Positions 1 through 64,000 of a stretch of 64,000 bases of DNA are shown here, in pieces. Made by a program: the position numbers and the translations under genes. Positions within the stretch are counted from its first letter, which is position 1, and every line of letters starts with the position of its first letter. The notes beneath the pieces were generated by a model, which was given only the letters and a program-made list of their open reading frames with translations, made no database searches and had not been told where the DNA came from. This DNA is from Bacteroidota bacterium (GTDB taxonomy: Bacteria; Bacteroidota; Bacteroidia; B-17B0; Aurantibacillaceae). The stretch is taken from contig JAJNDK010000002.1 in NCBI GenBank assembly GCA_021156365.1, positions 1 through 64,000 of the forward strand, written 5' to 3'.

Positions 1-44
1 TCCTGGTAACTGAATTTTTTTGGTTCGTCTTTGTTCTCTTCCAT
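1..44 (-). CDS. Possible 5' end of a CDS running off the left edge
   Basis: An ATG on the minus strand at 42-44 opens a frame reading MEENKDEPKKFSYQ that stays open to the window edge (14 codons). The highly charged N-terminus gives no family. If real, it is divergent from the XRE gene at 504, so the 21-bp repeat array would lie in a shared divergent regulatory region. The stretch is too short to prove coding. Confidence 0.3.
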   Translation of the reverse strand, partial: MEENKDEPKKFSYQ

Positions 45-94
45 GCTACGTTAAAATTAAGTGATTTTTTAATTTTGACACAGTTTAGTGAATA

Positions 95-186
95 GACCCG
101 GCATTTGTGAATCTAGGCCAAACCAAAAGATCGCAGCCGCTGTTGAAATATGTGTAAAAACAAATCTGCGAAGGCGGCGACCCGGC
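95..186. repeat. Direct repeat GACCCGGC flanking a possible stem-loop
   Basis: GACCCGGC occurs at 95-102 and 179-186, 84 bp apart (four times 21). Between them TCGCAG (131-136) can pair with CTGCGA (166-171), with an inner TGTT/AACA pairing (141-144/159-162). The repeat lies just before the 21-bp array. Whether it is a leader, a structured RNA or chance cannot be decided from one sequence. Confidence 0.35.
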
Positions 187-207
187 TATGAGAACACTCC
201 TTTATTA

Positions 208-417
208 TTTTAAGTACTACCGGCTTCCTTTCAAGTTCTCACAACAATTTTTTAATTTCATTCACCCGTTTTTTAATAACTCACGTCAACTTTTTAATTA
301 GGTGCAGTTATGTTTTAGAAACTTACTATTGTGTTTTAGTTACTTTCGATTACGTTTTAGAGACCTTCAACTTCCTTTTAATTGGGAGCTGTTTTCTTTT
401 AATTTTTCGCGCGTTCT
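208..417. repeat. Array of ten 21-bp units, TTTTAR-N7-C-N2-Y-N2-Y-N
   Basis: Ten units begin at 208, 229, 250, 271, 292, 313, 334, 355, 376 and 397, exactly 21 bp apart with no slippage. Six start TTTTAA, three TTTTAG (313, 334, 355) and one TTTCAA (229). Unit position 14 is C in all ten (221, 242, 263 ... 410), position 20 is a pyrimidine in all ten and position 17 in nine. The remaining positions vary freely. A degenerate leading unit may sit at 187 (TATGAG, with C at 200), and an out-of-phase TTTTAA follows at 426. The spacing is two DNA helical turns, so every hexamer faces the same side. The array ends about 85 bp before the XRE start codon. It is non-coding: five of the ten units have a stop in the minus frame that would read Leu-Lys heptads, and TTTTAR itself gives a stop in one plus frame. 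Function unknown; cooperative protein binding is one inference. Confidence 0.93.
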
Positions 418-503
418 CTAAACAATTTTAACCTTCTTTCACGGAACCCGCCGGCTTTTGCACCGTATAAAGAAAATACAATAGTATACTAAACCTTAAT
501 ACC

Positions 504-863
504 ATGCTATCCCTCAATCTTCTGCCCGTACTCAGGGCCCGCGGAGTCGAAAGACCCTTTACCTTCCTTGTTAAGGCAGGATTTCCACCTTACACTGCTC
601 ACAACCTGCTAAGCAGTAAAACCGTCACCTTCCAGCTTCGCAACATCGAAAAGCTTTGCATGGTACTCAACTGCACTCCCGATGAACTGCTCGTGTGGAC
701 CCCAAACAAAAACCAGCTCATTACCGACACGCACCCGCTAACAAAGCTCCGTAACAAAAATCCCGACTACAACTGGCAGGACACCATCAAAACCATTCCA
801 CTCGATCAGCTCCGCGAGCTCGTCAGTATTATCAAAGGAAAGGACAAGCCCACTGATACCTAA
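504..863 (+). CDS. XRE/Cro-C1-type helix-turn-helix regulator
   Basis: This 119-residue protein has an N-terminal HTH of about 65 residues: a first helix (LLPVLRARGVERPFTFL), a turn with AGFPPYTAHNLLSS, then LRNIEKLCMVLNCTPDELL, typical of XRE-like DNA-binding domains. The phrase CTPDELLVWTP is characteristic of short stand-alone HTH proteins I recognise as common in Bacteroidota. The C-terminal part (residues 75-119) is charged, may be helical, and matches nothing I know. No signal peptide or enzymatic domain is present. It stands alone, with the 21-bp array 85 bp upstream and a weak TTTG (457-460) as a possible -33 element. The obvious hypothesis is that it binds the array, autoregulating or controlling the divergent gene. 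Family assignment is fairly secure; target and signal are unknown. Confidence 0.8.
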   Translation: MLSLNLLPVLRARGVERPFTFLVKAGFPPYTAHNLLSSKTVTFQLRNIEKLCMVLNCTPDELLVWTPNKNQLITDTHPLTKLRNKNPDYNWQDTIKTIPLDQLRELVSIIKGKDKPTDT

Positions 864-876
864 CTATACGGCTGCC

Positions 877-934
877 TCGCAGGATTTGTAATCCTGCGAA
901 AAATGTAAAAGAGCCCGGATTTATAATCCTGCTC
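877..934. repeat. Two adjacent palindromes with GGATT-loop-AATCC cores
   Basis: The first hairpin pairs 877-886 with 890-899 (10 bp, loop TGT). The second has GGATT (917-921) pairing with AATCC (925-929) and outer arms GAGC (911-914)/GCTC (931-934). Both share the core GGATTTrTAATCC. They follow the XRE gene but lack a good downstream T-run, so they look more like dispersed palindromic elements than a canonical terminator. Confidence 0.6.
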
Positions 935-1007
935 ATTCCTGTGTCTTTCTATCCTGAAGCTCATTATACTTATCAACCGCCTTTCTTTAGTAAATAAAGG
1001 CCCGCTT

Positions 1008-1040
1008 TTTGTTCCTCCCCGAAAGCAAGCCGTATCTTTG
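1008..1040 (+). promoter_or_regulatory. Bacteroidota-type promoter for the vWA gene
   Basis: TTTG at 1008-1011 and TATCTTTG at 1033-1040 match the -33 TTTG / -7 TAnnTTTG consensus of the Bacteroidota primary sigma factor, with a 21-bp spacer. The -7 box ends four bases before the ATG at 1045, so the transcript would have almost no leader. Confidence 0.7.
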
Positions 1041-1044
1041 AACA

Positions 1045-2427
1045 ATGCGCTTTTTGAAACGATCCATACTCACACTTAGCTGCTCCCTGTTGTTGCTTTC
1101 CGGCTTTGCGCAGAAAAAAGAGCCGCCGCGGATCACCCGGATACTCTTTGTTTTTGATGCATCCAACAGTATGCGCTCCATGTATGACGGTAAACCCCGT
1201 ATGGATCATGCAAAAGCTCTTTTCAACCGTTTTATCGACAGTCTCAGCAAATTCAAAAATTACGAATTTGCCTTGCGTATGTACGGCTCCGTGACCAAAT
1301 ATCCGCCGGGCGACTGCAACGATTCCAAACTGGTGGTTCCATTCGGTAAGAACAATATTGCACTGATCAAAGAACAGGTAGCCGCTGCCAAACCCACAGG
1401 GATAACGCCTATAGAGCATTCCCTTACCCAATCGGCCGGCGATTTTCCGGACAATAATTCCGTCAACACCATCATTCTCATTACCGATGGTATCGAAGAG
1501 TGCGGGGGCGATCCTTGTGCTGCCAAGCAAAAGCTGTACGACAAAGGCATTATTTTCAAACCCTGCATCATTGGTATCGGCCTCACTGTTGAACAAGCCA
1601 AATCATTTGATTGCGTCGGGAATTATTTCAGTTATGAGAACACCAATGTGTTTTCTGATGTAGTGGGTGTGGTTACTTCGCAAAAAATGGGCAAAACATC
1701 CGTGCAGGTAAACCTGCTGGACCTGGGCAACAAACCTACCGAAACCAATGTGAACATGACCTTCTATGATGAAAAAACAGGGCAGGTCGTCTACAATTAC
1801 GTACACTCCATGAATTTCAAAGGCAATCCCGATACGGTATTGCTCGATGACTTCCGCACGTACACCCTCGTAGCTCACACTATTCCGCCGGTGCAGAAAA
1901 CAGGGATCACCGTTAACCCCGGCACCCATAACATAATTGCACTGGATGCACCACAGGGACTTTTGCAGGTAAAACGCGACAAGGGTTTTTATAATTTCAA
2001 TGAGAAGGTGCGCTGTGTGGTAAGGAAGAGCGGAAACATGAACACCCTGAACGTTCAGAACATAAACGATTTTGAAAAATACATCGTGGGCGAATACGAC
2101 ATCGAAGTACTTACCCTGCCACGGACCCATTTCAAAAAGGTGAGCATTCAACAAACTTTGTTAAAAACGCTCATAGTGGAAGATGCCGGAATGGTGAAAA
2201 TAAAAACCAAGGAATTGGGCGATGGATGCATCATGCTTGAGCAAAAAGAAGGCCTGAAATGGGTCTGCAACCTTGAACAGAAAACCGATCAGACCTTTTA
2301 CCTGCAGCCTGGAAATTACCGGGTTACCTATCGGTCCAAATCCCTCAAGCAAACCATGTTTACCGTAGAGAAAAAATTCACGGTAAACCAGGGTGAATCC
2401 CAGACCATCGACCTTTTTACCCAATAA
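1045..2427 (+). CDS. Secreted vWA-domain protein
   Basis: A 460-residue protein with a signal peptide (hydrophobic 8-20, cleavage near FAQ-KK) followed by a von Willebrand factor A domain over roughly residues 30-215. The metal-ion-dependent adhesion site is intact: DASNSM gives DxSxS at 38-42, with a Thr in the TGITPIEHSL loop and Asp in ITDGIEECGGD. Cysteines around ECGGDPC may form a disulfide. The remaining C-terminal region looks like two or more beta-rich modules with no recognised enzymatic motif. Such proteins bind ligands or act as periplasmic scaffolds through the metal site; the partner here is unknown. It appears monocistronic with its own promoter, and the next gene has another. 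The domain call is firm, the biological role open. Confidence 0.85.
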   Translation: MRFLKRSILTLSCSLLLLSGFAQKKEPPRITRILFVFDASNSMRSMYDGKPRMDHAKALFNRFIDSLSKFKNYEFALRMYGSVTKYPPGDCNDSKLVVPFGKNNIALIKEQVAAAKPTGITPIEHSLTQSAGDFPDNNSVNTIILITDGIEECGGDPCAAKQKLYDKGIIFKPCIIGIGLTVEQAKSFDCVGNYFSYENTNVFSDVVGVVTSQKMGKTSVQVNLLDLGNKPTETNVNMTFYDEKTGQVVYNYVHSMNFKGNPDTVLLDDFRTYTLVAHTIPPVQKTGITVNPGTHNIIALDAPQGLLQVKRDKGFYNFNEKVRCVVRKSGNMNTLNVQNINDFEKYIVGEYDIEVLTLPRTHFKKVSIQQTLLKTLIVEDAGMVKIKTKELGDGCIMLEQKEGLKWVCNLEQKTDQTFYLQPGNYRVTYRSKSLKQTMFTVEKKFTVNQGESQTIDLFTQ

Positions 2428-2488
2428 ACACCCCGGAAGCAGCCGTCCAGATCGGATTTTATCCGTCCCGACACTTCCCTGCCTGTCT

Positions 2489-2521
2489 CTTGTGCTACAT
2501 TCGTTATTCTTGCTATTTTTG
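2489..2521 (+). promoter_or_regulatory. Bacteroidota-type promoter for the TolC gene
   Basis: CTTG at 2489-2492 and TATTTTTG at 2514-2521 match -33/-7 elements with a 21-bp spacer, the same geometry as the promoter at 1008-1040. The predicted start lies about 20 bp before the ATG at 2548. Confidence 0.6.
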
Positions 2522-2547
2522 TACAACAATTTTTTAGCTCTCTGCCC

Positions 2548-3969
2548 ATGTCCAGATCAGGATTAGTAATACTTGTTTGTCTTTTCATTTCGATGGGGCT
2601 CCGGGCTCAACAGGGCTGGACCCTACAGCAATGCATCGAGCACGCCATTAAAAACAATATCAGTCTCCTGCAGGCCGATATCAATACGGAGATCAGCGAA
2701 GTAAACGTCACCCAGTCAAAAGCAAACATACTTCCCACGCTCAATGCCGGCGCCACCCACACCTACAACATCGGTAGGACCATTGACCGCTATACCAATA
2801 CCTTTGCCAACAGTACGGTTTTGTCGCAGAATTTTTATTTAGGGACACAGGTTACTCTTTGGAGCGGACTTACTCAATACAATACCATCAAGCAAAGCCA
2901 GTATACCTACCTGGCCTCAAAAGAAACGGTGGAGCAACGGAAAAATGACCTTGCGCTCAATGTAGCTTCTGTTTTCCTGCAGGTGATCTACAACGATGAG
3001 ATCATTAAGATCGCACAAGGCCAGCGCGACATGAGCCAGGTACAGCTGGACCGTACAAAAATACTGGTAGAAGCAGGCTCGCTGGCCAAAGGAAATGAGT
3101 TCGATATTGAAGCGCAGCTGGCCAATGATGAATATACGCTCATCAGCGCTAAAAACACGTATGCACTTTCCATGCTGAGCCTGAAACAATTGCTAAGCCT
3201 TGATACTGTGGCTAACTTCAGTATTGCCAAACCGGATTTCGATGATCCGCAGGCCAACAATGTAGCGGGCCTCAATGTAACCGAGGTATATCAGACTGCA
3301 TTGAAAAACCAGCACAATGTAAAAAGTGCAGAGTACAATATGCTTTCCTATGAAAGATCCGTTTCAGCAGCTAAAGGCAGGATCAGCCCGAGCATTACCT
3401 TCAATGGCTCTATCGGAACGGGATATTCCGGCCTCGGCCAGACAGTCGTGGGTTATAATCCTACAGGGCTGTACAATGTATATGCGACAGGTGGAGGCAT
3501 CCCGGTAGTGGACCCGAATGAGATCTCGGTACCCGTTTTTGAAAAAACACCTTTTGCAGAGCAGTTCAAAAGCAATGTGAACAAAAGTCTTGGTTTCACA
3601 TTGAATGTTCCTTTGTTCAATGGACTCAGTACCTGGTCTTCAGTGAAGACCGCTCAGTTGCAGGCGCTCAATGCAAAATACGGTTATGACCTTACCCGCC
3701 AGCAACTGTATAAAACCATTGCACAGGCGCATGCAGATGCACAGGCAGCTTTCAATAAATTCTATGCGGCAAAAACCGGAGAGTCGGCAGCACAGCAAGC
3801 CTTTGATTTTGCCAAACAGAAATATGATGTGGGAACGATAAACGCGTTCGAGTTCAGTATTGCCAAGAACCGTTTGCTGAAAGCGCAGTCGGATGCAGTG
3901 AATGCAAAATATGATTACATTTTCAAATTAAAAGTACTGGATTTTTACCAGGGTAAACCTTTGTATTAA
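2548..3969 (+). CDS. TolC family outer-membrane efflux protein
   Basis: A 473-residue precursor with signal peptide (hydrophobic 5-19, cleavage near RAQ-QG). The opening of the mature protein, WTLQQCIEHAIKNNISLLQA, is the hallmark start of TolC-family proteins, and the long Ala/Gln/Lys-rich helices around residues 110-230 and 350-470 fit the two helix-hairpin repeats of the trimeric channel. TolC proteins form the outer-membrane exit duct for RND, MFS or ABC efflux pumps and type I secretion. The periplasmic adaptor gene follows 67 bp downstream, giving a coherent pair, but no inner-membrane pump gene is adjacent, so the exported substrate cannot be inferred. Length is normal for the family. 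Confidence 0.9.
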   Translation: MSRSGLVILVCLFISMGLRAQQGWTLQQCIEHAIKNNISLLQADINTEISEVNVTQSKANILPTLNAGATHTYNIGRTIDRYTNTFANSTVLSQNFYLGTQVTLWSGLTQYNTIKQSQYTYLASKETVEQRKNDLALNVASVFLQVIYNDEIIKIAQGQRDMSQVQLDRTKILVEAGSLAKGNEFDIEAQLANDEYTLISAKNTYALSMLSLKQLLSLDTVANFSIAKPDFDDPQANNVAGLNVTEVYQTALKNQHNVKSAEYNMLSYERSVSAAKGRISPSITFNGSIGTGYSGLGQTVVGYNPTGLYNVYATGGGIPVVDPNEISVPVFEKTPFAEQFKSNVNKSLGFTLNVPLFNGLSTWSSVKTAQLQALNAKYGYDLTRQQLYKTIAQAHADAQAAFNKFYAAKTGESAAQQAFDFAKQKYDVGTINAFEFSIAKNRLLKAQSDAVNAKYDYIFKLKVLDFYQGKPLY

Positions 3970-4036
3970 TCACTCACCCCGGAGAAACGAAGACCGCATT
4001 TGCATCTTTGCTTTTCCATGAATTAAAAGACCGATC

Positions 4037-5383
4037 ATGAAAAAAGTTATCTGGATAGTAATCATTGGCCTCCTTATCCTGGTGCCTGCCATGCTGTACA
4101 AAAAATGTAAGGGCACTGAGATCATAGAAATAAGCATCGAAAAGCCAGGGAAAAGAGATATTACAGAGATCGTAAGCGCCAATGGTAAAGTACAGCCCGA
4201 AGTGGAGGTAAAGATCTCTTCGGATGTCTCGGGAGAGATCATTGAAATGCTGGTAAAAGAAGGTGATGCCGTTACCAAAGGCCAGCTCCTGTGCCAGATC
4301 AAACCCGACACGTATGAATCGGCCCTGGACAGGGTAAGTGCATCGGTAAACAGTTCCAAATCCAATCTCGAAAACACCAAAGCACAGCTGGCACAGGCAA
4401 AAGCAAACTTCGCCAATGCACAGGCCAATTACAACCGGAACAAAAAGCTCTTCGACCAGGGGACGATCTCACAATCTGAATTCGATGCAGTAAAAGCGCA
4501 ATACGAAGGAGCGATAGCTACTGTGAAAGCCGCAGAGGAAACCGTGAACAGCGCACAATACAATATTAACAGTGCGCAGGCATCCTTGAAGGAAGCGAAT
4601 GAAAATCTTTCCCGTACCAAGATCTATGCCCCGGTGAGCGGGACCGTATCGAAGCTAAACGTGGAAAAAGGTGAGCGGGTACAAGGTGTACAGGGCTTTC
4701 AGGGAACGGAGATCATGCGCCTGGCCAACCTGAACGAGATGGAAGTGAATGTGGAAGTGAACGAGAACGACATTATCCGCGTGAAGAAAAACGATACTTC
4801 GCTGATAGAAGTGGACGCATACAAAGACCGTAAATTTAAAGGCATTGTAACGGAGATCGCCAACAGTGCCAATACCACCGGCATCACCGCCGACCAGGTA
4901 ACGAACTTCTCCGTAAAGATCCGGGTGCTGCAGGAATCTTACAAAGACCTGCTGAATAGCAATACCGCGCCTTTTCGCCCGGGAATGAGCGCAACGGTAG
5001 AGATCCAGACCAAAAAAGTGAAGAATGTATTATCTATTCCCATTATGGCTGTTACTACACGTGTGGATTCCACGCTTATCAAAAAACAAAAAGAAAAACT
5101 GGAAGGAAGCGATGAGATGGAAGTGAAAGATGAGCTCGTGGAAAAGATGACGAACAAAGAAGTGAAAGCCGAGCAGGTGGTTTTTGTAGTAGTGGACGGA
5201 AAAGCAAAAAAGATAAAAGTAGAAACCGGTATACAGGACAATGATTATATAGAGGTCACCAAAGGCCTCAGCGGCAAGGAAGATGTGGTGGTAGCTCCCT
5301 ACGGTGCGATCAGTAAAAAACTGAAAGACGGATCGGCTATCAGCATCAAAGAGAAAGATAAATTATTCGAAGAGAAAGAATAA
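4037..5383 (+). CDS. HlyD/MFP-type periplasmic adaptor subunit
   Basis: This 448-residue protein has an N-terminal membrane anchor (residues 5-21), then a biotinyl-lipoyl-like domain half (VSANGKVQPEVEVKISSDVSGEIIEMLVKEGDAVTKGQ split over the first 90 residues), an Ala/Asn-rich coiled-coil hairpin at about 95-190, the second lipoyl half (KIYAPVSGTVSKLNVEKGERV), a beta-barrel domain and a membrane-proximal domain. The insert around residues 350-385 is Lys/Glu rich. Such adaptors join an inner-membrane transporter to TolC, and the TolC gene lies directly upstream. In Bacteroidota this adaptor type usually works with MacB-like ABC permeases, none of which is encoded next door. tsaB follows 11 bp downstream, suggesting cotranscription. 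Confidence 0.9.
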   Translation: MKKVIWIVIIGLLILVPAMLYKKCKGTEIIEISIEKPGKRDITEIVSANGKVQPEVEVKISSDVSGEIIEMLVKEGDAVTKGQLLCQIKPDTYESALDRVSASVNSSKSNLENTKAQLAQAKANFANAQANYNRNKKLFDQGTISQSEFDAVKAQYEGAIATVKAAEETVNSAQYNINSAQASLKEANENLSRTKIYAPVSGTVSKLNVEKGERVQGVQGFQGTEIMRLANLNEMEVNVEVNENDIIRVKKNDTSLIEVDAYKDRKFKGIVTEIANSANTTGITADQVTNFSVKIRVLQESYKDLLNSNTAPFRPGMSATVEIQTKKVKNVLSIPIMAVTTRVDSTLIKKQKEKLEGSDEMEVKDELVEKMTNKEVKAEQVVFVVVDGKAKKIKVETGIQDNDYIEVTKGLSGKEDVVVAPYGAISKKLKDGSAISIKEKDKLFEEKE

Positions 5384-5394
5384 TTTATACGATC

Positions 5395-6075
5395 ATGCCC
5401 GCTATTCTTTGCATAGAAACTTCCACTACCGCCTGCTCTGTTGCCCTGTGCAATGAGAATGGGATCCTCGCATCGAAGGAAGAGAACAGCGGATACACCC
5501 ATGCGGAAAACCTGCATGTATTCATTGCAGAAGTGATCGGCAAAAGTGGTTTGAACAAAAAAGATATTTCTGCTATTGCTGTTGGGAAAGGCCCCGGAAG
5601 CTATACCGGTCTCCGGATCGGTGTAAGCGCGGCAAAAGGTATGTGCTATGTCCTGGGTATTCCGCTCATTGCTATAAATAGTCTTTATACCATGGCTGCT
5701 GCTGTAGCTAAAATGAGCCCTGATCCGGGAAGTATATTATGCCCGATGTTAGATGCCCGACGTATGGAAGTATATACAGCTTTGTATGCCGGCACCGATC
5801 TGCAGGAGCTTTCCGCCACTAATGCATTGGTGGTTTCAGAAGAAAGCATCCGGAGATTCAATACAGAACAGTCCTATGCGTTTTTTGGCGACGGAATGTC
5901 TAAATGCCGCACTTTACTGGAAGCCCTGCCCCACGCAGCTTTTATAGAGCATATATTCCCTTCCGCTATCCATATGCAGGAAGCAGCCCTGAAAGCCTTT
6001 GCAGAAAAGCGTTTTGAGGACACCGCTTATTTCGAGCCTTTTTACCTGAAAGAGTTCTTCACGGGCGCTAAGTAA
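5395..6075 (+). CDS. tsaB: tRNA t6A biosynthesis protein TsaB
   Basis: A 226-residue ASKHA-fold protein beginning ILCIETSTTACSVALC, the phosphate-1 loop region of the TsaB/TsaD family. It also has the diagnostic HAENL segment (residues 36-40) and GKGPGSYTGLRIGVSAAKG (residues about 64-82). TsaB is the non-catalytic partner that dimerises with TsaD and, with TsaE and TsaC, makes the universal threonylcarbamoyl modification at A37 of ANN-decoding tRNAs in the cytoplasm. Length matches the family. It sits 11 bp after the efflux adaptor gene, presumably on the same transcript, although the functions are unrelated. Assignment is firm. Confidence 0.93.
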   Translation: MPAILCIETSTTACSVALCNENGILASKEENSGYTHAENLHVFIAEVIGKSGLNKKDISAIAVGKGPGSYTGLRIGVSAAKGMCYVLGIPLIAINSLYTMAAAVAKMSPDPGSILCPMLDARRMEVYTALYAGTDLQELSATNALVVSEESIRRFNTEQSYAFFGDGMSKCRTLLEALPHAAFIEHIFPSAIHMQEAALKAFAEKRFEDTAYFEPFYLKEFFTGAK

Positions 6076-6131
6076 GCACCTGCGGTCAGATGGATCGAAT
6101 TTATTTTTAAATTAGCTGTAAATTTTCTTTA

Positions 6132-6506
6132 ATGACTGAGCACAGGAAATGTCCTGAATGTGGCGAAAAAATAGTTGGGCGCGCCGATAAAAAATTCTGT
6201 TCGGATGAGTGCCGCAACAATTTCAATAACCGGCAGAATAGCGATTCCACCAACCTGATCCGGAATACCAATAATATCCTGCGCAAAAACAGGAGGATAT
6301 TAGAAGAACTGGCCCCGGATGGCAAAGCGAAAGTTCATAAAAACAAGCTGAACGATAAAGGCTTTAATTATACGTATTTCACTACCATCTACAAAACACA
6401 GAAAGGCAGTGTGTATTATTACTGCTACGATTATGGTTACCTTGCCCTGGAACACGATTTTTACCTGATCGTCTGCAATTCGAAAAATGAGCAGGCCCAA
6501 CAGTAA
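6132..6506 (+). CDS. Small zinc-ribbon protein of unknown function
   Basis: This 124-residue cytoplasmic protein opens with a zinc-ribbon-like motif, CPECGEKIVGRADKKFC then C four residues on (CxxC ... CxxxC, residues 8-31), of the kind found in short zinc fingers predicted to bind nucleic acids. A polar basic middle (residues 35-75, rich in Asn/Arg/Lys) is followed by an aromatic C-terminal segment with many tyrosines (YTYFTTIYKTQKGSVYYYCY). No signal peptide or transmembrane segment. I recognise it as a type of hypothetical protein recurrent in Bacteroidota but know no function. It lies between tsaB and an outer-membrane gene in the same direction. Confidence 0.75.
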   Translation: MTEHRKCPECGEKIVGRADKKFCSDECRNNFNNRQNSDSTNLIRNTNNILRKNRRILEELAPDGKAKVHKNKLNDKGFNYTYFTTIYKTQKGSVYYYCYDYGYLALEHDFYLIVCNSKNEQAQQ

Positions 6507-6543
6507 CACAAACTAAATCCGGGCGATTTGCGTTATATATGCG

Positions 6544-8277
6544 ATGAGATCTTTGCGACTATTTATATTTCTTTTCTGCCTTGGGTACCTGAGCCCCGGA
6601 AAAGCCCAGTCGTATCGCCTGCAGCTGATCAGCACCGATCAGCAGAAACTGGTGCAAAAGATCAAATTAAAATCCTCTTATTCCTCATTGGAAGCCGCCA
6701 AAAAAGAATTGCGTGAAGTGGTGTATTCCCTCCAGAGCGATGGCTACCTGCTTGTTTCTGTCGACAGTTCCGTTATTGCTGAAAACAAATACACTGCTTT
6801 TATCAATGTAGGAGACAAATACAAATGGGGCAGGCTGAAAGTGCGGGAGAGCGACCGGGGCATCGTGAACGAATGCGGGCTGAATGAAAAACTTTACAGC
6901 AACAGCACATTTAAACCGGCTGCATTCGCCAGTGTGTTCATTCGCCTGTTGAATTACCTCGAGAATACCGGCTATCCCTTTGCCAGTATCAGCCTGGACA
7001 GCCTGCAGATCAGGCAGGACGAGATCTCCGCCACACTGAATATTCAAAAGAACAAGTTCATTAGGCTGGATAGTCTGATCCAGCAGGACAAGGAGATCGT
7101 CTCCTATGGTTTTTTATCGCATTACCTGCAGATAAAACAGGGAATGCCCTACAGTGAAAAACGATTCGTGGAGATCAGCCAGAAGCTTCGCCAACTACCA
7201 TTCCTGACAGAGAAACAGCCGCCTACTGTTAAAGTTACCGACAAATACACCAAGCTCTATCTTTTTCTCGATAAAAAGAATGCTTCGCAGTTTGACGGGA
7301 TCCTTGGTCTCCTGCCGGATGCGAACGGGAAGACTGTTTTCACCGGCGATTTGAAGATCAAGCTGTACAATAATATTTTTAAGGCCGGTGAGCTGCTGGA
7401 ACTGAACTTCCGTCGCCTGCAATCTCAAACGCAGGACATTACACTTCGCCTCAATTATCCCTACCTCTTCTCTACTCCCATCGGAACGGATTATACGCTG
7501 AAGATCTATCGCAAGGACACCTCTTTTATTGATGTGCAAAACAACATTGGCATACAGTATTATTACAACGGGCTGAACAACATCAAAGTGTTTTACAAAC
7601 AGCGTACTTCCAGCCTGCTGTCTACATACGGACTGGAGACTTCCACTATACTACCTGACTATGCGGATGTTTCCACTTCCTCCTATGGGGCCGGCGTGAT
7701 CTTTGAAAAGCTGGACTATAAATTCAATCCACGAAAGGGGATCAGTATTTCCATGAACTCGTCTGCCGGTAACCGGAAGATCCGGAAGAACCCTCGTCTG
7801 CAGGAAGCCGTTTATGATCAGATCGATCTTTTTTCTGCACAGTTCCAGGGGGAAGCAACGGTGAATGCATATATACCTTTTGGGAAACGGAACTGTATCC
7901 GGCTCGGGGCGCAGGGTGCAGGATTGTATTCCAAACAGATCTTCCGCAATGAGCTCCTGCGGATCGGTGGTCTGAAAACCCTGCGTGGTTTTGACGAAGA
8001 GTCGATCTATGCGAGTGCCTATGTGATCCCGACCATTGAATACCGGTTCTTATTTGAACAGAATTCTGCCCTCCTTGTTTTTGCAGAAGGCGCCTGGTAC
8101 GAAAACAATAGTGTAAAAACCTATGTAAATGATATCCCCTATAGTTTCGGAGCCGGGATCAATTTCGAAACAAAAGCCGGGATCTTCTCACTGAACTATG
8201 CACTGGGCAGCCAGTTCGGGAATGCCATTGATCTGCGCTCAGGAAAAATACATTTCGGGATCGTGAATGTGTTTTGA
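6544..8277 (+). CDS. Omp85 family (BamA/TamA-like) outer-membrane protein
   Basis: A 577-residue precursor with signal peptide (residues 1-21, ending KAQ). The N-terminal ~220 residues look like POTRA-type periplasmic domains (for example LREVVYSLQSDGYLLVSVDSS), and the rest is a beta-barrel with alternating hydrophobic strands, the motif LRIGGLKTLRGFDEES (the RGF signature in L6 of Omp85 proteins) and a C-terminal strand ending in Phe (HFGIVNVF). Omp85 proteins insert barrel proteins or translocate polypeptides across the outer membrane. This one is shorter than BamA (about 800 residues) and nearer TamA length, and there is no skp/ompH neighbour, so it is probably an accessory paralogue rather than the essential BamA. 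Confidence 0.85.
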   Translation: MRSLRLFIFLFCLGYLSPGKAQSYRLQLISTDQQKLVQKIKLKSSYSSLEAAKKELREVVYSLQSDGYLLVSVDSSVIAENKYTAFINVGDKYKWGRLKVRESDRGIVNECGLNEKLYSNSTFKPAAFASVFIRLLNYLENTGYPFASISLDSLQIRQDEISATLNIQKNKFIRLDSLIQQDKEIVSYGFLSHYLQIKQGMPYSEKRFVEISQKLRQLPFLTEKQPPTVKVTDKYTKLYLFLDKKNASQFDGILGLLPDANGKTVFTGDLKIKLYNNIFKAGELLELNFRRLQSQTQDITLRLNYPYLFSTPIGTDYTLKIYRKDTSFIDVQNNIGIQYYYNGLNNIKVFYKQRTSSLLSTYGLETSTILPDYADVSTSSYGAGVIFEKLDYKFNPRKGISISMNSSAGNRKIRKNPRLQEAVYDQIDLFSAQFQGEATVNAYIPFGKRNCIRLGAQGAGLYSKQIFRNELLRIGGLKTLRGFDEESIYASAYVIPTIEYRFLFEQNSALLVFAEGAWYENNSVKTYVNDIPYSFGAGINFETKAGIFSLNYALGSQFGNAIDLRSGKIHFGIVNVF

Positions 8278-8310
8278 TTTCAGGATCTTTGAGCCACAAT
8301 TTTTCAGCCA

Positions 8311-8375
8311 TCGTTGGTGTTGTCACCAACGATCACCTACACCGATTTCAAGTTGTTGGTGACAACACCAACAAC
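8311..8375. repeat. Inverted pair of palindromic hairpins between convergent genes
   Basis: Hairpin one pairs 8311-8319 with 8324-8332 (9 bp). Hairpin two pairs 8352-8361 with 8366-8375 (10 bp). Their cores, GTTGGTGTTGTCACCAAC and GTTGGTGACAACACCAAC, are exact reverse complements, so this is one palindromic element present twice in opposite orientation. The location between the ends of the Omp85 and gldN genes suits a bidirectional transcription end, but T-runs are absent, so a mobile palindromic repeat is at least as likely. Confidence 0.7.
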
Positions 8376-8394
8376 GGCACTAAACAATCGTTAA

Positions 8395-9180
8395 TCAGTA
8401 TTCCCATCTGTCGCATTCAAAATTCCGGATGTATTCTTTGATGCGCTCCGACTCCTGGATGGCTTCTTTATCGGTTTCCACATATTCTGCTATTTCACGG
8501 TCGTAGATATTACTTTCCTTTTTGATGGTGCTCATGAATTTCCGTTTGATGAACAGCTCATCGAAGGTGCGTGGCTCCGCTTCATTCTTTGAATTGATGG
8601 CTGTATAGGAATTGAGCCACTGACGTGCATTGGGATAATCGATCCAGAACAAAGGGATCAGCACTTCCTTCTCTATATCGATCTTCACCGGGCAGATGGC
8701 CTGAATACGCACATCCATAACGGAGCGCTGCTTGTCGAAGAACCACAGCTCTTTTACCCAGTATTGAAGGATATACTCTCCACGCAGGGTATCTGTTACC
8801 CATTGTTTAGCGGTGGTCTCACTGCCAAATTCATCCGCGGAATAAACCGTAACAGAATCCTTCAAAACAATACGATCAAAAAAGCTGTTCCGGGAAATGG
8901 TATCCGATTCCACCAGTTCATCTGACTGGTAGGCTTTCAAATTCCCGCTTTTCACACCATCGCTCAGTACCTGGAACAGGTTGGCCCGGTGTGGTTTTCG
9001 GTCGAGTGGAAAATAAAAAGGGAAATTAAGCTTGTCACGTACATCTATTACCCGCCAGATCTCTTTCGACCACATCACGTCTGCTTCACGAACGGAAGGC
9101 AGGGCGATGATGGGCTTGATCTGAGCCACCGATTTCAGAAACGGCAACAGGAACGAAAAAAGGATCAAAGATCTTTTCAT
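8395..9180 (-). CDS. gldN: Gliding motility / T9SS protein GldN
   Basis: A 261-residue protein with a signal peptide (1-20, ending SVAQ). Family features are clear: VMWSKEIWRVIDVRDKLNFPF near residue 35, LWFFDKQRSVMDVRIQAICP around residue 150, LFWIDYPNARQWL around 180, and FDELFIKRKFMSTIKKESN near 210. GldN (PorN) forms a periplasmic ring with lipoprotein GldK under the outer membrane in the type IX secretion machinery, linked to the GldLM motor. It is the last gene of a minus-strand string greA-HIT-SGNH-gldN and is separated from gldK, gldL and gldM, with which it usually clusters. It may therefore be a second copy or a rearranged locus. The T9SS cargo genes elsewhere in the window fit a working system. 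Confidence 0.9.
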   Translation of the reverse strand: MKRSLILFSFLLPFLKSVAQIKPIIALPSVREADVMWSKEIWRVIDVRDKLNFPFYFPLDRKPHRANLFQVLSDGVKSGNLKAYQSDELVESDTISRNSFFDRIVLKDSVTVYSADEFGSETTAKQWVTDTLRGEYILQYWVKELWFFDKQRSVMDVRIQAICPVKIDIEKEVLIPLFWIDYPNARQWLNSYTAINSKNEAEPRTFDELFIKRKFMSTIKKESNIYDREIAEYVETDKEAIQESERIKEYIRNFECDRWEY

Positions 9181-9240
9181 AGAATAAAACGCAGATACGA
9201 ACTGTTTAGTATAACGCCGACCGGCATTAAAAGTTTCATT

Positions 9241-10203
9241 TCAGGGCTTCACTACACCCTCTTTTATGAATTTATCGCGAAAATCCGTAGAAAACAGGGT
9301 TGAAAACTGGTCTGCCCCGCTTTTCTTCATGTGATAGAAATCCGCAAAGTGTTCCTTCCGGTAACACAAGGAATCGTTATTGTAATTCATAATTACTACG
9401 CCTTTTGTTTCTGCCAGCTCTTTGAATTTTCCGATGATCTCCACGTAGTTCATGAGGCGCTTTGTTCCACTGATATAGGTAGGAGACACCACGAGGTACA
9501 ATTTTGAATTATTCTTTTTGGAAAGGCTGATGATCGAATCGAGGTAATCGGTATTTTCTTTCAGGATGCTTCCTTTGTAAACAGATGCATCCTCGGTGTC
9601 CACGTTTTTATAATTGAGTGAATTGATGGGTTGAAATCCTTTGTAACATTGCCGATCATATATCCCTGCCTTTCCGGAAAAGCCACGCAGAGAAACATTC
9701 ATGTATTTATCCCCTAAAAAAGCCAGCGAATATGCCGGGAAATAACGGAACAGGTAAAAACGCATGTCGCGCTGCTGCAGCTCTTTGAACAGGATCTTAT
9801 TATCGAGGTAAGGAAAAAACCGGGGAAATTCATAAATAGTATCACTACTTTCATGGGCAAAATGAAAGTCCAGGTTCATGATCACTGTTTCAGGCGCTTT
9901 GCTCTTACTTAAGTACGCTTTGTATATGCCATAGGTGAAAGAAGTATTGGAACCTGAGACACCTATATTGTAAGAATTGCTGCCGGTTATTGAATCGAAA
10001 ATGCGGGGATTGAAATGGCACTCGGCCCTCGAAGAACCTATGAATAAAACATTGTACTCATTTTTGCCGTGGAAGATCCGGTTGAACTTATCGAAAAGCC
10101 CACTCTGATTACTCCGTATGCCTTCATATAGAATAGAACGTGATACCCAGGTCAGTCCCCACAACAGTACGAAATAAAACAGGATCTTTTTCAGTACTTT
10201 CAT
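9241..10203 (-). CDS. Membrane-anchored SGNH-like protein of unknown function
   Basis: A 320-residue protein with one N-terminal membrane segment (residues 5-22) and an extracytoplasmic domain. LFIGSSRAECHFNP (residue ~55) resembles block I of SGNH/DltD-like hydrolases (G-x-S), and DFYHMKKSGADQFS near the C-terminus resembles the catalytic DxxH block, so Ser, Asp and His could form an active triad. ISGTKRLMNYVEIIGKF may be part of a helix before that block. Related proteins act on acylated polysaccharides or lipids, but the substrate here cannot be read from sequence. It starts 16 bp after the HIT gene and ends 60 bp before gldN, so it is probably cotranscribed with both. Family-level confidence only. 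Confidence 0.65.
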   Translation of the reverse strand: MKVLKKILFYFVLLWGLTWVSRSILYEGIRSNQSGLFDKFNRIFHGKNEYNVLFIGSSRAECHFNPRIFDSITGSNSYNIGVSGSNTSFTYGIYKAYLSKSKAPETVIMNLDFHFAHESSDTIYEFPRFFPYLDNKILFKELQQRDMRFYLFRYFPAYSLAFLGDKYMNVSLRGFSGKAGIYDRQCYKGFQPINSLNYKNVDTEDASVYKGSILKENTDYLDSIISLSKKNNSKLYLVVSPTYISGTKRLMNYVEIIGKFKELAETKGVVIMNYNNDSLCYRKEHFADFYHMKKSGADQFSTLFSTDFRDKFIKEGVVKP

Positions 10204-10219
10204 GCGTAGACAGACGGTT

Positions 10220-10615
10220 TTAAGAAAGGTGTTTTCCGATCGCGTCCGCTATCTGCTGCATTTCTTCTTTTTCCAGCCTCAGTTTCGGGTTCTTAAAATC
10301 GATCTCGCCTTCCGTATTGACAGGAATGAGGTGAATGTGCGCATGCGGAACTTCGAAGCCCAGCACTACCTCTCCGATACGTTTGCAGGGAATCTCTTTC
10401 TTTATAGCAATAGCAATCCGTTTTGCAAATTTCTGCAGCTCGATGTAGTCTGCATCATCCAGGTCGAAAAGATAATCCACCTCTTTTTTCGGTACAACCA
10501 GCGTATGTCCTTTTTTCAGGGGATTGATGTCCAGGAAAGCAAAACAGTGTTCGTTTTCGGCGACCTTATAACAAGGAATTTCACCAGCGATTATTTTAGA
10601 GAAAATTCCGGGCAT
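10220..10615 (-). CDS. HIT family nucleotide-binding protein
   Basis: This 131-residue cytoplasmic protein starts IFSKIIAGEIPCYKVAEN, the conserved opening of the HINT branch of histidine-triad proteins. It carries HAHIHLIP at residues 91-98, the catalytic H-x-H-x-H-x-x triad. HIT proteins are small dimeric nucleotide hydrolases or transferases acting on adenosine phosphoramidates and related compounds. The start codon lies 2 bp after the greA stop codon, so translation is probably coupled. greA-HIT adjacency is, from general knowledge, a frequent Bacteroidota arrangement. Full length with no anomaly. Confidence 0.93.
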   Translation of the reverse strand: MPGIFSKIIAGEIPCYKVAENEHCFAFLDINPLKKGHTLVVPKKEVDYLFDLDDADYIELQKFAKRIAIAIKKEIPCKRIGEVVLGFEVPHAHIHLIPVNTEGEIDFKNPKLRLEKEEMQQIADAIGKHLS

Positions 10616-10617
10616 TG

Positions 10618-11091
10618 TTAAATGCTTATTTCCATGATCTCGAAAGGGATTACACCGGCAGGAACGGAGATCTCAACTTTATCTCCTATCTTTTTTCCGA
10701 GCAGTCCTTTTCCGATCGGGGAATCGATCGATATTTTACTTTCTTTCAAATTCGCTTCGTTTTCGGCTACGAGCGTGTATTGCATCGTGGCGCCGTTCTT
10801 CAGGTTTTTGACCTTTACTTTCGTCAGGATAGACACTTTACTGAGATCCAGCTGGGATTCATCTACCAACCTGGCGTTGGCAAGAATGTCTTTTAGCTTT
10901 CCTATTTTCAGCTCCAGGAGCCCCTGTGCTTCTCTGGCGGCATCATACTCCGCGTTTTCCGACAGATCTCCCTTGTCCCTTGCCTCTGCAATAGCTTTGA
11001 TGATACTCGGGCGCTCCACTTTTTCCAACTGGTGCAGCTCGTTCTTTAGTTTTTGCAATCCTTCCTCGGTATAATACGAAATCTGTGACAT
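10618..11091 (-). CDS. greA: Transcription elongation factor GreA
   Basis: A 157-residue protein with the GreA layout: an N-terminal coiled coil (residues about 8-75) whose tip has DLSENAEYDAAREAQ with acidic D42 and E45, the residues that coordinate the second catalytic magnesium in the RNA polymerase secondary channel. A C-terminal globular FKBP-like domain ends in GVIPFEIMEISI. GreA rescues backtracked polymerase by stimulating transcript cleavage. A TATATTTG -7 element at 11145-11152 lies about 55 bp upstream, and a strong hairpin (11114-11141) falls at the predicted start of the leader. greA leads the greA-HIT-SGNH-gldN string. Assignment is firm. Confidence 0.95.
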   Translation of the reverse strand: MSQISYYTEEGLQKLKNELHQLEKVERPSIIKAIAEARDKGDLSENAEYDAAREAQGLLELKIGKLKDILANARLVDESQLDLSKVSILTKVKVKNLKNGATMQYTLVAENEANLKESKISIDSPIGKGLLGKKIGDKVEISVPAGVIPFEIMEISI

Positions 11092-11113
11092 ATGATGGGG
11101 ATTTGTTAAATTA

Positions 11114-11141
11114 AGAAATCCGCCCTTGTAGGCGGATTTCT
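11114..11141 (-). terminator. 11-bp hairpin between PorV-like gene and greA
   Basis: Positions 11114-11124 pair with 11131-11141 (11 perfect base pairs, 6-base loop). It follows the PorV/PorQ-like gene on the minus strand, but the T-run behind it is weak. It also coincides with the expected 5' end of the greA mRNA, so it may stabilise that leader instead of, or besides, terminating the upstream transcript. Confidence 0.6.
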
Positions 11142-11144
11142 AAG

Positions 11145-11152
11145 CAAATATA
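11145..11152 (-). promoter_or_regulatory. -7 element (TATATTTG) for greA
   Basis: On the minus strand 11152-11145 reads TATATTTG, a perfect TAnnTTTG. No TTTG is found 17-23 bp upstream, so only half the promoter is convincing. It would start transcription at about 11140. Confidence 0.45.
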
Positions 11153-11171
11153 CTATTTTATTTCTAAATCA

Positions 11172-12281
11172 CTATAGATTTATGCGGGCACCGATCGAGT
11201 GAACACCTGCATACGGATTCGTGAAACGGTAAGAATAATCCAAAGCGAATGACTTGTTTTTTTCCGATCCGAAAGGCAACTGAAGCGTGATACCTGCTGA
11301 AGGTCCTGTGAAAGCAGTTCTTCTGTCGTCATTTTTCAACTGGCCTTTTTCATAGGTGTATCCTGCACGCACCATGAAATACTTCCTGAAACCATACTCC
11401 ACGCCTAATGAATACTGATCATAGGTAAATGAATTGGATGTATAATTAGCTGCTACAGAGATGCGGTGATCCACTTCTTTTGCTTTTACGCTGTCGTTCA
11501 CGCCAAGCAGGAAGTCGTAAGATGCTCCCATGTTCAGACAAGACGGTAATTCAAAATTTGCGGAACGCTGCTCGAAAGTGGCTGTATATCCCGAAACTGT
11601 ACCATTTGACTGAGTACCGCTGGCAATATTAGCTTCGAAAGACATACCATCACCTTTGTAGACCATTTTAGGTCCCACATTTTTCAGGGAGATCCCTAAA
11701 TGGAACTGATCGTATTTCCCGGTATGGTACTGAATACCTGCATCCAGGCAAATACCACGCGCTGCCACGTTGGAGATCTGCTCGGAGATGATCTTCACCG
11801 TTGCTCCTCCGTAGATATTATCGGAGAAAGCTTTGGCGTAAGACAAACCAATGTTGAGGAACAAGGGAGAATATTGTCCGTCGGTACCTTCCGGTTGATC
11901 TACGGTAGTGATGTCAATATCACCGCCATCCAGTGCCACGATACCAAGTCCTAATACTCCTGTTTCGCCCACATGCTGCGAAAAACCAAAAGCGTTTATA
12001 TTGATATTGGAACCGCTTAACCAGTTGGTCCGGCTGAAAACAACTTCCGTTTTTTTCGTGAAGGCCATACCAGCCACGTTCAGGAACATAGCTTCCAATC
12101 CGTGCGCGTTAGCCTGGTTAGAGCCTCCCCAGCCGCTTGAACGCGCCCATGGGTTGATCAATAACTGGCTACCGCCTGAAGAACCTGAACGATCCGGGTT
12201 ACCGGCGTTCATAACCCCTGCAGACAAAAGGGATACACCAACCGCAGAATTTAAAACTATTTTAGCTAATTTATTCATCAT
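11172..12281 (-). CDS. PorV/PorQ family outer-membrane protein
   Basis: A protein of about 369 residues with signal peptide (MNKLAKIVLNSAVGVSLLSAG). The mature start, with INPWARSSGWGGSNQANAHGLEAMFLNVAGMA, matches the PorV/PorQ pattern in which early family members describe an N-terminal alpha-plus-beta entry followed by about 14 barrel strands; GLGIVALDGGDIDITT is typical. The last strand ends HSIGARINL. PorV shuttles T9SS cargo at the outer membrane and PorQ serves sortase attachment; paralogues like this occur next to individual cargo genes. It ends a three-gene unit after a TonB-dependent receptor and a giant exported protein, 25 bp behind the latter. A TTG start at 12299 is possible, but ATG at 12281 (or 12278) follows AAAAGAAATT and directly precedes the signal peptide. 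Confidence 0.8.
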   Translation of the reverse strand: MMNKLAKIVLNSAVGVSLLSAGVMNAGNPDRSGSSGGSQLLINPWARSSGWGGSNQANAHGLEAMFLNVAGMAFTKKTEVVFSRTNWLSGSNININAFGFSQHVGETGVLGLGIVALDGGDIDITTVDQPEGTDGQYSPLFLNIGLSYAKAFSDNIYGGATVKIISEQISNVAARGICLDAGIQYHTGKYDQFHLGISLKNVGPKMVYKGDGMSFEANIASGTQSNGTVSGYTATFEQRSANFELPSCLNMGASYDFLLGVNDSVKAKEVDHRISVAANYTSNSFTYDQYSLGVEYGFRKYFMVRAGYTYEKGQLKNDDRRTAFTGPSAGITLQLPFGSEKNKSFALDYSYRFTNPYAGVHSIGARINL

Positions 12282-12306
12282 AATTTCTTTTAAAAACAAT
12301 TACTAA

Positions 12307-15300
12307 TTAATACGATTGAAGATCGATCGGACGCATTACGCAGAACCATTTCAGAACTTTTTCGCCAAGATCACCTGCGTCAAAATGCACCACATATAGT
12401 CCGCTTGCGATCAGGATATTCGTTTCGTTTTTCAGATCCCATGAAACATCCGTTGTTGCATCCGTGTTTTTCTTGATCGTACGAATCAATGTTCCATTCA
12501 GGGAATAGATCCGGATCGTACATTTCACCGGCAGGTTCACAAACTTGATGTAGTTATCCAGCCTTGTTTTTTCGTATTTGGAATGCCCGTAATATGGATT
12601 TGGAACGATGTTAATGAGATCAAGTGCGCTTTTCGCTGTTTCATTCATATTGGTACTTGCGCCCAAACCATCCGTATTGAAGGCATACATCGGGAAGTTA
12701 GCGTTCTGAGGAGTGGTTACCACCTCCTGTGTGAGATTTGTTGCCACAGTATCCAACAGGTTGATCGTACCCAGGTTTGTTCCCGAAGAAGTCCCCTGCG
12801 AGTAGGAAGATGCCCAGTTTCCTGCCAAACCGTATTTCAATGGTTTTCTTACGCGGATCCGAACTTTTGCATCCGTTGGAATACTTGGCTGAACTCCTGC
12901 AGAGAAATTACCGGCAAATGCAGAGCTGACCAACGGGATATTCACCCACATCGCATCTTTGTATGCTTCTACAATCCCTTGTTTTCCATATCCGGTGGCA
13001 AACGAGTTGTTCGTAGCTGTAAGTGTTTGATTCAACATTTTGAACAGTTTTTCTCCTTTATCATATCGCGGAACATCGATCGGGTTTGTACCTGACATAC
13101 CATCCGAATTATGACCGAATACATAAATGTAATGCATTCCACCGAAAGACAAAGCTGTTGTACTGCCCGGCATAAATGTATTCGGAGTCGGGTTCCACAT
13201 CATATCTGCACCATTCTGAGTTGGCATGGAAGAATTCTCACCGAAAGCGATGTTGAGACGCTCACCTGTTTCTACGTTGATGGCATAACCCGGGAACCAG
13301 CCCATACCTGTTTCAGAAATATAGTTCGGATCGCTTGCTACCGTGCTCGAACCGCTTCCTGTAGCTGCAGCCACACCCGCTTTGTTCACTGATGGTGATT
13401 TACGCGGCAGGAATCTTCTTTGACCACCTGCGTTAGCAGCAGGATTAGCTCCCATTTCAAGAACCACACAGCGTGTCCAGTTGTTCCGGTCGTTAGTGAA
13501 TACAATATCTACACTCGCAAGGTTCTTTGTATCCATCTCCCTGTTCTCGTTTCTTGCAAAGGCTTTACCAAGAGATATTGCGGTGTATCCAATGCCCGGA
13601 GCAGTTTGGAAAGATCCCGCTGCCGCAGGGTTGAATTTTGCAGTCACCCTATATGGAGCCCATGTTCCACCTACCACATTTTCCCAGGTTTGTTCAGGAT
13701 CGGCATAGAATGACTTGTCACCTCTGTTGATCTTTGCATCATCAAATCCATCCGTACCTCCGGTCACACCTGAACGGATCCAGTTTTGTTCAACCCCTGC
13801 GTCCTGATCCACTACTCCTGTCAACCATTTTTTTGTCACATCATTGAAGGTGAGGCTTGACTCTAACAGATCTGCTTTTACCGTATTACCTGGAACCGGG
13901 TCTGTTACGAGAGGTCCTGTATATATAGATGATTGCGGATCAACATCCTGGGAAACCGTAACAGAAATACCGATAGGCTCTTTTTCATTGATCAGGATAT
14001 ACTCCTGGCCCAATGCGATCATCTCATCAGAGTTCCATACTTTGGTAACAGCTGCACCGGAAGAACTGGTGTAATTACCCGACACTTCATATTTATAAGT
14101 GCCTTTTACTTTTCCTGAATCAAGATCAGACGGATCCGGAGCTATCAGAGAATCCTTTCCGCCAGCAGTTTGAACAACTTTCTTCAGTTTTACAATGAAG
14201 TTTCCGGAAAGAACCTTCAGTGGATCGATCACTTTTACACCGATCGGTCCTCTGTTGTTTTCATATTCGAGGTTAATCGCCCGTGCATCTGCACTTGCCA
14301 GGATGGAATTGATTGTAGAGCCCGTAAGATCCAATGCCCTTCCGCCATTGCCCTGACCTTCGATCCTCGTAACTTTTGGTCCGAAACCGAATGAGCTATT
14401 TACTACTGTACCATTTGCTTCAGGGGAAATATTGTGAGGAATGGCAGAGTATATCTTCACGTTTCTTCTTCCCTGCAGGAACGGCTTTCTCTGACCATAA
14501 AAATCTCCGGTTACCGGATGAGTTCCGTCAGGATCAAGCGGCACATCCTGCTTGTATGGGAGATAATTGTTGTATGCATATGCTACCGTCATGTAGTAAT
14601 ATGTCTTGTGATTTACCAGTGCTTTGTTTCCTTCTGCGAACAGATCTTCTGTCAACTGGAAGGAGTTAATGATCCCTTTATCATCCGCTCTCGGTGTCAT
14701 CAGGGCAGGAACTGTTCCGAGAGTAGGATCCGTTGTGTAGTTGACCAAAGTGGAAACGTTGTTTTTCTTATCACACTGGAATACAAGGCGGGATTTATTC
14801 TCATCATAGAGATCCGAAGCGCTCACTGACTCATCTTTTACCTGATATACCATGTATCCTTCGAAACGGTATACTTTATCAGTAGAATCCGTAGGACTTG
14901 CAGTCAGGTTAGCAATGGTCGGATCCAGATCAGCATATCTTTTTTGTTCGTAGTTGTTTGATGTAACCCTGTTAGAGAAATAGAAGATTAGCTGATTTTC
15001 CATTTCCTGGATAGTAAGATCCGGAGCATCCGGTCCATCCAATACTTTAAAACAATTGTCGAATAGTGATTGCGCTTTGTCATCCGCGATCAATAAAAGC
15101 GGGATCGCAGCGAAATTATCGGCGGCATTCGTACGAACGAATGGCATGCCAAAAGTGATCGTATTAATGGCTCCCGGCTGGAGGGTAAAGATCCCAGCCG
15201 ATTGAAGGAACCTTCTGTCATTCGGGGTGTTTGCTCCGCCAACTGAAACCACCTCTGTCCAGTTTTGTGTTGCAATCGGGTTGCTCGGACTACCACCCAC

Positions 15301-16758
15301 ACCATATCCCAATGGATCTGAAGTGCCTGGAAAAAGATACGAACACACCGGTCCGATACTTGTAGTACCCTGATCCCGATCATAGTGCATATACACACCG
15401 GTTCTCCACCGGCCACTCATATAATTGTAAAACTGAATTCCGTTTCCACCACCGGTAGGATTACCGGTTAATATATCCGCATTATTACTATAAGGCACAA
15501 ATTTCGCCATACTGATCAGTTCGCGCATCGTTGTCTCAGGGGTGATAGAGTCTGTATGAACTACTCCACCTTCATCTACATAAAATGTTCCGTCCACGCA
15601 CCCGTCACGATCATTATCCAGACCATCGCCTATGTCAGCAGCAGGTCCCTGGAAGAAATCACAGCCCAAAGCCGGAAGCTTGTCGTGATAACCGATAACT
15701 CCCTGATTATCATCATCGTAATTGTCCCCGTTATAAATATAACCCAACCCACGTCCAACATCGCAACCAACGAAGTCATCTATGTAATTTCCCAAATCGG
15801 CATCCACCCATACTGCAAAGTAGGTACAATCCAGTATATTGGTAGAACGGTTGATAATCTCGAAATTATAAAAGGTCATATCATTGAGCACATCGGAAGT
15901 GGCAAACTCAAATGCCTGTGCACGGATCTCTACTCCAATCGCTCCTACTGTTCCTGTTTCCGTATGGTTATTTCCTTTATCGTTAAATACCCAGAATAAT
16001 GTTTCATCACCGAATAACAAACGTTTACAATTTCCCTGGGCGATTTGATCATTTTTTACATTGTATGCCGGATAATCACCTGTTTGCCAGTCGTAATCAA
16101 GACTAACATCCGAATCAACAAAAGGAGCCAGATATTTGAATGGATCAATTGAGGAAGGAGCATTACCCGGGTATTCCCTGATCCAGCTTGGAGGAACATA
16201 GCCTGCTTCCTGCTCCAGGATCCCGCTACCCGGGATCAAAGCACCTGCATATTTATTATAGAACTCATCCGCTTCCGCACGATTAAAACGCCAGTGCTTA
16301 TCATAAGCAATACAAACAGACTGGGTTACATCCTGAGTTGCCGGATCCAGAGGACCCGGCCAGAAATCAACCCCACTCTGACGATAGGTCATGGCCGAGG
16401 TACGGAGTGTATTATTCACATATCCGCCAAACCACAGGGATCCCGCGAAACTTGCATACGAGCCTGAACCTTTTGGTACTTCATACTTAGGATTACTGTT
16501 CACATCCCACCACATATCACCACAGGTAAGGATCCGTGTTCTTACGTTATTTAATTTGATCTCTGTTTGCTTTACTCCCGGCAAACAGCCGGTCATTACC
16601 TTTGCCACATTGGACAATTTCTGAGCATCACCACTACCCGATTCAGGAGTGGGAGTTCCAACCGGTACATTTTCCTTTGCCAGCATTGGACTCAGCACCA
16701 CCAGGATAAGCATAAAGCTTAGCCATTTCCGTTTTATTATTATACTTTTCATATTCAT
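12307..16758 (-). CDS. Giant T9SS-exported surface protein
   Basis: A 1483-residue protein with signal peptide (residues 10-27). The mature part is rich in Gly, Asn, Asp and aromatic residues, as in secreted beta-proteins. It includes DIGDGLDNDRDGCVDG (a calcium-loop-like segment near residue 380) and long stretches with no recognised catalytic domain. The C-terminus carries LINIVPNPYYGHSKYE, then TIRIYSLNGTLIRTIKK, then ASGLYVVHFDAGDLGEKVLKW, which is the T9SS sorting-domain pattern (xPNPx, strand, G-x-Y). It has an unusual extra tail, WFCVMRPIDLQSY, with a cysteine. It is the middle gene of the TonB receptor / cargo / PorV-like unit, so the three probably form one surface complex. Its ligand or activity is not visible. 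Confidence 0.8.
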   Translation of the reverse strand: MNMKSIIIKRKWLSFMLILVVLSPMLAKENVPVGTPTPESGSGDAQKLSNVAKVMTGCLPGVKQTEIKLNNVRTRILTCGDMWWDVNSNPKYEVPKGSGSYASFAGSLWFGGYVNNTLRTSAMTYRQSGVDFWPGPLDPATQDVTQSVCIAYDKHWRFNRAEADEFYNKYAGALIPGSGILEQEAGYVPPSWIREYPGNAPSSIDPFKYLAPFVDSDVSLDYDWQTGDYPAYNVKNDQIAQGNCKRLLFGDETLFWVFNDKGNNHTETGTVGAIGVEIRAQAFEFATSDVLNDMTFYNFEIINRSTNILDCTYFAVWVDADLGNYIDDFVGCDVGRGLGYIYNGDNYDDDNQGVIGYHDKLPALGCDFFQGPAADIGDGLDNDRDGCVDGTFYVDEGGVVHTDSITPETTMRELISMAKFVPYSNNADILTGNPTGGGNGIQFYNYMSGRWRTGVYMHYDRDQGTTSIGPVCSYLFPGTSDPLGYGVGGSPSNPIATQNWTEVVSVGGANTPNDRRFLQSAGIFTLQPGAINTITFGMPFVRTNAADNFAAIPLLLIADDKAQSLFDNCFKVLDGPDAPDLTIQEMENQLIFYFSNRVTSNNYEQKRYADLDPTIANLTASPTDSTDKVYRFEGYMVYQVKDESVSASDLYDENKSRLVFQCDKKNNVSTLVNYTTDPTLGTVPALMTPRADDKGIINSFQLTEDLFAEGNKALVNHKTYYYMTVAYAYNNYLPYKQDVPLDPDGTHPVTGDFYGQRKPFLQGRRNVKIYSAIPHNISPEANGTVVNSSFGFGPKVTRIEGQGNGGRALDLTGSTINSILASADARAINLEYENNRGPIGVKVIDPLKVLSGNFIVKLKKVVQTAGGKDSLIAPDPSDLDSGKVKGTYKYEVSGNYTSSSGAAVTKVWNSDEMIALGQEYILINEKEPIGISVTVSQDVDPQSSIYTGPLVTDPVPGNTVKADLLESSLTFNDVTKKWLTGVVDQDAGVEQNWIRSGVTGGTDGFDDAKINRGDKSFYADPEQTWENVVGGTWAPYRVTAKFNPAAAGSFQTAPGIGYTAISLGKAFARNENREMDTKNLASVDIVFTNDRNNWTRCVVLEMGANPAANAGGQRRFLPRKSPSVNKAGVAAATGSGSSTVASDPNYISETGMGWFPGYAINVETGERLNIAFGENSSMPTQNGADMMWNPTPNTFMPGSTTALSFGGMHYIYVFGHNSDGMSGTNPIDVPRYDKGEKLFKMLNQTLTATNNSFATGYGKQGIVEAYKDAMWVNIPLVSSAFAGNFSAGVQPSIPTDAKVRIRVRKPLKYGLAGNWASSYSQGTSSGTNLGTINLLDTVATNLTQEVVTTPQNANFPMYAFNTDGLGASTNMNETAKSALDLINIVPNPYYGHSKYEKTRLDNYIKFVNLPVKCTIRIYSLNGTLIRTIKKNTDATTDVSWDLKNETNILIASGLYVVHFDAGDLGEKVLKWFCVMRPIDLQSY

Positions 16759-16789
16759 ATCTTTTTACTTTCTGTGAAACAAACTCATT

Positions 16790-19700
16790 TTAGAAATCAA
16801 ACTGAACACCGATCCTGATCACACGCGGCCTGTTATAGTAACTTCCATCCGACAGCTTCGCTCTGTATTGATCGATAAATCCGTTGTAGAAACTGCTTCC
16901 ATAGATTATTACAGAAGAGTTAATATAGGACTGACCGGTTTGTGCAGAGCTAAGGAATCCATCGTCATCAGGCGAACCGGTGTATTTGTGAACATTGATA
17001 ATGTTCTTGTTGTTGAACACATTCAATACCTGCAGGTAAATGTTCAGCATAGATGTTTTTCTGTCTTCCTCCGGTTTGTTCCTACCGAATTTCAGCTCAA
17101 TAGATTTATCGATCCTGAGATCCGCTCTGAACTGCCATGGCAGGTAAGAACCATTTAAACCTCCGACAATAGTCGAGTTCTGTTGCTGCCCTACGATCAC
17201 ATCTGACAAAGCAGCCTGCGTTCTGGTATATGGTGTTCCCGAACCAAGACGGAAGATCATGTTCGCTCCTACATTCTGAAGGATCTGGATGGTTTTTTCC
17301 GTATCACCTTTTTTGCGGGTGTATTTTGGTCCGTTATAGTCTTTTCCTTCTCCGAAACGGTAATCAAGCGTTGCAGTGAAAGTATGACGCTGATCGTAAT
17401 CCAATGGAAGCGTTACACGCAGGTTCGGCTGGTTGGTGTTCGCTAAGTTAAAACCACCGTCAGCACTTGATCCCGAACCTTCTGCAAACTGAAGGGTATA
17501 GTTGGCATTCAGGGAGAAACCGCCTGATCTTCTCATATCGTATTCAACAGAGAAACCTTTTACAGTTCCAAAATCGAGGTTAGAATAAGTGATGTACGCA
17601 GTAGGATATGCTCCATTCAAACGCTGTGTCTGGATCTGGTTCCTCATCTCACGGTAGAAAGCAGATAATTTCAGTGCTGCGCTTTTTTTCTCGTTTAAGA
17701 TCTGGTTGAAGCCCAATTCATAATCGATCGTTTTTTCCGCTTTCAGATCCGGGTTGTTGAAGATGGTGCTGGTTGCAATGTTTTGCTGATAGTAGTAGTA
17801 AGCGGTAGGATCCAAACGGTTCTGATCGCTGGTAGGTCTTTGTGTAAGAACATCGTAATGTGCAAAGAAGTTAGCTACATCGGAGATCGGGAAAGAGAAA
17901 GCCACACGTGGCATCACATTGATCTGTGGTTTGTAATCCTTGAATGCATTGTTAGAATAAGAATACTTGTTGCCGATAAACGCATCCTGAAGTTTCAAAG
18001 CTGGATTTGCAATACCATTGGATCCGTCAAGGATCACTTTCGGATCCTGAACGATCACACCATTTACATCATACCAGGTATTCTCCGAACGATAACCGAT
18101 CACAGTAGCACCTGTGTTGCTTGCGCCTTCTGCAAAATAAACCACTGCGTCATCAGGAACGCCTGCGCCTTTATCCAGTTCAAATACCACAGGGTAATCC
18201 GATTGGCTGCTGATCTCTCCTTTTGTATAAGCAGGTTTGAATAAATATTTATCTGCCAATACTTTTTGGTTGGCATCATACCTGTCTACACGAACACCAA
18301 TGTTGAATTTCATATCCTTGAAATCGAATTTATCCTGGATATAACCTGACATGTAGATCGGCTTGAATCCGCCAACTAATCTATCATAGATGGTATCTTC
18401 GTTTTTGCTCGTCTTTGATTTTGTCATGAAATCTTCAAATACCCCATTATTCTTTTTCAATTTGTTTCCGTAGTAATCATACCCGTATGCAATTACCAAT
18501 GGATATCCGCCATTCAATAATTCGTCAGGGCTGTACATTTCGAGGTTAAGCTGATCCGGTGACAATGCATCCACATTGATATACTGATCATATCCTACTC
18601 CTAAAGCATCTGCCAGGTTCATATTGAAGTTAGTGGTAGCGCTAAGCGTTGGTCCGTAATGGATACTAACATCACCTGAAGGCAAGGTATCAATAACGGG
18701 GTTCAGTTGTGACAGCTTATCAAATTGCCTGTTGGTCAGCTGACGTGCTGTACCCCACAAGCCGTAGGCATTATTCATTACATATTGACTGTAGTTACGC
18801 TGATCGTACTCAATCCCCACCATTATCGCGTGATCCTTGATATCTGCCGAAAAACTGCTGGTGATACGGAAAATAGACTGATCATCTTTTACATATCCGG
18901 GATACTGGAACCCGGCTGCGCCCCAAAGGTTCTGGATAGAACTGGTTGGCTGTGATCCGTTCAAAATACCACCGTTGTTGATAACCGTACCCAAATTAGA
19001 AATGGTTCCGTCATATTCGCTGAAAAACTGGTTGTTGTAATTAACAGCTGATTGATTGAACTCACCCGGAGTGAAGGTCAGAACTGAATCCGTTGGTGTA
19101 AAGTTGGTATACACCATATTCCCCGGTACAAAGCCTGTTCCACCGTTAGGATTTATAGCAATTGTATCGATATCACCATCACCATCCACGTCATAAGAAA
19201 CGTTAGCTGATGAATCCGGGATCATTTGCTGGTACATGGAGGAGTTGAATTTACCTACATACCCGTATTGGAAATACTTGTCCTTGTGTGTATCGTCTTC
19301 GGTTACGCGTCCATAATGTTGGTAACCAACCTGGAAGTTGAAATAGGCATTCTTAACAATAGACTGAGACTGCTCTTCTTTTTTAGTCGTTGATTTTCCG
19401 AATTTTTGCTGGAATCGTACATATCCCCTCCAAGTGCTTTGGGTAGTGAGTGGATTGTTCTCCGCATTGAACATCGCATAATGTCTTACATACGAATGTC
19501 CTCTCGAATAATCCCATGAACCACCTAAGGTAATATTGATATTGTCTGTTACTTTAAAATCAACTTTAGGGTTCAGACGGATAGAAGTTCTTGCTACGTT
19601 CTCACGGGCTTTCACCAGCTCCATGTCATCGAAATTGACATAGTTAGCACTCTGGACAAAGTTTCCTGTTTCCAGCTTCGTCAGTGGTTTTGCCTGAATT

Positions 19701-20614
19701 TCAGCAAGCTTATCGTCTTTTACTTTGTAAGCGCCTGTTGCATAAGGATCCGGATCCTTTTCCCTGAAGATCTCACCTGCGAGGAAGAAACCGATCTTTG
19801 GTTTTTTCACACCGGAAGAGTCTTTTTTCGCCCAGATCGGCCCACCAACACTGAATCCTAAGAAATTATATCCGTATTTATCTGTTAACTGAGAAGAGAT
19901 CGCTTCCACACCACCAAAGAATTTTGGCTGAGGGCCCCTGGTAGTTACACTGATCACACCACCTGTAGCATCACCGAACTGGGCCGGCAGACCACCTAAG
20001 ATCACACTCACCTGTTCTACACCCTGCTGAGGGATACCGGAAGTACCAATAGCGCGCTCACCATCGATGAAGATATTGGTGTTACCCGAACGGGCACCAC
20101 GTACTTTTACCTGATCTCCTTCATCCTGCTGATAAACACCTGCTGTGGTAGAAGCAACAGATTGGATATTTTTGGTAGCCATGTTCTGGTACTGCTCACG
20201 GGTAACTGTTCCACCCGATTTCGTATCCGGATCGATCAAAGGAACGGTGTATTCCACTTTTGTAAATTCTTCGAGAACGATACCACCATCATTAGCTAAA
20301 GGAATGTTGATGTACGCTGTTTTATCAGCAGAAACCACCACACCCGAAACCATTTTCTTCTGGTATCCTACATACACCGCCTGAACGTCATATTTGCCCG
20401 GATCCAGGGGTTTAATCGTCACATTACCATCGAAATCCGTGGTACCTGTAGCTACCTGAATGTTGCCGTTTTTCACGATCACATTGGCAAATGCGAGGGG
20501 TTCCTTTGATTTTTCGTCAATCAAAGTTGCCTTGATAGCACCCTTGTTTTGAGCAAAACCAGCTACTCCCAGAGCAATTGTGGCAATAATACTGAAGTAA
20601 ATTTTTCTTAACAT
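16790..20614 (-). CDS. TonB-dependent receptor with carboxypeptidase-regulatory-like domain
   Basis: This 1274-residue outer-membrane protein has a signal peptide (1-21, ending GFAQ) and a CarboxypepD_reg-like beta-sandwich at about 25-110 (IKATLIDEKSKEPLAFANVIV). A plug domain follows at about 130-260 (VASTTAGVYQQDEGDQVKVRGARSGNTNIFIDGE, then GGLPAQFGDATGGVISVTTRG), then a long barrel ending RPRVIRIGVQFDF. It uses TonB/ExbBD energy to import a ligand. No SusD-like lipoprotein gene is adjacent, so this is not a SusCD glycan system; instead the next genes encode a T9SS cargo protein and a PorV-like protein. Only 31 bp separates it from the cargo gene. Substrate unknown. Confidence 0.9.
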   Translation of the reverse strand: MLRKIYFSIIATIALGVAGFAQNKGAIKATLIDEKSKEPLAFANVIVKNGNIQVATGTTDFDGNVTIKPLDPGKYDVQAVYVGYQKKMVSGVVVSADKTAYINIPLANDGGIVLEEFTKVEYTVPLIDPDTKSGGTVTREQYQNMATKNIQSVASTTAGVYQQDEGDQVKVRGARSGNTNIFIDGERAIGTSGIPQQGVEQVSVILGGLPAQFGDATGGVISVTTRGPQPKFFGGVEAISSQLTDKYGYNFLGFSVGGPIWAKKDSSGVKKPKIGFFLAGEIFREKDPDPYATGAYKVKDDKLAEIQAKPLTKLETGNFVQSANYVNFDDMELVKARENVARTSIRLNPKVDFKVTDNINITLGGSWDYSRGHSYVRHYAMFNAENNPLTTQSTWRGYVRFQQKFGKSTTKKEEQSQSIVKNAYFNFQVGYQHYGRVTEDDTHKDKYFQYGYVGKFNSSMYQQMIPDSSANVSYDVDGDGDIDTIAINPNGGTGFVPGNMVYTNFTPTDSVLTFTPGEFNQSAVNYNNQFFSEYDGTISNLGTVINNGGILNGSQPTSSIQNLWGAAGFQYPGYVKDDQSIFRITSSFSADIKDHAIMVGIEYDQRNYSQYVMNNAYGLWGTARQLTNRQFDKLSQLNPVIDTLPSGDVSIHYGPTLSATTNFNMNLADALGVGYDQYINVDALSPDQLNLEMYSPDELLNGGYPLVIAYGYDYYGNKLKKNNGVFEDFMTKSKTSKNEDTIYDRLVGGFKPIYMSGYIQDKFDFKDMKFNIGVRVDRYDANQKVLADKYLFKPAYTKGEISSQSDYPVVFELDKGAGVPDDAVVYFAEGASNTGATVIGYRSENTWYDVNGVIVQDPKVILDGSNGIANPALKLQDAFIGNKYSYSNNAFKDYKPQINVMPRVAFSFPISDVANFFAHYDVLTQRPTSDQNRLDPTAYYYYQQNIATSTIFNNPDLKAEKTIDYELGFNQILNEKKSAALKLSAFYREMRNQIQTQRLNGAYPTAYITYSNLDFGTVKGFSVEYDMRRSGGFSLNANYTLQFAEGSGSSADGGFNLANTNQPNLRVTLPLDYDQRHTFTATLDYRFGEGKDYNGPKYTRKKGDTEKTIQILQNVGANMIFRLGSGTPYTRTQAALSDVIVGQQQNSTIVGGLNGSYLPWQFRADLRIDKSIELKFGRNKPEEDRKTSMLNIYLQVLNVFNNKNIINVHKYTGSPDDDGFLSSAQTGQSYINSSVIIYGSSFYNGFIDQYRAKLSDGSYYNRPRVIRIGVQFDF

Positions 20615-20664
20615 ATCCTACCTTTTTATATCGTTTGTTTCAAATTTTCCACACTTAGAGGGGC

Positions 20665-20696
20665 TAAAAATAATTATCGTGTTAATTAATGCCAAA
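20665..20696 (-). promoter_or_regulatory. Possible promoter of the TonB receptor operon
   Basis: On the minus strand TTTG (20696-20693) is followed after 20 bp by TATTTTTA (20672-20665), one mismatch from TAnnTTTG. It lies about 50 bp upstream of the receptor start in an AT-rich intergenic region (20615-20900) in which I see nothing else. Confidence 0.3.
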
Positions 20697-20900
20697 ATAA
20701 TTATTACTATTTCCCTAATACCCTGAAAACCAAATTTAATTTTTTCGACTTTAGCTGTAACTTTTACTAATTTTAACAATTTTACAACATTAATCGTCCT
20801 TTTGTACTTGCCATTTTACTAGTGGCGGTAAATAATTTGATAAGTGGTCGGTTTTTTCAGATAAGTGGTAAAACCCGTTTTTTCGGTTTTTCCCCTTCTT

Positions 20901-22802
20901 TTATAAAGCATCTCTTTTTATCAGATCCACCAATGAAGGATCGAGGAGGGTACTTATATCTCCTAAACCGGAGGTATCGCCTTCTGCAATTTTACGTAAG
21001 ATCCTCCGCATGATCTTACCGGAGCGGGTTTTGGGCAAACCGGGAACGATCTGGATCTTATCGGGCCGGGCAATGGGCCCAATTTCTTTAGTAACGGTTG
21101 CAATGATCTCCTTTCGCAGGCTGTCAGCGTCTTTCACGGCTCCTTCTGAAATCACATAGGCATAGATCCCCTGCCCCTTGATGTCGTGCGGGTAGCCTAC
21201 CACAGCGCTTTCAATGATATCCGGATGCATATTGATGGCATTCTCCACCTCAGCAGTGCCGATCCGGTGGCCGCTTACGTTAAGTACATCGTCGACACGG
21301 CCGGTGATGCGGTAATTGCCCTCCGAATCGCGCAGGCAGCCGTCGCCTGTGAAATACTTGCCTTTGTAGGCAGAGAAGTAGGTCTGGCGGCAGCGCTCAT
21401 GATCCCCATACGTGGTGCGGATGATACCCGGCCACGGGAATTTGATACAGAGATTGCCGCTCACTTCATTTCCTGCCAGCTCCCTGCCCTGTTCGTCTAC
21501 CAAGCAGGGTTGAATGCCCGGCAAAGGAAGCGTTGCATAGGAAGGCTTGTGAGGCGTTATACCGGCTATATTGGAAATAAGGATGCCGCCCGTTTCGGTT
21601 TGCCACCAGGTATCCACTACCGGGCAGTTTTTTCCGCCGATGTTCTCATAGTACCAGTGCCAGGCCTCTTCATTGATGGGCTCTCCCACAGATCCAAGCA
21701 CTTTTAGCGAACTCAGGTCCTTCCCTTTTACCGGGTCAAGGCCAAAGCCCATCAGGCTGCGGATGGCAGTGGGCGCTGTATACAGGATGTCTACCCGGTG
21801 CTTCTGCACAACTTCCCAGAACCGGCCGGCATCCGGATACGTAGGAATCCCTTCGAACATCAGGGAGGTGGCTCCTGCACTCAGGGGGCCATATACAATG
21901 TAGCTATGACCTGTGATCCAGCCGATATCAGCCGTACAGAAATGCACCTGTCCAGGCTGGTATTGAAATACGTTTACAAATGTGTAATTGGCCCACACCA
22001 TATACCCGGCTGTGGTATGTACCACTCCTTTCGGTTTGCCTGTAGATCCTGATGTGTAGAGGATGAATAACATATCTTCCGCGTCCATGGTTTCTGCATC
22101 ACATACATTATCCACGAGTTTTATCTCTTCTTCCCACCAGGTATCCCTGCCTGCTTTCATCTCTATCGGAACGTTTGTACGTTTGTTCACGATCACCCGC
22201 TGTACAGATGTATTGTTTTTCAATGCCTCATCTACAACAGGTTTTAATGGAATGTCCTTGGCGCCCCTGAACGCTCCATCGCTGGTGATAATGCAGGTCG
22301 CCTGTGCATCTTCGAGCCTGTCGGCAATCGCTTGCGCAGAAAAACCACCAAAAATGACCGAATGAATGGCCCCAATGCGTGCACAGGCAAGTGTTGCAAT
22401 AGCCAGCTCCGGGATCATGCCCATGTAAATGCAAACACGATCACCTTTTTTTACCCCGTTCCTTTTCAGAACATTCGCAAAACGGCAGACTTCTTCGAAG
22501 AGCTGCTGATAGGTGTATGTCCTCACCGCTTCATCCGGATTATTGGATTCCCATATAATGGCTTTTGAATCCGCATGATCTTTCAGATGCCTGTCGAGGC
22601 AATTTTCGGTAATGTTCAGCTTTGCACCTTCAAACCATTTAATAGCGGGCTCTTCAAAATTCCAATCAAGTACTTTGTCCCACTTTTTTTTCCATACAAA
22701 ATGTCCGGCAATTTCTTCCCAGAATAATTCAGGTTGCTCAACACTTTTTGCATATGCCTGCCTGTATGCTTCATGGCTTTTCAGTTGATATGGATACAAC
22801 AT
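20901..22802 (-). CDS. acs: Acetyl-CoA synthetase (AMP-forming)
   Basis: A 633-residue adenylate-forming enzyme that converts acetate, ATP and CoA to acetyl-CoA via acetyl-AMP in the cytoplasm. Visible motifs are: A3 loop LYTSGSTGKPKGVVHT (near residue 250), the acyl-pocket region DTWWQTETGG (~400), A8 hinge GRVDDVLNVSGHRIGTAEVE (~505-525) and the C-terminal PKTRSGKIMRRILRKIA, whose SGK lysine is the catalytic residue controlled by reversible acetylation in the family. The N-terminal AcsA-type extension (FWEEIAGHFVWKKKWDKVLDW) and WF...LNITENCLDRHL support acetate over longer acids. The hotdog thioesterase gene precedes it by 44 bp. Full length, firm assignment. Confidence 0.95.
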   Translation of the reverse strand: MLYPYQLKSHEAYRQAYAKSVEQPELFWEEIAGHFVWKKKWDKVLDWNFEEPAIKWFEGAKLNITENCLDRHLKDHADSKAIIWESNNPDEAVRTYTYQQLFEEVCRFANVLKRNGVKKGDRVCIYMGMIPELAIATLACARIGAIHSVIFGGFSAQAIADRLEDAQATCIITSDGAFRGAKDIPLKPVVDEALKNNTSVQRVIVNKRTNVPIEMKAGRDTWWEEEIKLVDNVCDAETMDAEDMLFILYTSGSTGKPKGVVHTTAGYMVWANYTFVNVFQYQPGQVHFCTADIGWITGHSYIVYGPLSAGATSLMFEGIPTYPDAGRFWEVVQKHRVDILYTAPTAIRSLMGFGLDPVKGKDLSSLKVLGSVGEPINEEAWHWYYENIGGKNCPVVDTWWQTETGGILISNIAGITPHKPSYATLPLPGIQPCLVDEQGRELAGNEVSGNLCIKFPWPGIIRTTYGDHERCRQTYFSAYKGKYFTGDGCLRDSEGNYRITGRVDDVLNVSGHRIGTAEVENAINMHPDIIESAVVGYPHDIKGQGIYAYVISEGAVKDADSLRKEIIATVTKEIGPIARPDKIQIVPGLPKTRSGKIMRRILRKIAEGDTSGLGDISTLLDPSLVDLIKRDAL

Positions 22803-22846
22803 TTTGTTTGTGTTTGATGAAGAGAGTGACCCTCCGCTTCGGTTAC

Positions 22847-23335
22847 TTATTTCGTGAGTTTATTTTTTTGCACAACAGTGCAGGTAAAACGGCTGATGCA
22901 GCACAGCTCATTGTCTGCATTAAAAATTTTTATTTCCCAGATGTGATTTCTTCCGCCGATGTGAATGGGTATGCAAATGCCCGTAACGATACCGGACGTA
23001 ACAGCTTTTACATGGTTGGCATTGATCTCGATACCCACCCCGATAAAATGTTCGCGGTTCACTACCAGCCAGGAGGCAATACTGCCAAGGGTTTCAGCCA
23101 ATGCCACAGAAGCGCCGCCATGCAAAAGTCCGAAGGGTTGTTTGGTTCGTTCATCCACTGGCATCGTACCTTTCAGGAAATCAGTTCCTATTTCAGTTAC
23201 ACGAATGTGGAGAGATTGAGCGAGCGTATTTTCGTTCATCCAGTCCAGATCGCTCACCACAGGATTTCCATACCAAATTGAATCGGGCATATTGTTCAGG
23301 ATTTTTTTGTGAGAAGAGAAACCATCGGTTGCCAT
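22847..23335 (-). CDS. Hotdog-fold thioesterase, PaaI/MenI-like
   Basis: A 162-residue protein in which residues 30-155 form a single hotdog domain. The family signature is GLLHGGASVALAETLGSIA (residues ~72-90), in which the Glu of the central helix is the usual catalytic residue and HGG binds the CoA thioester. Such enzymes hydrolyse acyl-CoA thioesters (phenylacetyl-CoA derivatives, DHNA-CoA in menaquinone synthesis, or others). Substrate preference cannot be called from the sequence. It is transcribed just ahead of acs from a good promoter (23355-23386), so the two likely form an operon linked to CoA-ester metabolism. The first 15 residues (MATDGFSSHKKILNN) look less conserved; a start at Met16 is possible. 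Confidence 0.85.
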   Translation of the reverse strand: MATDGFSSHKKILNNMPDSIWYGNPVVSDLDWMNENTLAQSLHIRVTEIGTDFLKGTMPVDERTKQPFGLLHGGASVALAETLGSIASWLVVNREHFIGVGIEINANHVKAVTSGIVTGICIPIHIGGRNHIWEIKIFNADNELCCISRFTCTVVQKNKLTK

Positions 23336-23354
23336 AGAGCTTTCCGCGGGTGAA

Positions 23355-23386
23355 CAAAACTAAACAATTGCCAAAGTAAAAACAAG
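23355..23386 (-). promoter_or_regulatory. Promoter for the thioesterase-acs operon
   Basis: On the minus strand CTTG (23386-23383), a 20-bp spacer, then TAGTTTTG (23362-23355) fits the Bacteroidota -33/-7 pattern. The -7 box ends about 20 bp ahead of the ATG at 23335. Confidence 0.6.
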
Positions 23387-23403
23387 TATATAAATGTTCC
23401 TGT

Positions 23404-24534
23404 TTATTTCTGAGCGGTGCGGTATAGATAGAATGCTATTCCCCCATAAATAAAGTTTGGAAGCCACACTGCAATAAGAGGCCCGAGCATTCCATTGATA
23501 GCGAAGATAGAGGAAACCTGCTGGAACAGCACATAGGATGCGGCCAGCAAAAGACCAAGCGCAAGATGCATCCCAATACCACCACGGATCTTACGCGAGG
23601 ATAAACACACACCAATGATCGTGAGAATAAAGGTAGAAAAGGGTGTGGCAGTACGGTTATAATTTTCCACCTCGAATCGTTCGATACCGTTGCTGCCTTT
23701 CTCCCGCTCTTTGGAAATAAAGGTTTTCAATTCAGGATAGGTCATGATCTCTACTTTGCTTTCCACACGCCCCATATCTTTTGGGCTGAAATCTATCGTT
23801 ATTTCTTTGGAAGCGCCAAATACAAGTTTTTCTTTGTATTCATTGGTATCGCCTACCGACAGCTGTTTGGTATTGATGCGGCTGAGGTCGGGAATGAAAC
23901 GCTCATAATAATTTCCTGTCCGCCACAATTGTTTGATACTGTCCCAGGTGATATTATCGGCACAGAGCATATAACTCATAGCACCGTTGTTCATTTTCTC
24001 GAGCGTGAATTTATAGCCTGTTTTGTCCAGGTTGTTGAAAGATTCCATGTAAATGATCACCCCTTTCGCTACCTGGCGATGGATATTGGTTTCGCGGCTC
24101 TGGTAAGAATTATTGATGTACTTATCCTCAAAAGCCTGCCGTGTTCTGTTTGCTTTCGGGATCACAAAATGACTGATGTATAAAGAGCCAAGCGCGATCA
24201 TTGCAGCTCCGATCATGTACGGTCTCAGGAATCGTCGGTAGCTGATCCCGCTGCTCAGGATCGCCACTGTTTCATAGCGCGCAGCCAATCGCGATGTAAA
24301 AAAGATAACGGCGATGAAGGTAAACATCGGGCTCAGCCTGTTCAGGAAATACGGAACGAAATTAAGGTAATGATCAAACACTACTTCCGACAAAGGCGCA
24401 TAAATGAAATTATCGATCTTTTCGGAAATGTCGAAAATAATAATGATCGTAATGATCAGGATATTTGAAAACAGGTAAGTTCCCAGAAATCTTTTCAGGA
24501 TATACCAATCAAGTGTTTTCAGCATTTTTTTCAT
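23404..24534 (-). CDS. LptF/LptG family permease (YjgP/YjgQ)
   Basis: A 376-residue integral membrane protein with the YjgP/YjgQ layout: an N-terminal helix after LDWYILKRFLGTYLFS, two further segments by residue 125 (AARYETVAILSSGISYRRFLRPY between helices is the conserved cytoplasmic coupling region), a large periplasmic beta-jellyroll domain at about 135-280, and three helices at the C-terminus. LptF and LptG form the inner-membrane channel that, with LptB ATPase, pulls lipopolysaccharide out toward LptC/A/D. This copy stands alone without lptB, as is usual in this phylum; I cannot decide between LptF and LptG. Near the start codon lies a CCCGATAGCTA palindrome remnant (24538-24553). Confidence 0.88.
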   Translation of the reverse strand: MKKMLKTLDWYILKRFLGTYLFSNILIITIIIIFDISEKIDNFIYAPLSEVVFDHYLNFVPYFLNRLSPMFTFIAVIFFTSRLAARYETVAILSSGISYRRFLRPYMIGAAMIALGSLYISHFVIPKANRTRQAFEDKYINNSYQSRETNIHRQVAKGVIIYMESFNNLDKTGYKFTLEKMNNGAMSYMLCADNITWDSIKQLWRTGNYYERFIPDLSRINTKQLSVGDTNEYKEKLVFGASKEITIDFSPKDMGRVESKVEIMTYPELKTFISKEREKGSNGIERFEVENYNRTATPFSTFILTIIGVCLSSRKIRGGIGMHLALGLLLAASYVLFQQVSSIFAINGMLGPLIAVWLPNFIYGGIAFYLYRTAQK

Positions 24535-24602
24535 TATCCCGATAGCTAACGGGATGTAAAGTTAAGTTTTTAAACAGTAGTTTACCTGTTATAAAAACAA
24601 AA

Positions 24603-24629
24603 AAGCCTCCCCTTTTTCAAGGAAGGCTT
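24603..24629 (-). terminator. Terminator of the tandem T9SS cargo genes
   Basis: AAGCCT-type arms 24603-24611 and 24621-24629 form a 9-pair stem with one mismatch. On the minus strand it is followed by TTTTTTGTTTTTAT, a good intrinsic terminator 20 bp beyond the stop codon of the upstream cargo gene. Confidence 0.75.
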
Positions 24630-24649
24630 CTTTTGTGCTTAACAGGGCT

Positions 24650-27600
24650 TTAATCGATAACGACCAAACGCTGTGTGTATTTTTTATTTTCCAGCAGTAT
24701 GCTGATAAAGTACACCCCACTCTGCAGGTTCATGTATTCGGTGTTCATCACAAAGATGTTTTTGCCTTCCGGATATTTATGATACGGTATGGACTGTATC
24801 AGCTGACCCATCACATTCCGCAGCTCGAAGGAAACTTCCGAGGATTTACTGAGCTCATAGTTCAGGTACAGGTTGCCCCTGGCCGGATTCGGGTAGATAC
24901 TGAATTTATTCTCGTATGTTTTTGCAGATGCATAAATGCCAACCGGTGTGATCGTGGTATCGATGATATAGATCATTGATGAGTCGGCATAGTAGTTATT
25001 CTGAATACTCGAATCTTCCACCGCAATGATCAGCTCGCGGGTAGAATCCATCGGCAGGTTCGGGATATCCACATAGATCTTGTAGCCACCCGGAGGGATG
25101 CTGTCAAACTCATAGAAACCGGTGGTATCGGACATCGTACGCGCCTGGATTCCACCACCCGGATTTTTGCCTAATTTCACGTCGATCCCTTTGAGCGGAC
25201 CACCCGGAACAAAAGGATGATTTGGCTGGCCACCGCCATTGTTTATAATTCTGGCAGTTGCTCCGAAACCATCTCCTTCGAGTATATAACCCGAAACAGT
25301 TGCATCACCATATGTAGTCGTATCTATTTCCACTATCTGTATATTAGCTGTATCTGTCTGTGCACAGCCATGCGTATACACGGTAGAAGAATCCCACTGG
25401 AACGTATTGCCATAATAGGTCGGTACTCCGTAAGGGAAATCTGTTTCATCCGGCATTACTTTGATCAGGTAATTGCCTGCGGTAAGCGGGGTGAATATAT
25501 AATTGCCGTTTGCATCCAGCGATGTAAATCCCATGGTATCAAGGCCTGCACTGCCTGGCTGGTGTTTGAACACATACACAAATCCATTGTCAACATCGGC
25601 AGGTGCCTGGGTTGTTACATGACCGTACAGATCGGTGCTCGGCGTGGAAGAAGTGCTGAAGGAAACCATATAATGACATCCTATAGCGTCATAGGCATTC
25701 AGGTACACTTCCACGTAGCCGGAAGGTATGGTATAAACAAGTGTATCAACGCTGGTCGTATCATCAAAAAATGTGTTATTCCAGACATAGGTATAAGGTG
25801 CGGTTCCGCCTGTATTTTGTGCATCCAACACTGTTTCTGCTCCTTCGCAATCAAAGATCGGTAACGGATTCCCAACTGCAGATTCAAACGCAGGTCCAAC
25901 GGTGATAAGAACCGAATCGCTCAGCGGGCAATAACCCCAGACGGTATCCACCACCAACACGTATTCAGGTGAAGGTGGAGCAACAACTGTAGAGTAAGTA
26001 GTGATGGATCCCAGTGAAGGGCTGCTCCAGGTAGGATTGTTAAGACCTACGTTGGAATAGGGCTCTACATATATCAGATCTCCGCCGCAGGATGCAAAGA
26101 TACCCGGATCGTATGCATTCGTAACCTCGATGTAAGGAACGATCGCATCAAAATATCCGGTATCGGAAGCGCAACCATTGGCACCGATATAGTAAGCCTT
26201 ATAGGTAGTTTCAACCATCGGATGCATCCTCGCGTATCCATTGCCCAAATCGATCAACGTTGGATCGGGTGCCCAGACAATTGGTGTCGGGTTTTGGAAA
26301 ACTCCTGCCACCAACGTATCGTGTCCATATAAGCTGTGATCAGCAATTGCATTACCCGAGGTCTCATTGGTTTTGTAATGATAAATCAGCTCGGGAGGAG
26401 GAGGTCCTGCAGGCAGGCCATACATATTATCCAGGATATCCGAGTTATCCAATGCCGCATTCCAGATACGGATATCTCTTATGACACCATTCGCATTATA
26501 AGGGGCCGAAGCAGTTTCCTCCACAAAAGATTTCATGCAGATCTTATAACAGTCCGTACCTCCCACATCCTGGGGAACATCTCGCGTGCGGGTATCCGAT
26601 GGACCCTGTACTCCGTCGAGAAAACCATCGAGCGTTGAAGTAGCGCTATTGTAACGCAAAACGATATGATGCCATGTATTATGTGCCGCATTTCCTAAAT
26701 TGATCTCAGTGGTCGTATTTCCCTTTACGTGTACTTTAATATTACCGCTGATATCCCTGCGGATAAGGCTGATGATACCCCATGAAGATCCGCTTGATAA
26801 TGTATCGGCCTCGCTGATGATAGGTCCTTCCGTAAATGCATAGGGCAGGAACCAAAGCTCGATGGTAATATCACGATTGCTATTGAAAACATTGGTAGCA
26901 GGAGTCGTAAAGCCCATATCTCCACCCGGAACTTCCAGACCCGGATTCGCGCCTATAGGATCGTATGCAAAAACAACCGAACTGGTATCGCCTAAACAAA
27001 CATTTGTGCTGCTAATGCCAATATATGTATCAGCGTTGAATTCGGGAGCCATCGGAACAGGATAGGAATTGATGATCTGTTCTGCTGCATAACGACAACC
27101 ATTGGATGCTATACCGGTAATATAATAATGCCCGGTATCAGTGGCAGTCATGTTGGTGCCTGCAGTGCCGCCCGGATTCCAGATATAGCTGATTGCATTG
27201 CCGGTTGCAGTTATATTTGCATTTATTGCAGTGGTGGCACATACTGTCAACGGATTCGTTGAAGTGATACTTACATTCGGGAAAGCGCCTGTGAGACAGG
27301 TTCTCCAGAGTTGCCCACCGGTTGAGCCCGAGAACGCATTTACCTGGTTATTGCCCGGATTAATGAGCCTGGCTGCTGAGAGGAAATGTGTAACACCTAC
27401 ATACAGGTGATCATTGAAAGCTCCCATGGTAGAATATTCGTTTATCTCCAGGTCGAGCTGGCCGAATTCATCATTGCTCTCAAGAGTAAATGCGGATCCG
27501 TCGTAGCTGAGTAACTGGAAAGTATTATTGAAATAATCCCGCGCAAGTATCCAAAGCTTGCCATTGGCCGCTTTCATATTCACTACCGCATCGAAGTTCA

Positions 27601-28474
27601 AATCTATCGAATCGCGCAGACTGGTATAGCTGATCCCATCCGACGTTTTCCATATCTCATAACCGGTGTCGTAATTTTGGGTTCCGAAATAGAGCTCGCC
27701 ATTGTATTCTGCCATAGCTGAAACATTCATATTGCCCAATCCGGAGCCGATGCCCATGCTGCTTGCAAAATCCGTATTGTAGGAAAGTGAGCGTCCGTCT
27801 GCTGTTTCGAACAACCTGTTGTCGTCCATGGCATAGTAAAGTTTTCCATTGTAAATGGTGGATGCCGCGATCCTGGAAGTTATCCCTGCCTGCAGTGAAA
27901 AGTTCATCACCGTATCCCAGGTACCACCGAATGTAGACGGATCCATTGCATCCACTCCATTCCGGAGCACCATTTGCGTGTTATTGTTATTATCAAAATA
28001 GGATACATAAACCGAATCCACTGCGCCTACGCCTTTATACGTATTGATGCCGGTAAAATAATAAGAGCCGGAAGGAAGCTGGAAATATTTCAGCCAGGTT
28101 ACTCCGTCCGCTGTGCGTTCCACTTTAGGTGTTCCATAGGTACTGGAAATATCGGCTCCCATGAAGAGGTATCCACCCTGCGAACCATCAGCCGTTGCAG
28201 CAAAATGTTCTGTCTTTCTTACGGACCAGGATTCATATACCTTTTCGAAGCTTCCCGGATCACCGGTAGATGAGCGGTATACATAGCCCGAATCATTTCC
28301 GACACCGATGTAGAGTCTGTTTTTAAACTCCAGTGATCCCGTCATGTGTTTGTTGGGTATGTTAGGAGGGAGCGGCATACCAAAGCCATGTTTTTCAGAA
28401 AAACCGAATGGTGCCTGGGCAAATACTGCAGCCGAAGAAAAAATAAATAAAAGAACAATACTGATTTTTTTCAT
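24650..28474 (-). CDS. T9SS cargo protein with LamG-like domain (copy A)
   Basis: A secreted protein of about 1274 residues with signal peptide (MKKISIVLLFIFSSAAVFAQ). Residues ~25-400 contain repeating segments such as FKNRLYIGVGNDSGYVYRSS and YNGELYFGTQNYDTGYEIW, suggesting a beta-propeller. A Cys-containing Ig-like stretch follows, then a LamG/concanavalin-like domain (DITIELWFLPYAF ... HNTWHHIVLRYNSAT). Two carboxypeptidase-regulatory-like or SdrD B-like modules come next (YIFTPLTAGNYLIKV; GFYEFDSIPPGGYKIYV), and last a T9SS type A sorting domain (IYPNPARGNLYLNYEL ... GVYFISILLENKKYTQRLVV). It probably reaches the cell surface or medium; ligand unknown. The preceding gene is a full-length paralogue. 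A start at 28504 is possible, but 28474 directly precedes the signal peptide. Confidence 0.85.
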   Translation of the reverse strand: MKKISIVLLFIFSSAAVFAQAPFGFSEKHGFGMPLPPNIPNKHMTGSLEFKNRLYIGVGNDSGYVYRSSTGDPGSFEKVYESWSVRKTEHFAATADGSQGGYLFMGADISSTYGTPKVERTADGVTWLKYFQLPSGSYYFTGINTYKGVGAVDSVYVSYFDNNNNTQMVLRNGVDAMDPSTFGGTWDTVMNFSLQAGITSRIAASTIYNGKLYYAMDDNRLFETADGRSLSYNTDFASSMGIGSGLGNMNVSAMAEYNGELYFGTQNYDTGYEIWKTSDGISYTSLRDSIDLNFDAVVNMKAANGKLWILARDYFNNTFQLLSYDGSAFTLESNDEFGQLDLEINEYSTMGAFNDHLYVGVTHFLSAARLINPGNNQVNAFSGSTGGQLWRTCLTGAFPNVSITSTNPLTVCATTAINANITATGNAISYIWNPGGTAGTNMTATDTGHYYITGIASNGCRYAAEQIINSYPVPMAPEFNADTYIGISSTNVCLGDTSSVVFAYDPIGANPGLEVPGGDMGFTTPATNVFNSNRDITIELWFLPYAFTEGPIISEADTLSSGSSWGIISLIRRDISGNIKVHVKGNTTTEINLGNAAHNTWHHIVLRYNSATSTLDGFLDGVQGPSDTRTRDVPQDVGGTDCYKICMKSFVEETASAPYNANGVIRDIRIWNAALDNSDILDNMYGLPAGPPPPELIYHYKTNETSGNAIADHSLYGHDTLVAGVFQNPTPIVWAPDPTLIDLGNGYARMHPMVETTYKAYYIGANGCASDTGYFDAIVPYIEVTNAYDPGIFASCGGDLIYVEPYSNVGLNNPTWSSPSLGSITTYSTVVAPPSPEYVLVVDTVWGYCPLSDSVLITVGPAFESAVGNPLPIFDCEGAETVLDAQNTGGTAPYTYVWNNTFFDDTTSVDTLVYTIPSGYVEVYLNAYDAIGCHYMVSFSTSSTPSTDLYGHVTTQAPADVDNGFVYVFKHQPGSAGLDTMGFTSLDANGNYIFTPLTAGNYLIKVMPDETDFPYGVPTYYGNTFQWDSSTVYTHGCAQTDTANIQIVEIDTTTYGDATVSGYILEGDGFGATARIINNGGGQPNHPFVPGGPLKGIDVKLGKNPGGGIQARTMSDTTGFYEFDSIPPGGYKIYVDIPNLPMDSTRELIIAVEDSSIQNNYYADSSMIYIIDTTITPVGIYASAKTYENKFSIYPNPARGNLYLNYELSKSSEVSFELRNVMGQLIQSIPYHKYPEGKNIFVMNTEYMNLQSGVYFISILLENKKYTQRLVVID

Positions 28475-28505
28475 TGAGGATAGTAATTTAAAATTTAAAA
28501 GCATA

Positions 28506-31500
28506 TTAATCGATGACCACTAAACGTTGTGTATATTTTTTATTGCCTGTCAGAACACTGATAAAATAAACACCGTTCTGCAGATTCAGCTGATCCGTAT
28601 TAAAGATGAAAATATTCTTTCCCTCCGGATGTTTGCGTGATGGCTCTGCCCTGATCAGCTGACCGATCGCATTGCGGATCTCGATAGATACATGATCCGC
28701 GTGAGTCAGCTCGTAGCTCACATACAGGTTGCCTTTTGCAGGGTTCGGATAGATGGTGAAATTATTTTCATACACTTTTGTGGAAGCATAAATGCCTACC
28801 GGCACCACAGTATCCGGATTGACATACACAATAGCGGAGTCGGCAAAATAATTATTCTGGATACTGGAATCGCCAATTGCAATTACCAGCTCACGGGTAG
28901 AATCCATCGGTAAATTCGGAATATCAACATAGATCTTGTATCCGCCATCCGGCACATTCTCAAACTCATAGAAACCCGTTGAATCAGACATCACACGTGC
29001 CTGGATACCACCGCCCGGATTTTTTCCCAGCTTCACATCGATACCTTTGAGCGGACCGCCCGGAACAAAAGGAAGATTTGGTTGGCCATTGTTGTTTCCA
29101 TAGCGTGAAGTACCAAAGCCCGGTCCTTCGAGTATGTAACCCGAAACACTTGCCGTTCCCGTGCTTCCATCCATCATCACCAATTGAATATCTGCAGTAT
29201 CCGCCTGCGAACAGCCGTGTGTGTATACCGTGGATGAATCCCACTGGAATGTATTTCCGTAATAAGTCGGAACTCCCAAAGGAAAGGCCGTTTCATCAGG
29301 TAACACCTTGATCAGGTAAGAACCCGCTGTAAGCGGTGTAAATAAATAGTCGCCGTTTGCATCGAGCGGAGTATACCCCATCGTATCGAGTCCCGCACTG
29401 CCCGGCTGGTGTTTGAATACATACACAAATCCATTGTCCACATCAAGTGAAGATGGTGGAGGTGTGGACACGTGACCATGCAGGTCGGTGCTTGGCGTAG
29501 CCGATGTGCTTAATCCTAAATTGTAATAACACCCGATCGCATCCGTAGCATGCAGGTTCAATTCCACATAACCCGGAGGTATCGTATAGATCAGTGTATC
29601 AACAGTAGTGGTGTCGCTGAACATGGAGTTGTACCAGATAAAGGTGAATGGCGCCGTTCCGCCTGTAGCTTCAGCATCCATTACTATCTGCGCGCCTTCG
29701 CAATCAAATACCGGAAGCGGATTTCCAAGTGTAGATTCAAATGCAGGGCCCACATTTACCAATATGGAATCTTCCAGTGCACAGGTACCTCCCACATTCG
29801 TGCTCACATACACCCATTCAGCTGAAGGAGGTGTGATGTTCACAGAGTTGGTAGGCACTGTGCCAAGCGTTGTGCTACTCCATGTAGTCGTGATCATGGA
29901 AGCATTGGTCGTATATGCAAGGAATGCAGGTTGACCGCCGCAGGAAGCTGCAACAGAAGGCGTGATATCCAGGTAATACGGACTCACTGCCAATATTCCT
30001 GGTGCGGAAGGACATCCGTTCGCATCCGTATATTGCGCGGTGTAATTGGTCGGAACAACCGGGTGGAACTCTGCCGCGGCATTACCAAGATCAGTAAGCG
30101 TTGGCGAAGCTGTCCATAGTATCGGTGAAACCGGTGTTACAAAAGCTCCGTTGATAGTGGCATTAAAAGCATTGCCGCTGGAATCGTTCAGTACTGTACC
30201 GGATGTTTCCTCGGCCTTGAAATAATAAACAAGATCAGGGTATGTGCCTACCGGCAACCCATACAGATTATCACTGATCTCTGAATTTGTACGTACCGAA
30301 TTCCAGATCCGGATATCCCTTACATAGCCATTCATATTGCTCACATTGTATCCCAAAGCAGCTACAAATGCAGTCATACCGATTTTATACGAATCATATC
30401 CGCTGTTATCCTCAGGTATTGAGCGGATGAAATTGGCCGGCCCCGTAAATACTCCATCCAATGCTCCGTCAAAATCTCCGGTGGCACCATTATACCGAAC
30501 CGTTACGTGGTGCCATCCGCCAAAATTAGAAATGATATCACCGATCCATGATTCGCCACCAAGACCCGGAAGTGAAATGTACACACTGCCCCCGAAATCA
30601 AGCCGTATAACACTGTTGTTATTGTATGACCAGGAGGAAGCCGTTAATGTATCAAACTCACTCAGAATTACTCCAAGGGAAATAGGTTTGAACCAGAGTT
30701 CGATCGTCATACTTTTGTCGGAAGCAAAATCGTTATTCGCGACCATGCTGAAGCCTCCGTCAATAGATGGAATGTGAAGTGCATTGTAATCGTTCACAGG
30801 ATCCCGTGCTACAACAACCGGACTTGTGTCTCCCATACAAAAACCTAATGAATTACCCCAGATCGGAGTAGGTGTATTACCCAATGAAAAAACAGGTGCA
30901 TCACCCGGCGTAAAGTTGCGGACATTGGTTTCAGTTGAGGTCCGGCAGGTATTGGCGCCAATGCCTGTTACCTGGAAAAATCCGGTATCGCTGGTGGTAG
31001 TTGAAAGCGTTGTAGCGCCATTGTGATGCCAGATATACGATGCTGCATTACCCGCAACAGTTACTGTAGCAGTTGCGCCCGGACATACATACTCTGGGTT
31101 CGGCGATGTAACTGTTACATTCGGATTCGGCCCGATGAGGCAGGTACGCCATACCTGTGCACCATTTGTCATGGCAAAGGCAAAAGTATTATCGGGATCC
31201 TGCGCATAACGGGAAGGCATCTGATAATGAGTAACACCTACATATAAATGGTCATTGAATTCTTCCAGTCCTGAATACGAATCGATATCAATATTTGCCG
31301 AACCAAATTCAATAGTGTTCTCGACTGCCACAGTAGTACCATCCCAGCTGAATACTCCAAATGCGCCACCTCCGTCGGTCAGGAGCATCCATAGCTTTCC
31401 TGCTGTCGATTTCATGCGGACAATTCTGTTGAAACCGCTGAACAAAGGACTTGTTATATTGGCAAAGCTCGTCCCGTTGTTGCTGAGCCAAAGCTCACAG

Positions 31501-32312
31501 CCTGAGGTGTAATTATATGTTCCGATATACAGGCTACCCCCGTACACTTCCATAGCTGAAGCATACGCATTGTTCAATCCCGAAGTGGCGCCGATCGTTC
31601 CGGAGAACCCGACACTCTGGCTAAGAGAGCGCCCATCGCCCGTTGTATACATGTTATTATCTTCAAGGGTATAATACAGGCTTCCGTTAAAAACAGCCGA
31701 GGCCGTCATCTGCGAAAAAGTACCGAACTCTGTCAGGAAATTGGCAACCGTATCCCAGGTACCCAATGTATTGTCATAATCGTTTGCATTTATTCCATTA
31801 CGCATCAGTATAGTTCCGGTTGATGAGGAAAATTGAGCCACGTATACAGAATCCTCGGCACCAAGGCCTTTAAAGGTCCTGATATTGCTTGTATATCCAT
31901 CGATAGGGATATCTGCATAATCGTCCCACACCACTCCGTCGCTTGTTCTGAATACCTTTGGATGCGCACCGTATCCGCTCGGAACGTGTCCTGCCATAAA
32001 CAGGTATCCGCCTGTAGGACCGTCGTTGGTGGTTTCAAGATGGCCTGCTCTTGTTATCAGGGGCCTTGAAGGAAAAACACATTGGAAAGTTCCGGCATCA
32101 CCGGTTGCAGAGCGGTAAACCTGCCCCGAATCAGCAGCAAGCCCCACATATAGCTTGTTTTTAAACGTTTTTATGTCCGTTACCGAACCATTTGGCCAGG
32201 GCGGCATGGTATGCGGCTCGAATCCATGTAGCTCCACCATGGTAAAAGGTGTTTGCGCATGGGAAATACAGGTTAAAATAAATACGATACTGAAGAGGTA
32301 GATTTTTTTCAT
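28506..32312 (-). CDS. T9SS cargo protein with LamG-like domain (copy B)
   Basis: A 1268-residue paralogue of the next gene with the same order of modules: signal peptide (MKKIYLFSIVFILTCISHAQ), an N-terminal propeller-like region (FKNKLYVGLAADSGQVYRS; YGGSLYIGTYNYTSGCELW), Ig-like segment, LamG domain (MTIELWFKPISLG ... GGWHHVTVRYNGAT), two B-like modules, and the sorting domain IYPNPAKGNLYVSYEL ... YTQRLVVID. The C-terminal modules are nearly identical between copies (for example FVYVFKHQPGSAGLDTMG), whereas the LamG and propeller parts diverge, suggesting duplication followed by faster change in the probable binding region. About 31 bp separates the copies, so they are likely cotranscribed from the promoter at 32374-32404. 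Confidence 0.85.
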   Translation of the reverse strand: MKKIYLFSIVFILTCISHAQTPFTMVELHGFEPHTMPPWPNGSVTDIKTFKNKLYVGLAADSGQVYRSATGDAGTFQCVFPSRPLITRAGHLETTNDGPTGGYLFMAGHVPSGYGAHPKVFRTSDGVVWDDYADIPIDGYTSNIRTFKGLGAEDSVYVAQFSSSTGTILMRNGINANDYDNTLGTWDTVANFLTEFGTFSQMTASAVFNGSLYYTLEDNNMYTTGDGRSLSQSVGFSGTIGATSGLNNAYASAMEVYGGSLYIGTYNYTSGCELWLSNNGTSFANITSPLFSGFNRIVRMKSTAGKLWMLLTDGGGAFGVFSWDGTTVAVENTIEFGSANIDIDSYSGLEEFNDHLYVGVTHYQMPSRYAQDPDNTFAFAMTNGAQVWRTCLIGPNPNVTVTSPNPEYVCPGATATVTVAGNAASYIWHHNGATTLSTTTSDTGFFQVTGIGANTCRTSTETNVRNFTPGDAPVFSLGNTPTPIWGNSLGFCMGDTSPVVVARDPVNDYNALHIPSIDGGFSMVANNDFASDKSMTIELWFKPISLGVILSEFDTLTASSWSYNNNSVIRLDFGGSVYISLPGLGGESWIGDIISNFGGWHHVTVRYNGATGDFDGALDGVFTGPANFIRSIPEDNSGYDSYKIGMTAFVAALGYNVSNMNGYVRDIRIWNSVRTNSEISDNLYGLPVGTYPDLVYYFKAEETSGTVLNDSSGNAFNATINGAFVTPVSPILWTASPTLTDLGNAAAEFHPVVPTNYTAQYTDANGCPSAPGILAVSPYYLDITPSVAASCGGQPAFLAYTTNASMITTTWSSTTLGTVPTNSVNITPPSAEWVYVSTNVGGTCALEDSILVNVGPAFESTLGNPLPVFDCEGAQIVMDAEATGGTAPFTFIWYNSMFSDTTTVDTLIYTIPPGYVELNLHATDAIGCYYNLGLSTSATPSTDLHGHVSTPPPSSLDVDNGFVYVFKHQPGSAGLDTMGYTPLDANGDYLFTPLTAGSYLIKVLPDETAFPLGVPTYYGNTFQWDSSTVYTHGCSQADTADIQLVMMDGSTGTASVSGYILEGPGFGTSRYGNNNGQPNLPFVPGGPLKGIDVKLGKNPGGGIQARVMSDSTGFYEFENVPDGGYKIYVDIPNLPMDSTRELVIAIGDSSIQNNYFADSAIVYVNPDTVVPVGIYASTKVYENNFTIYPNPAKGNLYVSYELTHADHVSIEIRNAIGQLIRAEPSRKHPEGKNIFIFNTDQLNLQNGVYFISVLTGNKKYTQRLVVID

Positions 32313-32373
32313 GGGGTAAAAAGATTTTTAACTTTACAATTCTGATTAGTAAGTCAGTACTTCAAAAGGCTAT

Positions 32374-32404
32374 CAAATATAATAGTTTTATGCGTTCTCC
32401 TAAA
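32374..32404 (-). promoter_or_regulatory. Promoter of the tandem T9SS cargo operon
   Basis: On the minus strand TTTA (32404-32401), 19 bp, then TATATTTG (32381-32374), a perfect -7 box with a near-perfect -33. The leader would be about 60 bp. The divergent TMTC-like gene starts at 32390, so its first codons overlap this promoter. Confidence 0.5.
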
Positions 32405-34018
32405 ACAATTTACCTAATCGTACTGATCATTGCCTGCCTGATCGGTTTTTCCCCTGTTCTGTATGCTGATTTTGTAAATTACGATGATCCGGATTATGTG
32501 CTGAATAACTCATTTTTGAAGCATTTTTCAATAAAAAACACTGTTTTTTTGTTAAAATCATCGAAAATTGACATGTTTATCCCACTTACCCAATTCTCTT
32601 ATTTACTCGATTATTCCCTTGGCGGAATGAAAGCTTTTGGCTTCCATTTGTGCAGTTTACTACTACATATTTTGAATGCCATTTTGATCTTTTTTCTTGT
32701 CAGGAAAATTTCGGGCAAAGAGCCGGCTGCCTTTTTTATTGCTTTGCTTTTTGCGATCCACCCCCTGCATGTAGAATCCGTAGCCTGGATCGCGGAGAGA
32801 AAAGATGTGCTCTACCTGTTCTTTTACCTCCTTGCCTTCGGGGCATATATAAAATACAGAGAAAACAACAAGTGGACCTGGTATGGGCTCTGCCTCCTGT
32901 TGTTTATTTGTTCCTGTTTCTCCAAACCCATGGCTATTACCTTCCCGCTCGTCCTGGTATTATACGATATTTTTGCCCTGAAGAAAACACTAAAAACTAC
33001 CTGGTTTATCTATTTGCCTTTTGTTGCATGCGCATTCTGTTTTGTCTGGTCTACCATGCAACAGGTGCAGCATGGCTTCGAAAATGAAACATATGTTGGG
33101 TATTCGCTCCCCGAAAAAATACTCCTTCCTTTTTATGGTCTTTGTTTTTATCTCGTTAAATGTTTTGTGCCTGCAAAATTGTCTGTGATATATCCATATC
33201 CCGAAAACCCGCTTCTTCTTTTTACAATAGCTTTTGTGATTGTGGCCGGGATCGGTCTTTTCATTTTCAGGAACCGGAAAAAGTATCCTTTGCTGGTTGC
33301 CGGCGCCGTTTTTTATGTAGTTACCCTGCTTCCGGTATTGCAGATCATTCCTAACACCTTCAGCATTGCGGCGGATCGCTATTTTTATTTATCCTGCCTC
33401 GGTGTTTTTGTTCCGCTCGTTTTCGGTCTGGGGTCGCGCTTCAAAAGCACGAAAAATTTTGTATTTCTTTTTTCAGCTCTTTCGGTCGTGTTTTGTTTCC
33501 TCTGTTATAAACGTAGTAAGGTGTGGTACAACAGTGAAACACTTTTTACAGATCTTATAAAAAAATACCCGAACGAATTTCGTGGTTATGCCAACAGAGG
33601 AAGTTTTTACCTGAACGAACAGAATTATAGTGCTGCTTTACCCGACCTGGAAAAAGCGTATGGGCTCAATAAGAAAGATCCATTGGTGCTGAACAATTAT
33701 GGCTGGGTATTGCTGGTTACTACCGGTGACCGTGAAACCGCAGCAGGGTTTTTCAGAGAGAGCATCGCCCTGGATCCATCCAACAGCGAAGCATTCAACA
33801 ACCTTGGAAGTATTTACGGCATTCGGAAAGAATTCGACAAAGCATTTGAATACATTCGGAAAGCACAAGCCCTCGCACCGGATGAACCGAAGATCAATTA
33901 TAACCTGGCCTTTACTTTTTTGCAAACAGGGAGTAAAGATTCAGCGATTTTTTATTTTGAAAAGGCGGTGGCAGAAGGCTCGAAAGAAGCACAAAAACAG
34001 TTGGAACAATTGAGATAA
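32390..34018 (+). CDS. TMTC-like polytopic membrane protein with TPR repeats
   Basis: A 542-residue protein with about ten transmembrane helices over residues 8-385 and three or more tetratricopeptide repeats at roughly 395-540 (for example NSEAFNNLGSIYGIRKEFDKAFEYIRKAQALAPD). The first extracytoplasmic loop has FVNYDDPDYVLNN; this acidic pair after the first helix is the conserved feature of GT-C glycosyltransferase folds. HPLHVESVAWIAERKDVL in the second long loop is the diagnostic block of the TMTC/DUF1736 group. Members are thought to transfer sugars from lipid carriers to proteins; in bacteria the role is mostly unproven. It is divergent from the T9SS cargo genes, whose products might be glycosylated, but that is only inference. 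Confidence 0.8.
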   Translation: MRSPKTIYLIVLIIACLIGFSPVLYADFVNYDDPDYVLNNSFLKHFSIKNTVFLLKSSKIDMFIPLTQFSYLLDYSLGGMKAFGFHLCSLLLHILNAILIFFLVRKISGKEPAAFFIALLFAIHPLHVESVAWIAERKDVLYLFFYLLAFGAYIKYRENNKWTWYGLCLLLFICSCFSKPMAITFPLVLVLYDIFALKKTLKTTWFIYLPFVACAFCFVWSTMQQVQHGFENETYVGYSLPEKILLPFYGLCFYLVKCFVPAKLSVIYPYPENPLLLFTIAFVIVAGIGLFIFRNRKKYPLLVAGAVFYVVTLLPVLQIIPNTFSIAADRYFYLSCLGVFVPLVFGLGSRFKSTKNFVFLFSALSVVFCFLCYKRSKVWYNSETLFTDLIKKYPNEFRGYANRGSFYLNEQNYSAALPDLEKAYGLNKKDPLVLNNYGWVLLVTTGDRETAAGFFRESIALDPSNSEAFNNLGSIYGIRKEFDKAFEYIRKAQALAPDEPKINYNLAFTFLQTGSKDSAIFYFEKAVAEGSKEAQKQLEQLR

Positions 34019-34039
34019 AACAAAGCGGAGAAATGTTTC

Positions 34040-34128
34040 AAACCATATAAGGCATATAAGGTTTTTACTGCTAATAGTCTGCGCGTGCATTTCATCTATG
34101 TTCTGTCTTATATGTCCTTATATGGTTT
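34040..34128. terminator. Long inverted repeat between convergent genes
   Basis: The arm at 34040-34060 (AAACCATATAAGGCATATAAG) and that at 34107-34128 are complementary apart from one extra base, enclosing about 46 bases. It sits between the converging ends of the TMTC-like and glycosyltransferase genes, where it could end transcription both ways. The internal repetition of ATATAAGG suggests a dispersed repeat origin. Confidence 0.5.
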
Positions 34129-34143
34129 ATTATAAAGTCTGCT

Positions 34144-35208
34144 TCAAGGAGCGATCTGTTTGTATCCGAACATCCTCATCAGCTTCTGCGCGCTTTCCAG
34201 GCTGGTGGTTACACAATACGATTGCTCATTGCATTCCATCAATAACAACTCTTTTGCCTTTCGGATCATTTCGTCCTTTGTAGCTGCTTTATAAAATACA
34301 GGAGGCATAGCAGCAGCCGGAACAGTTATGCTGATCACGTAACATCTGTAATACAATGCCTCCAACACGACTGTGGATGCGCCTTCGTAGGAAGAAGGAT
34401 GCAGGAGTAGCTTCGAATGCATCATGAGCTCCAGGCAATCGGTATGCGGCAGGCTTCCTTTTAATTCAATATTCGCTGACAGATCCAAAGCGCTGATCCT
34501 GTTTTGAATACTTTGCCATTCGGGCCCTGAACCTACCATACAGGCTTTTATACCCGGGAATTCTTTTTTCAAAACCTGTACCACATCCACCACCCAATCA
34601 AACTGTTTAAAGTCACTGAAGGCACCAACGGAAATTATATCGTAGATCTTTTCTTTTGAAACTGCCGGAGGAATCGTTTCCGGGTAGATCCCATTCCCGA
34701 TGATGCAGGTATCTTTTATTCCATGATTCAGCTGTAATTGCTCTGCCAAAAAAGGTGACATGCAACCGATCCGGAACAAAGAGGTGTCGAGGTGCCGGAT
34801 GTACCTGTTCGTTTTTTTCGCATCCTGCCCCATACACCAGGCAATTGTTTGAAGCCCGTGTTTTTTTGAGAGCTTCTGCGCGATATACGTACATTCCGTA
34901 AGCCATAAAGAAAAAATACCGACCACGTTCGTTTCTGCACAGAGCTGATCTATCAGCTTACCTGCCTTTTGCCAGGTGAAAAAACGGTTCCATTTTTTAT
35001 TGCGACCGCCGAGTGCATATACTTTCACTCCATGCCAGTCGTAAACGGAAGCAGTGTAAGGATACTGCAGACTAATAATGTGTATTTGAAGAGCAGGGAA
35101 AGAGTTTCGCAATGCCTTTATGAACATCTGCACATAAGGCATACAGATCGTGTCATCCTCACCGGCTGCAAAACCCGGGCTTAAAATAATGAGCGAATCG
35201 TCGGTCAA
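34144..35208 (-). CDS. Glycosyltransferase family 4 (GT-B) protein
   Basis: A 354-residue cytoplasmic GT-B enzyme. The N-terminal lobe has ILSPGFAAGEDDTICMPYVQMF and a Gly-rich start. The C-terminal lobe contains DIISVGAFSDFKQFDWVVDVV, KACMVGSGPEW and LLLHPSSYEGASTVVLEALY, which is the nucleotide-sugar-binding E-x7-E signature region of GT4 (here E in SSYEGAS and in VLEAL). It transfers a sugar from a nucleotide donor to an unknown acceptor. The start codon is TTG at 35208, immediately after the TAA stop of the pyrC-like gene and in the same frame, so translation must be coupled or reinitiated. It is the third gene of the BatA / pyrC-like / GT string. Confidence 0.85.
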   Translation of the reverse strand: MTDDSLIILSPGFAAGEDDTICMPYVQMFIKALRNSFPALQIHIISLQYPYTASVYDWHGVKVYALGGRNKKWNRFFTWQKAGKLIDQLCAETNVVGIFSLWLTECTYIAQKLSKKHGLQTIAWCMGQDAKKTNRYIRHLDTSLFRIGCMSPFLAEQLQLNHGIKDTCIIGNGIYPETIPPAVSKEKIYDIISVGAFSDFKQFDWVVDVVQVLKKEFPGIKACMVGSGPEWQSIQNRISALDLSANIELKGSLPHTDCLELMMHSKLLLHPSSYEGASTVVLEALYYRCYVISITVPAAAMPPVFYKAATKDEMIRKAKELLLMECNEQSYCVTTSLESAQKLMRMFGYKQIAP

Positions 35209-36480
35209 TTATTTTGTTGGAATAAATTCGTTCTTGTTGACGATGCCCACTACTTTCCCTTTGAATTTGTAACCAACAAAAGGCGTGTTTTTCGATTTGG
35301 AGAGAATATTCTTTTTTTCGAAGGTCCATTCGCGGGAAGGATCGAATAGTGTGAGATTAGCAGCTTCCCCTTCCCTGATCACCGGAACTTCCAGGCCCAG
35401 TATCTTCCGTGGATTGTGACATAATTTTTCCACCAGGTGGTCCTGGCTTAGTTTTGCATGGCAGGCTGTGTTGGCAGCAGCATAAGCTGTTTCCAGTGCA
35501 ATGATGCCGTTGGATGCGAGGTCAAATTCCAGTTCTTTGTTCTCTGTGTCTTCCGGAGTGTGATCGCTCACGATGACATCGATGGTGTTATTGAGCAATC
35601 CTTTTTTCAATGCCTCCAGGTCTTCTTTGGCTCGCAGGGGCGGATTCACTTTGTAATTGGTATCGAATTCAAACACCTTCGTATCATCCAGCAACAGGTT
35701 GTGAGCCGCTACGGCAGCCGTCACTTTTAAGCCTTCTGCTTTCGACCGTTTCAGCAGATCCACGCTTCCCTTGGTGGAAATTGCAGACACATGCAGGCGT
35801 GCATCAGTATATTCGAGTATCTGCAAATTGCGCTGTAGCATCAGCTCTTCCGCAATGGCAGGAATGCCTTTCAAACCAATACGTGTGGAAACTTCGCCTT
35901 CGTGCATTTGCCCGCCATGCGAAAGTGATTTGTCTTCATTGTGAGCGATCACCAGGGCGCCTACATTCGATGCATATTGCAAGGCGCGCAGCAGCAGTCC
36001 GGAATCTTTCACCGGGCGTTTGTCATCGCTGAAAGCAACGGCACCCGATAATTTCATATCATGCATTTCCGCTATGTCTTTACCTTCCCTGTTCTGGGTA
36101 AGAGTTCCGATCGGATATACATCTACCGCTCCGTCTTTTGTTTTGTTCACCACATATTCGATCTGCGACTTGGTGTGCAGCGGCGGCTCTGTTCCCGGCA
36201 TTATACACACAGCTGTGAAGCCTCCGCCGGCAGCAGCTCTTACACCGCTCTCCAGGTCTTCCTTGAACTCAAAACCGGGATCACAGAAACGGGCCTGCAT
36301 ATCGATCCAGCCCGGAGACACACAAAGGTCGGGGCTTTCCACTGTCTTATAACCCTTGTCATTTTTAATGGTGGCTTTGATCTCCGTTATGATCCCACGC
36401 TCGATGAGAATGTCGAATTTTTTACCATTCAGGTCGGAAGAAGAGTCAACGATCTTTGCTGATTTGATTAAAATGTTCAT
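35209..36480 (-). CDS. Dihydroorotase-like protein lacking the HxH metal motif
   Basis: A 423-residue amidohydrolase-fold protein clearly related to dihydroorotase: ILIKSAKIVDSSSDLNGKK start, CVSPGWIDMQARFCDPGFEFKED, AAGGGFTAVCIMPGTEPPLH, VIAHNEDKSL, LHVSAISTKGSVDLL and VSDHTPEDTE. In active enzymes the second block is IDxHVHFREPG, where the two His bind the zinc pair. Here they are Gln and Arg (MQARF). The NED and DHTP motifs remain. Pseudo-dihydroorotases of this kind (PyrC-prime/PyrX) are known as structural partners of aspartate carbamoyltransferase. It is therefore probably non-catalytic or has another role. The ATG overlaps the TGA of the BatA gene (ATGA at 36477-36480), implying coupled translation. 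Confidence 0.85.
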   Translation of the reverse strand: MNILIKSAKIVDSSSDLNGKKFDILIERGIITEIKATIKNDKGYKTVESPDLCVSPGWIDMQARFCDPGFEFKEDLESGVRAAAGGGFTAVCIMPGTEPPLHTKSQIEYVVNKTKDGAVDVYPIGTLTQNREGKDIAEMHDMKLSGAVAFSDDKRPVKDSGLLLRALQYASNVGALVIAHNEDKSLSHGGQMHEGEVSTRIGLKGIPAIAEELMLQRNLQILEYTDARLHVSAISTKGSVDLLKRSKAEGLKVTAAVAAHNLLLDDTKVFEFDTNYKVNPPLRAKEDLEALKKGLLNNTIDVIVSDHTPEDTENKELEFDLASNGIIALETAYAAANTACHAKLSQDHLVEKLCHNPRKILGLEVPVIREGEAANLTLFDPSREWTFEKKNILSKSKNTPFVGYKFKGKVVGIVNKNEFIPTK

Positions 36481-38525
36481 TTGAAAAAACGAATTAATAA
36501 AATTTCGGTTAATAAAAATGTCAGTGCCAGGATCACAAAAAATTTCCAAAGGCGCGTTCCACTGCTTTGATCGGAAATAGAAGCCGAAATGTTTTTTTCT
36601 CCCGGCTCTATAAAGGAAAGAGATCTGTCGCCCTTGTCACTAAGTGTCTTTTTCAGCTCGTCCGGTGTGAGGGCGCTCAGATCCGACTCCTCGCGACTAA
36701 AGTTAAAAGAAGCGCCGCTGATAGGAGTTTTATCGCTTTTCACGCTATAGTTCCCTGCTTCCTTCAGCTGGTTTTGAGGATACAGGTTGATCAGTCCCAT
36801 TTGCTTGCGCATTTCCGGAATAAAATCCTGTTTGCCTGTTTCGTTTACAATATGATACACACCTTCTTTGTTCACGAGGTTGCTTTTCAAAGCGATCACT
36901 TCGTTATTCCCACAGGTATAATACAGGGGAACGATCGGTGTGCTGTTGATTGCCATCCGGATAATAGTAGGCACGAATAAACCATGCCTTGCAAAGTTGG
37001 ACGCTTCGTCTTCCAGTGATGAGGCGCATACATATACTTTGCCGGCCTGGTTCTGATACAGGCTGAGGAACGATTTGCCATTCAGTAAACGAATGATCAC
37101 ATCCTCATTGGAACGTACGGAAGAAGCGAGACCATAATGGGAGAATACTTTTGGCAGATCGATGTTTTCCTGCTTCTTTTCAAAAACACCTTCATACAAA
37201 CCCTGGGCATAATTTATTTTATCTGCTTTGGTATTGGCGGTATCCAGCGGAGTAAGCTGCCCGGCACCAAGCATAGCCAGCAGGGTGTTATACGATAGGA
37301 GATCGCTGTTGATCGCAGGAAGGATAAAAACAGTCCCGCCGTTCCCGATAAACTTCTTCGTTTCGGAAGCAAGTCCGCTGCTGATATTCTGAATGCCATT
37401 GAGTATGATAAAATCAACCGAAGTGAACCTGGAAAAATCGATCGCTTTCTCATTCATTTCCGCATAGCTGAACAGCGAATCATTTTTCATCAGTGAGGAA
37501 AGATACGCGCTTGATTTGGCCTGTGTACCTGAGATCACCAGGGTGGGGATATTTTTTTTGACATCGTATGAAAAGAACATCCGGTCGTCAAAGGTCACCG
37601 GGTGGTCTTCGATCTCTACATAACATTGCTGGATCCCGGAGCCTTTCAGCAGGTATGAGATCACCACTTCTGTTTTGGAATCAGGCTCCGCTTTATAGGT
37701 AGCTGGCGATACCAGCTCTTTGTTGATGTATAACTTTACCACCCCGTTCTCGATCGAATTGGCAGAATTATTAATGATACGGACGTGCAGTTTCTGTATC
37801 ATCCCTGATTGCTGCACGGGCGAATCGAACCAGCAAGTATCGATGTAAAGATTCCCATTGCTGTTGGATACGAGTGGAATAAAAGTAGTGGAAAGACCGC
37901 TGTCGGTTTTGAGCGCTGCAATGTCCGCCATGTTCTTCTGGAAATCGCTTATGAGGTAATTGCGTTTATCGGCAGCCGTAGATGCCTGCAAAAGATCCCG
38001 CTGGCGGCTGTATACTTCCGCTACCTTTTTAAAAGCCGGTGAGATCTGACACTCATCGATGAGCTGGATAAATTCTTCTTTGGATACGAGACGTTGATTC
38101 TTGCCTTCAAAATCATTGGTGAGCAGCTGGAATTTATCCGCATCTCCGAATGCTTTGGCTATTTCGCGGGCCTTGTTCTTTGCTACTTCAAACAGCAGTC
38201 CGTTCTTGCTAACCGACTCCATACTGAAGGAGTTATCGATGTATACACTGATGGCTTTGGAGCCTGCTTTCACATTTGTATTGGCAAGCGGAATAAAAGG
38301 CTGGGCAAATGCCAGCACGAGGCAGCTGATGGCCAGTATGCGGGCGGCAAGGATCAATAAATGTTTTAAACGTGATTTGGACTGGCTCTCCTGTTTCAGC
38401 TGATCGAGAAAACGAACATTGGTGAAATATACTTTCTTGTAGCGTCTGAAATTAAAAAGGTGAATGATAATTGGAATTGCCAGGGCAAAGAAACCAAACA
38501 GGAATGCCGGATAAATGAAACTCAT
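36477..38525 (-). CDS. BatA domain-containing vWA membrane protein
   Basis: A 682-residue inner-membrane protein. It starts with the N-terminal double-transmembrane BatA signature: MSFIYPAFLFGFFALAIPI..HLFNFRRYKKVYFTNVRFL, then a second helix (HLLILAARILAISCLVLAFAQPF). A vWA-like domain follows from about residue 92 with DNSFSM (DxSxS motif intact). A long beta-rich region leads to a C-terminal helix (FFVILALTFLLTEILLIRFF), so the bulk is extracytoplasmic between membrane anchors. BatA proteins are widespread in Bacteroidota and originally named for aerotolerance; the molecular role is unsettled. No moxR or other bat genes are adjacent; the next genes encode a degenerate dihydroorotase and a glycosyltransferase. 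Confidence 0.88.
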   Translation of the reverse strand: MSFIYPAFLFGFFALAIPIIIHLFNFRRYKKVYFTNVRFLDQLKQESQSKSRLKHLLILAARILAISCLVLAFAQPFIPLANTNVKAGSKAISVYIDNSFSMESVSKNGLLFEVAKNKAREIAKAFGDADKFQLLTNDFEGKNQRLVSKEEFIQLIDECQISPAFKKVAEVYSRQRDLLQASTAADKRNYLISDFQKNMADIAALKTDSGLSTTFIPLVSNSNGNLYIDTCWFDSPVQQSGMIQKLHVRIINNSANSIENGVVKLYINKELVSPATYKAEPDSKTEVVISYLLKGSGIQQCYVEIEDHPVTFDDRMFFSYDVKKNIPTLVISGTQAKSSAYLSSLMKNDSLFSYAEMNEKAIDFSRFTSVDFIILNGIQNISSGLASETKKFIGNGGTVFILPAINSDLLSYNTLLAMLGAGQLTPLDTANTKADKINYAQGLYEGVFEKKQENIDLPKVFSHYGLASSVRSNEDVIIRLLNGKSFLSLYQNQAGKVYVCASSLEDEASNFARHGLFVPTIIRMAINSTPIVPLYYTCGNNEVIALKSNLVNKEGVYHIVNETGKQDFIPEMRKQMGLINLYPQNQLKEAGNYSVKSDKTPISGASFNFSREESDLSALTPDELKKTLSDKGDRSLSFIEPGEKNISASISDQSSGTRLWKFFVILALTFLLTEILLIRFFK

Positions 38526-38568
38526 CGGCTTTAAAGGTACAATTTTTTATGTCCCGATAGCTATAAAA

Positions 38569-38592
38569 AAAGTCCGGGGCGGCCCGGACTTT
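38569..38592 (-). terminator. Terminator of the MltD-like gene
   Basis: Positions 38569-38578 pair with 38583-38592 (10 perfect pairs, loop GCGG). On the minus strand it is followed by TTTTTTATAG, a classic intrinsic terminator 22 bp beyond the stop codon. A half-palindrome CCCGATAGCTAT (38552-38563) lies just behind it. Confidence 0.85.
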
Positions 38593-38613
38593 CTTACATT
38601 TTATCAAATTTTG

Positions 38614-40122
38614 TTAAGCGGCTTGTTTCAGCTTCAGTTTTTGTCCCGGCATCAGCTTGCTTTTATCCGTCAGGTTATTTGCCTTTTTCAGCTCCTGCAT
38701 GGAAACGCCGGTGTGCTGTGATATCTTGTAGAGGTTATCGCCTTTTCTCACCGTGTAATAGGTAGCTGATTTGGATGTTTTGTTCTCTGCCAGTTTTTTA
38801 TTCTCCGGTGTCTTTGTTTCTTTAGCCGCTACATTTGTTTGTGGAGCACCTGTGTTTTCCAGTGGTATAGCTGTCGGCCCCGAAGATCCGTCTTTTAAGT
38901 ATAATACCAGTTTTCTTCCGGGCTTCAGGCCTTTTTTCCCGATAAAATTCCAGTTGCGGATGTCGGCAGTGGTTACTCCATATTTTTTTGCAATAGTGGC
39001 CAGCTTTTCGTTCTTCTTAACTACATGTGTTGCCTGCCTTTCCTTCATGGTAGCTGCAGCCATGCCACCTTGCTGCTCTGTTTTCAGACGGAGCATATCG
39101 TAGATCTGCTGCTCGTTGCTTACAAATTTGCCGATCTTGGCTTTAGGCAGAGTGAGAATATAACCTCCTGCCGGGATCACGTTCTTTTTATAAATAGGAT
39201 TGTAATAGGCGATATCTTCCACCGGAACTTCCAGCACGGACGAGATCTGGTCAAAGGTCAGCGGTTCTTTGATGATCACCGTATCCAGTTCAAAATAATG
39301 TTTTTTAGGCACGGCAGGATTAATATTGTGCTCGGCGTAATAATTCATCACGTAGTTGGCCGCAATAAATGCCGGTACATAGCCCTGGGTTTCCTTCGGC
39401 AGGTATTGCCTGATCTCCCAGTATGTTTTTTTACCCCCGCTTCTGCGGATCGCATGGTTCACCGTACCCGGTCCGCCGTTGTAGGCAGCTAACACCATTT
39501 GCCAGTCGCCGAACATTTTGTACAGGAACTGGAGGTATTCGGCAGCCGCTATCGTTTCCTTATACGGATCGTTGCGCTCATCTATATAAGAGTTGATATC
39601 CAGGCCGTACATTTTTCCCGTAGGATACATGAACTGCCACAACCCCATAGCGCCTGCTTTTGACTTGGCATTCGGGTTCAGCGCCGATTCGATAACAGCG
39701 AGGTGTTTCAGCTCCAGCGGAATGTTGTATTTGTCCAGCACTTCTTCAAACATAGGGTAATACATTTGAGAGATCCCGATCATTTTCGAGACCTGGCCTC
39801 TTTTCCTGTTGGCATACAAGTCGATATAACCTCTTACCGTAGGATTGTAAACGAGGTCGAAAGGAGACACTGCATCCAGTTTAGCCAATCGGGATTCGTA
39901 TACAAAATCATCGAAAACAGGAATAGAATCGGGTGCGTAGTGAAATTTGCTGTTTTTCGCCATCACCGGTTTGCTCCAGGCTTTTTCAAGGAATTTTTCC
40001 GTTGCAAGGCTATCAAGTGCAAGGGCAATAGGATCATCATTTGCAACAAAACTCTGGGCAAAGGAAACATTGATGCCAACAAACATCAATAACAAGGGAA
40101 GGAATTTTTTAGTACAAAGCAT
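38614..40122 (-). CDS. mltD: MltD-like lytic transglycosylase with two LysM domains
   Basis: A 502-residue periplasmic or outer-membrane-associated enzyme with signal peptide (ends VSFAQ). The SLT-type catalytic domain spans about 115-260: KHLAVIESALNPNAKSKAGA with the catalytic Glu in IES, MGLWQFMY, YLQFLYKMFGDWQMVLAAYNGGPG and the NYV motif. Two LysM repeats follow, at about 365-415 (THVVKKNEKLATIAKKYGV) and 455-500 (YTVRKGDNLYKISQHTGVSMQ), which bind peptidoglycan GlcNAc. It cleaves the MurNAc-GlcNAc bond with formation of 1,6-anhydro-MurNAc, remodelling the wall. Single gene with its own terminator. Domain order is that of MltD, with a longer linker between catalytic and LysM parts. Confidence 0.9.
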   Translation of the reverse strand: MLCTKKFLPLLLMFVGINVSFAQSFVANDDPIALALDSLATEKFLEKAWSKPVMAKNSKFHYAPDSIPVFDDFVYESRLAKLDAVSPFDLVYNPTVRGYIDLYANRKRGQVSKMIGISQMYYPMFEEVLDKYNIPLELKHLAVIESALNPNAKSKAGAMGLWQFMYPTGKMYGLDINSYIDERNDPYKETIAAAEYLQFLYKMFGDWQMVLAAYNGGPGTVNHAIRRSGGKKTYWEIRQYLPKETQGYVPAFIAANYVMNYYAEHNINPAVPKKHYFELDTVIIKEPLTFDQISSVLEVPVEDIAYYNPIYKKNVIPAGGYILTLPKAKIGKFVSNEQQIYDMLRLKTEQQGGMAAATMKERQATHVVKKNEKLATIAKKYGVTTADIRNWNFIGKKGLKPGRKLVLYLKDGSSGPTAIPLENTGAPQTNVAAKETKTPENKKLAENKTSKSATYYTVRKGDNLYKISQHTGVSMQELKKANNLTDKSKLMPGQKLKLKQAA

Positions 40123-40496
40123 TTTTGTTAGATAGAATTTACGTTTTATAATACCTGCTCGTTCAGTTAGTTACATCAATACCGGGCAATAATAAATAAT
40201 TACTTTGTTAAAAAAAAGCCAATTTCTATATAATATCAACGTATCCCTGTGAAATGCCGGATATTCCGGTCGAAAAACCACTCATTTAACATTTCTCCCG
40301 CAAAATTAAGCCTTGCATTCGGGAAAGCCCTACACAGGAGAGAATGCAGCTGAGCACATAGTTCCCCATAATCATGTCACATGCCAACAAAATAAGCGCT
40401 TATCTACTGGTATGTTTATTTAGGATAAATAGTTGCGAATCTCTGTTTCGTTGAGAAAAGAAAGAGATCATTTTTTTAACCTAAATAATAATCAAC
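40123..40496. other. 374-bp intergenic region with weak palindromes
   Basis: Divergent spacer between the MltD gene and a small + strand gene. I see a 7-bp inverted repeat TGCATTC/GAATGCA (40314-40320/40342-40348), a small palindrome CCGGATATTCCGG (40257-40269) and a possible sigma-54-like site (40422-40437). No small ORF or RNA gene could be supported. Confidence 0.5.
40422..40437 (+). promoter_or_regulatory. Weak sigma-54-like -24/-12 site
   Basis: AGGATAAATAGTTGCG has GG and TTGC at the correct 10-base interval, but the -24 side is AGGAT instead of TGGCA. It lies about 60 bp before the small charged-protein gene at 40497. An rpoN gene sits 5 kb away. Suggestive only. Confidence 0.25.
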
Positions 40497-40715
40497 ATGA
40501 AAACTACGAACAAGCAGCCGGCAAAAGAAACGCCGACTAAAGGCAAATCCGCCCCTGAAAAAACAAGTACACCAAAGACAAAAAAAGTAAAAGAACCTGA
40601 AGTGTATGAAGAAGAAGAATCGAACGATGTAAATTCCACTACCGCGGATCCTACACAGCCGGATACCGAAACTTCTCACAAAAAGAAACACAAGATCGGT
40701 TTCAAAAACAAATAA
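40497..40715 (+). CDS. Small highly charged low-complexity protein
   Basis: A 72-residue protein made almost wholly of Lys, Glu, Thr, Pro and Ser: a basic N-terminal half (PAKETPTKGKSAPEKTSTPK), an acidic cluster VYEEEESND, and a basic tail KKKHKIGFKNK. It must be intrinsically disordered; no fold, signal or motif is visible. Codon frame, a clear ATG after an A-rich stretch and the 9-bp gap to the PA2169-family gene support a real gene cotranscribed with it. Lys/Pro-rich small proteins of this look can bind nucleic acid, but nothing shows that here. Confidence 0.6.
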   Translation: MKTTNKQPAKETPTKGKSAPEKTSTPKTKKVKEPEVYEEEESNDVNSTTADPTQPDTETSHKKKHKIGFKNK

Positions 40716-40724
40716 TTCAGTCCC

Positions 40725-41201
40725 ATGAAAGTAGAAGCAAAAAGTGAAGAGCTCATCACCACACTCAACGACCTGGTCAGGATCAATAACGACCGGATAG
40801 AAGGGTATGGAAAAGCCGCCCGGCAAGTGAAAAGGAACGACCTTCTGAAAATGCTCTTCCAGGAAAAAGCAGCGCATAGCCGCAAATTTGTCCTGGAGCT
40901 GAAGCAGTATATACAAGAAGCCGGGGGCAATCAAACGAATGCAACTACTCTTTCGGGAAAAATTTATCGCGGGTGGATGGATATTAAGAACACCTTCCGT
41001 CCGGGGAATGCTCCGACAATTCTGGATAGTTGTGAGTTTGGTGAAGAAGCCGCCCTGAAGGCCTATGAACTTGCCCTGAAATCAGAACCTGGAAAGGACG
41101 CTCTTATCCGTGAAAAGATCACGGAACAAAAAGAAAGTATCCTTGCTGCTTACAACCAGCTTCGGGACATAAGTCATAGCCTGAATAAGATCCTCCTTTA
41201 A
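40725..41201 (+). CDS. PA2169 family four-helix-bundle protein (DUF2383)
   Basis: A 158-residue protein predicted to be all helical: LITTLNDLVRINNDRIEGYGKAARQV, LLKMLFQEKAAHSRKFVLELKQYI, a linker with GKIYRGWMDIKNTF, then LDSCEFGEEAALKAYELALK and a final helix. This matches the PA2169/DUF2383 family, a ferritin-like bundle with Glu/His positions (E in QEKAAH, E in CEFGEE), often near stress genes. The biochemical role is not established; metal binding is plausible. It follows the small charged protein and is closed by a strong terminator. Neighbouring Dps 1.3 kb away fits an oxidative or stationary-phase theme. Confidence 0.85.
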   Translation: MKVEAKSEELITTLNDLVRINNDRIEGYGKAARQVKRNDLLKMLFQEKAAHSRKFVLELKQYIQEAGGNQTNATTLSGKIYRGWMDIKNTFRPGNAPTILDSCEFGEEAALKAYELALKSEPGKDALIREKITEQKESILAAYNQLRDISHSLNKILL

Positions 41202-41204
41202 ACT

Positions 41205-41242
41205 AAAAATCCCCGCTCTTTTATGGAAGCGGGGATTTTTTT
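41205..41242 (+). terminator. Strong intrinsic terminator after the PA2169-family gene
   Basis: AAATCCCCGCT (41207-41217) pairs with the arm ending at 41238 (AGCGGGGATTT), then a run of T residues follows. The palindrome would also stop the convergent small gene at 41276-41488. Confidence 0.88.
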
Positions 41243-41275
41243 GTCTTATCTATATCTTATAAACAAGTTCGTTAT

Positions 41276-41488
41276 TCAATTATTGCTTTCCAACCAGAAG
41301 ATTTGGAAATCAGCAAATGCTTTTTCTCCGAAACAAGCCCGAAACTCTTCCGGATGCCGGCGGTATTGCTCGTAACATTCTGAGAGGAATTCCCTGGATT
41401 TTAATTCATCGTGCATATAAAGGCCGGCTGCAAAGCCAAATATGCTTCTGCTTTTTGCCATCTCCTTTACAATAGTTGTAGCTTTCAT
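41276..41488 (-). CDS. Small hypothetical protein
   Basis: A 70-residue protein starting MKATTIVKEMAKSRSIFGFA. It is mostly helical and mildly charged, with YEQYRRHPEEFRACFGEKAFADF toward the C-terminus and one Cys. No signal peptide, metal site or known domain is apparent. A longer reading from 41521 adds MILLTGIKNVL, but the ATG at 41488 looks more natural. It converges on the PA2169-family gene and shares its terminator region. Weakly supported as a real gene by its coherent composition only. Confidence 0.5.
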   Translation of the reverse strand: MKATTIVKEMAKSRSIFGFAAGLYMHDELKSREFLSECYEQYRRHPEEFRACFGEKAFADFQIFWLESNN

Positions 41489-41623
41489 TAAAACGTTTTT
41501 TATTCCGGTTAATAAAATCACTTTCAGAGAAAATCACCATACGCACTTACATTAAAAAACCGGATAGATTTTTTATCAAATCTATCCGATTATTTCTATA
41601 GTTTCTAATCAGTTTCGTTAAAA

Positions 41624-42472
41624 TTACTTTGTCACAACCAAATATTTGGATGCGCTCCAGAATCTGTCCGGATCCGTAATACGGATATTGTCCACCACTT
41701 TGTCGGTTTTATCAAGGGTGTAGGAGTCTGCAGGATGTGAAGTCACGATCTTCATGTTCTTGCTGTTCACCGGTATCGTGGTGATCTGCGTATAATCAAT
41801 CCGGGTAAATTTACTGTTATCCAGGTTGTCGCTAAGTTTAGCTGTTTTCCCGATCCCCAGCAAACCACCTTTTTTATCGATCAGGTTTGCTTCCTGCAAT
41901 TCTTTGGATTCTCCCACAATATAATAAGCTGTGTGAAGCTCCGCTGTTTTTTCATTGATGGTTTCTGCCTGTGCCATGTTCTGATAAGAAAGCGTATCTA
42001 CCGAAGTCTGCAATTGGGCCACCTGTAAATTCAGACTGTTCAATCGCTCGTTCAGGTCAGTTAATTCAGCATATTTTTGGTTCAGCTGATCGTTCAGCAT
42101 GGCGATCGTTTTTTCGAGCTGTGCATTCCGTTTATCCGACTTTTTCAGCTTACTGCTCAATTGCCTGAGCTTTTTAGCATTAGCATCCATCAGATCGTTG
42201 ATCGCTTTGATCTGTGCATTGATATGTTCTTTACGTCCTTTCACATCCTTGTCAGGTGTCATGGATATAATATGTTGTCTTGCGCTTACCGAATCGAGGT
42301 TACGCTCTACTTCGTTAAAAGAGACGATGAAATCATTGACCGCTGTTTCGCGTTCTTCAATAACTGCCATCAATGAATCTCTCTGGCGTACGACTGTTTC
42401 ATCCTGTTGAGGATCTTTACAAGCGGTCATTAAGCTGATTACAGCTGTGATAATAAGAATGGACTTTTTCAT
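41624..42472 (-). CDS. Coiled-coil lipoprotein
   Basis: A 282-residue protein with a lipoprotein signal (MKKSILIITAVISLMTAC, lipobox LMTAC, Cys18). Residues 30-190 form a long coiled coil: repeated heptads such as LMAVIEERETAVNDFIVSF, LRQLSSKLKKSDKRNAQLEKT and LNDQLNQKYAELTDLNERL. A small C-terminal domain follows from about 200, with TRIDYTQITTIPVNSKNMKIVTSHP and DRFWSASKYLVVTK. It is anchored to a membrane with an extended periplasmic rod. I recognise the type as common in Bacteroidota (lipoprotein with coiled coil and beta tail) but not its function. Dps is 51 bp upstream on the same strand. Confidence 0.8.
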   Translation of the reverse strand: MKKSILIITAVISLMTACKDPQQDETVVRQRDSLMAVIEERETAVNDFIVSFNEVERNLDSVSARQHIISMTPDKDVKGRKEHINAQIKAINDLMDANAKKLRQLSSKLKKSDKRNAQLEKTIAMLNDQLNQKYAELTDLNERLNSLNLQVAQLQTSVDTLSYQNMAQAETINEKTAELHTAYYIVGESKELQEANLIDKKGGLLGIGKTAKLSDNLDNSKFTRIDYTQITTIPVNSKNMKIVTSHPADSYTLDKTDKVVDNIRITDPDRFWSASKYLVVTK

Positions 42473-42523
42473 GATTGTTGTTTTTATTGTTCTTTTTTGG
42501 TTATTGGTTTATATATTTGGATT

Positions 42524-43003
42524 CTATTTTACAATGGAAGAACGCTTTTCCATGAACTGCGATAACATCCAGCCTGTTTTTTGCTGCTCACCGAGGTATT
42601 TTGTCATCATATCTGCTGTTACCACATCGTCCTGATCGTCGGCGATCCTTACAATTTCACTTTCAATTGTTTCCAGCGAACGAAAATCATCCAGCAAAGC
42701 TGCTACACACTTCGCCTGGTCACCTTTGCATCCGGCACTTTCTTTTATGGAGGATGCATTCAGCATTTCAGTGACGGTCAAAAAAGGCTTTCCACCAAGT
42801 GTCAGGATCCGCTCCGCTATCTCATCGATCTTCTGATTGGCATCGTTATAGGCATTTTCGAACACTTTGTGAAGCTCAAAAAAATTCTCTCCTTTTATCA
42901 ACCAGTGAGATGAGCGCACATTAAAAAAAGCAACCTGGTACGCAGCTAATAAGCTGTTCAGTTTGGCAACGAGGTCCGTTTTATCCTTTCCTTTTGCTTT
43001 CAT
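42524..43003 (-). CDS. dps: Dps-family DNA-protecting ferritin
   Basis: A 159-residue protein with the Dps fold: helix A includes LLAAYQVAFFNVRSSHWLIKGENFFELHKVFENAYNDANQKIDEIAERI, in which H34-like and the HxxF...D...E positions supply the inter-subunit ferroxidase centre. Dps dodecamers oxidise Fe(II) with peroxide, store iron and, in some species, bind DNA, protecting cells in starvation and oxidative stress. Two closely spaced Cys near CKGDQAKC are unusual for the family and could form a disulfide. The basic N-terminus MKAKGKDK might bind DNA. It leads a minus-strand pair with the coiled-coil lipoprotein. Confidence 0.9.
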   Translation of the reverse strand: MKAKGKDKTDLVAKLNSLLAAYQVAFFNVRSSHWLIKGENFFELHKVFENAYNDANQKIDEIAERILTLGGKPFLTVTEMLNASSIKESAGCKGDQAKCVAALLDDFRSLETIESEIVRIADDQDDVVTADMMTKYLGEQQKTGWMLSQFMEKRSSIVK

Positions 43004-43193
43004 AATAGAATTTTTTAACAGTGTATGTTAAAACTATGCCATTTGAAGCCCTCGTATGATAACACAGATGGGGCATCTCTCTTTCAGAGAAGTGTGGAAA
43101 TATTTTCTCCTTTTGTCCTATGTGATATAAAACACCCGGGCCGAAACCCACGGAATACGCAGATCCTGGCCGGGGAATAAAAATTGTTTCTTT

Positions 43194-43946
43194 ATGGACA
43201 ACTCACTGTTTCATATGAATGCCTTTCTGCGTAAAAAAATTCTCTTCCTTATAGCTATGGCTTGTTGCCTGGGTCACCTCTGTTCGCAAACCAAAGCCCA
43301 GCGAAAAGCCTTCATCAAGGACTCCACCTACATCGTACGTGTGAAATTGGTAAGACCGCAGTTCAGGGTAGATAACCGGAATATTTTCATAAAAAACCAG
43401 GTACTCACTATCAACGGCCTTGATGCAGGTGTACTGCTGAAAGATAAACTGCGGCTTACACTTGGTTACTACTGGCTGAACAAAAAATTAAGTGAATACA
43501 ATAAAACGATCGGTGATATCCGATACGAACGGGAAATAAATCTAAAATACGTGAGTCTGAACTCGGAATTCATCTATAAGAACACGCGTTTCTTTTCGCT
43601 GGGTATGCCACTGGAAATAGGGCTGGGCGGAAATACACTGCGGTATGTTGATTCAACCGGAATGCAGGGACCAGGTGGAAAATCGGGATTTTTGGTAATT
43701 ACGGATTTCGGGCTTTCTGTAACATTTAAGCCTATTCGCTGGATCGGCCTGAAAGGTGTGGTGGGCTACCGAAAAACAGTTTTCAACCAGGTAAAGGATT
43801 TTGATTTTGATGGTTTGTTCACTTCTATCGGCCTCAATCTCGATATCCGCGAAGTGGTGAAAGACGTACAAATGTTCCGCCTGAAAAAGAAATACAGGAA
43901 AAATTCGAATTCCGTGGAAACGGCCGTGGATCTGATCACGGACTAA
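43194..43946 (+). CDS. Putative outer-membrane beta-barrel protein
   Basis: A 250-residue protein with an N-terminal hydrophobic signal (residues 15-30, ACCLGHLCSQT); a start at 43215 (MNAFLRKK) would put the charged residues right at the signal. The mature region alternates polar and apolar residues with glycines (LRLTLGYYWLNKKLSEY; FFSLGMPLEIGLGGNTLRY; GFLVITDFGLSVTFKPIRWIGLKGVVGY), as expected for eight or so strands of a small barrel. The basic C-terminus (FRLKKKYRKNSN) is atypical for a barrel end. No family is recognised. It stands alone on the plus strand between dps and ndh. Confidence 0.7.
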   Translation: MDNSLFHMNAFLRKKILFLIAMACCLGHLCSQTKAQRKAFIKDSTYIVRVKLVRPQFRVDNRNIFIKNQVLTINGLDAGVLLKDKLRLTLGYYWLNKKLSEYNKTIGDIRYEREINLKYVSLNSEFIYKNTRFFSLGMPLEIGLGGNTLRYVDSTGMQGPGGKSGFLVITDFGLSVTFKPIRWIGLKGVVGYRKTVFNQVKDFDFDGLFTSIGLNLDIREVVKDVQMFRLKKKYRKNSNSVETAVDLITD

Positions 43947-44072
43947 CTCCGGTAAAAAACAATACGAAATGAATTGATCGGAGATTGGACATCGGCGTTA
44001 ATTATAGCAATCGCTCCATATCTGCGTCATCTGCGAACTTTCCTCAGCGAAGCTAAATCCGAGGCTGGCCAG

Positions 44073-45323
44073 CTAAGGCTTTTTGCTACTTCTGAAGATC
44101 AACCGCAGGGAAGAATCTTTTGCAATAAAATTCCAGGCCCAATTTATAAAGGTCAGGATCTTGTTCCGTACACTCAGGATCAGCATCAGGTGAAGGAACA
44201 TCCATACAAACCAGGCAAAAAAACCATGGAATTTAAAATTCTTCAGCTCCACCACCGCTTTGTATTTACCGATCGTTGCCATCGAGCCCAGATCTTTGTA
44301 TTCATATTCTTCCAGTGCCTTGTCTTTATGCATCGCCAGCAGATTCTGTGCTAAAGTTTTTCCCTGGTTGATAGCCACGTTGGCCAGCTGCGGATGTCCG
44401 TTGGGATACGCGGGAGTTACCATATAAGCAATATCGCCGATGGCAAAAATGCCCGGATGGTTTTTCACCTCGCTGTGCCTGTTTACAATGAAGCGGTTCC
44501 GCATGATGCAGTCGGCAGGCAAACCCGGGATCATATTACCGATGACGCCTGCAGCCCAGATCACGTTTTTACTTTTGATCTTTTCACCGGTATTGATCGT
44601 GATCGTTGTGCCATCATAATCCGTCACAAAAACTTCCGTCCGGATATCCACCCCCATTTGCTGCAGGTATGCACAGGACGCTGTCCGGGATTCCTCGCTC
44701 ATGCTGTTCAGTGTATTTTTGCTTCCCTCCAGCAGGGTTACTTTCAGTCCGGAGAAATCAATAGAAGGATAATCTTTCGGGAGGATGTATTTTTTCATTT
44801 CGGCAAAAGCGCCAGCCAGCTCTACGCCGGTCGGACCTGCTCCTACAATAACAATGTTCAGTAATGCCTCCCTTTCCGCTGCATCTGCATACAGAAAGCG
44901 CTCGAAGCTCAACAGGATCTCATTCCGGATACTGATCGATTCTTCCGTTGATTTCATTGAATAGGCATGGCGGGCGATCTGTTCATTTCCGAAAAAATTA
45001 GTTTTGCAGCCGGATGCCAGCACGAGGTAATCGTACTCAAAATCGCCGGCAGAGGTTTTCAGACGTTTTACATCCGGAAGTATGGCATCTACTTCAGCCA
45101 TACGGATCTGTATATTTTTGGATCGTTGAAAGATCTTCCGGAAAGGAAAAGAGATATTTGCAGGCTCCAGACGAGCTGTTGCTACCTGGTAAAAAAGCGG
45201 CTGGAACTGGTGGTGGTTGATCTTATCGATCAGCAGTACATCAAATGGTTTATTGTTCAGCTTCCTTGCCAGGTGTAACCCCGCAAAACCACCACCTACT
45301 ATTATTATTTTCTTTTTATTCAT
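44073..45323 (-). CDS. ndh: Type II NADH dehydrogenase (NDH-2)
   Basis: A 416-residue flavoprotein with two Rossmann motifs: FAD-binding IIIVGGGFAGLHLAR at residues 6-20 and NAD(P)-binding IVIVGAGPTGVELAGAFAE near 160. The third FAD contact, GIFAIGDIAY, lies near 295. The quinone-site helix AxxQG appears as VAINQGKTLAQN. The C-terminus carries an amphipathic/hydrophobic segment (FFAWFVWMFLHLMLIL) that anchors NDH-2 to the membrane. The enzyme oxidises NADH and reduces quinone without pumping protons. It lies 63 bp downstream of rpoN on the same strand. Assignment is secure at family level. Confidence 0.9.
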   Translation of the reverse strand: MNKKKIIIVGGGFAGLHLARKLNNKPFDVLLIDKINHHQFQPLFYQVATARLEPANISFPFRKIFQRSKNIQIRMAEVDAILPDVKRLKTSAGDFEYDYLVLASGCKTNFFGNEQIARHAYSMKSTEESISIRNEILLSFERFLYADAAEREALLNIVIVGAGPTGVELAGAFAEMKKYILPKDYPSIDFSGLKVTLLEGSKNTLNSMSEESRTASCAYLQQMGVDIRTEVFVTDYDGTTITINTGEKIKSKNVIWAAGVIGNMIPGLPADCIMRNRFIVNRHSEVKNHPGIFAIGDIAYMVTPAYPNGHPQLANVAINQGKTLAQNLLAMHKDKALEEYEYKDLGSMATIGKYKAVVELKNFKFHGFFAWFVWMFLHLMLILSVRNKILTFINWAWNFIAKDSSLRLIFRSSKKP

Positions 45324-45386
45324 AATCCCTTTTCAGAACCATAAAATTACGTAAGAAACCGGATCACGAAAAAATATTATTTACGT

Positions 45387-46865
45387 TCAGGCAGCCATCG
45401 CTTTTCGGTAATTCTTGCTTGGTATTTTCAGCTCTTCGCGGTATTTGGCTACGGTCCTTCTCGCGATCGAATAGGTTCTTTCCATCAGGATATGGGCGAT
45501 CTGCTCATCACTCAATGGATTGTTCTTGTCTTCCGCATTCACACATTCCAACAATACTTTTTTCACCTCTTTCGTGCTCACGATCTCCCCGTTTGTGGTT
45601 TTCAAACCTTCGGTAAACAGGTTCTTCATCAGGATAACACCATAACTGGTCTGGATATATTTACTGATAACGATCCGGGAAACAGTGGAAATATCCGAAT
45701 CGATCTCTTCTGCAATAGTTTTTAATATAAGTGGTTTCAGATCGGCCTCGTCTCCGGTAAGGAAGAATTTATTCTGGTGTTTTACAATAGCCCTTGCCAC
45801 GGTGATCATTACTTTTTCCCTTTGCTGCAATGCTTCGATGAACCATTTGGCGCTTTCCACTTTGCTTTTAATAAAGCTGGATGCTTCCCGTGATGCTTTA
45901 TCCTTTGATTTTGAATAGCTGTTCAACATCTCCGTATAATCTTCGCTTACTTTTAATGGTGCGTGTTTTGGAGAATTGAGAAAAAGCTCCACTTTATCTC
46001 CGTCTACTGCTACCGTAAAATCCGGTTCGATCGTAATGGCCTTCCCTCCCGTTTCGGCTGTACTGCCTGCAGGAGCAGGGTTCAGTTTCCGGATCTCCGA
46101 CAACGCGTCCTGGAATTCTTCGCAATCTATCTTCATTGCTTTTTTGATCGCTTCAAAATTTTTGGCCGATAATTCCTCCATATGCTCCTCCAGGATCTTT
46201 ATAGCATTATAAGTGTCTTTTGTTTTTTCACGTTTATGTTTGAGCTGCAGCAAGAGGCATTCCCTCAGGTCTCTTGCCCCGATACCGATAGGATCCAGTG
46301 TTTTGATACTGTTCATTACCTTCTCCAGCTCATCTTCCGTCACAAACTGGTGAACAAAAGAATACTCGTCTGCGATATCCGTGAGCTCCCTGCGCAGGTA
46401 ACCATCAGAATCAAGGGTATTGATCAGGTAGGTACCGATCTCTTTTTCCTTATCGCTTATCGGCAATAAATGAAGCTGCGTTATAAGTGGCACGGTGAAA
46501 TGATGGTTCTCTAGGAATACCTGTTCTCTCTTCTCATCTTCCTTCACATGATTATTTGCTTCGTATTTGTAATCGTCCAATGAATCCCGGTCCATGTAAT
46601 CCTGGTAATCATAATCCTCACCTAACTTACCTTCCGAAACGAAATCTTCATCTGCTTCTTTATCCGGTTCGCTCAGATCCGTCTCTTCTTCTCCGTTTTC
46701 CTTCTCCATTTCCGTATCGAATTCGAGAGCAGGATTGATTGCCATCTCCTGGGCAATACACTGTTCAAGTGCAATGGTTGGTAATCCCAGGATATTGATC
46801 AGCTGGATCTGCTGGTGTGTTAGTTTTTGAGTCAGCTTCTGCGTTTGTGATTGGATGATAGCCAT
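45387..46865 (-). CDS. rpoN: RNA polymerase sigma-54 factor RpoN
   Basis: A 492-residue protein with the three RpoN regions: region I (QTQKLTQKLTHQQIQLINILGLP, Gln/Leu-rich activator-interacting), an acidic region II of about 70 residues (EKENGEEETDLSEPDKEADEDF split), the core-binding domain, and the DNA-binding domain ending with the RpoN box ARRTVAKYREELKIPS, which reads the -24 element. RpoN directs polymerase to TGGCAC-N5-TTGCW promoters and needs an AAA+ enhancer-binding protein to open them; no such activator is encoded in this window. Sigma-54-like sites occur upstream of several neighbouring genes. Confidence 0.95.
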   Translation of the reverse strand: MAIIQSQTQKLTQKLTHQQIQLINILGLPTIALEQCIAQEMAINPALEFDTEMEKENGEEETDLSEPDKEADEDFVSEGKLGEDYDYQDYMDRDSLDDYKYEANNHVKEDEKREQVFLENHHFTVPLITQLHLLPISDKEKEIGTYLINTLDSDGYLRRELTDIADEYSFVHQFVTEDELEKVMNSIKTLDPIGIGARDLRECLLLQLKHKREKTKDTYNAIKILEEHMEELSAKNFEAIKKAMKIDCEEFQDALSEIRKLNPAPAGSTAETGGKAITIEPDFTVAVDGDKVELFLNSPKHAPLKVSEDYTEMLNSYSKSKDKASREASSFIKSKVESAKWFIEALQQREKVMITVARAIVKHQNKFFLTGDEADLKPLILKTIAEEIDSDISTVSRIVISKYIQTSYGVILMKNLFTEGLKTTNGEIVSTKEVKKVLLECVNAEDKNNPLSDEQIAHILMERTYSIARRTVAKYREELKIPSKNYRKAMAA

Positions 46866-46924
46866 AATTCTTTTTTTTAATTAATTTTTATAGGTAAAGA
46901 AGTGCGATCATTGCACTTACTGCA

Positions 46925-47095
46925 TCAATCTTTATTAACGATGTTTTTTCCGAAAACAAGTGAAAGGATAAAGAGTACCAGAAAAACGAAGAATAGAATT
47001 TTCGCAATTCCGGCGGCGCCGGCTGCAATCCCTGTAAATCCGAACAATGCGGCTACAAGAGCAATTACAAGAAATATGAGTGTCCAACGTAACAT
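46925..47095 (-). CDS. DUF1328 tiny membrane protein
   Basis: A 56-residue protein that reads [19 protein letters not shown], then [17 protein letters not shown] and [21 protein letters not shown]. This is the DUF1328 (YtjA-like) pattern: two transmembrane helices with [17 protein letters not shown] between them. Function unknown; such proteins are often induced under stress. The ATG at 47095 follows AAACATTGTTTT. The upstream region on the minus strand has CGGCAC..TTTCA (47142-47127), a partial sigma-54-like match. It lies between the Nudix gene and rpoN on the same strand. Confidence 0.85.
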
Positions 47096-47210
47096 AAAAC
47101 AATGTTTAATTATTTTTCCGGTATTTTGAAATAATAGTGCCGCGTTTTTGTTACGGTTACAATTGAATAGAATTCAATGAATTAGAGATCCTGCATCCAG
47201 AACCATAGTT

Positions 47211-47258
47211 GGGGAATGGGAGAAATATATTCCCCATTTCAGTTGAAATATGGGGAAT
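47211..47258 (-). terminator. Alternative hairpins after the Nudix gene
   Basis: GGGGAAT (47211-47217), ATTCCCC (47229-47235) and GGGGAAT (47252-47258) are mutually exclusive partners. The middle copy can pair with either flank; the right-hand hairpin extends through CATTTC/GAAAT. On the minus strand it follows the Nudix stop codon. Confidence 0.45.
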
Positions 47259-47268
47259 ACTTACTTCC

Positions 47269-47694
47269 TTATGCAGATATTTTGAAATTCTCCAATGATA
47301 TCATAAGGCCTTTCCGGTATGCATCCACCAGGTCGCGAAGTCCACGCCTGGAAGGTAATGTACGTAGCTCCTCATAAGTGAACCACGCGGCTTCGAGGGA
47401 ATGTTTATCCGGAAAATCTTTCAGCTTTCCCTCGCCGTTTATCTCTGCCGCGTAAAAAACAGAAATACGTTTACGAAAGATCCGCTCCCTATAGTTCAGG
47501 TAAAATATTCCTTTCAGAATGACGCTGCACCCCGCCTCTTCCCTCACTTCCCGGTGCGCGGCCAGCTCCGGGATCTCATGGCTCGCTGCTTTTCCGCCCG
47601 GCAGAAACCATTTTCCTCGCCATTTCCGGGTTGCTTCCCTGATCAGCAGGTACTTACCCTCCTTTTCGATCAATACAAAACTTTTCCATTCCAT
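47269..47694 (-). CDS. Nudix hydrolase
   Basis: A 141-residue enzyme with a complete Nudix box, G-KAASH-E-IPELAAH-REVREEAGCSV (residues about 33-57), where the REVREE glutamates bind magnesium. The N-terminus reads KSFVLIEKEGKYLLIREAT, a typical beta strand pair of the fold. Nudix enzymes cleave nucleoside diphosphates linked to another group, such as oxidised nucleotides, NADH or sugars; the substrate cannot be told. It is divergent from the Rieske-FAD oxidoreductase gene at 47776, with 81 bp between the start codons. Full length. Confidence 0.9.
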   Translation of the reverse strand: MEWKSFVLIEKEGKYLLIREATRKWRGKWFLPGGKAASHEIPELAAHREVREEAGCSVILKGIFYLNYRERIFRKRISVFYAAEINGEGKLKDFPDKHSLEAAWFTYEELRTLPSRRGLRDLVDAYRKGLMISLENFKISA

Positions 47695-47738
47695 ATATTC
47701 TCAACCCGAATAATTGTGCCGGCGGGTATGGATCGTGC

Positions 47739-47754
47739 GGGAATTGTTTTTGCA
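47739..47754 (+). promoter_or_regulatory. Candidate sigma-54 promoter for the Rieske-FAD gene
   Basis: GGGAATTGTTTTTGCA has GG (47740-47741) and a perfect TTGCA -12 with GC at 47752-47753, ten bases apart. The -24 side is poorer (GGGAAT for TGGCAC). Transcription would begin near 47765, just ahead of the ATG at 47776. Confidence 0.35.
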
Positions 47755-47775
47755 TAGAAAGCTAAAAAAATCAGT

Positions 47776-49392
47776 ATGGAACCGACAACACATACACACC
47801 CGGGAACGGAAAAAATAACCGCCGGAAGCCATAGTACGCTATGGATCGATTCCGTAGAACCTCTCGCCTTTAGTAAGCCGGAGGGAGATATGGAAACCGA
47901 TGTGGTTATTGTAGGAGGAGGCCTCGCAGGCATCACTATAGCCTATTGCCTCAGCCGGTCGGGCAAAAAAGTAATAGTAGTAGAGGATGGATTTGTCGGA
48001 AGCGGTGAAACAGGCCGTACAACTGCCCACCTGGTAACTGCATTAGACGACCGTTACTATGAGCTGGAGCGGATGTTCGGTGAAGAAAAAACAAGACTTA
48101 TCGCCGAGAGCCACAAAACAGCCATAGATTTTATAGAAGATGTTGTAAAAAGTAACCATATCCGCTGCCATTTTGAGCGTACGGATGGTTACCTTTTCTT
48201 ACACTCCAGTGATGATATCGAATCGCTCGATAAAGAATACGTTGCAGCTAAGACAGCAGGCCTCGATGTGGAACAACTGCTCAGCGTGCCCGGTATAAAA
48301 AATTACAACGGGCCAGGTCTCCGGTTTGCCAACCAGGCAAAATTCCATCCGCTCAGGTACCTGAAAGCATTATGTGAATTGATTCAAAACAACGGTGGCA
48401 TTATCTATACCAACACGCACGCAAAAAACATCGATCATACGGGCATTGTAACCGATTCAGGGTTGAAAATATCTGCCAAGCATGTAGTGGTTGCTACCAA
48501 TACACCGGTGAACAACAAAGTAGTAATGCACCTGAAACAATATGCATACCGCACCTACGTGATCGGTGCAAAGATTAAAAAAGATTCAGTGCCTCATAGT
48601 TTGTGGTGGGATACCGGTGACTTTGATGTAAATGAGAACATCCCCCCTTATCATTATGTCCGCACTCAGAAACTGGATGATACACACGATCTTTTAATTG
48701 TAGGTGGTGAAGATCATCCAACCGGATTGGCCGACATCGAAAAGATACCAGAAGAGGACCGTTACCAGCTACTTGAAAACTGGGCACGTGAGCATTTCGA
48801 CATAGAGGATGTACAGTACAAATGGTCGGGACAGGTAATGGAACCGATGGATGGCCTCGCTTATATTGGTAAAAATCCTTTCGATAAAAACAATGTATAT
48901 ATAGTAACAGGCGATTCGGGCAACGGGATGACACATGCAACCATTGCAGGTCTGCTCATCGATGATCTGATCCATGAACGGGAAAACAAATTCAAAGATC
49001 TGTACCATCCTTCACGCCTGATGCTCAGTGCGGCAGGTTCATTCCTGAAAGAATTCATTGGCGGTTTTGCAAATTATTTTAAAACAAAAGAAAAAGACTC
49101 ACATCCCAATGAACTGAATACACTGAAGCAGAACGAAGGGAAAACCCTCGATCTGAAGGGAAAAAAATACGGTGTGTATTGCGACGAGAACGATCAGCTG
49201 CATTTTGTGGGAGCAGAGTGCACACATATGAAGTGCGCAGTGAAATGGAACAACGATGAGAAAAGCTGGGATTGTCCCTGCCACGGAAGCCGATTCAGCT
49301 ACGAAGGAAAAGTGTTGAACGGCCCGGCTAATGAAGATCTTCCATACCACAACGAAATGAAACCGGATTCCATAACTATTAAAAACAAATAA
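47776..49392 (+). CDS. FAD-dependent oxidoreductase with C-terminal Rieske domain
   Basis: A 538-residue fusion. Residues 30-400 form a DAO-type flavin oxidoreductase with VVIVGGGLAGITIAYCLSRSG (FAD dinucleotide motif near residue 42) and GRTTAHLVTALDDRYYEL. Residues about 440-535 form a Rieske [2Fe-2S] domain with CTHMKC (C-x-H) and CPCHGSRFSYEGKVLNGPA (C-x2-H); all four ligands are present. Electrons probably pass between the flavin and the cluster, but donor and acceptor are unknown. Related genes are common in soil bacteria near stress genes. The DUF3606 gene starts 2 bp after the stop, so they are likely cotranslated. Confidence 0.88.
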   Translation: MEPTTHTHPGTEKITAGSHSTLWIDSVEPLAFSKPEGDMETDVVIVGGGLAGITIAYCLSRSGKKVIVVEDGFVGSGETGRTTAHLVTALDDRYYELERMFGEEKTRLIAESHKTAIDFIEDVVKSNHIRCHFERTDGYLFLHSSDDIESLDKEYVAAKTAGLDVEQLLSVPGIKNYNGPGLRFANQAKFHPLRYLKALCELIQNNGGIIYTNTHAKNIDHTGIVTDSGLKISAKHVVVATNTPVNNKVVMHLKQYAYRTYVIGAKIKKDSVPHSLWWDTGDFDVNENIPPYHYVRTQKLDDTHDLLIVGGEDHPTGLADIEKIPEEDRYQLLENWAREHFDIEDVQYKWSGQVMEPMDGLAYIGKNPFDKNNVYIVTGDSGNGMTHATIAGLLIDDLIHERENKFKDLYHPSRLMLSAAGSFLKEFIGGFANYFKTKEKDSHPNELNTLKQNEGKTLDLKGKKYGVYCDENDQLHFVGAECTHMKCAVKWNNDEKSWDCPCHGSRFSYEGKVLNGPANEDLPYHNEMKPDSITIKNK

Positions 49393-49394
49393 AT

Positions 49395-49664
49395 ATGAAC
49401 CATCCTTCACAACGTTCGGTCATTCATCCGGAGGATACTTCGGATATGACCTATTGGGCAAAAAAATGGGGCGTGAGCGCCAGGCAGATCATCGATGCTA
49501 TCCTGGACACCGGGAGTCTCGATCCCCAACGGATCAAACTGCAGCTGCGCGAAAAGAACCAGCTGAATAATTTGTTTTACCGGGCTTTTAAATTCATCAA
49601 GGAATGGAGAAAGAACCGACAGCAACCGTTCACCGCTTCATCACAATTAAGAAGAATTGCATAA
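49395..49664 (+). CDS. DUF3606 family protein
   Basis: An 89-residue protein with the DUF3606 pattern: INxxD-like VIHPEDTSDMTYWAKKWGVSARQIIDAILDTGS followed by a charged basic C-terminus (FIKEWRKNRQQPFTASS). The AKKWGVSARQIIDAI segment resembles a helix-turn-helix-like wedge. Function unknown; the family often lies in stress or plasmid gene clusters. It is tightly linked (2-bp gap) to the Rieske-FAD oxidoreductase gene and followed by a strong terminator, so the two form one transcript. Confidence 0.8.
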   Translation: MNHPSQRSVIHPEDTSDMTYWAKKWGVSARQIIDAILDTGSLDPQRIKLQLREKNQLNNLFYRAFKFIKEWRKNRQQPFTASSQLRRIA

Positions 49665-49681
49665 AACACACACAAACTTCC

Positions 49682-49724
49682 TTCCGGGAAAGAGCCTGTA
49701 CCAGGATGTCTTTCCCGGAATTTT
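49682..49724 (+). terminator. Strong terminator after DUF3606 gene
   Basis: TTCCGGGAAAGA (49682-49693) pairs perfectly with TCTTTCCCGGAA (49709-49720); the loop contains a further CCTG/CAGG pairing. TTTTCATTTT follows. The rest of the gap to 49985 shows no promoter or ORF that I can support. Confidence 0.9.
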
Positions 49725-49985
49725 CATTTTAAAAAACCGGCAGGATAAACGTTATAAGTCGATCAAAGCTGCAAAAACGGGATCAACTTTTTCTTTAAAT
49801 CATGTATTTCCTTGCCCAAACTGAGGCATCACATAAACGAAAGAAAAGCTGCGATTGGTTTCTTTTTCTTAATAAAAAGCCTTAAAACTACTTACCAACA
49901 AGCGTTTCAGACGTTTTAGCACTTTACGGCAGAGACCGGGCGCAATAGTATGAGGTGATCTTATAAAACTATAAAAATCATAATT

Positions 49986-51476
49986 ATGAAAAAAATACTT
50001 TTACTCTGCACATATTGCTCCCTGTTGTTCACAGCATCTGCACAGACAGATGACAAAAAGTGGAACGTGGGTCTCCACGGAGGAGCGATACAATATTCAG
50101 GAGATATCGGAAGCAGCTTTTACACAACCGACCAGGCTTGGTATGGCTTTGCCGGTTTGTCTGTTTCAAGATACCTGGGTAAACATTTTGATGCTTCCCT
50201 CTTCTTTACAAGAGGTGAGACGGGCTTTATCGATCACAACCGTGCAAGCACACCTGAGCAAAAGAACTATTTCCTGCTGCGCCACAACACAGGTGCCCTG
50301 CAGTTGAAGTTCAATTTCACCGGCCCGCAATATCCGGTGCGCCCTTATATTTTTGCCGGCGCGAGCACAGTTTGGTATGAATCCGTTTATGATATCGACG
50401 TTGAACGCTTCGAGTTTGGTGTTCCGAATGTTGGTGGCGGTCTTACTTTCCAACTGGGACCTGTTGTTGCACTTCAGCTACAGGAATCCTTTATGCGTAT
50501 GAGCACCGATAATCTTGATCATAACGCAAGCGGTGCAGAGTCAAATGATAACGACTGGTTCCTGTATCACAGCGCTGGTATTACTTTTAACTTCGGCAAG
50601 AAAAAAGATGCCGATTTGGATGGCATCTCCGACAGAAAAGATAATTGTCCCAACACACCAACAGCAGTGGCAGTTGATGCATTAGGATGTCCAATTGACC
50701 GCGACGGAGATGGCATTGCCGATTACCAGGATAACTGCCCTGAAGTGGCAGGTATCGGATCTTTGAAAGGATGCCCGGATAAAGATCAGGATGGTCTGGC
50801 AGATGGTGAAGACCGTTGTCCGGACGTAGCAGGACCTGCAGATATGCGTGGTTGTCCTGATACGGACAAAGACGGTGTAGTAGATATTGACGATAAATGC
50901 GCCGGTACCAAAACAGGTTATAAAGTAGATGCAACAGGTTGTACACTTGATAATGATAAAGACGGCCTTGTGAACGAGGAAGATGCTTGTCCGGATGCTG
51001 CAGGTGTTTTAGCTCTTAAAGGTTGCCCTGACAGTGATGGAGACGGAGTAGCTGATAATACAGATCTTTGTCCTCAGACCAAAGGAACTCTTGCTAACAA
51101 AGGTTGTCCTGAGATCCCGAAAGAAGATATCCTGAGAATTACAGTGATCGCGAGCAAAATCTACTTTGAGACCAACAGTGCGAAACTGAAACTGATCTCC
51201 AACTCACAGCTTGATGATCTTGCTGAGATCCTGAAACGTAACCAGGGTGTTAACCTCACCATCGAAGGGCATACTGATAATGTTGGTAACGACGATTACA
51301 ACATGACACTTTCACAAAAAAGAACAGAATCAGTTAGAGAATACCTGATCTCAAAAGGAGTATCCGGTAGCCGTTTAACAGCTGTAGGTTATGGAGAAAC
51401 CAAACCGATCGCAACCAATGCAAATGCAACAGGTAAAGCGAAAAACAGAAGAGTGGAACTGAAAACCTCTTATTAA
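49986..51476 (+). CDS. OmpA family protein with thrombospondin type-3 calcium repeats
   Basis: A 496-residue outer-membrane protein with signal peptide (ends SAQ). An N-terminal beta-barrel spans about 22-205 (WNVGLHGGAIQYSGDIG; GGGLTFQLGPVVALQLQ). Seven or so thrombospondin type-3 repeats follow at 208-375, with Asp-rich DxDxDG loops that bind calcium (DADLDGISDRKDNCPNT; DRDGDGIADYQDNCPE). An OmpA C-terminal peptidoglycan-binding domain spans 378-496 (IYFETNSAKLKLISN; IEGHTDNVGNDDYNMTLSQKR, with NVGND for the usual recognition loop). It links outer membrane to peptidoglycan. Single gene with its own terminator. Confidence 0.92.
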   Translation: MKKILLLCTYCSLLFTASAQTDDKKWNVGLHGGAIQYSGDIGSSFYTTDQAWYGFAGLSVSRYLGKHFDASLFFTRGETGFIDHNRASTPEQKNYFLLRHNTGALQLKFNFTGPQYPVRPYIFAGASTVWYESVYDIDVERFEFGVPNVGGGLTFQLGPVVALQLQESFMRMSTDNLDHNASGAESNDNDWFLYHSAGITFNFGKKKDADLDGISDRKDNCPNTPTAVAVDALGCPIDRDGDGIADYQDNCPEVAGIGSLKGCPDKDQDGLADGEDRCPDVAGPADMRGCPDTDKDGVVDIDDKCAGTKTGYKVDATGCTLDNDKDGLVNEEDACPDAAGVLALKGCPDSDGDGVADNTDLCPQTKGTLANKGCPEIPKEDILRITVIASKIYFETNSAKLKLISNSQLDDLAEILKRNQGVNLTIEGHTDNVGNDDYNMTLSQKRTESVREYLISKGVSGSRLTAVGYGETKPIATNANATGKAKNRRVELKTSY

Positions 51477-51493
51477 ATATAACGATCCGATCT

Positions 51494-51522
51494 ATCACCC
51501 GGCCTTTCATAATCCGGGTGAT
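51494..51522 (+). terminator. Hairpin after the OmpA gene
   Basis: ATCACCCGG (51494-51502) pairs with CCGGGTGAT (51514-51522), 9 bp, loop of 11. T-run is absent. A second hairpin (GAAGC..TCCCT / AGGGA..GCTTC, 51558-51589) sits just before the ribosome-binding region of the next small gene. Confidence 0.6.
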
Positions 51523-51606
51523 GGCTCGAATCAAAAAGAATAAACTAACAAACAACCGAAGCAAATCCCTGAATTCATTAGGGAGCTTCATTAAAAAAAA
51601 GAAATC

Positions 51607-51759
51607 ATGGGAAATTTACTATACGCCATAGCAGTCATTTTAGTTGTGATCTGGGCTATCGGCTTTCTGGGATACAGTGCAGGTGGGTTAATCCACATCC
51701 TTCTCGTTATTGCAGTTATTGCCATCTTATTACGGCTGATCAGGGGAAATACTCCTTAA
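51607..51759 (+). CDS. lmo0937-type tiny membrane protein
   Basis: A 50-residue protein, MGNLLYAIAVILVVIWAIGF then LGYSAGGLIHILLVIAVIA and ILLRLIRGNTP. It is an exact type of the lmo0937/DUF5670 family: two short helices joined by LGYSAGGLIH and a basic end. The product is unknown in function but widespread and often stress-linked. ATG at 51607 follows AAAAAAAAGAAATC, and the gene ends with a strong hairpin. A similar tail forms the C-terminus of the lipoprotein at 52640-53251. Confidence 0.88.
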   Translation: MGNLLYAIAVILVVIWAIGFLGYSAGGLIHILLVIAVIAILLRLIRGNTP

Positions 51760-51782
51760 GCCAGGGAATAAAATATACAAGT

Positions 51783-51820
51783 AACAGCCTTTTCGCCTCA
51801 CAGCGGGAAGGTTGTTTTGT
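51783..51820 (+). terminator. Terminator of the lmo0937-type gene
   Basis: Positions 51783-51796 pair with 51803-51816 (14 pairs, three G-T), loop six, followed by TTGTTTT. It lies 24 bp after the stop codon. Confidence 0.8.
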
Positions 51821-51857
51821 TTTAAACGCATAGGGCACATAGCTTAGTCCCTGTTTG

Positions 51858-52472
51858 TTATGTTGACATAGCGTGAGCTTTGAGCCCTTCGATTGAGTCG
51901 ATCAATTTAAACGCTTTAGCTCTATGTACCTCCTGATAGCTATCAGGAGGTTTAATTAACCAACTTTTATCTACAACAGGAGTCCTGACCCGTTTTCCCT
52001 GCCACTTATAGGTATTCAGTACTGCCTTCTCAAACCGGTGAAGATAATAGCATCGCGACACAATTCCGAAATTCCCGTTTATCAGATCTGCATCCTTGAC
52101 GGCTTTACTTTCAGATACTCCATAGAATACAATTGTGTTGGTACTTGTGGTATCGGTATTGACCCAAAACATGAAAGTATTTGTTACATGCCTGGTCATA
52201 AGCAATTCATATAAATAACCGTTCTCCTCCTTCCCAATAAATACTGCTGAATTAGCAGAGAAATTTTCCTTTCGGAGTTTTCCAGGCGAAGTTCTATGAG
52301 GAAATTTATAGTTATAAAACTCCACAAAGGAGCCTCCGTTTCCCATTATATGGGCCCACCACATATGTTTATAATTAATTCCCTCCATTGCAAGACAGGA
52401 TAAAAACAACAAATAAGATGTGTTTTTCAATTTCTTTACAACATTTCCATGCTTAGTTAAGCTTTCCAGCAT
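51858..52472 (-). CDS. Hypothetical protein containing an in-frame palindromic element
   Basis: A 204-residue protein with no recognised domain. It has a basic start (MLESLTKHGNVVKKLKN) and a hydrophobic stretch TSYLLFLSCLAMEG that could be a poor signal, then a globular part with many aromatic residues (YKFPHRTSPGK; MTRHVTNTFMFWVNTD; RCYYLHRFEKAVLNTYKWQGKRV). DNA is AT-richer than the neighbours. Near the C-terminus a perfect 22-bp palindrome at 51929-51950 encodes PPDSYQEV, suggesting that a dispersed palindromic element inserted in frame. The gene is isolated between converging or divergent stress genes. It may be recently acquired. Confidence 0.55.
   Translation of the reverse strand: MLESLTKHGNVVKKLKNTSYLLFLSCLAMEGINYKHMWWAHIMGNGGSFVEFYNYKFPHRTSPGKLRKENFSANSAVFIGKEENGYLYELLMTRHVTNTFMFWVNTDTTSTNTIVFYGVSESKAVKDADLINGNFGIVSRCYYLHRFEKAVLNTYKWQGKRVRTPVVDKSWLIKPPDSYQEVHRAKAFKLIDSIEGLKAHAMST
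51929..51950. repeat. 22-bp perfect palindrome with core CTGATAGCTATCAG
   Basis: Positions 51929-51950 are their own reverse complement. Related remnants CCCGATAGCTAACGGG (24538-24553) and CCCGATAGCTAT (38552-38563) occur in two intergenic regions, which makes this a dispersed family with variable flanks. I believe similar CCCGATAGCTATCGGG palindromes are common in this phylum, but cannot check. Confidence 0.7.
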
Positions 52473-52583
52473 GTTTCATATTTCTGTATACCGAACAACG
52501 AAATGACACATTATTTATTGCAAATTCAGCACTCCCTGTAAGCCCAATGAAAGAGCTTATAGTTGAATCAAAGTCAATAAAAA

Positions 52584-52610
52584 AACCCGCCCTCTTGCGA
52601 GAGGCGGGTT
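52584..52610 (-). terminator. Terminator of the lipoprotein gene
   Basis: AACCCGCC and GGCGGGTT arms with a one-base bulge and an inner TCT/AGA extension form an 11-pair stem; on the minus strand TTTTTTTATTG follows. It lies 30 bp after the stop codon. Confidence 0.85.
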
Positions 52611-52639
52611 CCTTTGTGAAACAAGTTCAGGGAACTTAT

Positions 52640-53251
52640 TTACACAACCCTCAATAACCATAGAATTAATAAGATGAGCAGGACAAGCAGGATAATATGC
52701 ACAGCCCAACCCAGTCCAAAACCGTCAAATAAAAGGCCGATCAGGTACAAGAGCAATAATACAAGGAGCACTACCCAGAAAAGACTTAATACATCATGTT
52801 CCGTATGCTGGCTTTTCATTTTGCTTTCAATACTGCTGGAAATCCGGTCATTCCCGGTCAGTTTTTCTATCCTGCGTATTTTATCCACATGATTTGCGTA
52901 CGCATTGTAAGCAAACTTCTGTTTCTTATTAACCGACTCTTGGTGTTTTTTGTATTGTTCGCTGCCCAGGGCATTTGCCTGTTTTATGGCAGCCTCTGCA
53001 ATCAGCTGATTCGGATCCGGTGCGGAAACTTCCCTTTGTTTTTCTTTTGTAAGATCCGGTTTTACATGCTCCATTTTATCGGCTTTCACCGCTACATCCG
53101 AAGAGTTATTTTTTGCATGTTTCTTGGAAGTATGGCTTACATAATACCCGTTGTTATACCTGCGCTTAACAATAGATGTCTGGTTTGCACAGGAAGAGAA
53201 TATAAAGGCTGTCAGAATAGAGACTGCGATTAGTTGTAGTAATTTTTTCAT
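52640..53251 (-). CDS. Lipoprotein with lmo0937-like membrane tail
   Basis: A 203-residue protein with lipoprotein signal (MKKLLQLIAVSILTAFIFSSC; lipobox FSSC). The mature segment is basic and polar (KRRYNNGYYVSHTSKKHAKNN ... PDLTKEKQREVSAPDPN) with a helical, Lys-rich middle (HQESVNKKQKFAYNAYANHVDKIRR). The C-terminus has two hydrophobic helices, VLSLFWVVLLVLLLLYLIG and WAVHIILLVLLILLILWLLR, whose second half closely resembles the GLIHILLVIAVIAILLRLIR tail of the lmo0937-type protein at 51607. A protein lipidated at one end and doubly membrane-spanning at the other would be unusual. A start at 53332 would add 27 residues without a signal. A zinc-ribbon gene lies 25 bp upstream. Confidence 0.8.
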   Translation of the reverse strand: MKKLLQLIAVSILTAFIFSSCANQTSIVKRRYNNGYYVSHTSKKHAKNNSSDVAVKADKMEHVKPDLTKEKQREVSAPDPNQLIAEAAIKQANALGSEQYKKHQESVNKKQKFAYNAYANHVDKIRRIEKLTGNDRISSSIESKMKSQHTEHDVLSLFWVVLLVLLLLYLIGLLFDGFGLGWAVHIILLVLLILLILWLLRVV

Positions 53252-53276
53252 AGCTTTTTTTATTATTTGTTTATTA

Positions 53277-53465
53277 TTATTTTTCAAAAACCAACCTGCA
53301 ATTCGTGCAGAAAACACAGATCCTTGCGTCATTTTGAGGAGTACTTACGCGTATCTTTGCAGTGCACCTTGGGCATTTTACTTTTTTGCCCGGCAACACA
53401 TACTGCCTGATCGCCGCGATTTTTTGTCCCCGCTCTATTATCCGTATGGTCAATGTTCCTGTCAT
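53277..53465 (-). CDS. Small zinc-ribbon protein
   Basis: A 62-residue protein. Residues 30-62 hold two CxxC pairs, VKCPRCTAKIRV and CVFCTNCRLVFEK (C31, C34 and C53, C56 by my count), 18 residues apart: a zinc ribbon. The N-terminus MTGTLTIRIIERGQKIAAIR is basic. No known family. It may be the first gene of a transcript with the downstream lipoprotein and is preceded by a sigma-54-like site (53506-53521). Its short length keeps confidence moderate. Confidence 0.55.
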   Translation of the reverse strand: MTGTLTIRIIERGQKIAAIRQYVLPGKKVKCPRCTAKIRVSTPQNDARICVFCTNCRLVFEK

Positions 53466-53505
53466 GATGAATTAAGATGATTTATACTAATTTTTCTTAT
53501 TCAGG

Positions 53506-53521
53506 TTCAAACCATGTGCCA
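53506..53521 (-). promoter_or_regulatory. Candidate sigma-54 promoter (minus strand)
   Basis: Reads TGGCACATGGTTTGAA on the minus strand. The -24 element TGGCAC is perfect; the -12 element is TTGA rather than TTGC, at the correct distance. It would drive the zinc-ribbon/lipoprotein genes, starting about 40 bp before the ATG. Confidence 0.4.
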
Positions 53522-53572
53522 GCAGGTGAAATAGCTGTTCCGGCGAAGCCTTTACAGGACAGGGCAAAAAGG

Positions 53573-53635
53573 AAGAGAAGATGGAGTTCAGAAAAAACTG
53601 TTTGATCAGTTCCCCTTCTTATTCCATCTTCTCTT
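53573..53635. other. Long stem-loop in the divergent OmpA/lipoprotein region
   Basis: AAGAGAAGATGGA (53573-53585) and TCCATCTTCTCTT (53623-53635) are perfectly complementary (13 bp), with an inner AACTG/CAGTT pairing (53596-53600/53607-53611). No T-run follows on either strand. A second palindrome CGGGAAAATTTTTCCCG lies at 53721-53737. Both are between the two sigma-54-like sites and could be binding sites for an enhancer-binding protein, or a small RNA. Confidence 0.5.
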
Positions 53636-53801
53636 GTATATGTTGAGTGAAAGATATTTTGACTTTGTAAACTTTATGCCAGCAGCGAAGATTCTGTTTT
53701 TTTAATATGCGGCCCAAAACCGGGAAAATTTTTCCCGCCGGGGAACAAAAGTGGGAATTTTCTGTCAAAAATTATCGACCTCTTTCTTCTCTTATACTGC
53801 A

Positions 53802-53817
53802 TGGCAATCGGTTTGCA
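53802..53817 (+). promoter_or_regulatory. Sigma-54 promoter of the PorE-like/OmpA genes
   Basis: TGGCAATCGGTTTGCA: TGGCA and TTGCA at exactly the sigma-54 spacing (GG 53803-53804, GC 53815-53816, ten bases between). Only two of the eleven fixed positions differ from TGGCACG-N4-TTGCW. Transcription would start near 53828, just before the ATG at 53846. Confidence 0.65.
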
Positions 53818-53845
53818 GGTTCAGAGTAATAAAAAGAATCAAACC

Positions 53846-55909
53846 ATGAAAAATATAATTACACCAATCATTATATCTGCCCTTATTCTCTCTTCGTGTT
53901 CAGAAGAAAAAAGACTGGTAAGGAAAGCAGCAAATGCGATCGATCAGAGTGATTACGACAAGGCTCTTTCCTACTATGATCAGGCACTCGCCAGGGACAG
54001 CAACTCATTCCGTGCAAACGCAGGAAAAGGAATTGTGCTATCCGAATTTATGGGCCGGTACGACAAAGCTATCCCTTACCTGGAAAAAGCGCTGAAAAAA
54101 AGCCCGGAGGAAACATCCGTGAAGATCAACAGTGATCTGGGGAAAAGTTATCACTATGTAGGGAATTACCCCCGCGCACTTTATCATTATGGAAAAATAA
54201 CCGCAGATAATAAAGAAGACAATCCCTACTATGATGCTTTGTTGTCCAAACGCATCGCCGATTGCAAATTCGCTATGGAACACCCGCAGGTAGCACCTCC
54301 TGAAGAACAATATGCAAAGAATGTCGGCACTGCCATCAACAGCGATTTCCCTGAATACGGGCCCGTATATACAAATAGTACGATGATCTTTACAGCGAAA
54401 AGAAAAGATACGCCGAAAGAAAAGAAAAACAATATAGACGGAAGGTACTTCGAAAGCATGTATATCAGTTCATACACTGATGGTAATTTCTCCACGCCAC
54501 GTCGCTACACTATACCGGATCTTGGCGAGAATTCCTCCTTTCACAGTGGTAATGAATCGGCGGTAAGCGTGTTAGAAGATGGGAAAACGCTCTACCTTTT
54601 CAAAGGCGGAGAGCTGTATGCAGCTGATCTAACCAATCCTACAAAAGAACCGGATAAATTATCGGGAAAAGCTAACTTCCTTGATTTCCATCCCTACGCA
54701 TGTGTTACAAATGATGGAAAAACCATGTTCCTTGTAAGCGAATCGGTGAACAACGGAGGCGGAACCGATATTTACCAATCCTTTAAAAAAGAAGATGGCA
54801 GCTGGTCAAGGCCAATGCTGCTCCCTTTCAACATCAATACTGAATACAACGAAGATGCTCCGTATATGTCAGAGGACGGCACCTTATTCTTTGCATCCAA
54901 CGGATTACCAGGTTATGGTGGATACGATATTTACAAAACGCGATATGTGAACGGCGAATGGACCACTCCCGTAAATATTGGCCAGCCTATCAATACTCCT
55001 GCAGACGAAATCTATTTCACACTGAATCCGGGTAGCTCCAATGGATACTATGCATCCAACAGAATGGGCGGATACGGCGATATGGACATATACGGCGTGC
55101 ATTATGTTTCTATGGATATGCCGGAATGTACAACAACCGACACTTTATTTGCCACCAATGAAAGTCCGGCAAACGAACCATTGGCATATAAATTTTCTGC
55201 AGGTATTCCCGAACAATACAAAGGTCAGGTACGTTCTGTTACCTGGAAGATAAACGACGTGACGATTGCAGAAACAGGTGAGCAGATAAATTATGTGTTT
55301 GATGAAACAGGTACTTATAAGGTCTCTGCAAAAGCAATTATCCTCTGCGATGACTGTCCTGCACTGATCGCTGTTTGTTCCGAAAAAGAGATCAATACAG
55401 GCTTACCAACATTTGTAAGCACTCAAACCGAAAAACCGGATGCAACCAGCGTTCCGAAGGTTGAGTATACAAGTCCTGTGGCCGTAGGAGAGTTAAACAA
55501 TTCCCAACTTATTTCACTGGGCTGGAACACCAATCCTTGTTATTTCGATTACGATGAATCAGCCCTGCGCGAAGAGTCAAAAGAACTGTTAAATCAAAAT
55601 ATCCGTGTATTGAAAGCCAACCGTGATCTTTCGCTGGTGATAAACGGATATGCGGATGCAAGAGGAACAGATGGATATAACAAAGACCTTTCTGCCCAGC
55701 GGATCTACTCTGTAAGGCAATATCTTGTTCAAAACGGTATTTCCGCCGGCCGGATCACAGCTATCACAGCGTACGGGGAAAGCAGGATCACAAACGGATG
55801 CGTAGATGATGTAGAGTGTACAGAGGAACAACACCAGGAAAACCGTAAAGTGGATTTCAAAGTATCGAACAACAGGGTGCTATATACCCGTGTTTCTTTC
55901 CGGGATTGA
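53846..55909 (+). CDS. PorE-like OmpA family lipoprotein (TPR, beta-propeller, OmpA)
   Basis: A 687-residue lipoprotein (MKNIITPIIISALILSSC, lipobox LSSC). Domains in order: three TPRs at about 25-130 (YDKALSYYDQALARDSNSFRANAGKG), a PD40/WD40-like propeller at about 165-430 (EDAPYMSEDGTLFFASNGLPGYGGYDIY; YYASNRMGGYGDMDIYG), a short Ig/carboxypeptidase-like segment with Cys pairs, and an OmpA domain at about 565-685 (YFDYDESALREESKELL; GYADARGTDGYNKDLS). This is the architecture of PorE, the T9SS protein that anchors the machinery to peptidoglycan, but several paralogues occur in this phylum and I cannot say which this is. Frame is also open from 53801 (15 residues more), but the sigma-54 site there and the lipoprotein signal favour 53846. 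Confidence 0.88.
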   Translation: MKNIITPIIISALILSSCSEEKRLVRKAANAIDQSDYDKALSYYDQALARDSNSFRANAGKGIVLSEFMGRYDKAIPYLEKALKKSPEETSVKINSDLGKSYHYVGNYPRALYHYGKITADNKEDNPYYDALLSKRIADCKFAMEHPQVAPPEEQYAKNVGTAINSDFPEYGPVYTNSTMIFTAKRKDTPKEKKNNIDGRYFESMYISSYTDGNFSTPRRYTIPDLGENSSFHSGNESAVSVLEDGKTLYLFKGGELYAADLTNPTKEPDKLSGKANFLDFHPYACVTNDGKTMFLVSESVNNGGGTDIYQSFKKEDGSWSRPMLLPFNINTEYNEDAPYMSEDGTLFFASNGLPGYGGYDIYKTRYVNGEWTTPVNIGQPINTPADEIYFTLNPGSSNGYYASNRMGGYGDMDIYGVHYVSMDMPECTTTDTLFATNESPANEPLAYKFSAGIPEQYKGQVRSVTWKINDVTIAETGEQINYVFDETGTYKVSAKAIILCDDCPALIAVCSEKEINTGLPTFVSTQTEKPDATSVPKVEYTSPVAVGELNNSQLISLGWNTNPCYFDYDESALREESKELLNQNIRVLKANRDLSLVINGYADARGTDGYNKDLSAQRIYSVRQYLVQNGISAGRITAITAYGESRITNGCVDDVECTEEQHQENRKVDFKVSNNRVLYTRVSFRD

Positions 55910-55992
55910 TCAACTGGTACCGGATTTGAATTGATACAGGAAGAAAGAACCAATAACCTCCGATAGGATCGGAACTAAAAAAACAAAGTACT

Positions 55993-57144
55993 ATGAAAAC
56001 AATCATTAATATAAATAATACACTAAGCTGTCTGCTATTAGTAACAGCAGGGCTCAGCCAGGGCTTTTCGCAGAATTTAGTAGCGAATGCCGGTATGGAC
56101 GCAAAATGCATTAAGAACGGATACGGGCAAATTGACAAAACAGAAACCTGGAGCAATGCCAACGGTGGAACTGTAGACATTTTCGACAAAGAAAAAAGCC
56201 GCACCTATCCTTACCAGAACGGTATTCCTCATAACTACATGGGATATCAGCCACTTGCACAGATCGGGCAGAATTATGCAGGGATCATTGCTTATTATGA
56301 CGATGGCGCCAATAACAGAGAAGACAGCGCACTTGTTCAAAAATTAGGGATCAAAGACGGATATAAAAAATACACCGAATACTTGCAGGGATCTTTTAAT
56401 GAGCCGCTTGTGGCAGGTAAAGTATACCAGGTTTCCTTCAAAGTGAGCCTGGCTGACAAAAGCGGAAGAGCCGTTTCCTGCTTGGGTGCATTGATCACGA
56501 ATGAAAAAGTGGATCAGAAATCCAATACTTTCCTTACACAGGAACCACAGTTCATATCGCATCGTGTGATCGCCGATACTGCCAACTGGGTAACGCTTTA
56601 TGGGGCTTATATTGCCAATGGTGGGGAAAAGTACATTACTATCGGCTGTTTTAAAGACGAGAACAATTTCACCGTACAAAATGTAGTAGCGCCGAATGAG
56701 AACGATTCAAGGAAAGCTTATTATTATGTTTCCGATGTTGCTATAGCTCCTTATATTGCCAAACCAAATATGGAATCTATTGTTCTGGGTGTGGATTATG
56801 TAGAGTTGATGGATCTCCGTTTCGATCTTGCAAGTGCAGAGATCGACAGCAGGTTCTACAATGAGCTGGATGAAGTTGCCACCTGGATGGCAAAACATCC
56901 CGAAATGAAATTCTTCATTGCAGGATACACCGATAAAACCGGGACAGATGCGATCAACGATCCGCTTTCGGTGAACAGAGCAAAAGCAGTGAAAAAATAC
57001 CTGGCTAACAAAGGTGTGAAAGACAGCAATCTGATCGTAGAAGGCTTTGGAAGCGATAACCCGGTGGATGACAGGATCAAAAGCCGTCGTAACAGACGTG
57101 TGGAGATCTACCTGTATTCAGTGAACACACTAACTACACGCTAA
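55993..57144 (+). CDS. OmpA family protein with jelly-roll N-terminal domain
   Basis: A 383-residue protein with a signal peptide (ends GFSQ). Residues 30-255 form a beta-sandwich resembling carbohydrate-binding jelly rolls: NLVANAGMDAKCIKNGYG, YQVSFKVSLADKSGRAVSCLGAL, WVTLYGAYIANGGEKYITIGCF. An OmpA domain follows at 270-383 (LMDLRFDLASAEIDSRFYNELDE; IAGYTDKTGTDAINDPLSVNRAKAVKKYL; RRNRRVEIYLY). It would hold the sandwich domain at the cell wall. The gap of 83 bp to the preceding PorE-like gene and the shared direction suggest one operon under the sigma-54-like promoter. A strong terminator follows. Confidence 0.88.
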   Translation: MKTIININNTLSCLLLVTAGLSQGFSQNLVANAGMDAKCIKNGYGQIDKTETWSNANGGTVDIFDKEKSRTYPYQNGIPHNYMGYQPLAQIGQNYAGIIAYYDDGANNREDSALVQKLGIKDGYKKYTEYLQGSFNEPLVAGKVYQVSFKVSLADKSGRAVSCLGALITNEKVDQKSNTFLTQEPQFISHRVIADTANWVTLYGAYIANGGEKYITIGCFKDENNFTVQNVVAPNENDSRKAYYYVSDVAIAPYIAKPNMESIVLGVDYVELMDLRFDLASAEIDSRFYNELDEVATWMAKHPEMKFFIAGYTDKTGTDAINDPLSVNRAKAVKKYLANKGVKDSNLIVEGFGSDNPVDDRIKSRRNRRVEIYLYSVNTLTTR

Positions 57145-57167
57145 AAACACACACATCACTATACCAA

Positions 57168-57199
57168 AAACCCCGGATGCTTTTCAGCATCCGGGGTTT
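57168..57199. terminator. Bidirectional terminator, 13-bp stem
   Basis: Positions 57168-57180 pair with 57187-57199 (13 perfect pairs, loop TTTTCA); flanked by A-run and T-rich sequence, so it can serve both the OmpA gene and the convergent histidine kinase gene. Confidence 0.9.
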
Positions 57200-57267
57200 C
57201 TATTTATTTGTGTGATACGTTCTGATAGAAATAGAACAAGTCGTTTCTTGTCTTTCTACACCGTTGA

Positions 57268-58524
57268 TTAATTTGTTTCCGTTTGTACCGGGAAGTTAAC
57301 CGGCAGTGAAACAATAAACGTAGAACCTTCGTCTATTTTACTGCGTGCCGATATGAAGCCATTGTGTTGTTCGGTTATTTTTTTACATATGGCAAGGCCA
57401 ATCCCGGTGCCTTCAAATTCATTGCTAAAATGCAGTCGTTTGAAAATACTGAAGATCTGTTCGGAATCCTTTTGATCGAATCCGATCCCGTTATCCGTAA
57501 TGTGTATCCTGCAGTATTTTTCCCGGATGTCTCTTTCGTTCTTTGTCCGCTCAAAACTAATATCGGAGCTGATACGAATGATCGGCTTAACATTTTTCTT
57601 TGAATACTTCAACGAATTGCCGATCAGGTTACGAAACAGGGAGCGCATCAGGCCCGGATTGATATGAAGCGAAGGAAGTTTTTCCACAAGGATTTTCGCA
57701 CCTTTTTCTTTGATCGTACAATCGATCTCTGAGAGCACTTCATTTACCACCAGGTTCAGATTTGTTTCCACGAATGAATCCCTGTCGGCCATAATTTTGG
57801 AAAGCGTCAGGATGTCTTTGATCAGCAGGCGCATCCGCTCGGCAGCGCCCTGGATACGGTTGATGTACATATCCGCTTCATCATCGAGCCTGGTATTGTA
57901 TTTTGAATACAAGCGGTCGCTGAATGTAATGATCTTGCGCAGGGGTTCCTGCAGATCATGAGAAGCCATGAATGCAAAACGATCCAGTTCCTTGTTGGCC
58001 GATTCTAAACGTTCTATATTCTGCAGGAGTTTATAATTCAGCTCTTTTACTTTATCCTCGGAGGCTATCCTTTCCTTGATCTCCGATTCGAGGCTTTTGT
58101 TGATCGACTTCAGGCTCTGCTCCTGCTGCAGCAACATGTGGTTCTTTTTATAAAGATCTACAAATACACTTACTTTCGCTCTCAGCAGGTCAGGATTAAT
58201 AGGCTTATAGATATAGTCCACTGCCCCGCTCTTGTATCCCTGGTAAATATTTTCCTCTCCGAAATTATTCGCAGTGATAAATATAATTGGAATGTGTTTG
58301 AGCTTTTCCCGTTCGTAGATCAGCTCGGCCGTCTCAAAACCATTCAGGTTGGGCATTTTTACGTCCATCAATATGAGCGCAAAATCAAATTCGCTCAACA
58401 GAATCTTCAGCGCCTGCCTGCCCGAGTTCGCTTTTACGAACCTGTAGCCGTCTGTACCAAGAATGGCTTCGATCGACATCAGGTTGTCTTCACGATCATC
58501 AACTAATAATAATTTAGGAGGCAT
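57268..58524 (-). CDS. Hybrid response regulator-histidine kinase
   Basis: A 418-residue soluble signalling protein. A REC domain at 4-120 (LLLVDDREDNLMSIEAIL; phosphoacceptor Asp in LILMDVKMPNLNGFE; Lys in YIYKPIN) is followed by a coiled coil at 125-185. HisKA comes next (FMASHDLQEPLRKIITFSDRL, the phosphorylated His in SHD) and HATPase_c (FRNLIGNSLKYSK; ITDNGIGFDQKD; FEGTGIGLAICKKITEQH). No transmembrane segment. REC-first kinases act as intermediates in phosphorelays. It lies 55 bp behind the multi-HAMP hybrid kinase, probably in one operon, and may receive phosphate from it. Confidence 0.92.
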   Translation of the reverse strand: MPPKLLLVDDREDNLMSIEAILGTDGYRFVKANSGRQALKILLSEFDFALILMDVKMPNLNGFETAELIYEREKLKHIPIIFITANNFGEENIYQGYKSGAVDYIYKPINPDLLRAKVSVFVDLYKKNHMLLQQEQSLKSINKSLESEIKERIASEDKVKELNYKLLQNIERLESANKELDRFAFMASHDLQEPLRKIITFSDRLYSKYNTRLDDEADMYINRIQGAAERMRLLIKDILTLSKIMADRDSFVETNLNLVVNEVLSEIDCTIKEKGAKILVEKLPSLHINPGLMRSLFRNLIGNSLKYSKKNVKPIIRISSDISFERTKNERDIREKYCRIHITDNGIGFDQKDSEQIFSIFKRLHFSNEFEGTGIGLAICKKITEQHNGFISARSKIDEGSTFIVSLPVNFPVQTETN

Positions 58525-58579
58525 AATTTATTGATTCATTAGCTAATAATTTTTTTCGGTATCAATGCTACTTCGTGGT

Positions 58580-61500
58580 CTATTTATAAAACCAAATACG
58601 CATCAAAGATAACAATTGATCGATCTTAAGAGGCTTGGTTATATAATCAGAAGCACCCGCTTCAATACATTTCTGCCTGTCGCCTTTCATCGCTTTCGCT
58701 GTAACGGCAATAATAGGCAATGTATTGTTCTTGTGCTCCCTTCTTATCTTCTGAGTGGTTTCATAACCATCCATTTCCGGCATCATAATATCCATCAGTA
58801 CCATGTCGATCTTCGGATTCTCATTAAGAATCTGGATCGCCTCTTTCCCACTCTCCGCTGTTATTGCATTGATGTTCAACCGTTCGAACACCGTTGTCAA
58901 GGCAAAGAGATTCCTTACATCATCATCCACTACGAGGATATTTTTTCCAGCCAGGATGTCTTCTTTCATCCGGATATTCTCGATCACTTTCCGTTTTTCC
59001 GGAGCGAGCTCTTTGTGGTTCATATGCAGGTGCAGCACCGTTTCCTCGAGGAGGTGTTCGATCGAATTCACTCCTTTTGCCAGGATCGTATTTGAATTAT
59101 TACTGATCTGTTGCAATTCGGGTTGTGTAAAGTCCTTCGCCGAATATACGATAACAGGTGTTATCTTTTTCTTCGTTTGCGATACTTTATTCACTAACTC
59201 GGAACCTGCAATATCCGGCAAGGTGTAATCGAGAATAATACAATCAAAGTCCCTGTTGCCCATCAATTTCAAGGCTTTTTTCCCGGTATCGGCAATCGTT
59301 ACTTCAATATTATCCGCCTGCAGCACTTTTGCGATCTGTGAAGATTCAATCTCATTATCTTCCACTACCAGTACCTGCTTCACTTCTTTTGCACTAAAGG
59401 TAAGAATATCCACAAACAAGTCGTTCAACGCTTCATTCTCGAGTGGTTTCAACAGGAAGCTTCGTGCACCACGTTTCAGTGCGAGGTTTTTATTTTCCTC
59501 ACCGGAAATCAGGTGAATAGGAATATGGCGATAGCTCAGGTCGTTCCTCAGGAGGTCGAGTACCTTCCAGCCGCTGGTGTCCGGTAGTTTTACATCCAGG
59601 GTAATGGATACCGGCATGAAACGGTTGATAAAGTCGAATACTTCTATATAGCTGATCGCTACGATCGCTTTCATCCCGTGTGCATGCGCCTTTTCGATCA
59701 ATATTTTTCCAAAGCGAAGATCGTCTTCCACAACAAGGATCACCTTGTCACTCGCCAGGATATTATTCCGGTCATCGCCGGTTTCATTGATCATTTCATT
59801 CACCACATTCATTTTCTTGCCTTCTTCTGTGGAAATATTCAATGAGCTCAACAGCTTGTTCAAGCCGTTGTTCTCATTTTCATCCGCCAGTTCCAACTGT
59901 TTGAAGGCAGAAGGTGTCGACGTTTCGATGGTCATGAGTCCCTGAACATTTTCCACCGGCAGGAATAAGGTGAAAGTACTTCCCGAACCCGGGGTGCTTT
60001 CCAACTCGATCGTTCCACCTAATAATTCGGCCAGACCACGGCTAATAGACAAACCTAAACCTGTTCCACCGTACTTACGGCTGGTAGATCCTTCCGCCTG
60101 CTGGAATGCTTCGAAAATGATATTTTGTTTCTCCTGCGGAATTCCGATCCCCGAATCAATAATGGAAAAGGCAACCACTTTTTTGGCATTGTCAAGGCTC
60201 GGCATAACTCCCTGTTTCCAGCGCTTTCCTTCTGATATACGCAATTTTACTTCTCCCTTCTCTGTGAACTTAAAGGAGTTCGACAAGAGGTTCTTGAGGA
60301 TCTGGTTCAAACGCTGCACATCGGTTTCCATCATCTCCGGTAACTCGACGTCGGTTTCGATCGAGAACTTGAGCTGTTTTGCCTCTGAGATCGGTTTGAA
60401 CGTGGTCTCCACAAAAGAAGCGATCTCCATGAAACGTACGGAAGAGAAATTCGCCGAAATAAATCCGGACTCGATCTTCGAAAGATCGAGAATGTCATTA
60501 ATAAGCTGGATCAAATCGTCTCCGCAGGAGTGGATCGTTTTTGCATAGCGTACCTGTTTGTCGTTCAGGTTCCCTTCTGCATTTTCATATAATTGCTGTG
60601 CAAGGATCAATAAGGAGTTCAGCGGTGTACGCAACTCATGTGACATATTCGCAAGGAACTCCGATTTGTACTTGGATGTAAGCGTGAGCTGCTCTGCTTT
60701 CTCTTCGAGCGAGCGACGTGCCTCTTCCACTTCTTTGTTCTTTGCTTCCACCTCGTCTTTTTGTTTTACGAGGAGGAGCGCTTTATCCTGGAGCTCATCG
60801 TTCGTTCTGCGGAGCTCTTCCTGCTGGATCTTGAGCTCACCTGCAAGCGACTGCGACTGAGCGAGAAGCTCTTCTGTCCTTGTATTCGTTTCGATCGTGT
60901 TCAATACGATACCGATCGACTCAGTCAGCTGGCTTAAGAAGTCCAGGTGAGTTATACTGAAGGTATCCAGGGACGCGAGCTCGATAACGGCTTTCACATC
61001 GTTCTCGAACAACACCGGTAACACAATAAGGTTGATCGGTTTTGTTTTTCCGAGTGAGGAATTAATTTTAATATAATCATTCGGTACATTGCTGATGAGG
61101 ATCCTTTCTTTCTCGAATGCACACTGCCCTACCAGACCTTCACCGATTGCAAATTCGGTTGGAATTCCTTTGTGCGGTTTGTATGCATAGGAAGAAAAGA
61201 GCTTCAGTTTTGTGCTTTGACCTTCATCATTTTGTTTCAAAATATAGAACGCTCCGTAATGCGCGGTTACCACCTGTGCAAGCTCGGAAAGAATACGCTG
61301 CGTCACCGTGTTGAGATCTTTCTGACCCTGTAACATCTGGGTGAATTTCGCAAGGTTGGATTTGAGCCAATCCTGCTCCTGGTTACGTAACGTTGTTTCA
61401 CGTAAATTGGCGATCATCTGGTTGATCGTATCTTTCAAGGCTTCCACCTCACCTTTTGCATCTACCCGTATATTTCGTGTTAAGTCACCTTTCGTTACCG

Positions 61501-64000
61501 CCGATGCCACCTCAGAGATAGAACGTACCTGCGTTGTTAAGTTTTCCGCTAGCTGATTTACGTTTTCCGTTAAGTTTTTCCAGATACCTGAAGCGCCCGG
61601 TACACTTGCCTGTCCACCCAGTCGTCCTTCCACACCTACCTCACGGGCAACGTTCGTTACCTGATCTGCAAATACCGCAAGTGTATCGATCATTTCGTTG
61701 ATCGTTTCTGTTAACTGCGCCACCTCACCTTTTGCATCAATGGAAAGTTTTTGCCGTAAGTTACCTGTTGCTACTGATGTTACAACTTTTGCGATACCGC
61801 GTACCTGCGATGTTAAGTTGGAACCCATCATGTTCACGGAATCCGTTAAATCTTTCCAGGTTCCCGCAACACCTTTTACTTCTGCTTGTCCTCCTAATTT
61901 TCCTTCGGTACCAACTTCCCTTGCTACACGCGTTACCTCAAAGGCAAAGGAGTTCAGCTGTTCCACCATCGTATTGATCGTATTCTTCAGATCGAGGATC
62001 TCACCTTTTACGTCGATCGCCACTGTTTTGGTCAGGTTACCGGATGCCACCGCTTTTGTTACCTCGGCGATGTTACGTACCTGTGCTGTTAAGTTACCCG
62101 TCATCTGGTTTACAGAATCCGTCAAATCTTTCCAGGTTCCGGCAACACCCGGTACGAAAGCCTGTCCGCCTAATTTACCATCCGTACCTACCTCACGGGC
62201 AACACGTGTTACCTCCGAAGCGAAGGCACGCAGCTGATCCACCATCGTATTCAGTGTTTCTTTCAGCTGTAAGATCTCCCCACGTACATCTACCGTAATT
62301 TTTTTCGACATATCGCCGTTTGCCACAGCAATCGCCACCTCTGCAATGTTACGTACCTGCGCCGTTAAGTTACCGGCCATCTGATTCACGGAATCCGTTA
62401 AATCTTTCCAGGTTCCTGCCACACCCGGCACATTGGCCTGTCCGCCCAATTTACCTTCCGTACCTACCTCACGGGCAACACGCGTTACCTCGGAAGCAAA
62501 ACCACGGAGCTGATCAACCATTGTGTTGATCGTATTTTTTAATTCAAGAATCTCACCTTTCACATCCACCCCAATTTTACGCGACAAGTCACCATTCGCC
62601 ACCGCCGTTGTTACCTCTGCGATGTTACGTACCTGCGATGTTAAGTTGGATGCCATTTTATTTACAGAATCGGTCAAATCTTTCCAGGTTCCACCGACAC
62701 CCGGTACATCGGCCTGTCCACCAAGTTTACCTTCGGAACCTACCTCACGGGCAACACGTGTTACCTCCGAACCGAATGAGTTCAGCTGATCCACCATCGT
62801 GTTGATCGTATTCTTCAGCTCAAGGATCTCTCCTTTTACATCCACTGTAATTTTACGCGACAAGTCACCTTTCGCTACGGCTGTTGTTACCTCGGCAATG
62901 TTACGTACCTGCGCAGTTAAGTTGGAGCCCATCTGGTTTACAGAATCTGTCAGATCTTTCCACACACCACCAACACCCTCTACCGTTGCCTGCCCACCGA
63001 GCTTACCTTCCGAACCTACTTCCCTTGCCACACGTGTTACCTCCGAACCGAATGAGTTCAGCACAGAATCCGTCAGATCTTTCCATGTACCACCTACACC
63101 GGTTACTTTCGCCTGTCCACCGAGCTTACCTTCCGTCCCTACCTCTAAGGCAACACGCGTTACCTCCGATGCAAAAGAGTTCAGCTGATCCACCATTGTG
63201 TTGATCGTTTTCTTCAGCTCCAGGATCTCTCCTTTCACATCCACCGTAATTTTACGCGATAAGTCGCCTTTTGCAACCGCCGTTGTTACCTCGGCAATGT
63301 TACGTACCTGCGCAGTTAAGTTCGATCCCATCTGGTTTACGGAATCCGTTAAATCCTTCCATACACCACCAACACCTTTCACCGCAGCCTGTCCTCCTAA
63401 TTTACCTTCGGAACCTACCTCACGGGCAACACGTGTTACCTCCGATGCGAAAGAGTTCAGCTGATCCACCATCGTGTTAATTGTATTCTTAAGCTCAAGG
63501 ATCTCTCCTTTTACATCCACTGTAATTTTACGCGATAAGTCACCTTTCGCCACCGCCGTTGTTACTTCGGCAATGTTACGTACCTGCGCAGTTAAGTTGG
63601 AGCCCATCTGATTCACGGAATCTGTAAGATCTTTCCATACACCACCAACACCCTCTACCGTTGCCTGCCCACCGAGCTTACCTTCCGAACCTACTTCCCT
63701 TGCCACACGTGTTACCTCCGAACCGAATGAGTTCAGCCCTGCAACTCCTCTTACCTGTGCCTGTCCACCGAGCTTACCTTCCGTACCCACCTCTAAGGCA
63801 ACACGCGTTACCTCGGAAGAGAAGGAATTCAGCTGATCCACCATCGTGTTGATCGTATTCTTAAGCTCAAGGATCTCTCCTTTCACATCCACCGTAATTT
63901 TTTTGGATAAGTCGCCTTTCGCCACCGCTGTTGTTACCTCGGCAATGTTACGTACCTGTGCCGTTAAGTTGGAGCCCATCTGGTTTACGGAATCCGTCAA
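58580..64000 (-). CDS. Multi-HAMP hybrid histidine kinase (5' end beyond window)
   Basis: Partial at the right edge: 1806 codons are visible. Residues 1-860 consist of tandem HAMP units of 92 residues (each [20 protein letters not shown].. [19 protein letters not shown].. [17 protein letters not shown]). A GAF domain follows (about 885-1030), then a coiled coil, HisKA (about 1120, [10 protein letters not shown]), HATPase_c (1230-1350; [40 protein letters not shown]) and three REC domains (about 1420-1530, 1545-1655, 1685-1800), with Asp acceptors in [16 protein letters not shown] and [11 protein letters not shown]. Cytoplasmic hybrid kinase that could feed the REC-kinase downstream. Two HAMP units are shortened in frame (see findings). 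Confidence 0.92.

Follow-up and report, generated by a model that had tools for sequence, protein, structure and literature searches.

Direct-repeat centromere/autorepressor systems, such as ParR-parC, TubR-tubC, StbA-stbDR, and omega, join a small DNA-binding protein to phased direct repeats located 5′ of its own gene, and in this they resemble the locus described herein. Their repeats are approximately 7–12 bp in length (20 bp in pSK41), are borne on plasmids, and are often accompanied by an NTPase, and the cooperative filament, autoregulation, and element-specific motifs of these systems would be further points of likeness to the XRE-type regulator of our locus. Plasmid iterons are also phased direct repeats, of approximately 21–22 bp, to which the protein encoded next to them binds, and the MraZ boxes and the phage Apl/Cox operators are likewise phased direct repeats placed before the gene of their own small HTH-type or other regulator, which differ from the present array in having 3–7 sites at about 10 bp and a motif constant within the family. 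Direct repeats of the heptamer TAACTGA have been reported as intergenic sets near start codons in bacteria including some Bacteroidetes (MacGregor, 2015, PMC4679880), and this was the nearest report in the literature searched, in which no class of 21-bp arrays in Bacteroidota was described. The TAACTGA repeats consist of one constant 7-bp motif with neither a short core recurring at a fixed 21-bp interval nor a linked regulator, and the heptamer was absent from the units of the array analyzed here.

The window, namely the whole 64,000-nucleotide stretch under analysis, begins at the first base of a 677-kb contig, and its relevant features are as follows.

Positions 1–44, minus strand: possible start of a divergent ORF (MEENKDEPKKFSYQ...), with its ATG at 44, cut by the contig end.
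Positions 187–207, plus strand: candidate for a decayed unit ahead of the array (TATGAG), in phase, non-matching, with 3 mismatches in the pattern search.
Positions 208–417, plus strand: core array of ten 21-bp units, as seen from the sequence, a shuffle test, and orthologous arrays.
Positions 397–411, plus strand: last clear unit, TTTTAATTTTTCGCG, which may include a promoter −7 region.
Positions 418–503, plus strand: spacer of 86 bp between the array and the start codon, with decayed units at most.
Positions 504–863, plus strand: XRE regulator gene encoding 119 aa, with HTH_26 at residues 6–65 and C-terminal helices at residues 78–112.

The ten units start at positions 208, 229, 250, 271, 292, 313, 334, 355, 376, and 397, and open with TTTTAA (six units), TTTTAG (three), or TTTCAA (one). 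Unit position 14 is C and unit position 20 a pyrimidine (C or T) throughout, and the remaining 13 columns are variable. The first-pass annotation had described exactly such an array, including the C, the pyrimidine, and the lack of conservation at the other positions, and direct inspection of the sequence confirmed each of these points. As for the extent of the array, which had been given as 187–446, the portion from 208 to 417 was clear, whereas 187–207 and 418–446 contained decayed units at most; a TTTTAA at position 426, inside the spacer, is out of phase with the array. The pattern TTTYAR occurs 12 times within positions 1–503, and ten of these occurrences constitute the in-phase run, whereas the longest in-phase run among 1000 dinucleotide-preserving shuffles of the same segment, with any period of 10–40 bp scored, was only three. 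The autocorrelation peaked at 21 bp (z ≈ 7), and elsewhere in the 64 kb a z value above 5 was observed in only two overlapping scan windows of 2510, both of which were coding.

The product of the gene at 504 matched the HTH_26 profile (PF13443; E = 6.5e-8, 33.2 bits versus a cut-off of 22), which upheld its earlier assignment as an XRE gene beside the array. No NCBIfam match was obtained for the 119-aa protein, its PHROGs matches were weak and partial, and the family to which it belongs has a protein length of approximately 115 aa. An AlphaFold2 model (pLDDT 84) placed the HTH at residues 6–65, strands at residues 2–4 and 63–65, and C-terminal helices at residues 78–82, 91–97, and 100–112. The nearest solved folds identified by sequence profile and fold search were SaPI2 Stl and CylR2, to which the likeness was confined to the HTH (residues 1–68), while the C-terminal part of the XRE protein differed. 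Two tandem HTH domains (approximately 220 aa) are encoded at L063, L070, L071, and L073, where 21-bp arrays are present too. At another locus, the contig ends beside the cassette as it does in the window, with a divergent ORF start, MKEEKFDFEAFKREA, on the minus strand (L078:1-46), which we take to resemble the N-terminus of an IS256-type transposase.

The search for homologues of the XRE protein covered 60 relatives, 87 genomes from the family, 395 from the class, and 395 from across the phylum; other genera were found to hold homologues at 53–66% identity, and remote ones were collected besides. For each locus, periods of 10–60 bp were scored over the 700 bp upstream. The top period was 21 bp or its double, 42 bp, in 56/56 XRE-family loci, which were analyzed in two sets of 39 and 17, with z above 5 in 52 of them and the weakest value at L120 (z = 3.6). 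No downstream 21/42-bp peak exceeded z = 4.5 in any of the 56 loci, the only two stronger peaks on that side (z = 6.1 and 5.2) having periods of 60 and 30 bp, and the same search detected a 21/42-bp array at 0/9 ordinary HTH_26 regulators. A partial family match of 64 residues (L047) had no array and was excluded from the 56. The arrays consisted of 8–18 units (mean 10) and ended 7–239 bp before the start codon (median approximately 70 bp), and the gaps between called units were multiples of 21, with a 1-bp shift in L112. The array thus recurs in other genera, ahead of the orthologous XRE genes, as had been anticipated if the association with the regulator was genuine.

Four near-identical copies of the array and gene were found, L076, L110, and L111 in one genus and L077 in another. 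Their genes are 93–97% identical and differ mostly in third codon positions, and their arrays are 78–88% identical. Among these four TTTTAA-clade copies, 3/60 hexamer positions varied versus 61/150 of the other array positions (Fisher p = 5e-8). This far lower variation of the hexamers indicates that each of them is individually maintained under selection, and the distinction between conserved hexamers and variable segments drawn in the first-pass annotation was thus borne out between genomes.

The TTTTAR hexamer, which had been regarded as the defining consensus of the array, is not its defining feature. TTTTAA (e.g., in L076) is limited to the nearest relatives, whereas other subfamilies keep the same 21-bp spacing with unrelated motifs, such as CAATTAA (L058), TTCCAA, CTTTTGTA, GACTTAATTGCTAAATA, TTCGGAAACAG (L072), GTTGG..ATTG, and more. 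Even within genomes carrying three to five copies, most copies have differing arrays, as in G121 (L056, L064, L065, L066, and L075). In the genome of the window, a search of the whole sequence for four in-phase TTTTAR with up to 3 mismatches returned the window array alone above control level, and no trans targets of the array motif were detected there. Array similarity tracked HTH identity in one orientation only (Mantel r = 0.58, 0/2000 permutations), and no link between motif similarity and the recognition-helix residues was detected after correcting for overall identity; because of the latter result, the co-divergence of array and HTH may reflect mere co-inheritance and is not proof of contact. 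Self-reverse-complement similarity reached p < 0.05 in only 2/56 arrays (mean 0.38 versus a null of 0.36). The units therefore do not form palindromes, which implies a head-to-tail arrangement, and a classical Cro/CI-type palindromic operator was rejected for want of dyad symmetry in the 56 arrays. An alternating two-unit (42-bp) organization was not supported as a rule, since even and odd lags matched equally on average; alternating units do occur in L087, L112, and L142.

We favor, at a probability of roughly one half, the reading that the neighboring XRE regulator uses the array as its private operator and binds it cooperatively, head to tail. The array and the XRE gene would constitute one functional cassette, in which each unit would have its short core (TTTTAR here) bound by an XRE monomer or by a single HTH head. 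With 21 bp equal to two helix turns, the bound molecules would line up head-to-tail on one face of the DNA, and neighboring molecules would contact each other through their C-terminal helices and thereby form a filament cooperatively across some ten sites, at the promoter and upstream of it. Such a filament would set the expression of the XRE gene, most likely by autorepression with a sharp threshold, and would bring the divergent neighbor, where present, under the same control. The specificity would diverge along with the protein, so that no cross-talk would arise among the copies in one genome. Of the ideas raised at first, that of operator sites arrayed along one face of the helix fitted best, and the parts of it that we infer are the binding by the XRE protein, its cooperativity, and the autoregulation together with its sign. 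The anatomy of the array is compatible with a ParR/StbA-like filament, with putative cooperative binding.

The position of the promoter was considered from the same loci. The promoter motif TANNTTTG was weakly enriched, occurring in 8/49 loci versus 2.8 expected. In some loci there is no room for a promoter between the array and the ATG, because the array ends 7–17 bp before the latter. Members of the TTTTAA clade have a last unit, TTTTAATTTTT(C/A)GCG, that ends only a few bases 5′ of the ATG, which would require the promoter of these loci to be situated within the array or farther upstream. The 15-mer of the last clear window unit, TTTTAATTTTTCGCG, or else TTTTAATTTTTAGCG, likewise constitutes the last unit of homologous cassettes and ends just 5′ of the ATG.

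Arrays with the same spacing were also found at other genes. A divergent gene of family A (approximately 320 aa, comprising a helical N-terminus of approximately 210 aa and a variable C-terminal beta domain) lies across the array from the XRE gene in 12 loci, and strong upstream 21-bp arrays were present in 11/20 family A loci without XRE (L137, L138, L139, L142, L146-L149, L151, L154, and L155), with z values of 8.7–20 and up to approximately 30 units (L148). Family D, for which a structure model and fold search indicated a helical N-terminus and an Fn3-like C-terminus, has the sequence signature RIPxxxxxFxxYIxxTxxYL... (L234-L263) and neither a Pfam match nor a recognized DNA-binding domain, and carries a 21/42-bp array upstream in 26/28 loci and downstream in 0/28, versus 28/521 random ORFs of G121. 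In the latter genome, approximately 25 arrays of 21/42-bp period were found in the 780 kb scanned, at least two of them in coding sequence; their motifs are almost all mutually unrelated and, paralogous loci aside, unlike those of its XRE arrays. On contigs C3 and C4 (L156-L194), this corresponds to one private array of 21/42-bp period every 30 kb or so, and further unnamed families stand beside such arrays, e.g., at C3:147425, C4:337068, C4:4519, and C3:358355. Other periods were limited to a handful, several being near-multiples (22/43, 41), and the few arrays with 41-, 43-, and 22-bp periods are likewise near whole helix turns. The genome of the window is array-poor, as judged from the density over 816 kb. 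Between ordinary genes it has phased arrays whose sequences are unlike that of the TTTTAR array (G000:C16:129466-129871 and G000:C3:190275-190512, both of 42 bp, and G000:C16:65507-65947, of 43 bp), as well as approximately 2 kb of a period-10 repeat (G000:C16:233115-235102).

We tentatively propose that Bacteroidota may well possess an undescribed genome-wide class of helically phased, private-motif 21-bp direct-repeat arrays heading several unrelated accessory gene families, namely HTH_26 regulators, helical+Fn3 proteins, and helical+carboxypeptidase-regulatory-domain proteins. In such a class, the spacing rather than the sequence would be the family trait, array and gene would travel together in minimal cassettes, and the array would represent a new addressable DNA element; the class as a whole may be categorically new. 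Because the same spacing precedes genes without a recognized DNA-binding domain, the neighboring protein need not be the one that reads the array, and the XRE array could instead be one of these genome-wide private arrays, served by a shared or unlinked reader or process for which the XRE gene is one cargo. The upstream-only arrays of family D, the XRE-less family A loci, and the number of arrays with unrelated motifs in G121 all speak for this possibility. Dozens of unrelated motifs are, however, beyond one sequence-specific reader, the selection on the hexamer of the XRE clade means that something reads that very sequence, and the linkage to XRE is complete (56/56) rather than partial. We regard such a shared reader as possible but rather unlikely.

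The distribution of the four near-identical copies bears on a further reading, in which the array would be a centromere- or integration-like site serving the maintenance or transfer of a small mobile cassette made up of array and gene, in the manner of direct-repeat centromeres to which an autoregulated HTH protein binds. The upstream flanks of L076, L110, L111, and L077 are at chance identity, so that the shared sequence consists of array and gene only. Between L076 and L077, the homology runs from the first unit to approximately 11 bp past the stop codon; array and gene are 91% identical between the two genera, and the flanks are unrelated. Ordinary genes flanking L077 are only 73–82% identical within its own genus, which supports horizontal transfer of the cassette, and by these sequence comparisons the array and the gene were shown to be the unit kept and transferred, which speaks for the favored operator reading as well. 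These near-identical cassettes with sharp borders at unrelated chromosomal sites, together with their patchy distribution (12/87 genomes of the family and 0/2 other genomes of the genus), are what a mobile cassette would be expected to give. However, the cassette contains no recognized transposase, integrase, or partition NTPase, no homologue of the XRE protein was found in plasmid, phage, or viral contig collections, and the window copy lies on a 677-kb contig with ordinary genes beside it; a maintenance or transfer site thus appeared improbable. In the empty-site comparison for L077, the flanks were rearranged in the relatives, and a sequence of approximately 65 bp located about 95 bp upstream of its array (L077:4813-4880) is repeated many times over in the genomes of the genus that harbors L077. 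The array was shifted by about one unit between the homologous loci L057 and L089 (21 bp) and by three units between L056 and L075 (62 bp).

An RNA-level element, in which the array in the 5′ leader would offer evenly spaced RNA sites for translational control, is very improbable. Arrays do end 7–30 bp before the ATG in several loci, and heptamer repeats just upstream of start codons occur in other bacteria (PMC4679880), but the exact 21-bp phase fits duplex DNA and not RNA, the predicted structure was no better than that of shuffles (z = −0.18 and −0.72), Rfam gave no match above chance, and the HTH of the XRE protein is of the DNA type. The early suggestion of transcribed variable segments fell with the same structure and Rfam results. 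Equally little credence can be given to a functionless array made by slippage. Tandem repeats are indeed common between the genes of some of these genomes, and copy number does differ by approximately whole units, but such an origin is contradicted by the site-conservation test, in which hexamers were kept while adjacent bases diverged, and sits poorly with a period fixed at 21 bp despite unrelated motifs and with an exclusively upstream linkage to one gene family (56/56).

Several other candidates were rejected. A coding array specifying a heptad peptide was set aside on finding a fully open frame in only 20/56 arrays, with no preference of frame or strand. A CRISPR array does not agree with a conserved part of 6–8 bp per 21-bp unit, and no cas genes were recognized nearby. 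Phased bent DNA, another of the original ideas, had to be given up because GC-rich motifs free of T-tracts make up many of the arrays with this spacing; a phased A-tract pattern applies to the window array and not to the class, L072 (TTCGGAAACAG), L040, L069, L138, L148, and L155 being GC-rich. The suggestion of an origin or partition site was not sustained either, with neither a Rep nor an NTPase gene recognized beside the window gene and no plasmid homologue. For an iteron-type origin, the ORF list contained no Rep-like neighbor, and the contig is 677 kb long; unlike iterons, the XRE array has no Rep protein or replicon, and its protein is of the HTH_26 type. For a ParR/TubR-type partition site, no adjoining ParM, TubZ, or ParA NTPase was recognized, the neighbor of the XRE gene in the window being a VWA protein.

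If the array is indeed the private operator of the XRE regulator, a family of small regulators would have retained a spacing of exactly two helix turns, across some ten sites, despite many changes of motif. It would then offer a natural series of protein–DNA pairs in which changes of specificity could be studied against retained cooperativity, and a supply of orthogonal regulators whose multi-site operators are already built in. The broader class of private arrays ahead of unrelated genes, undescribed as far as our searches went, points to a hitherto unrecognized level of gene regulation, or of element maintenance, among Bacteroidota. Compared with the centromere systems, the XRE array is strictly of 21 bp, is chromosomal, accompanies its gene alone, and shows turnover of the motif between copies. 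Though it has no Rep or NTPase partner and is not plasmid-borne, it probably resembles the direct-repeat autoregulatory arrays in its manner of working.
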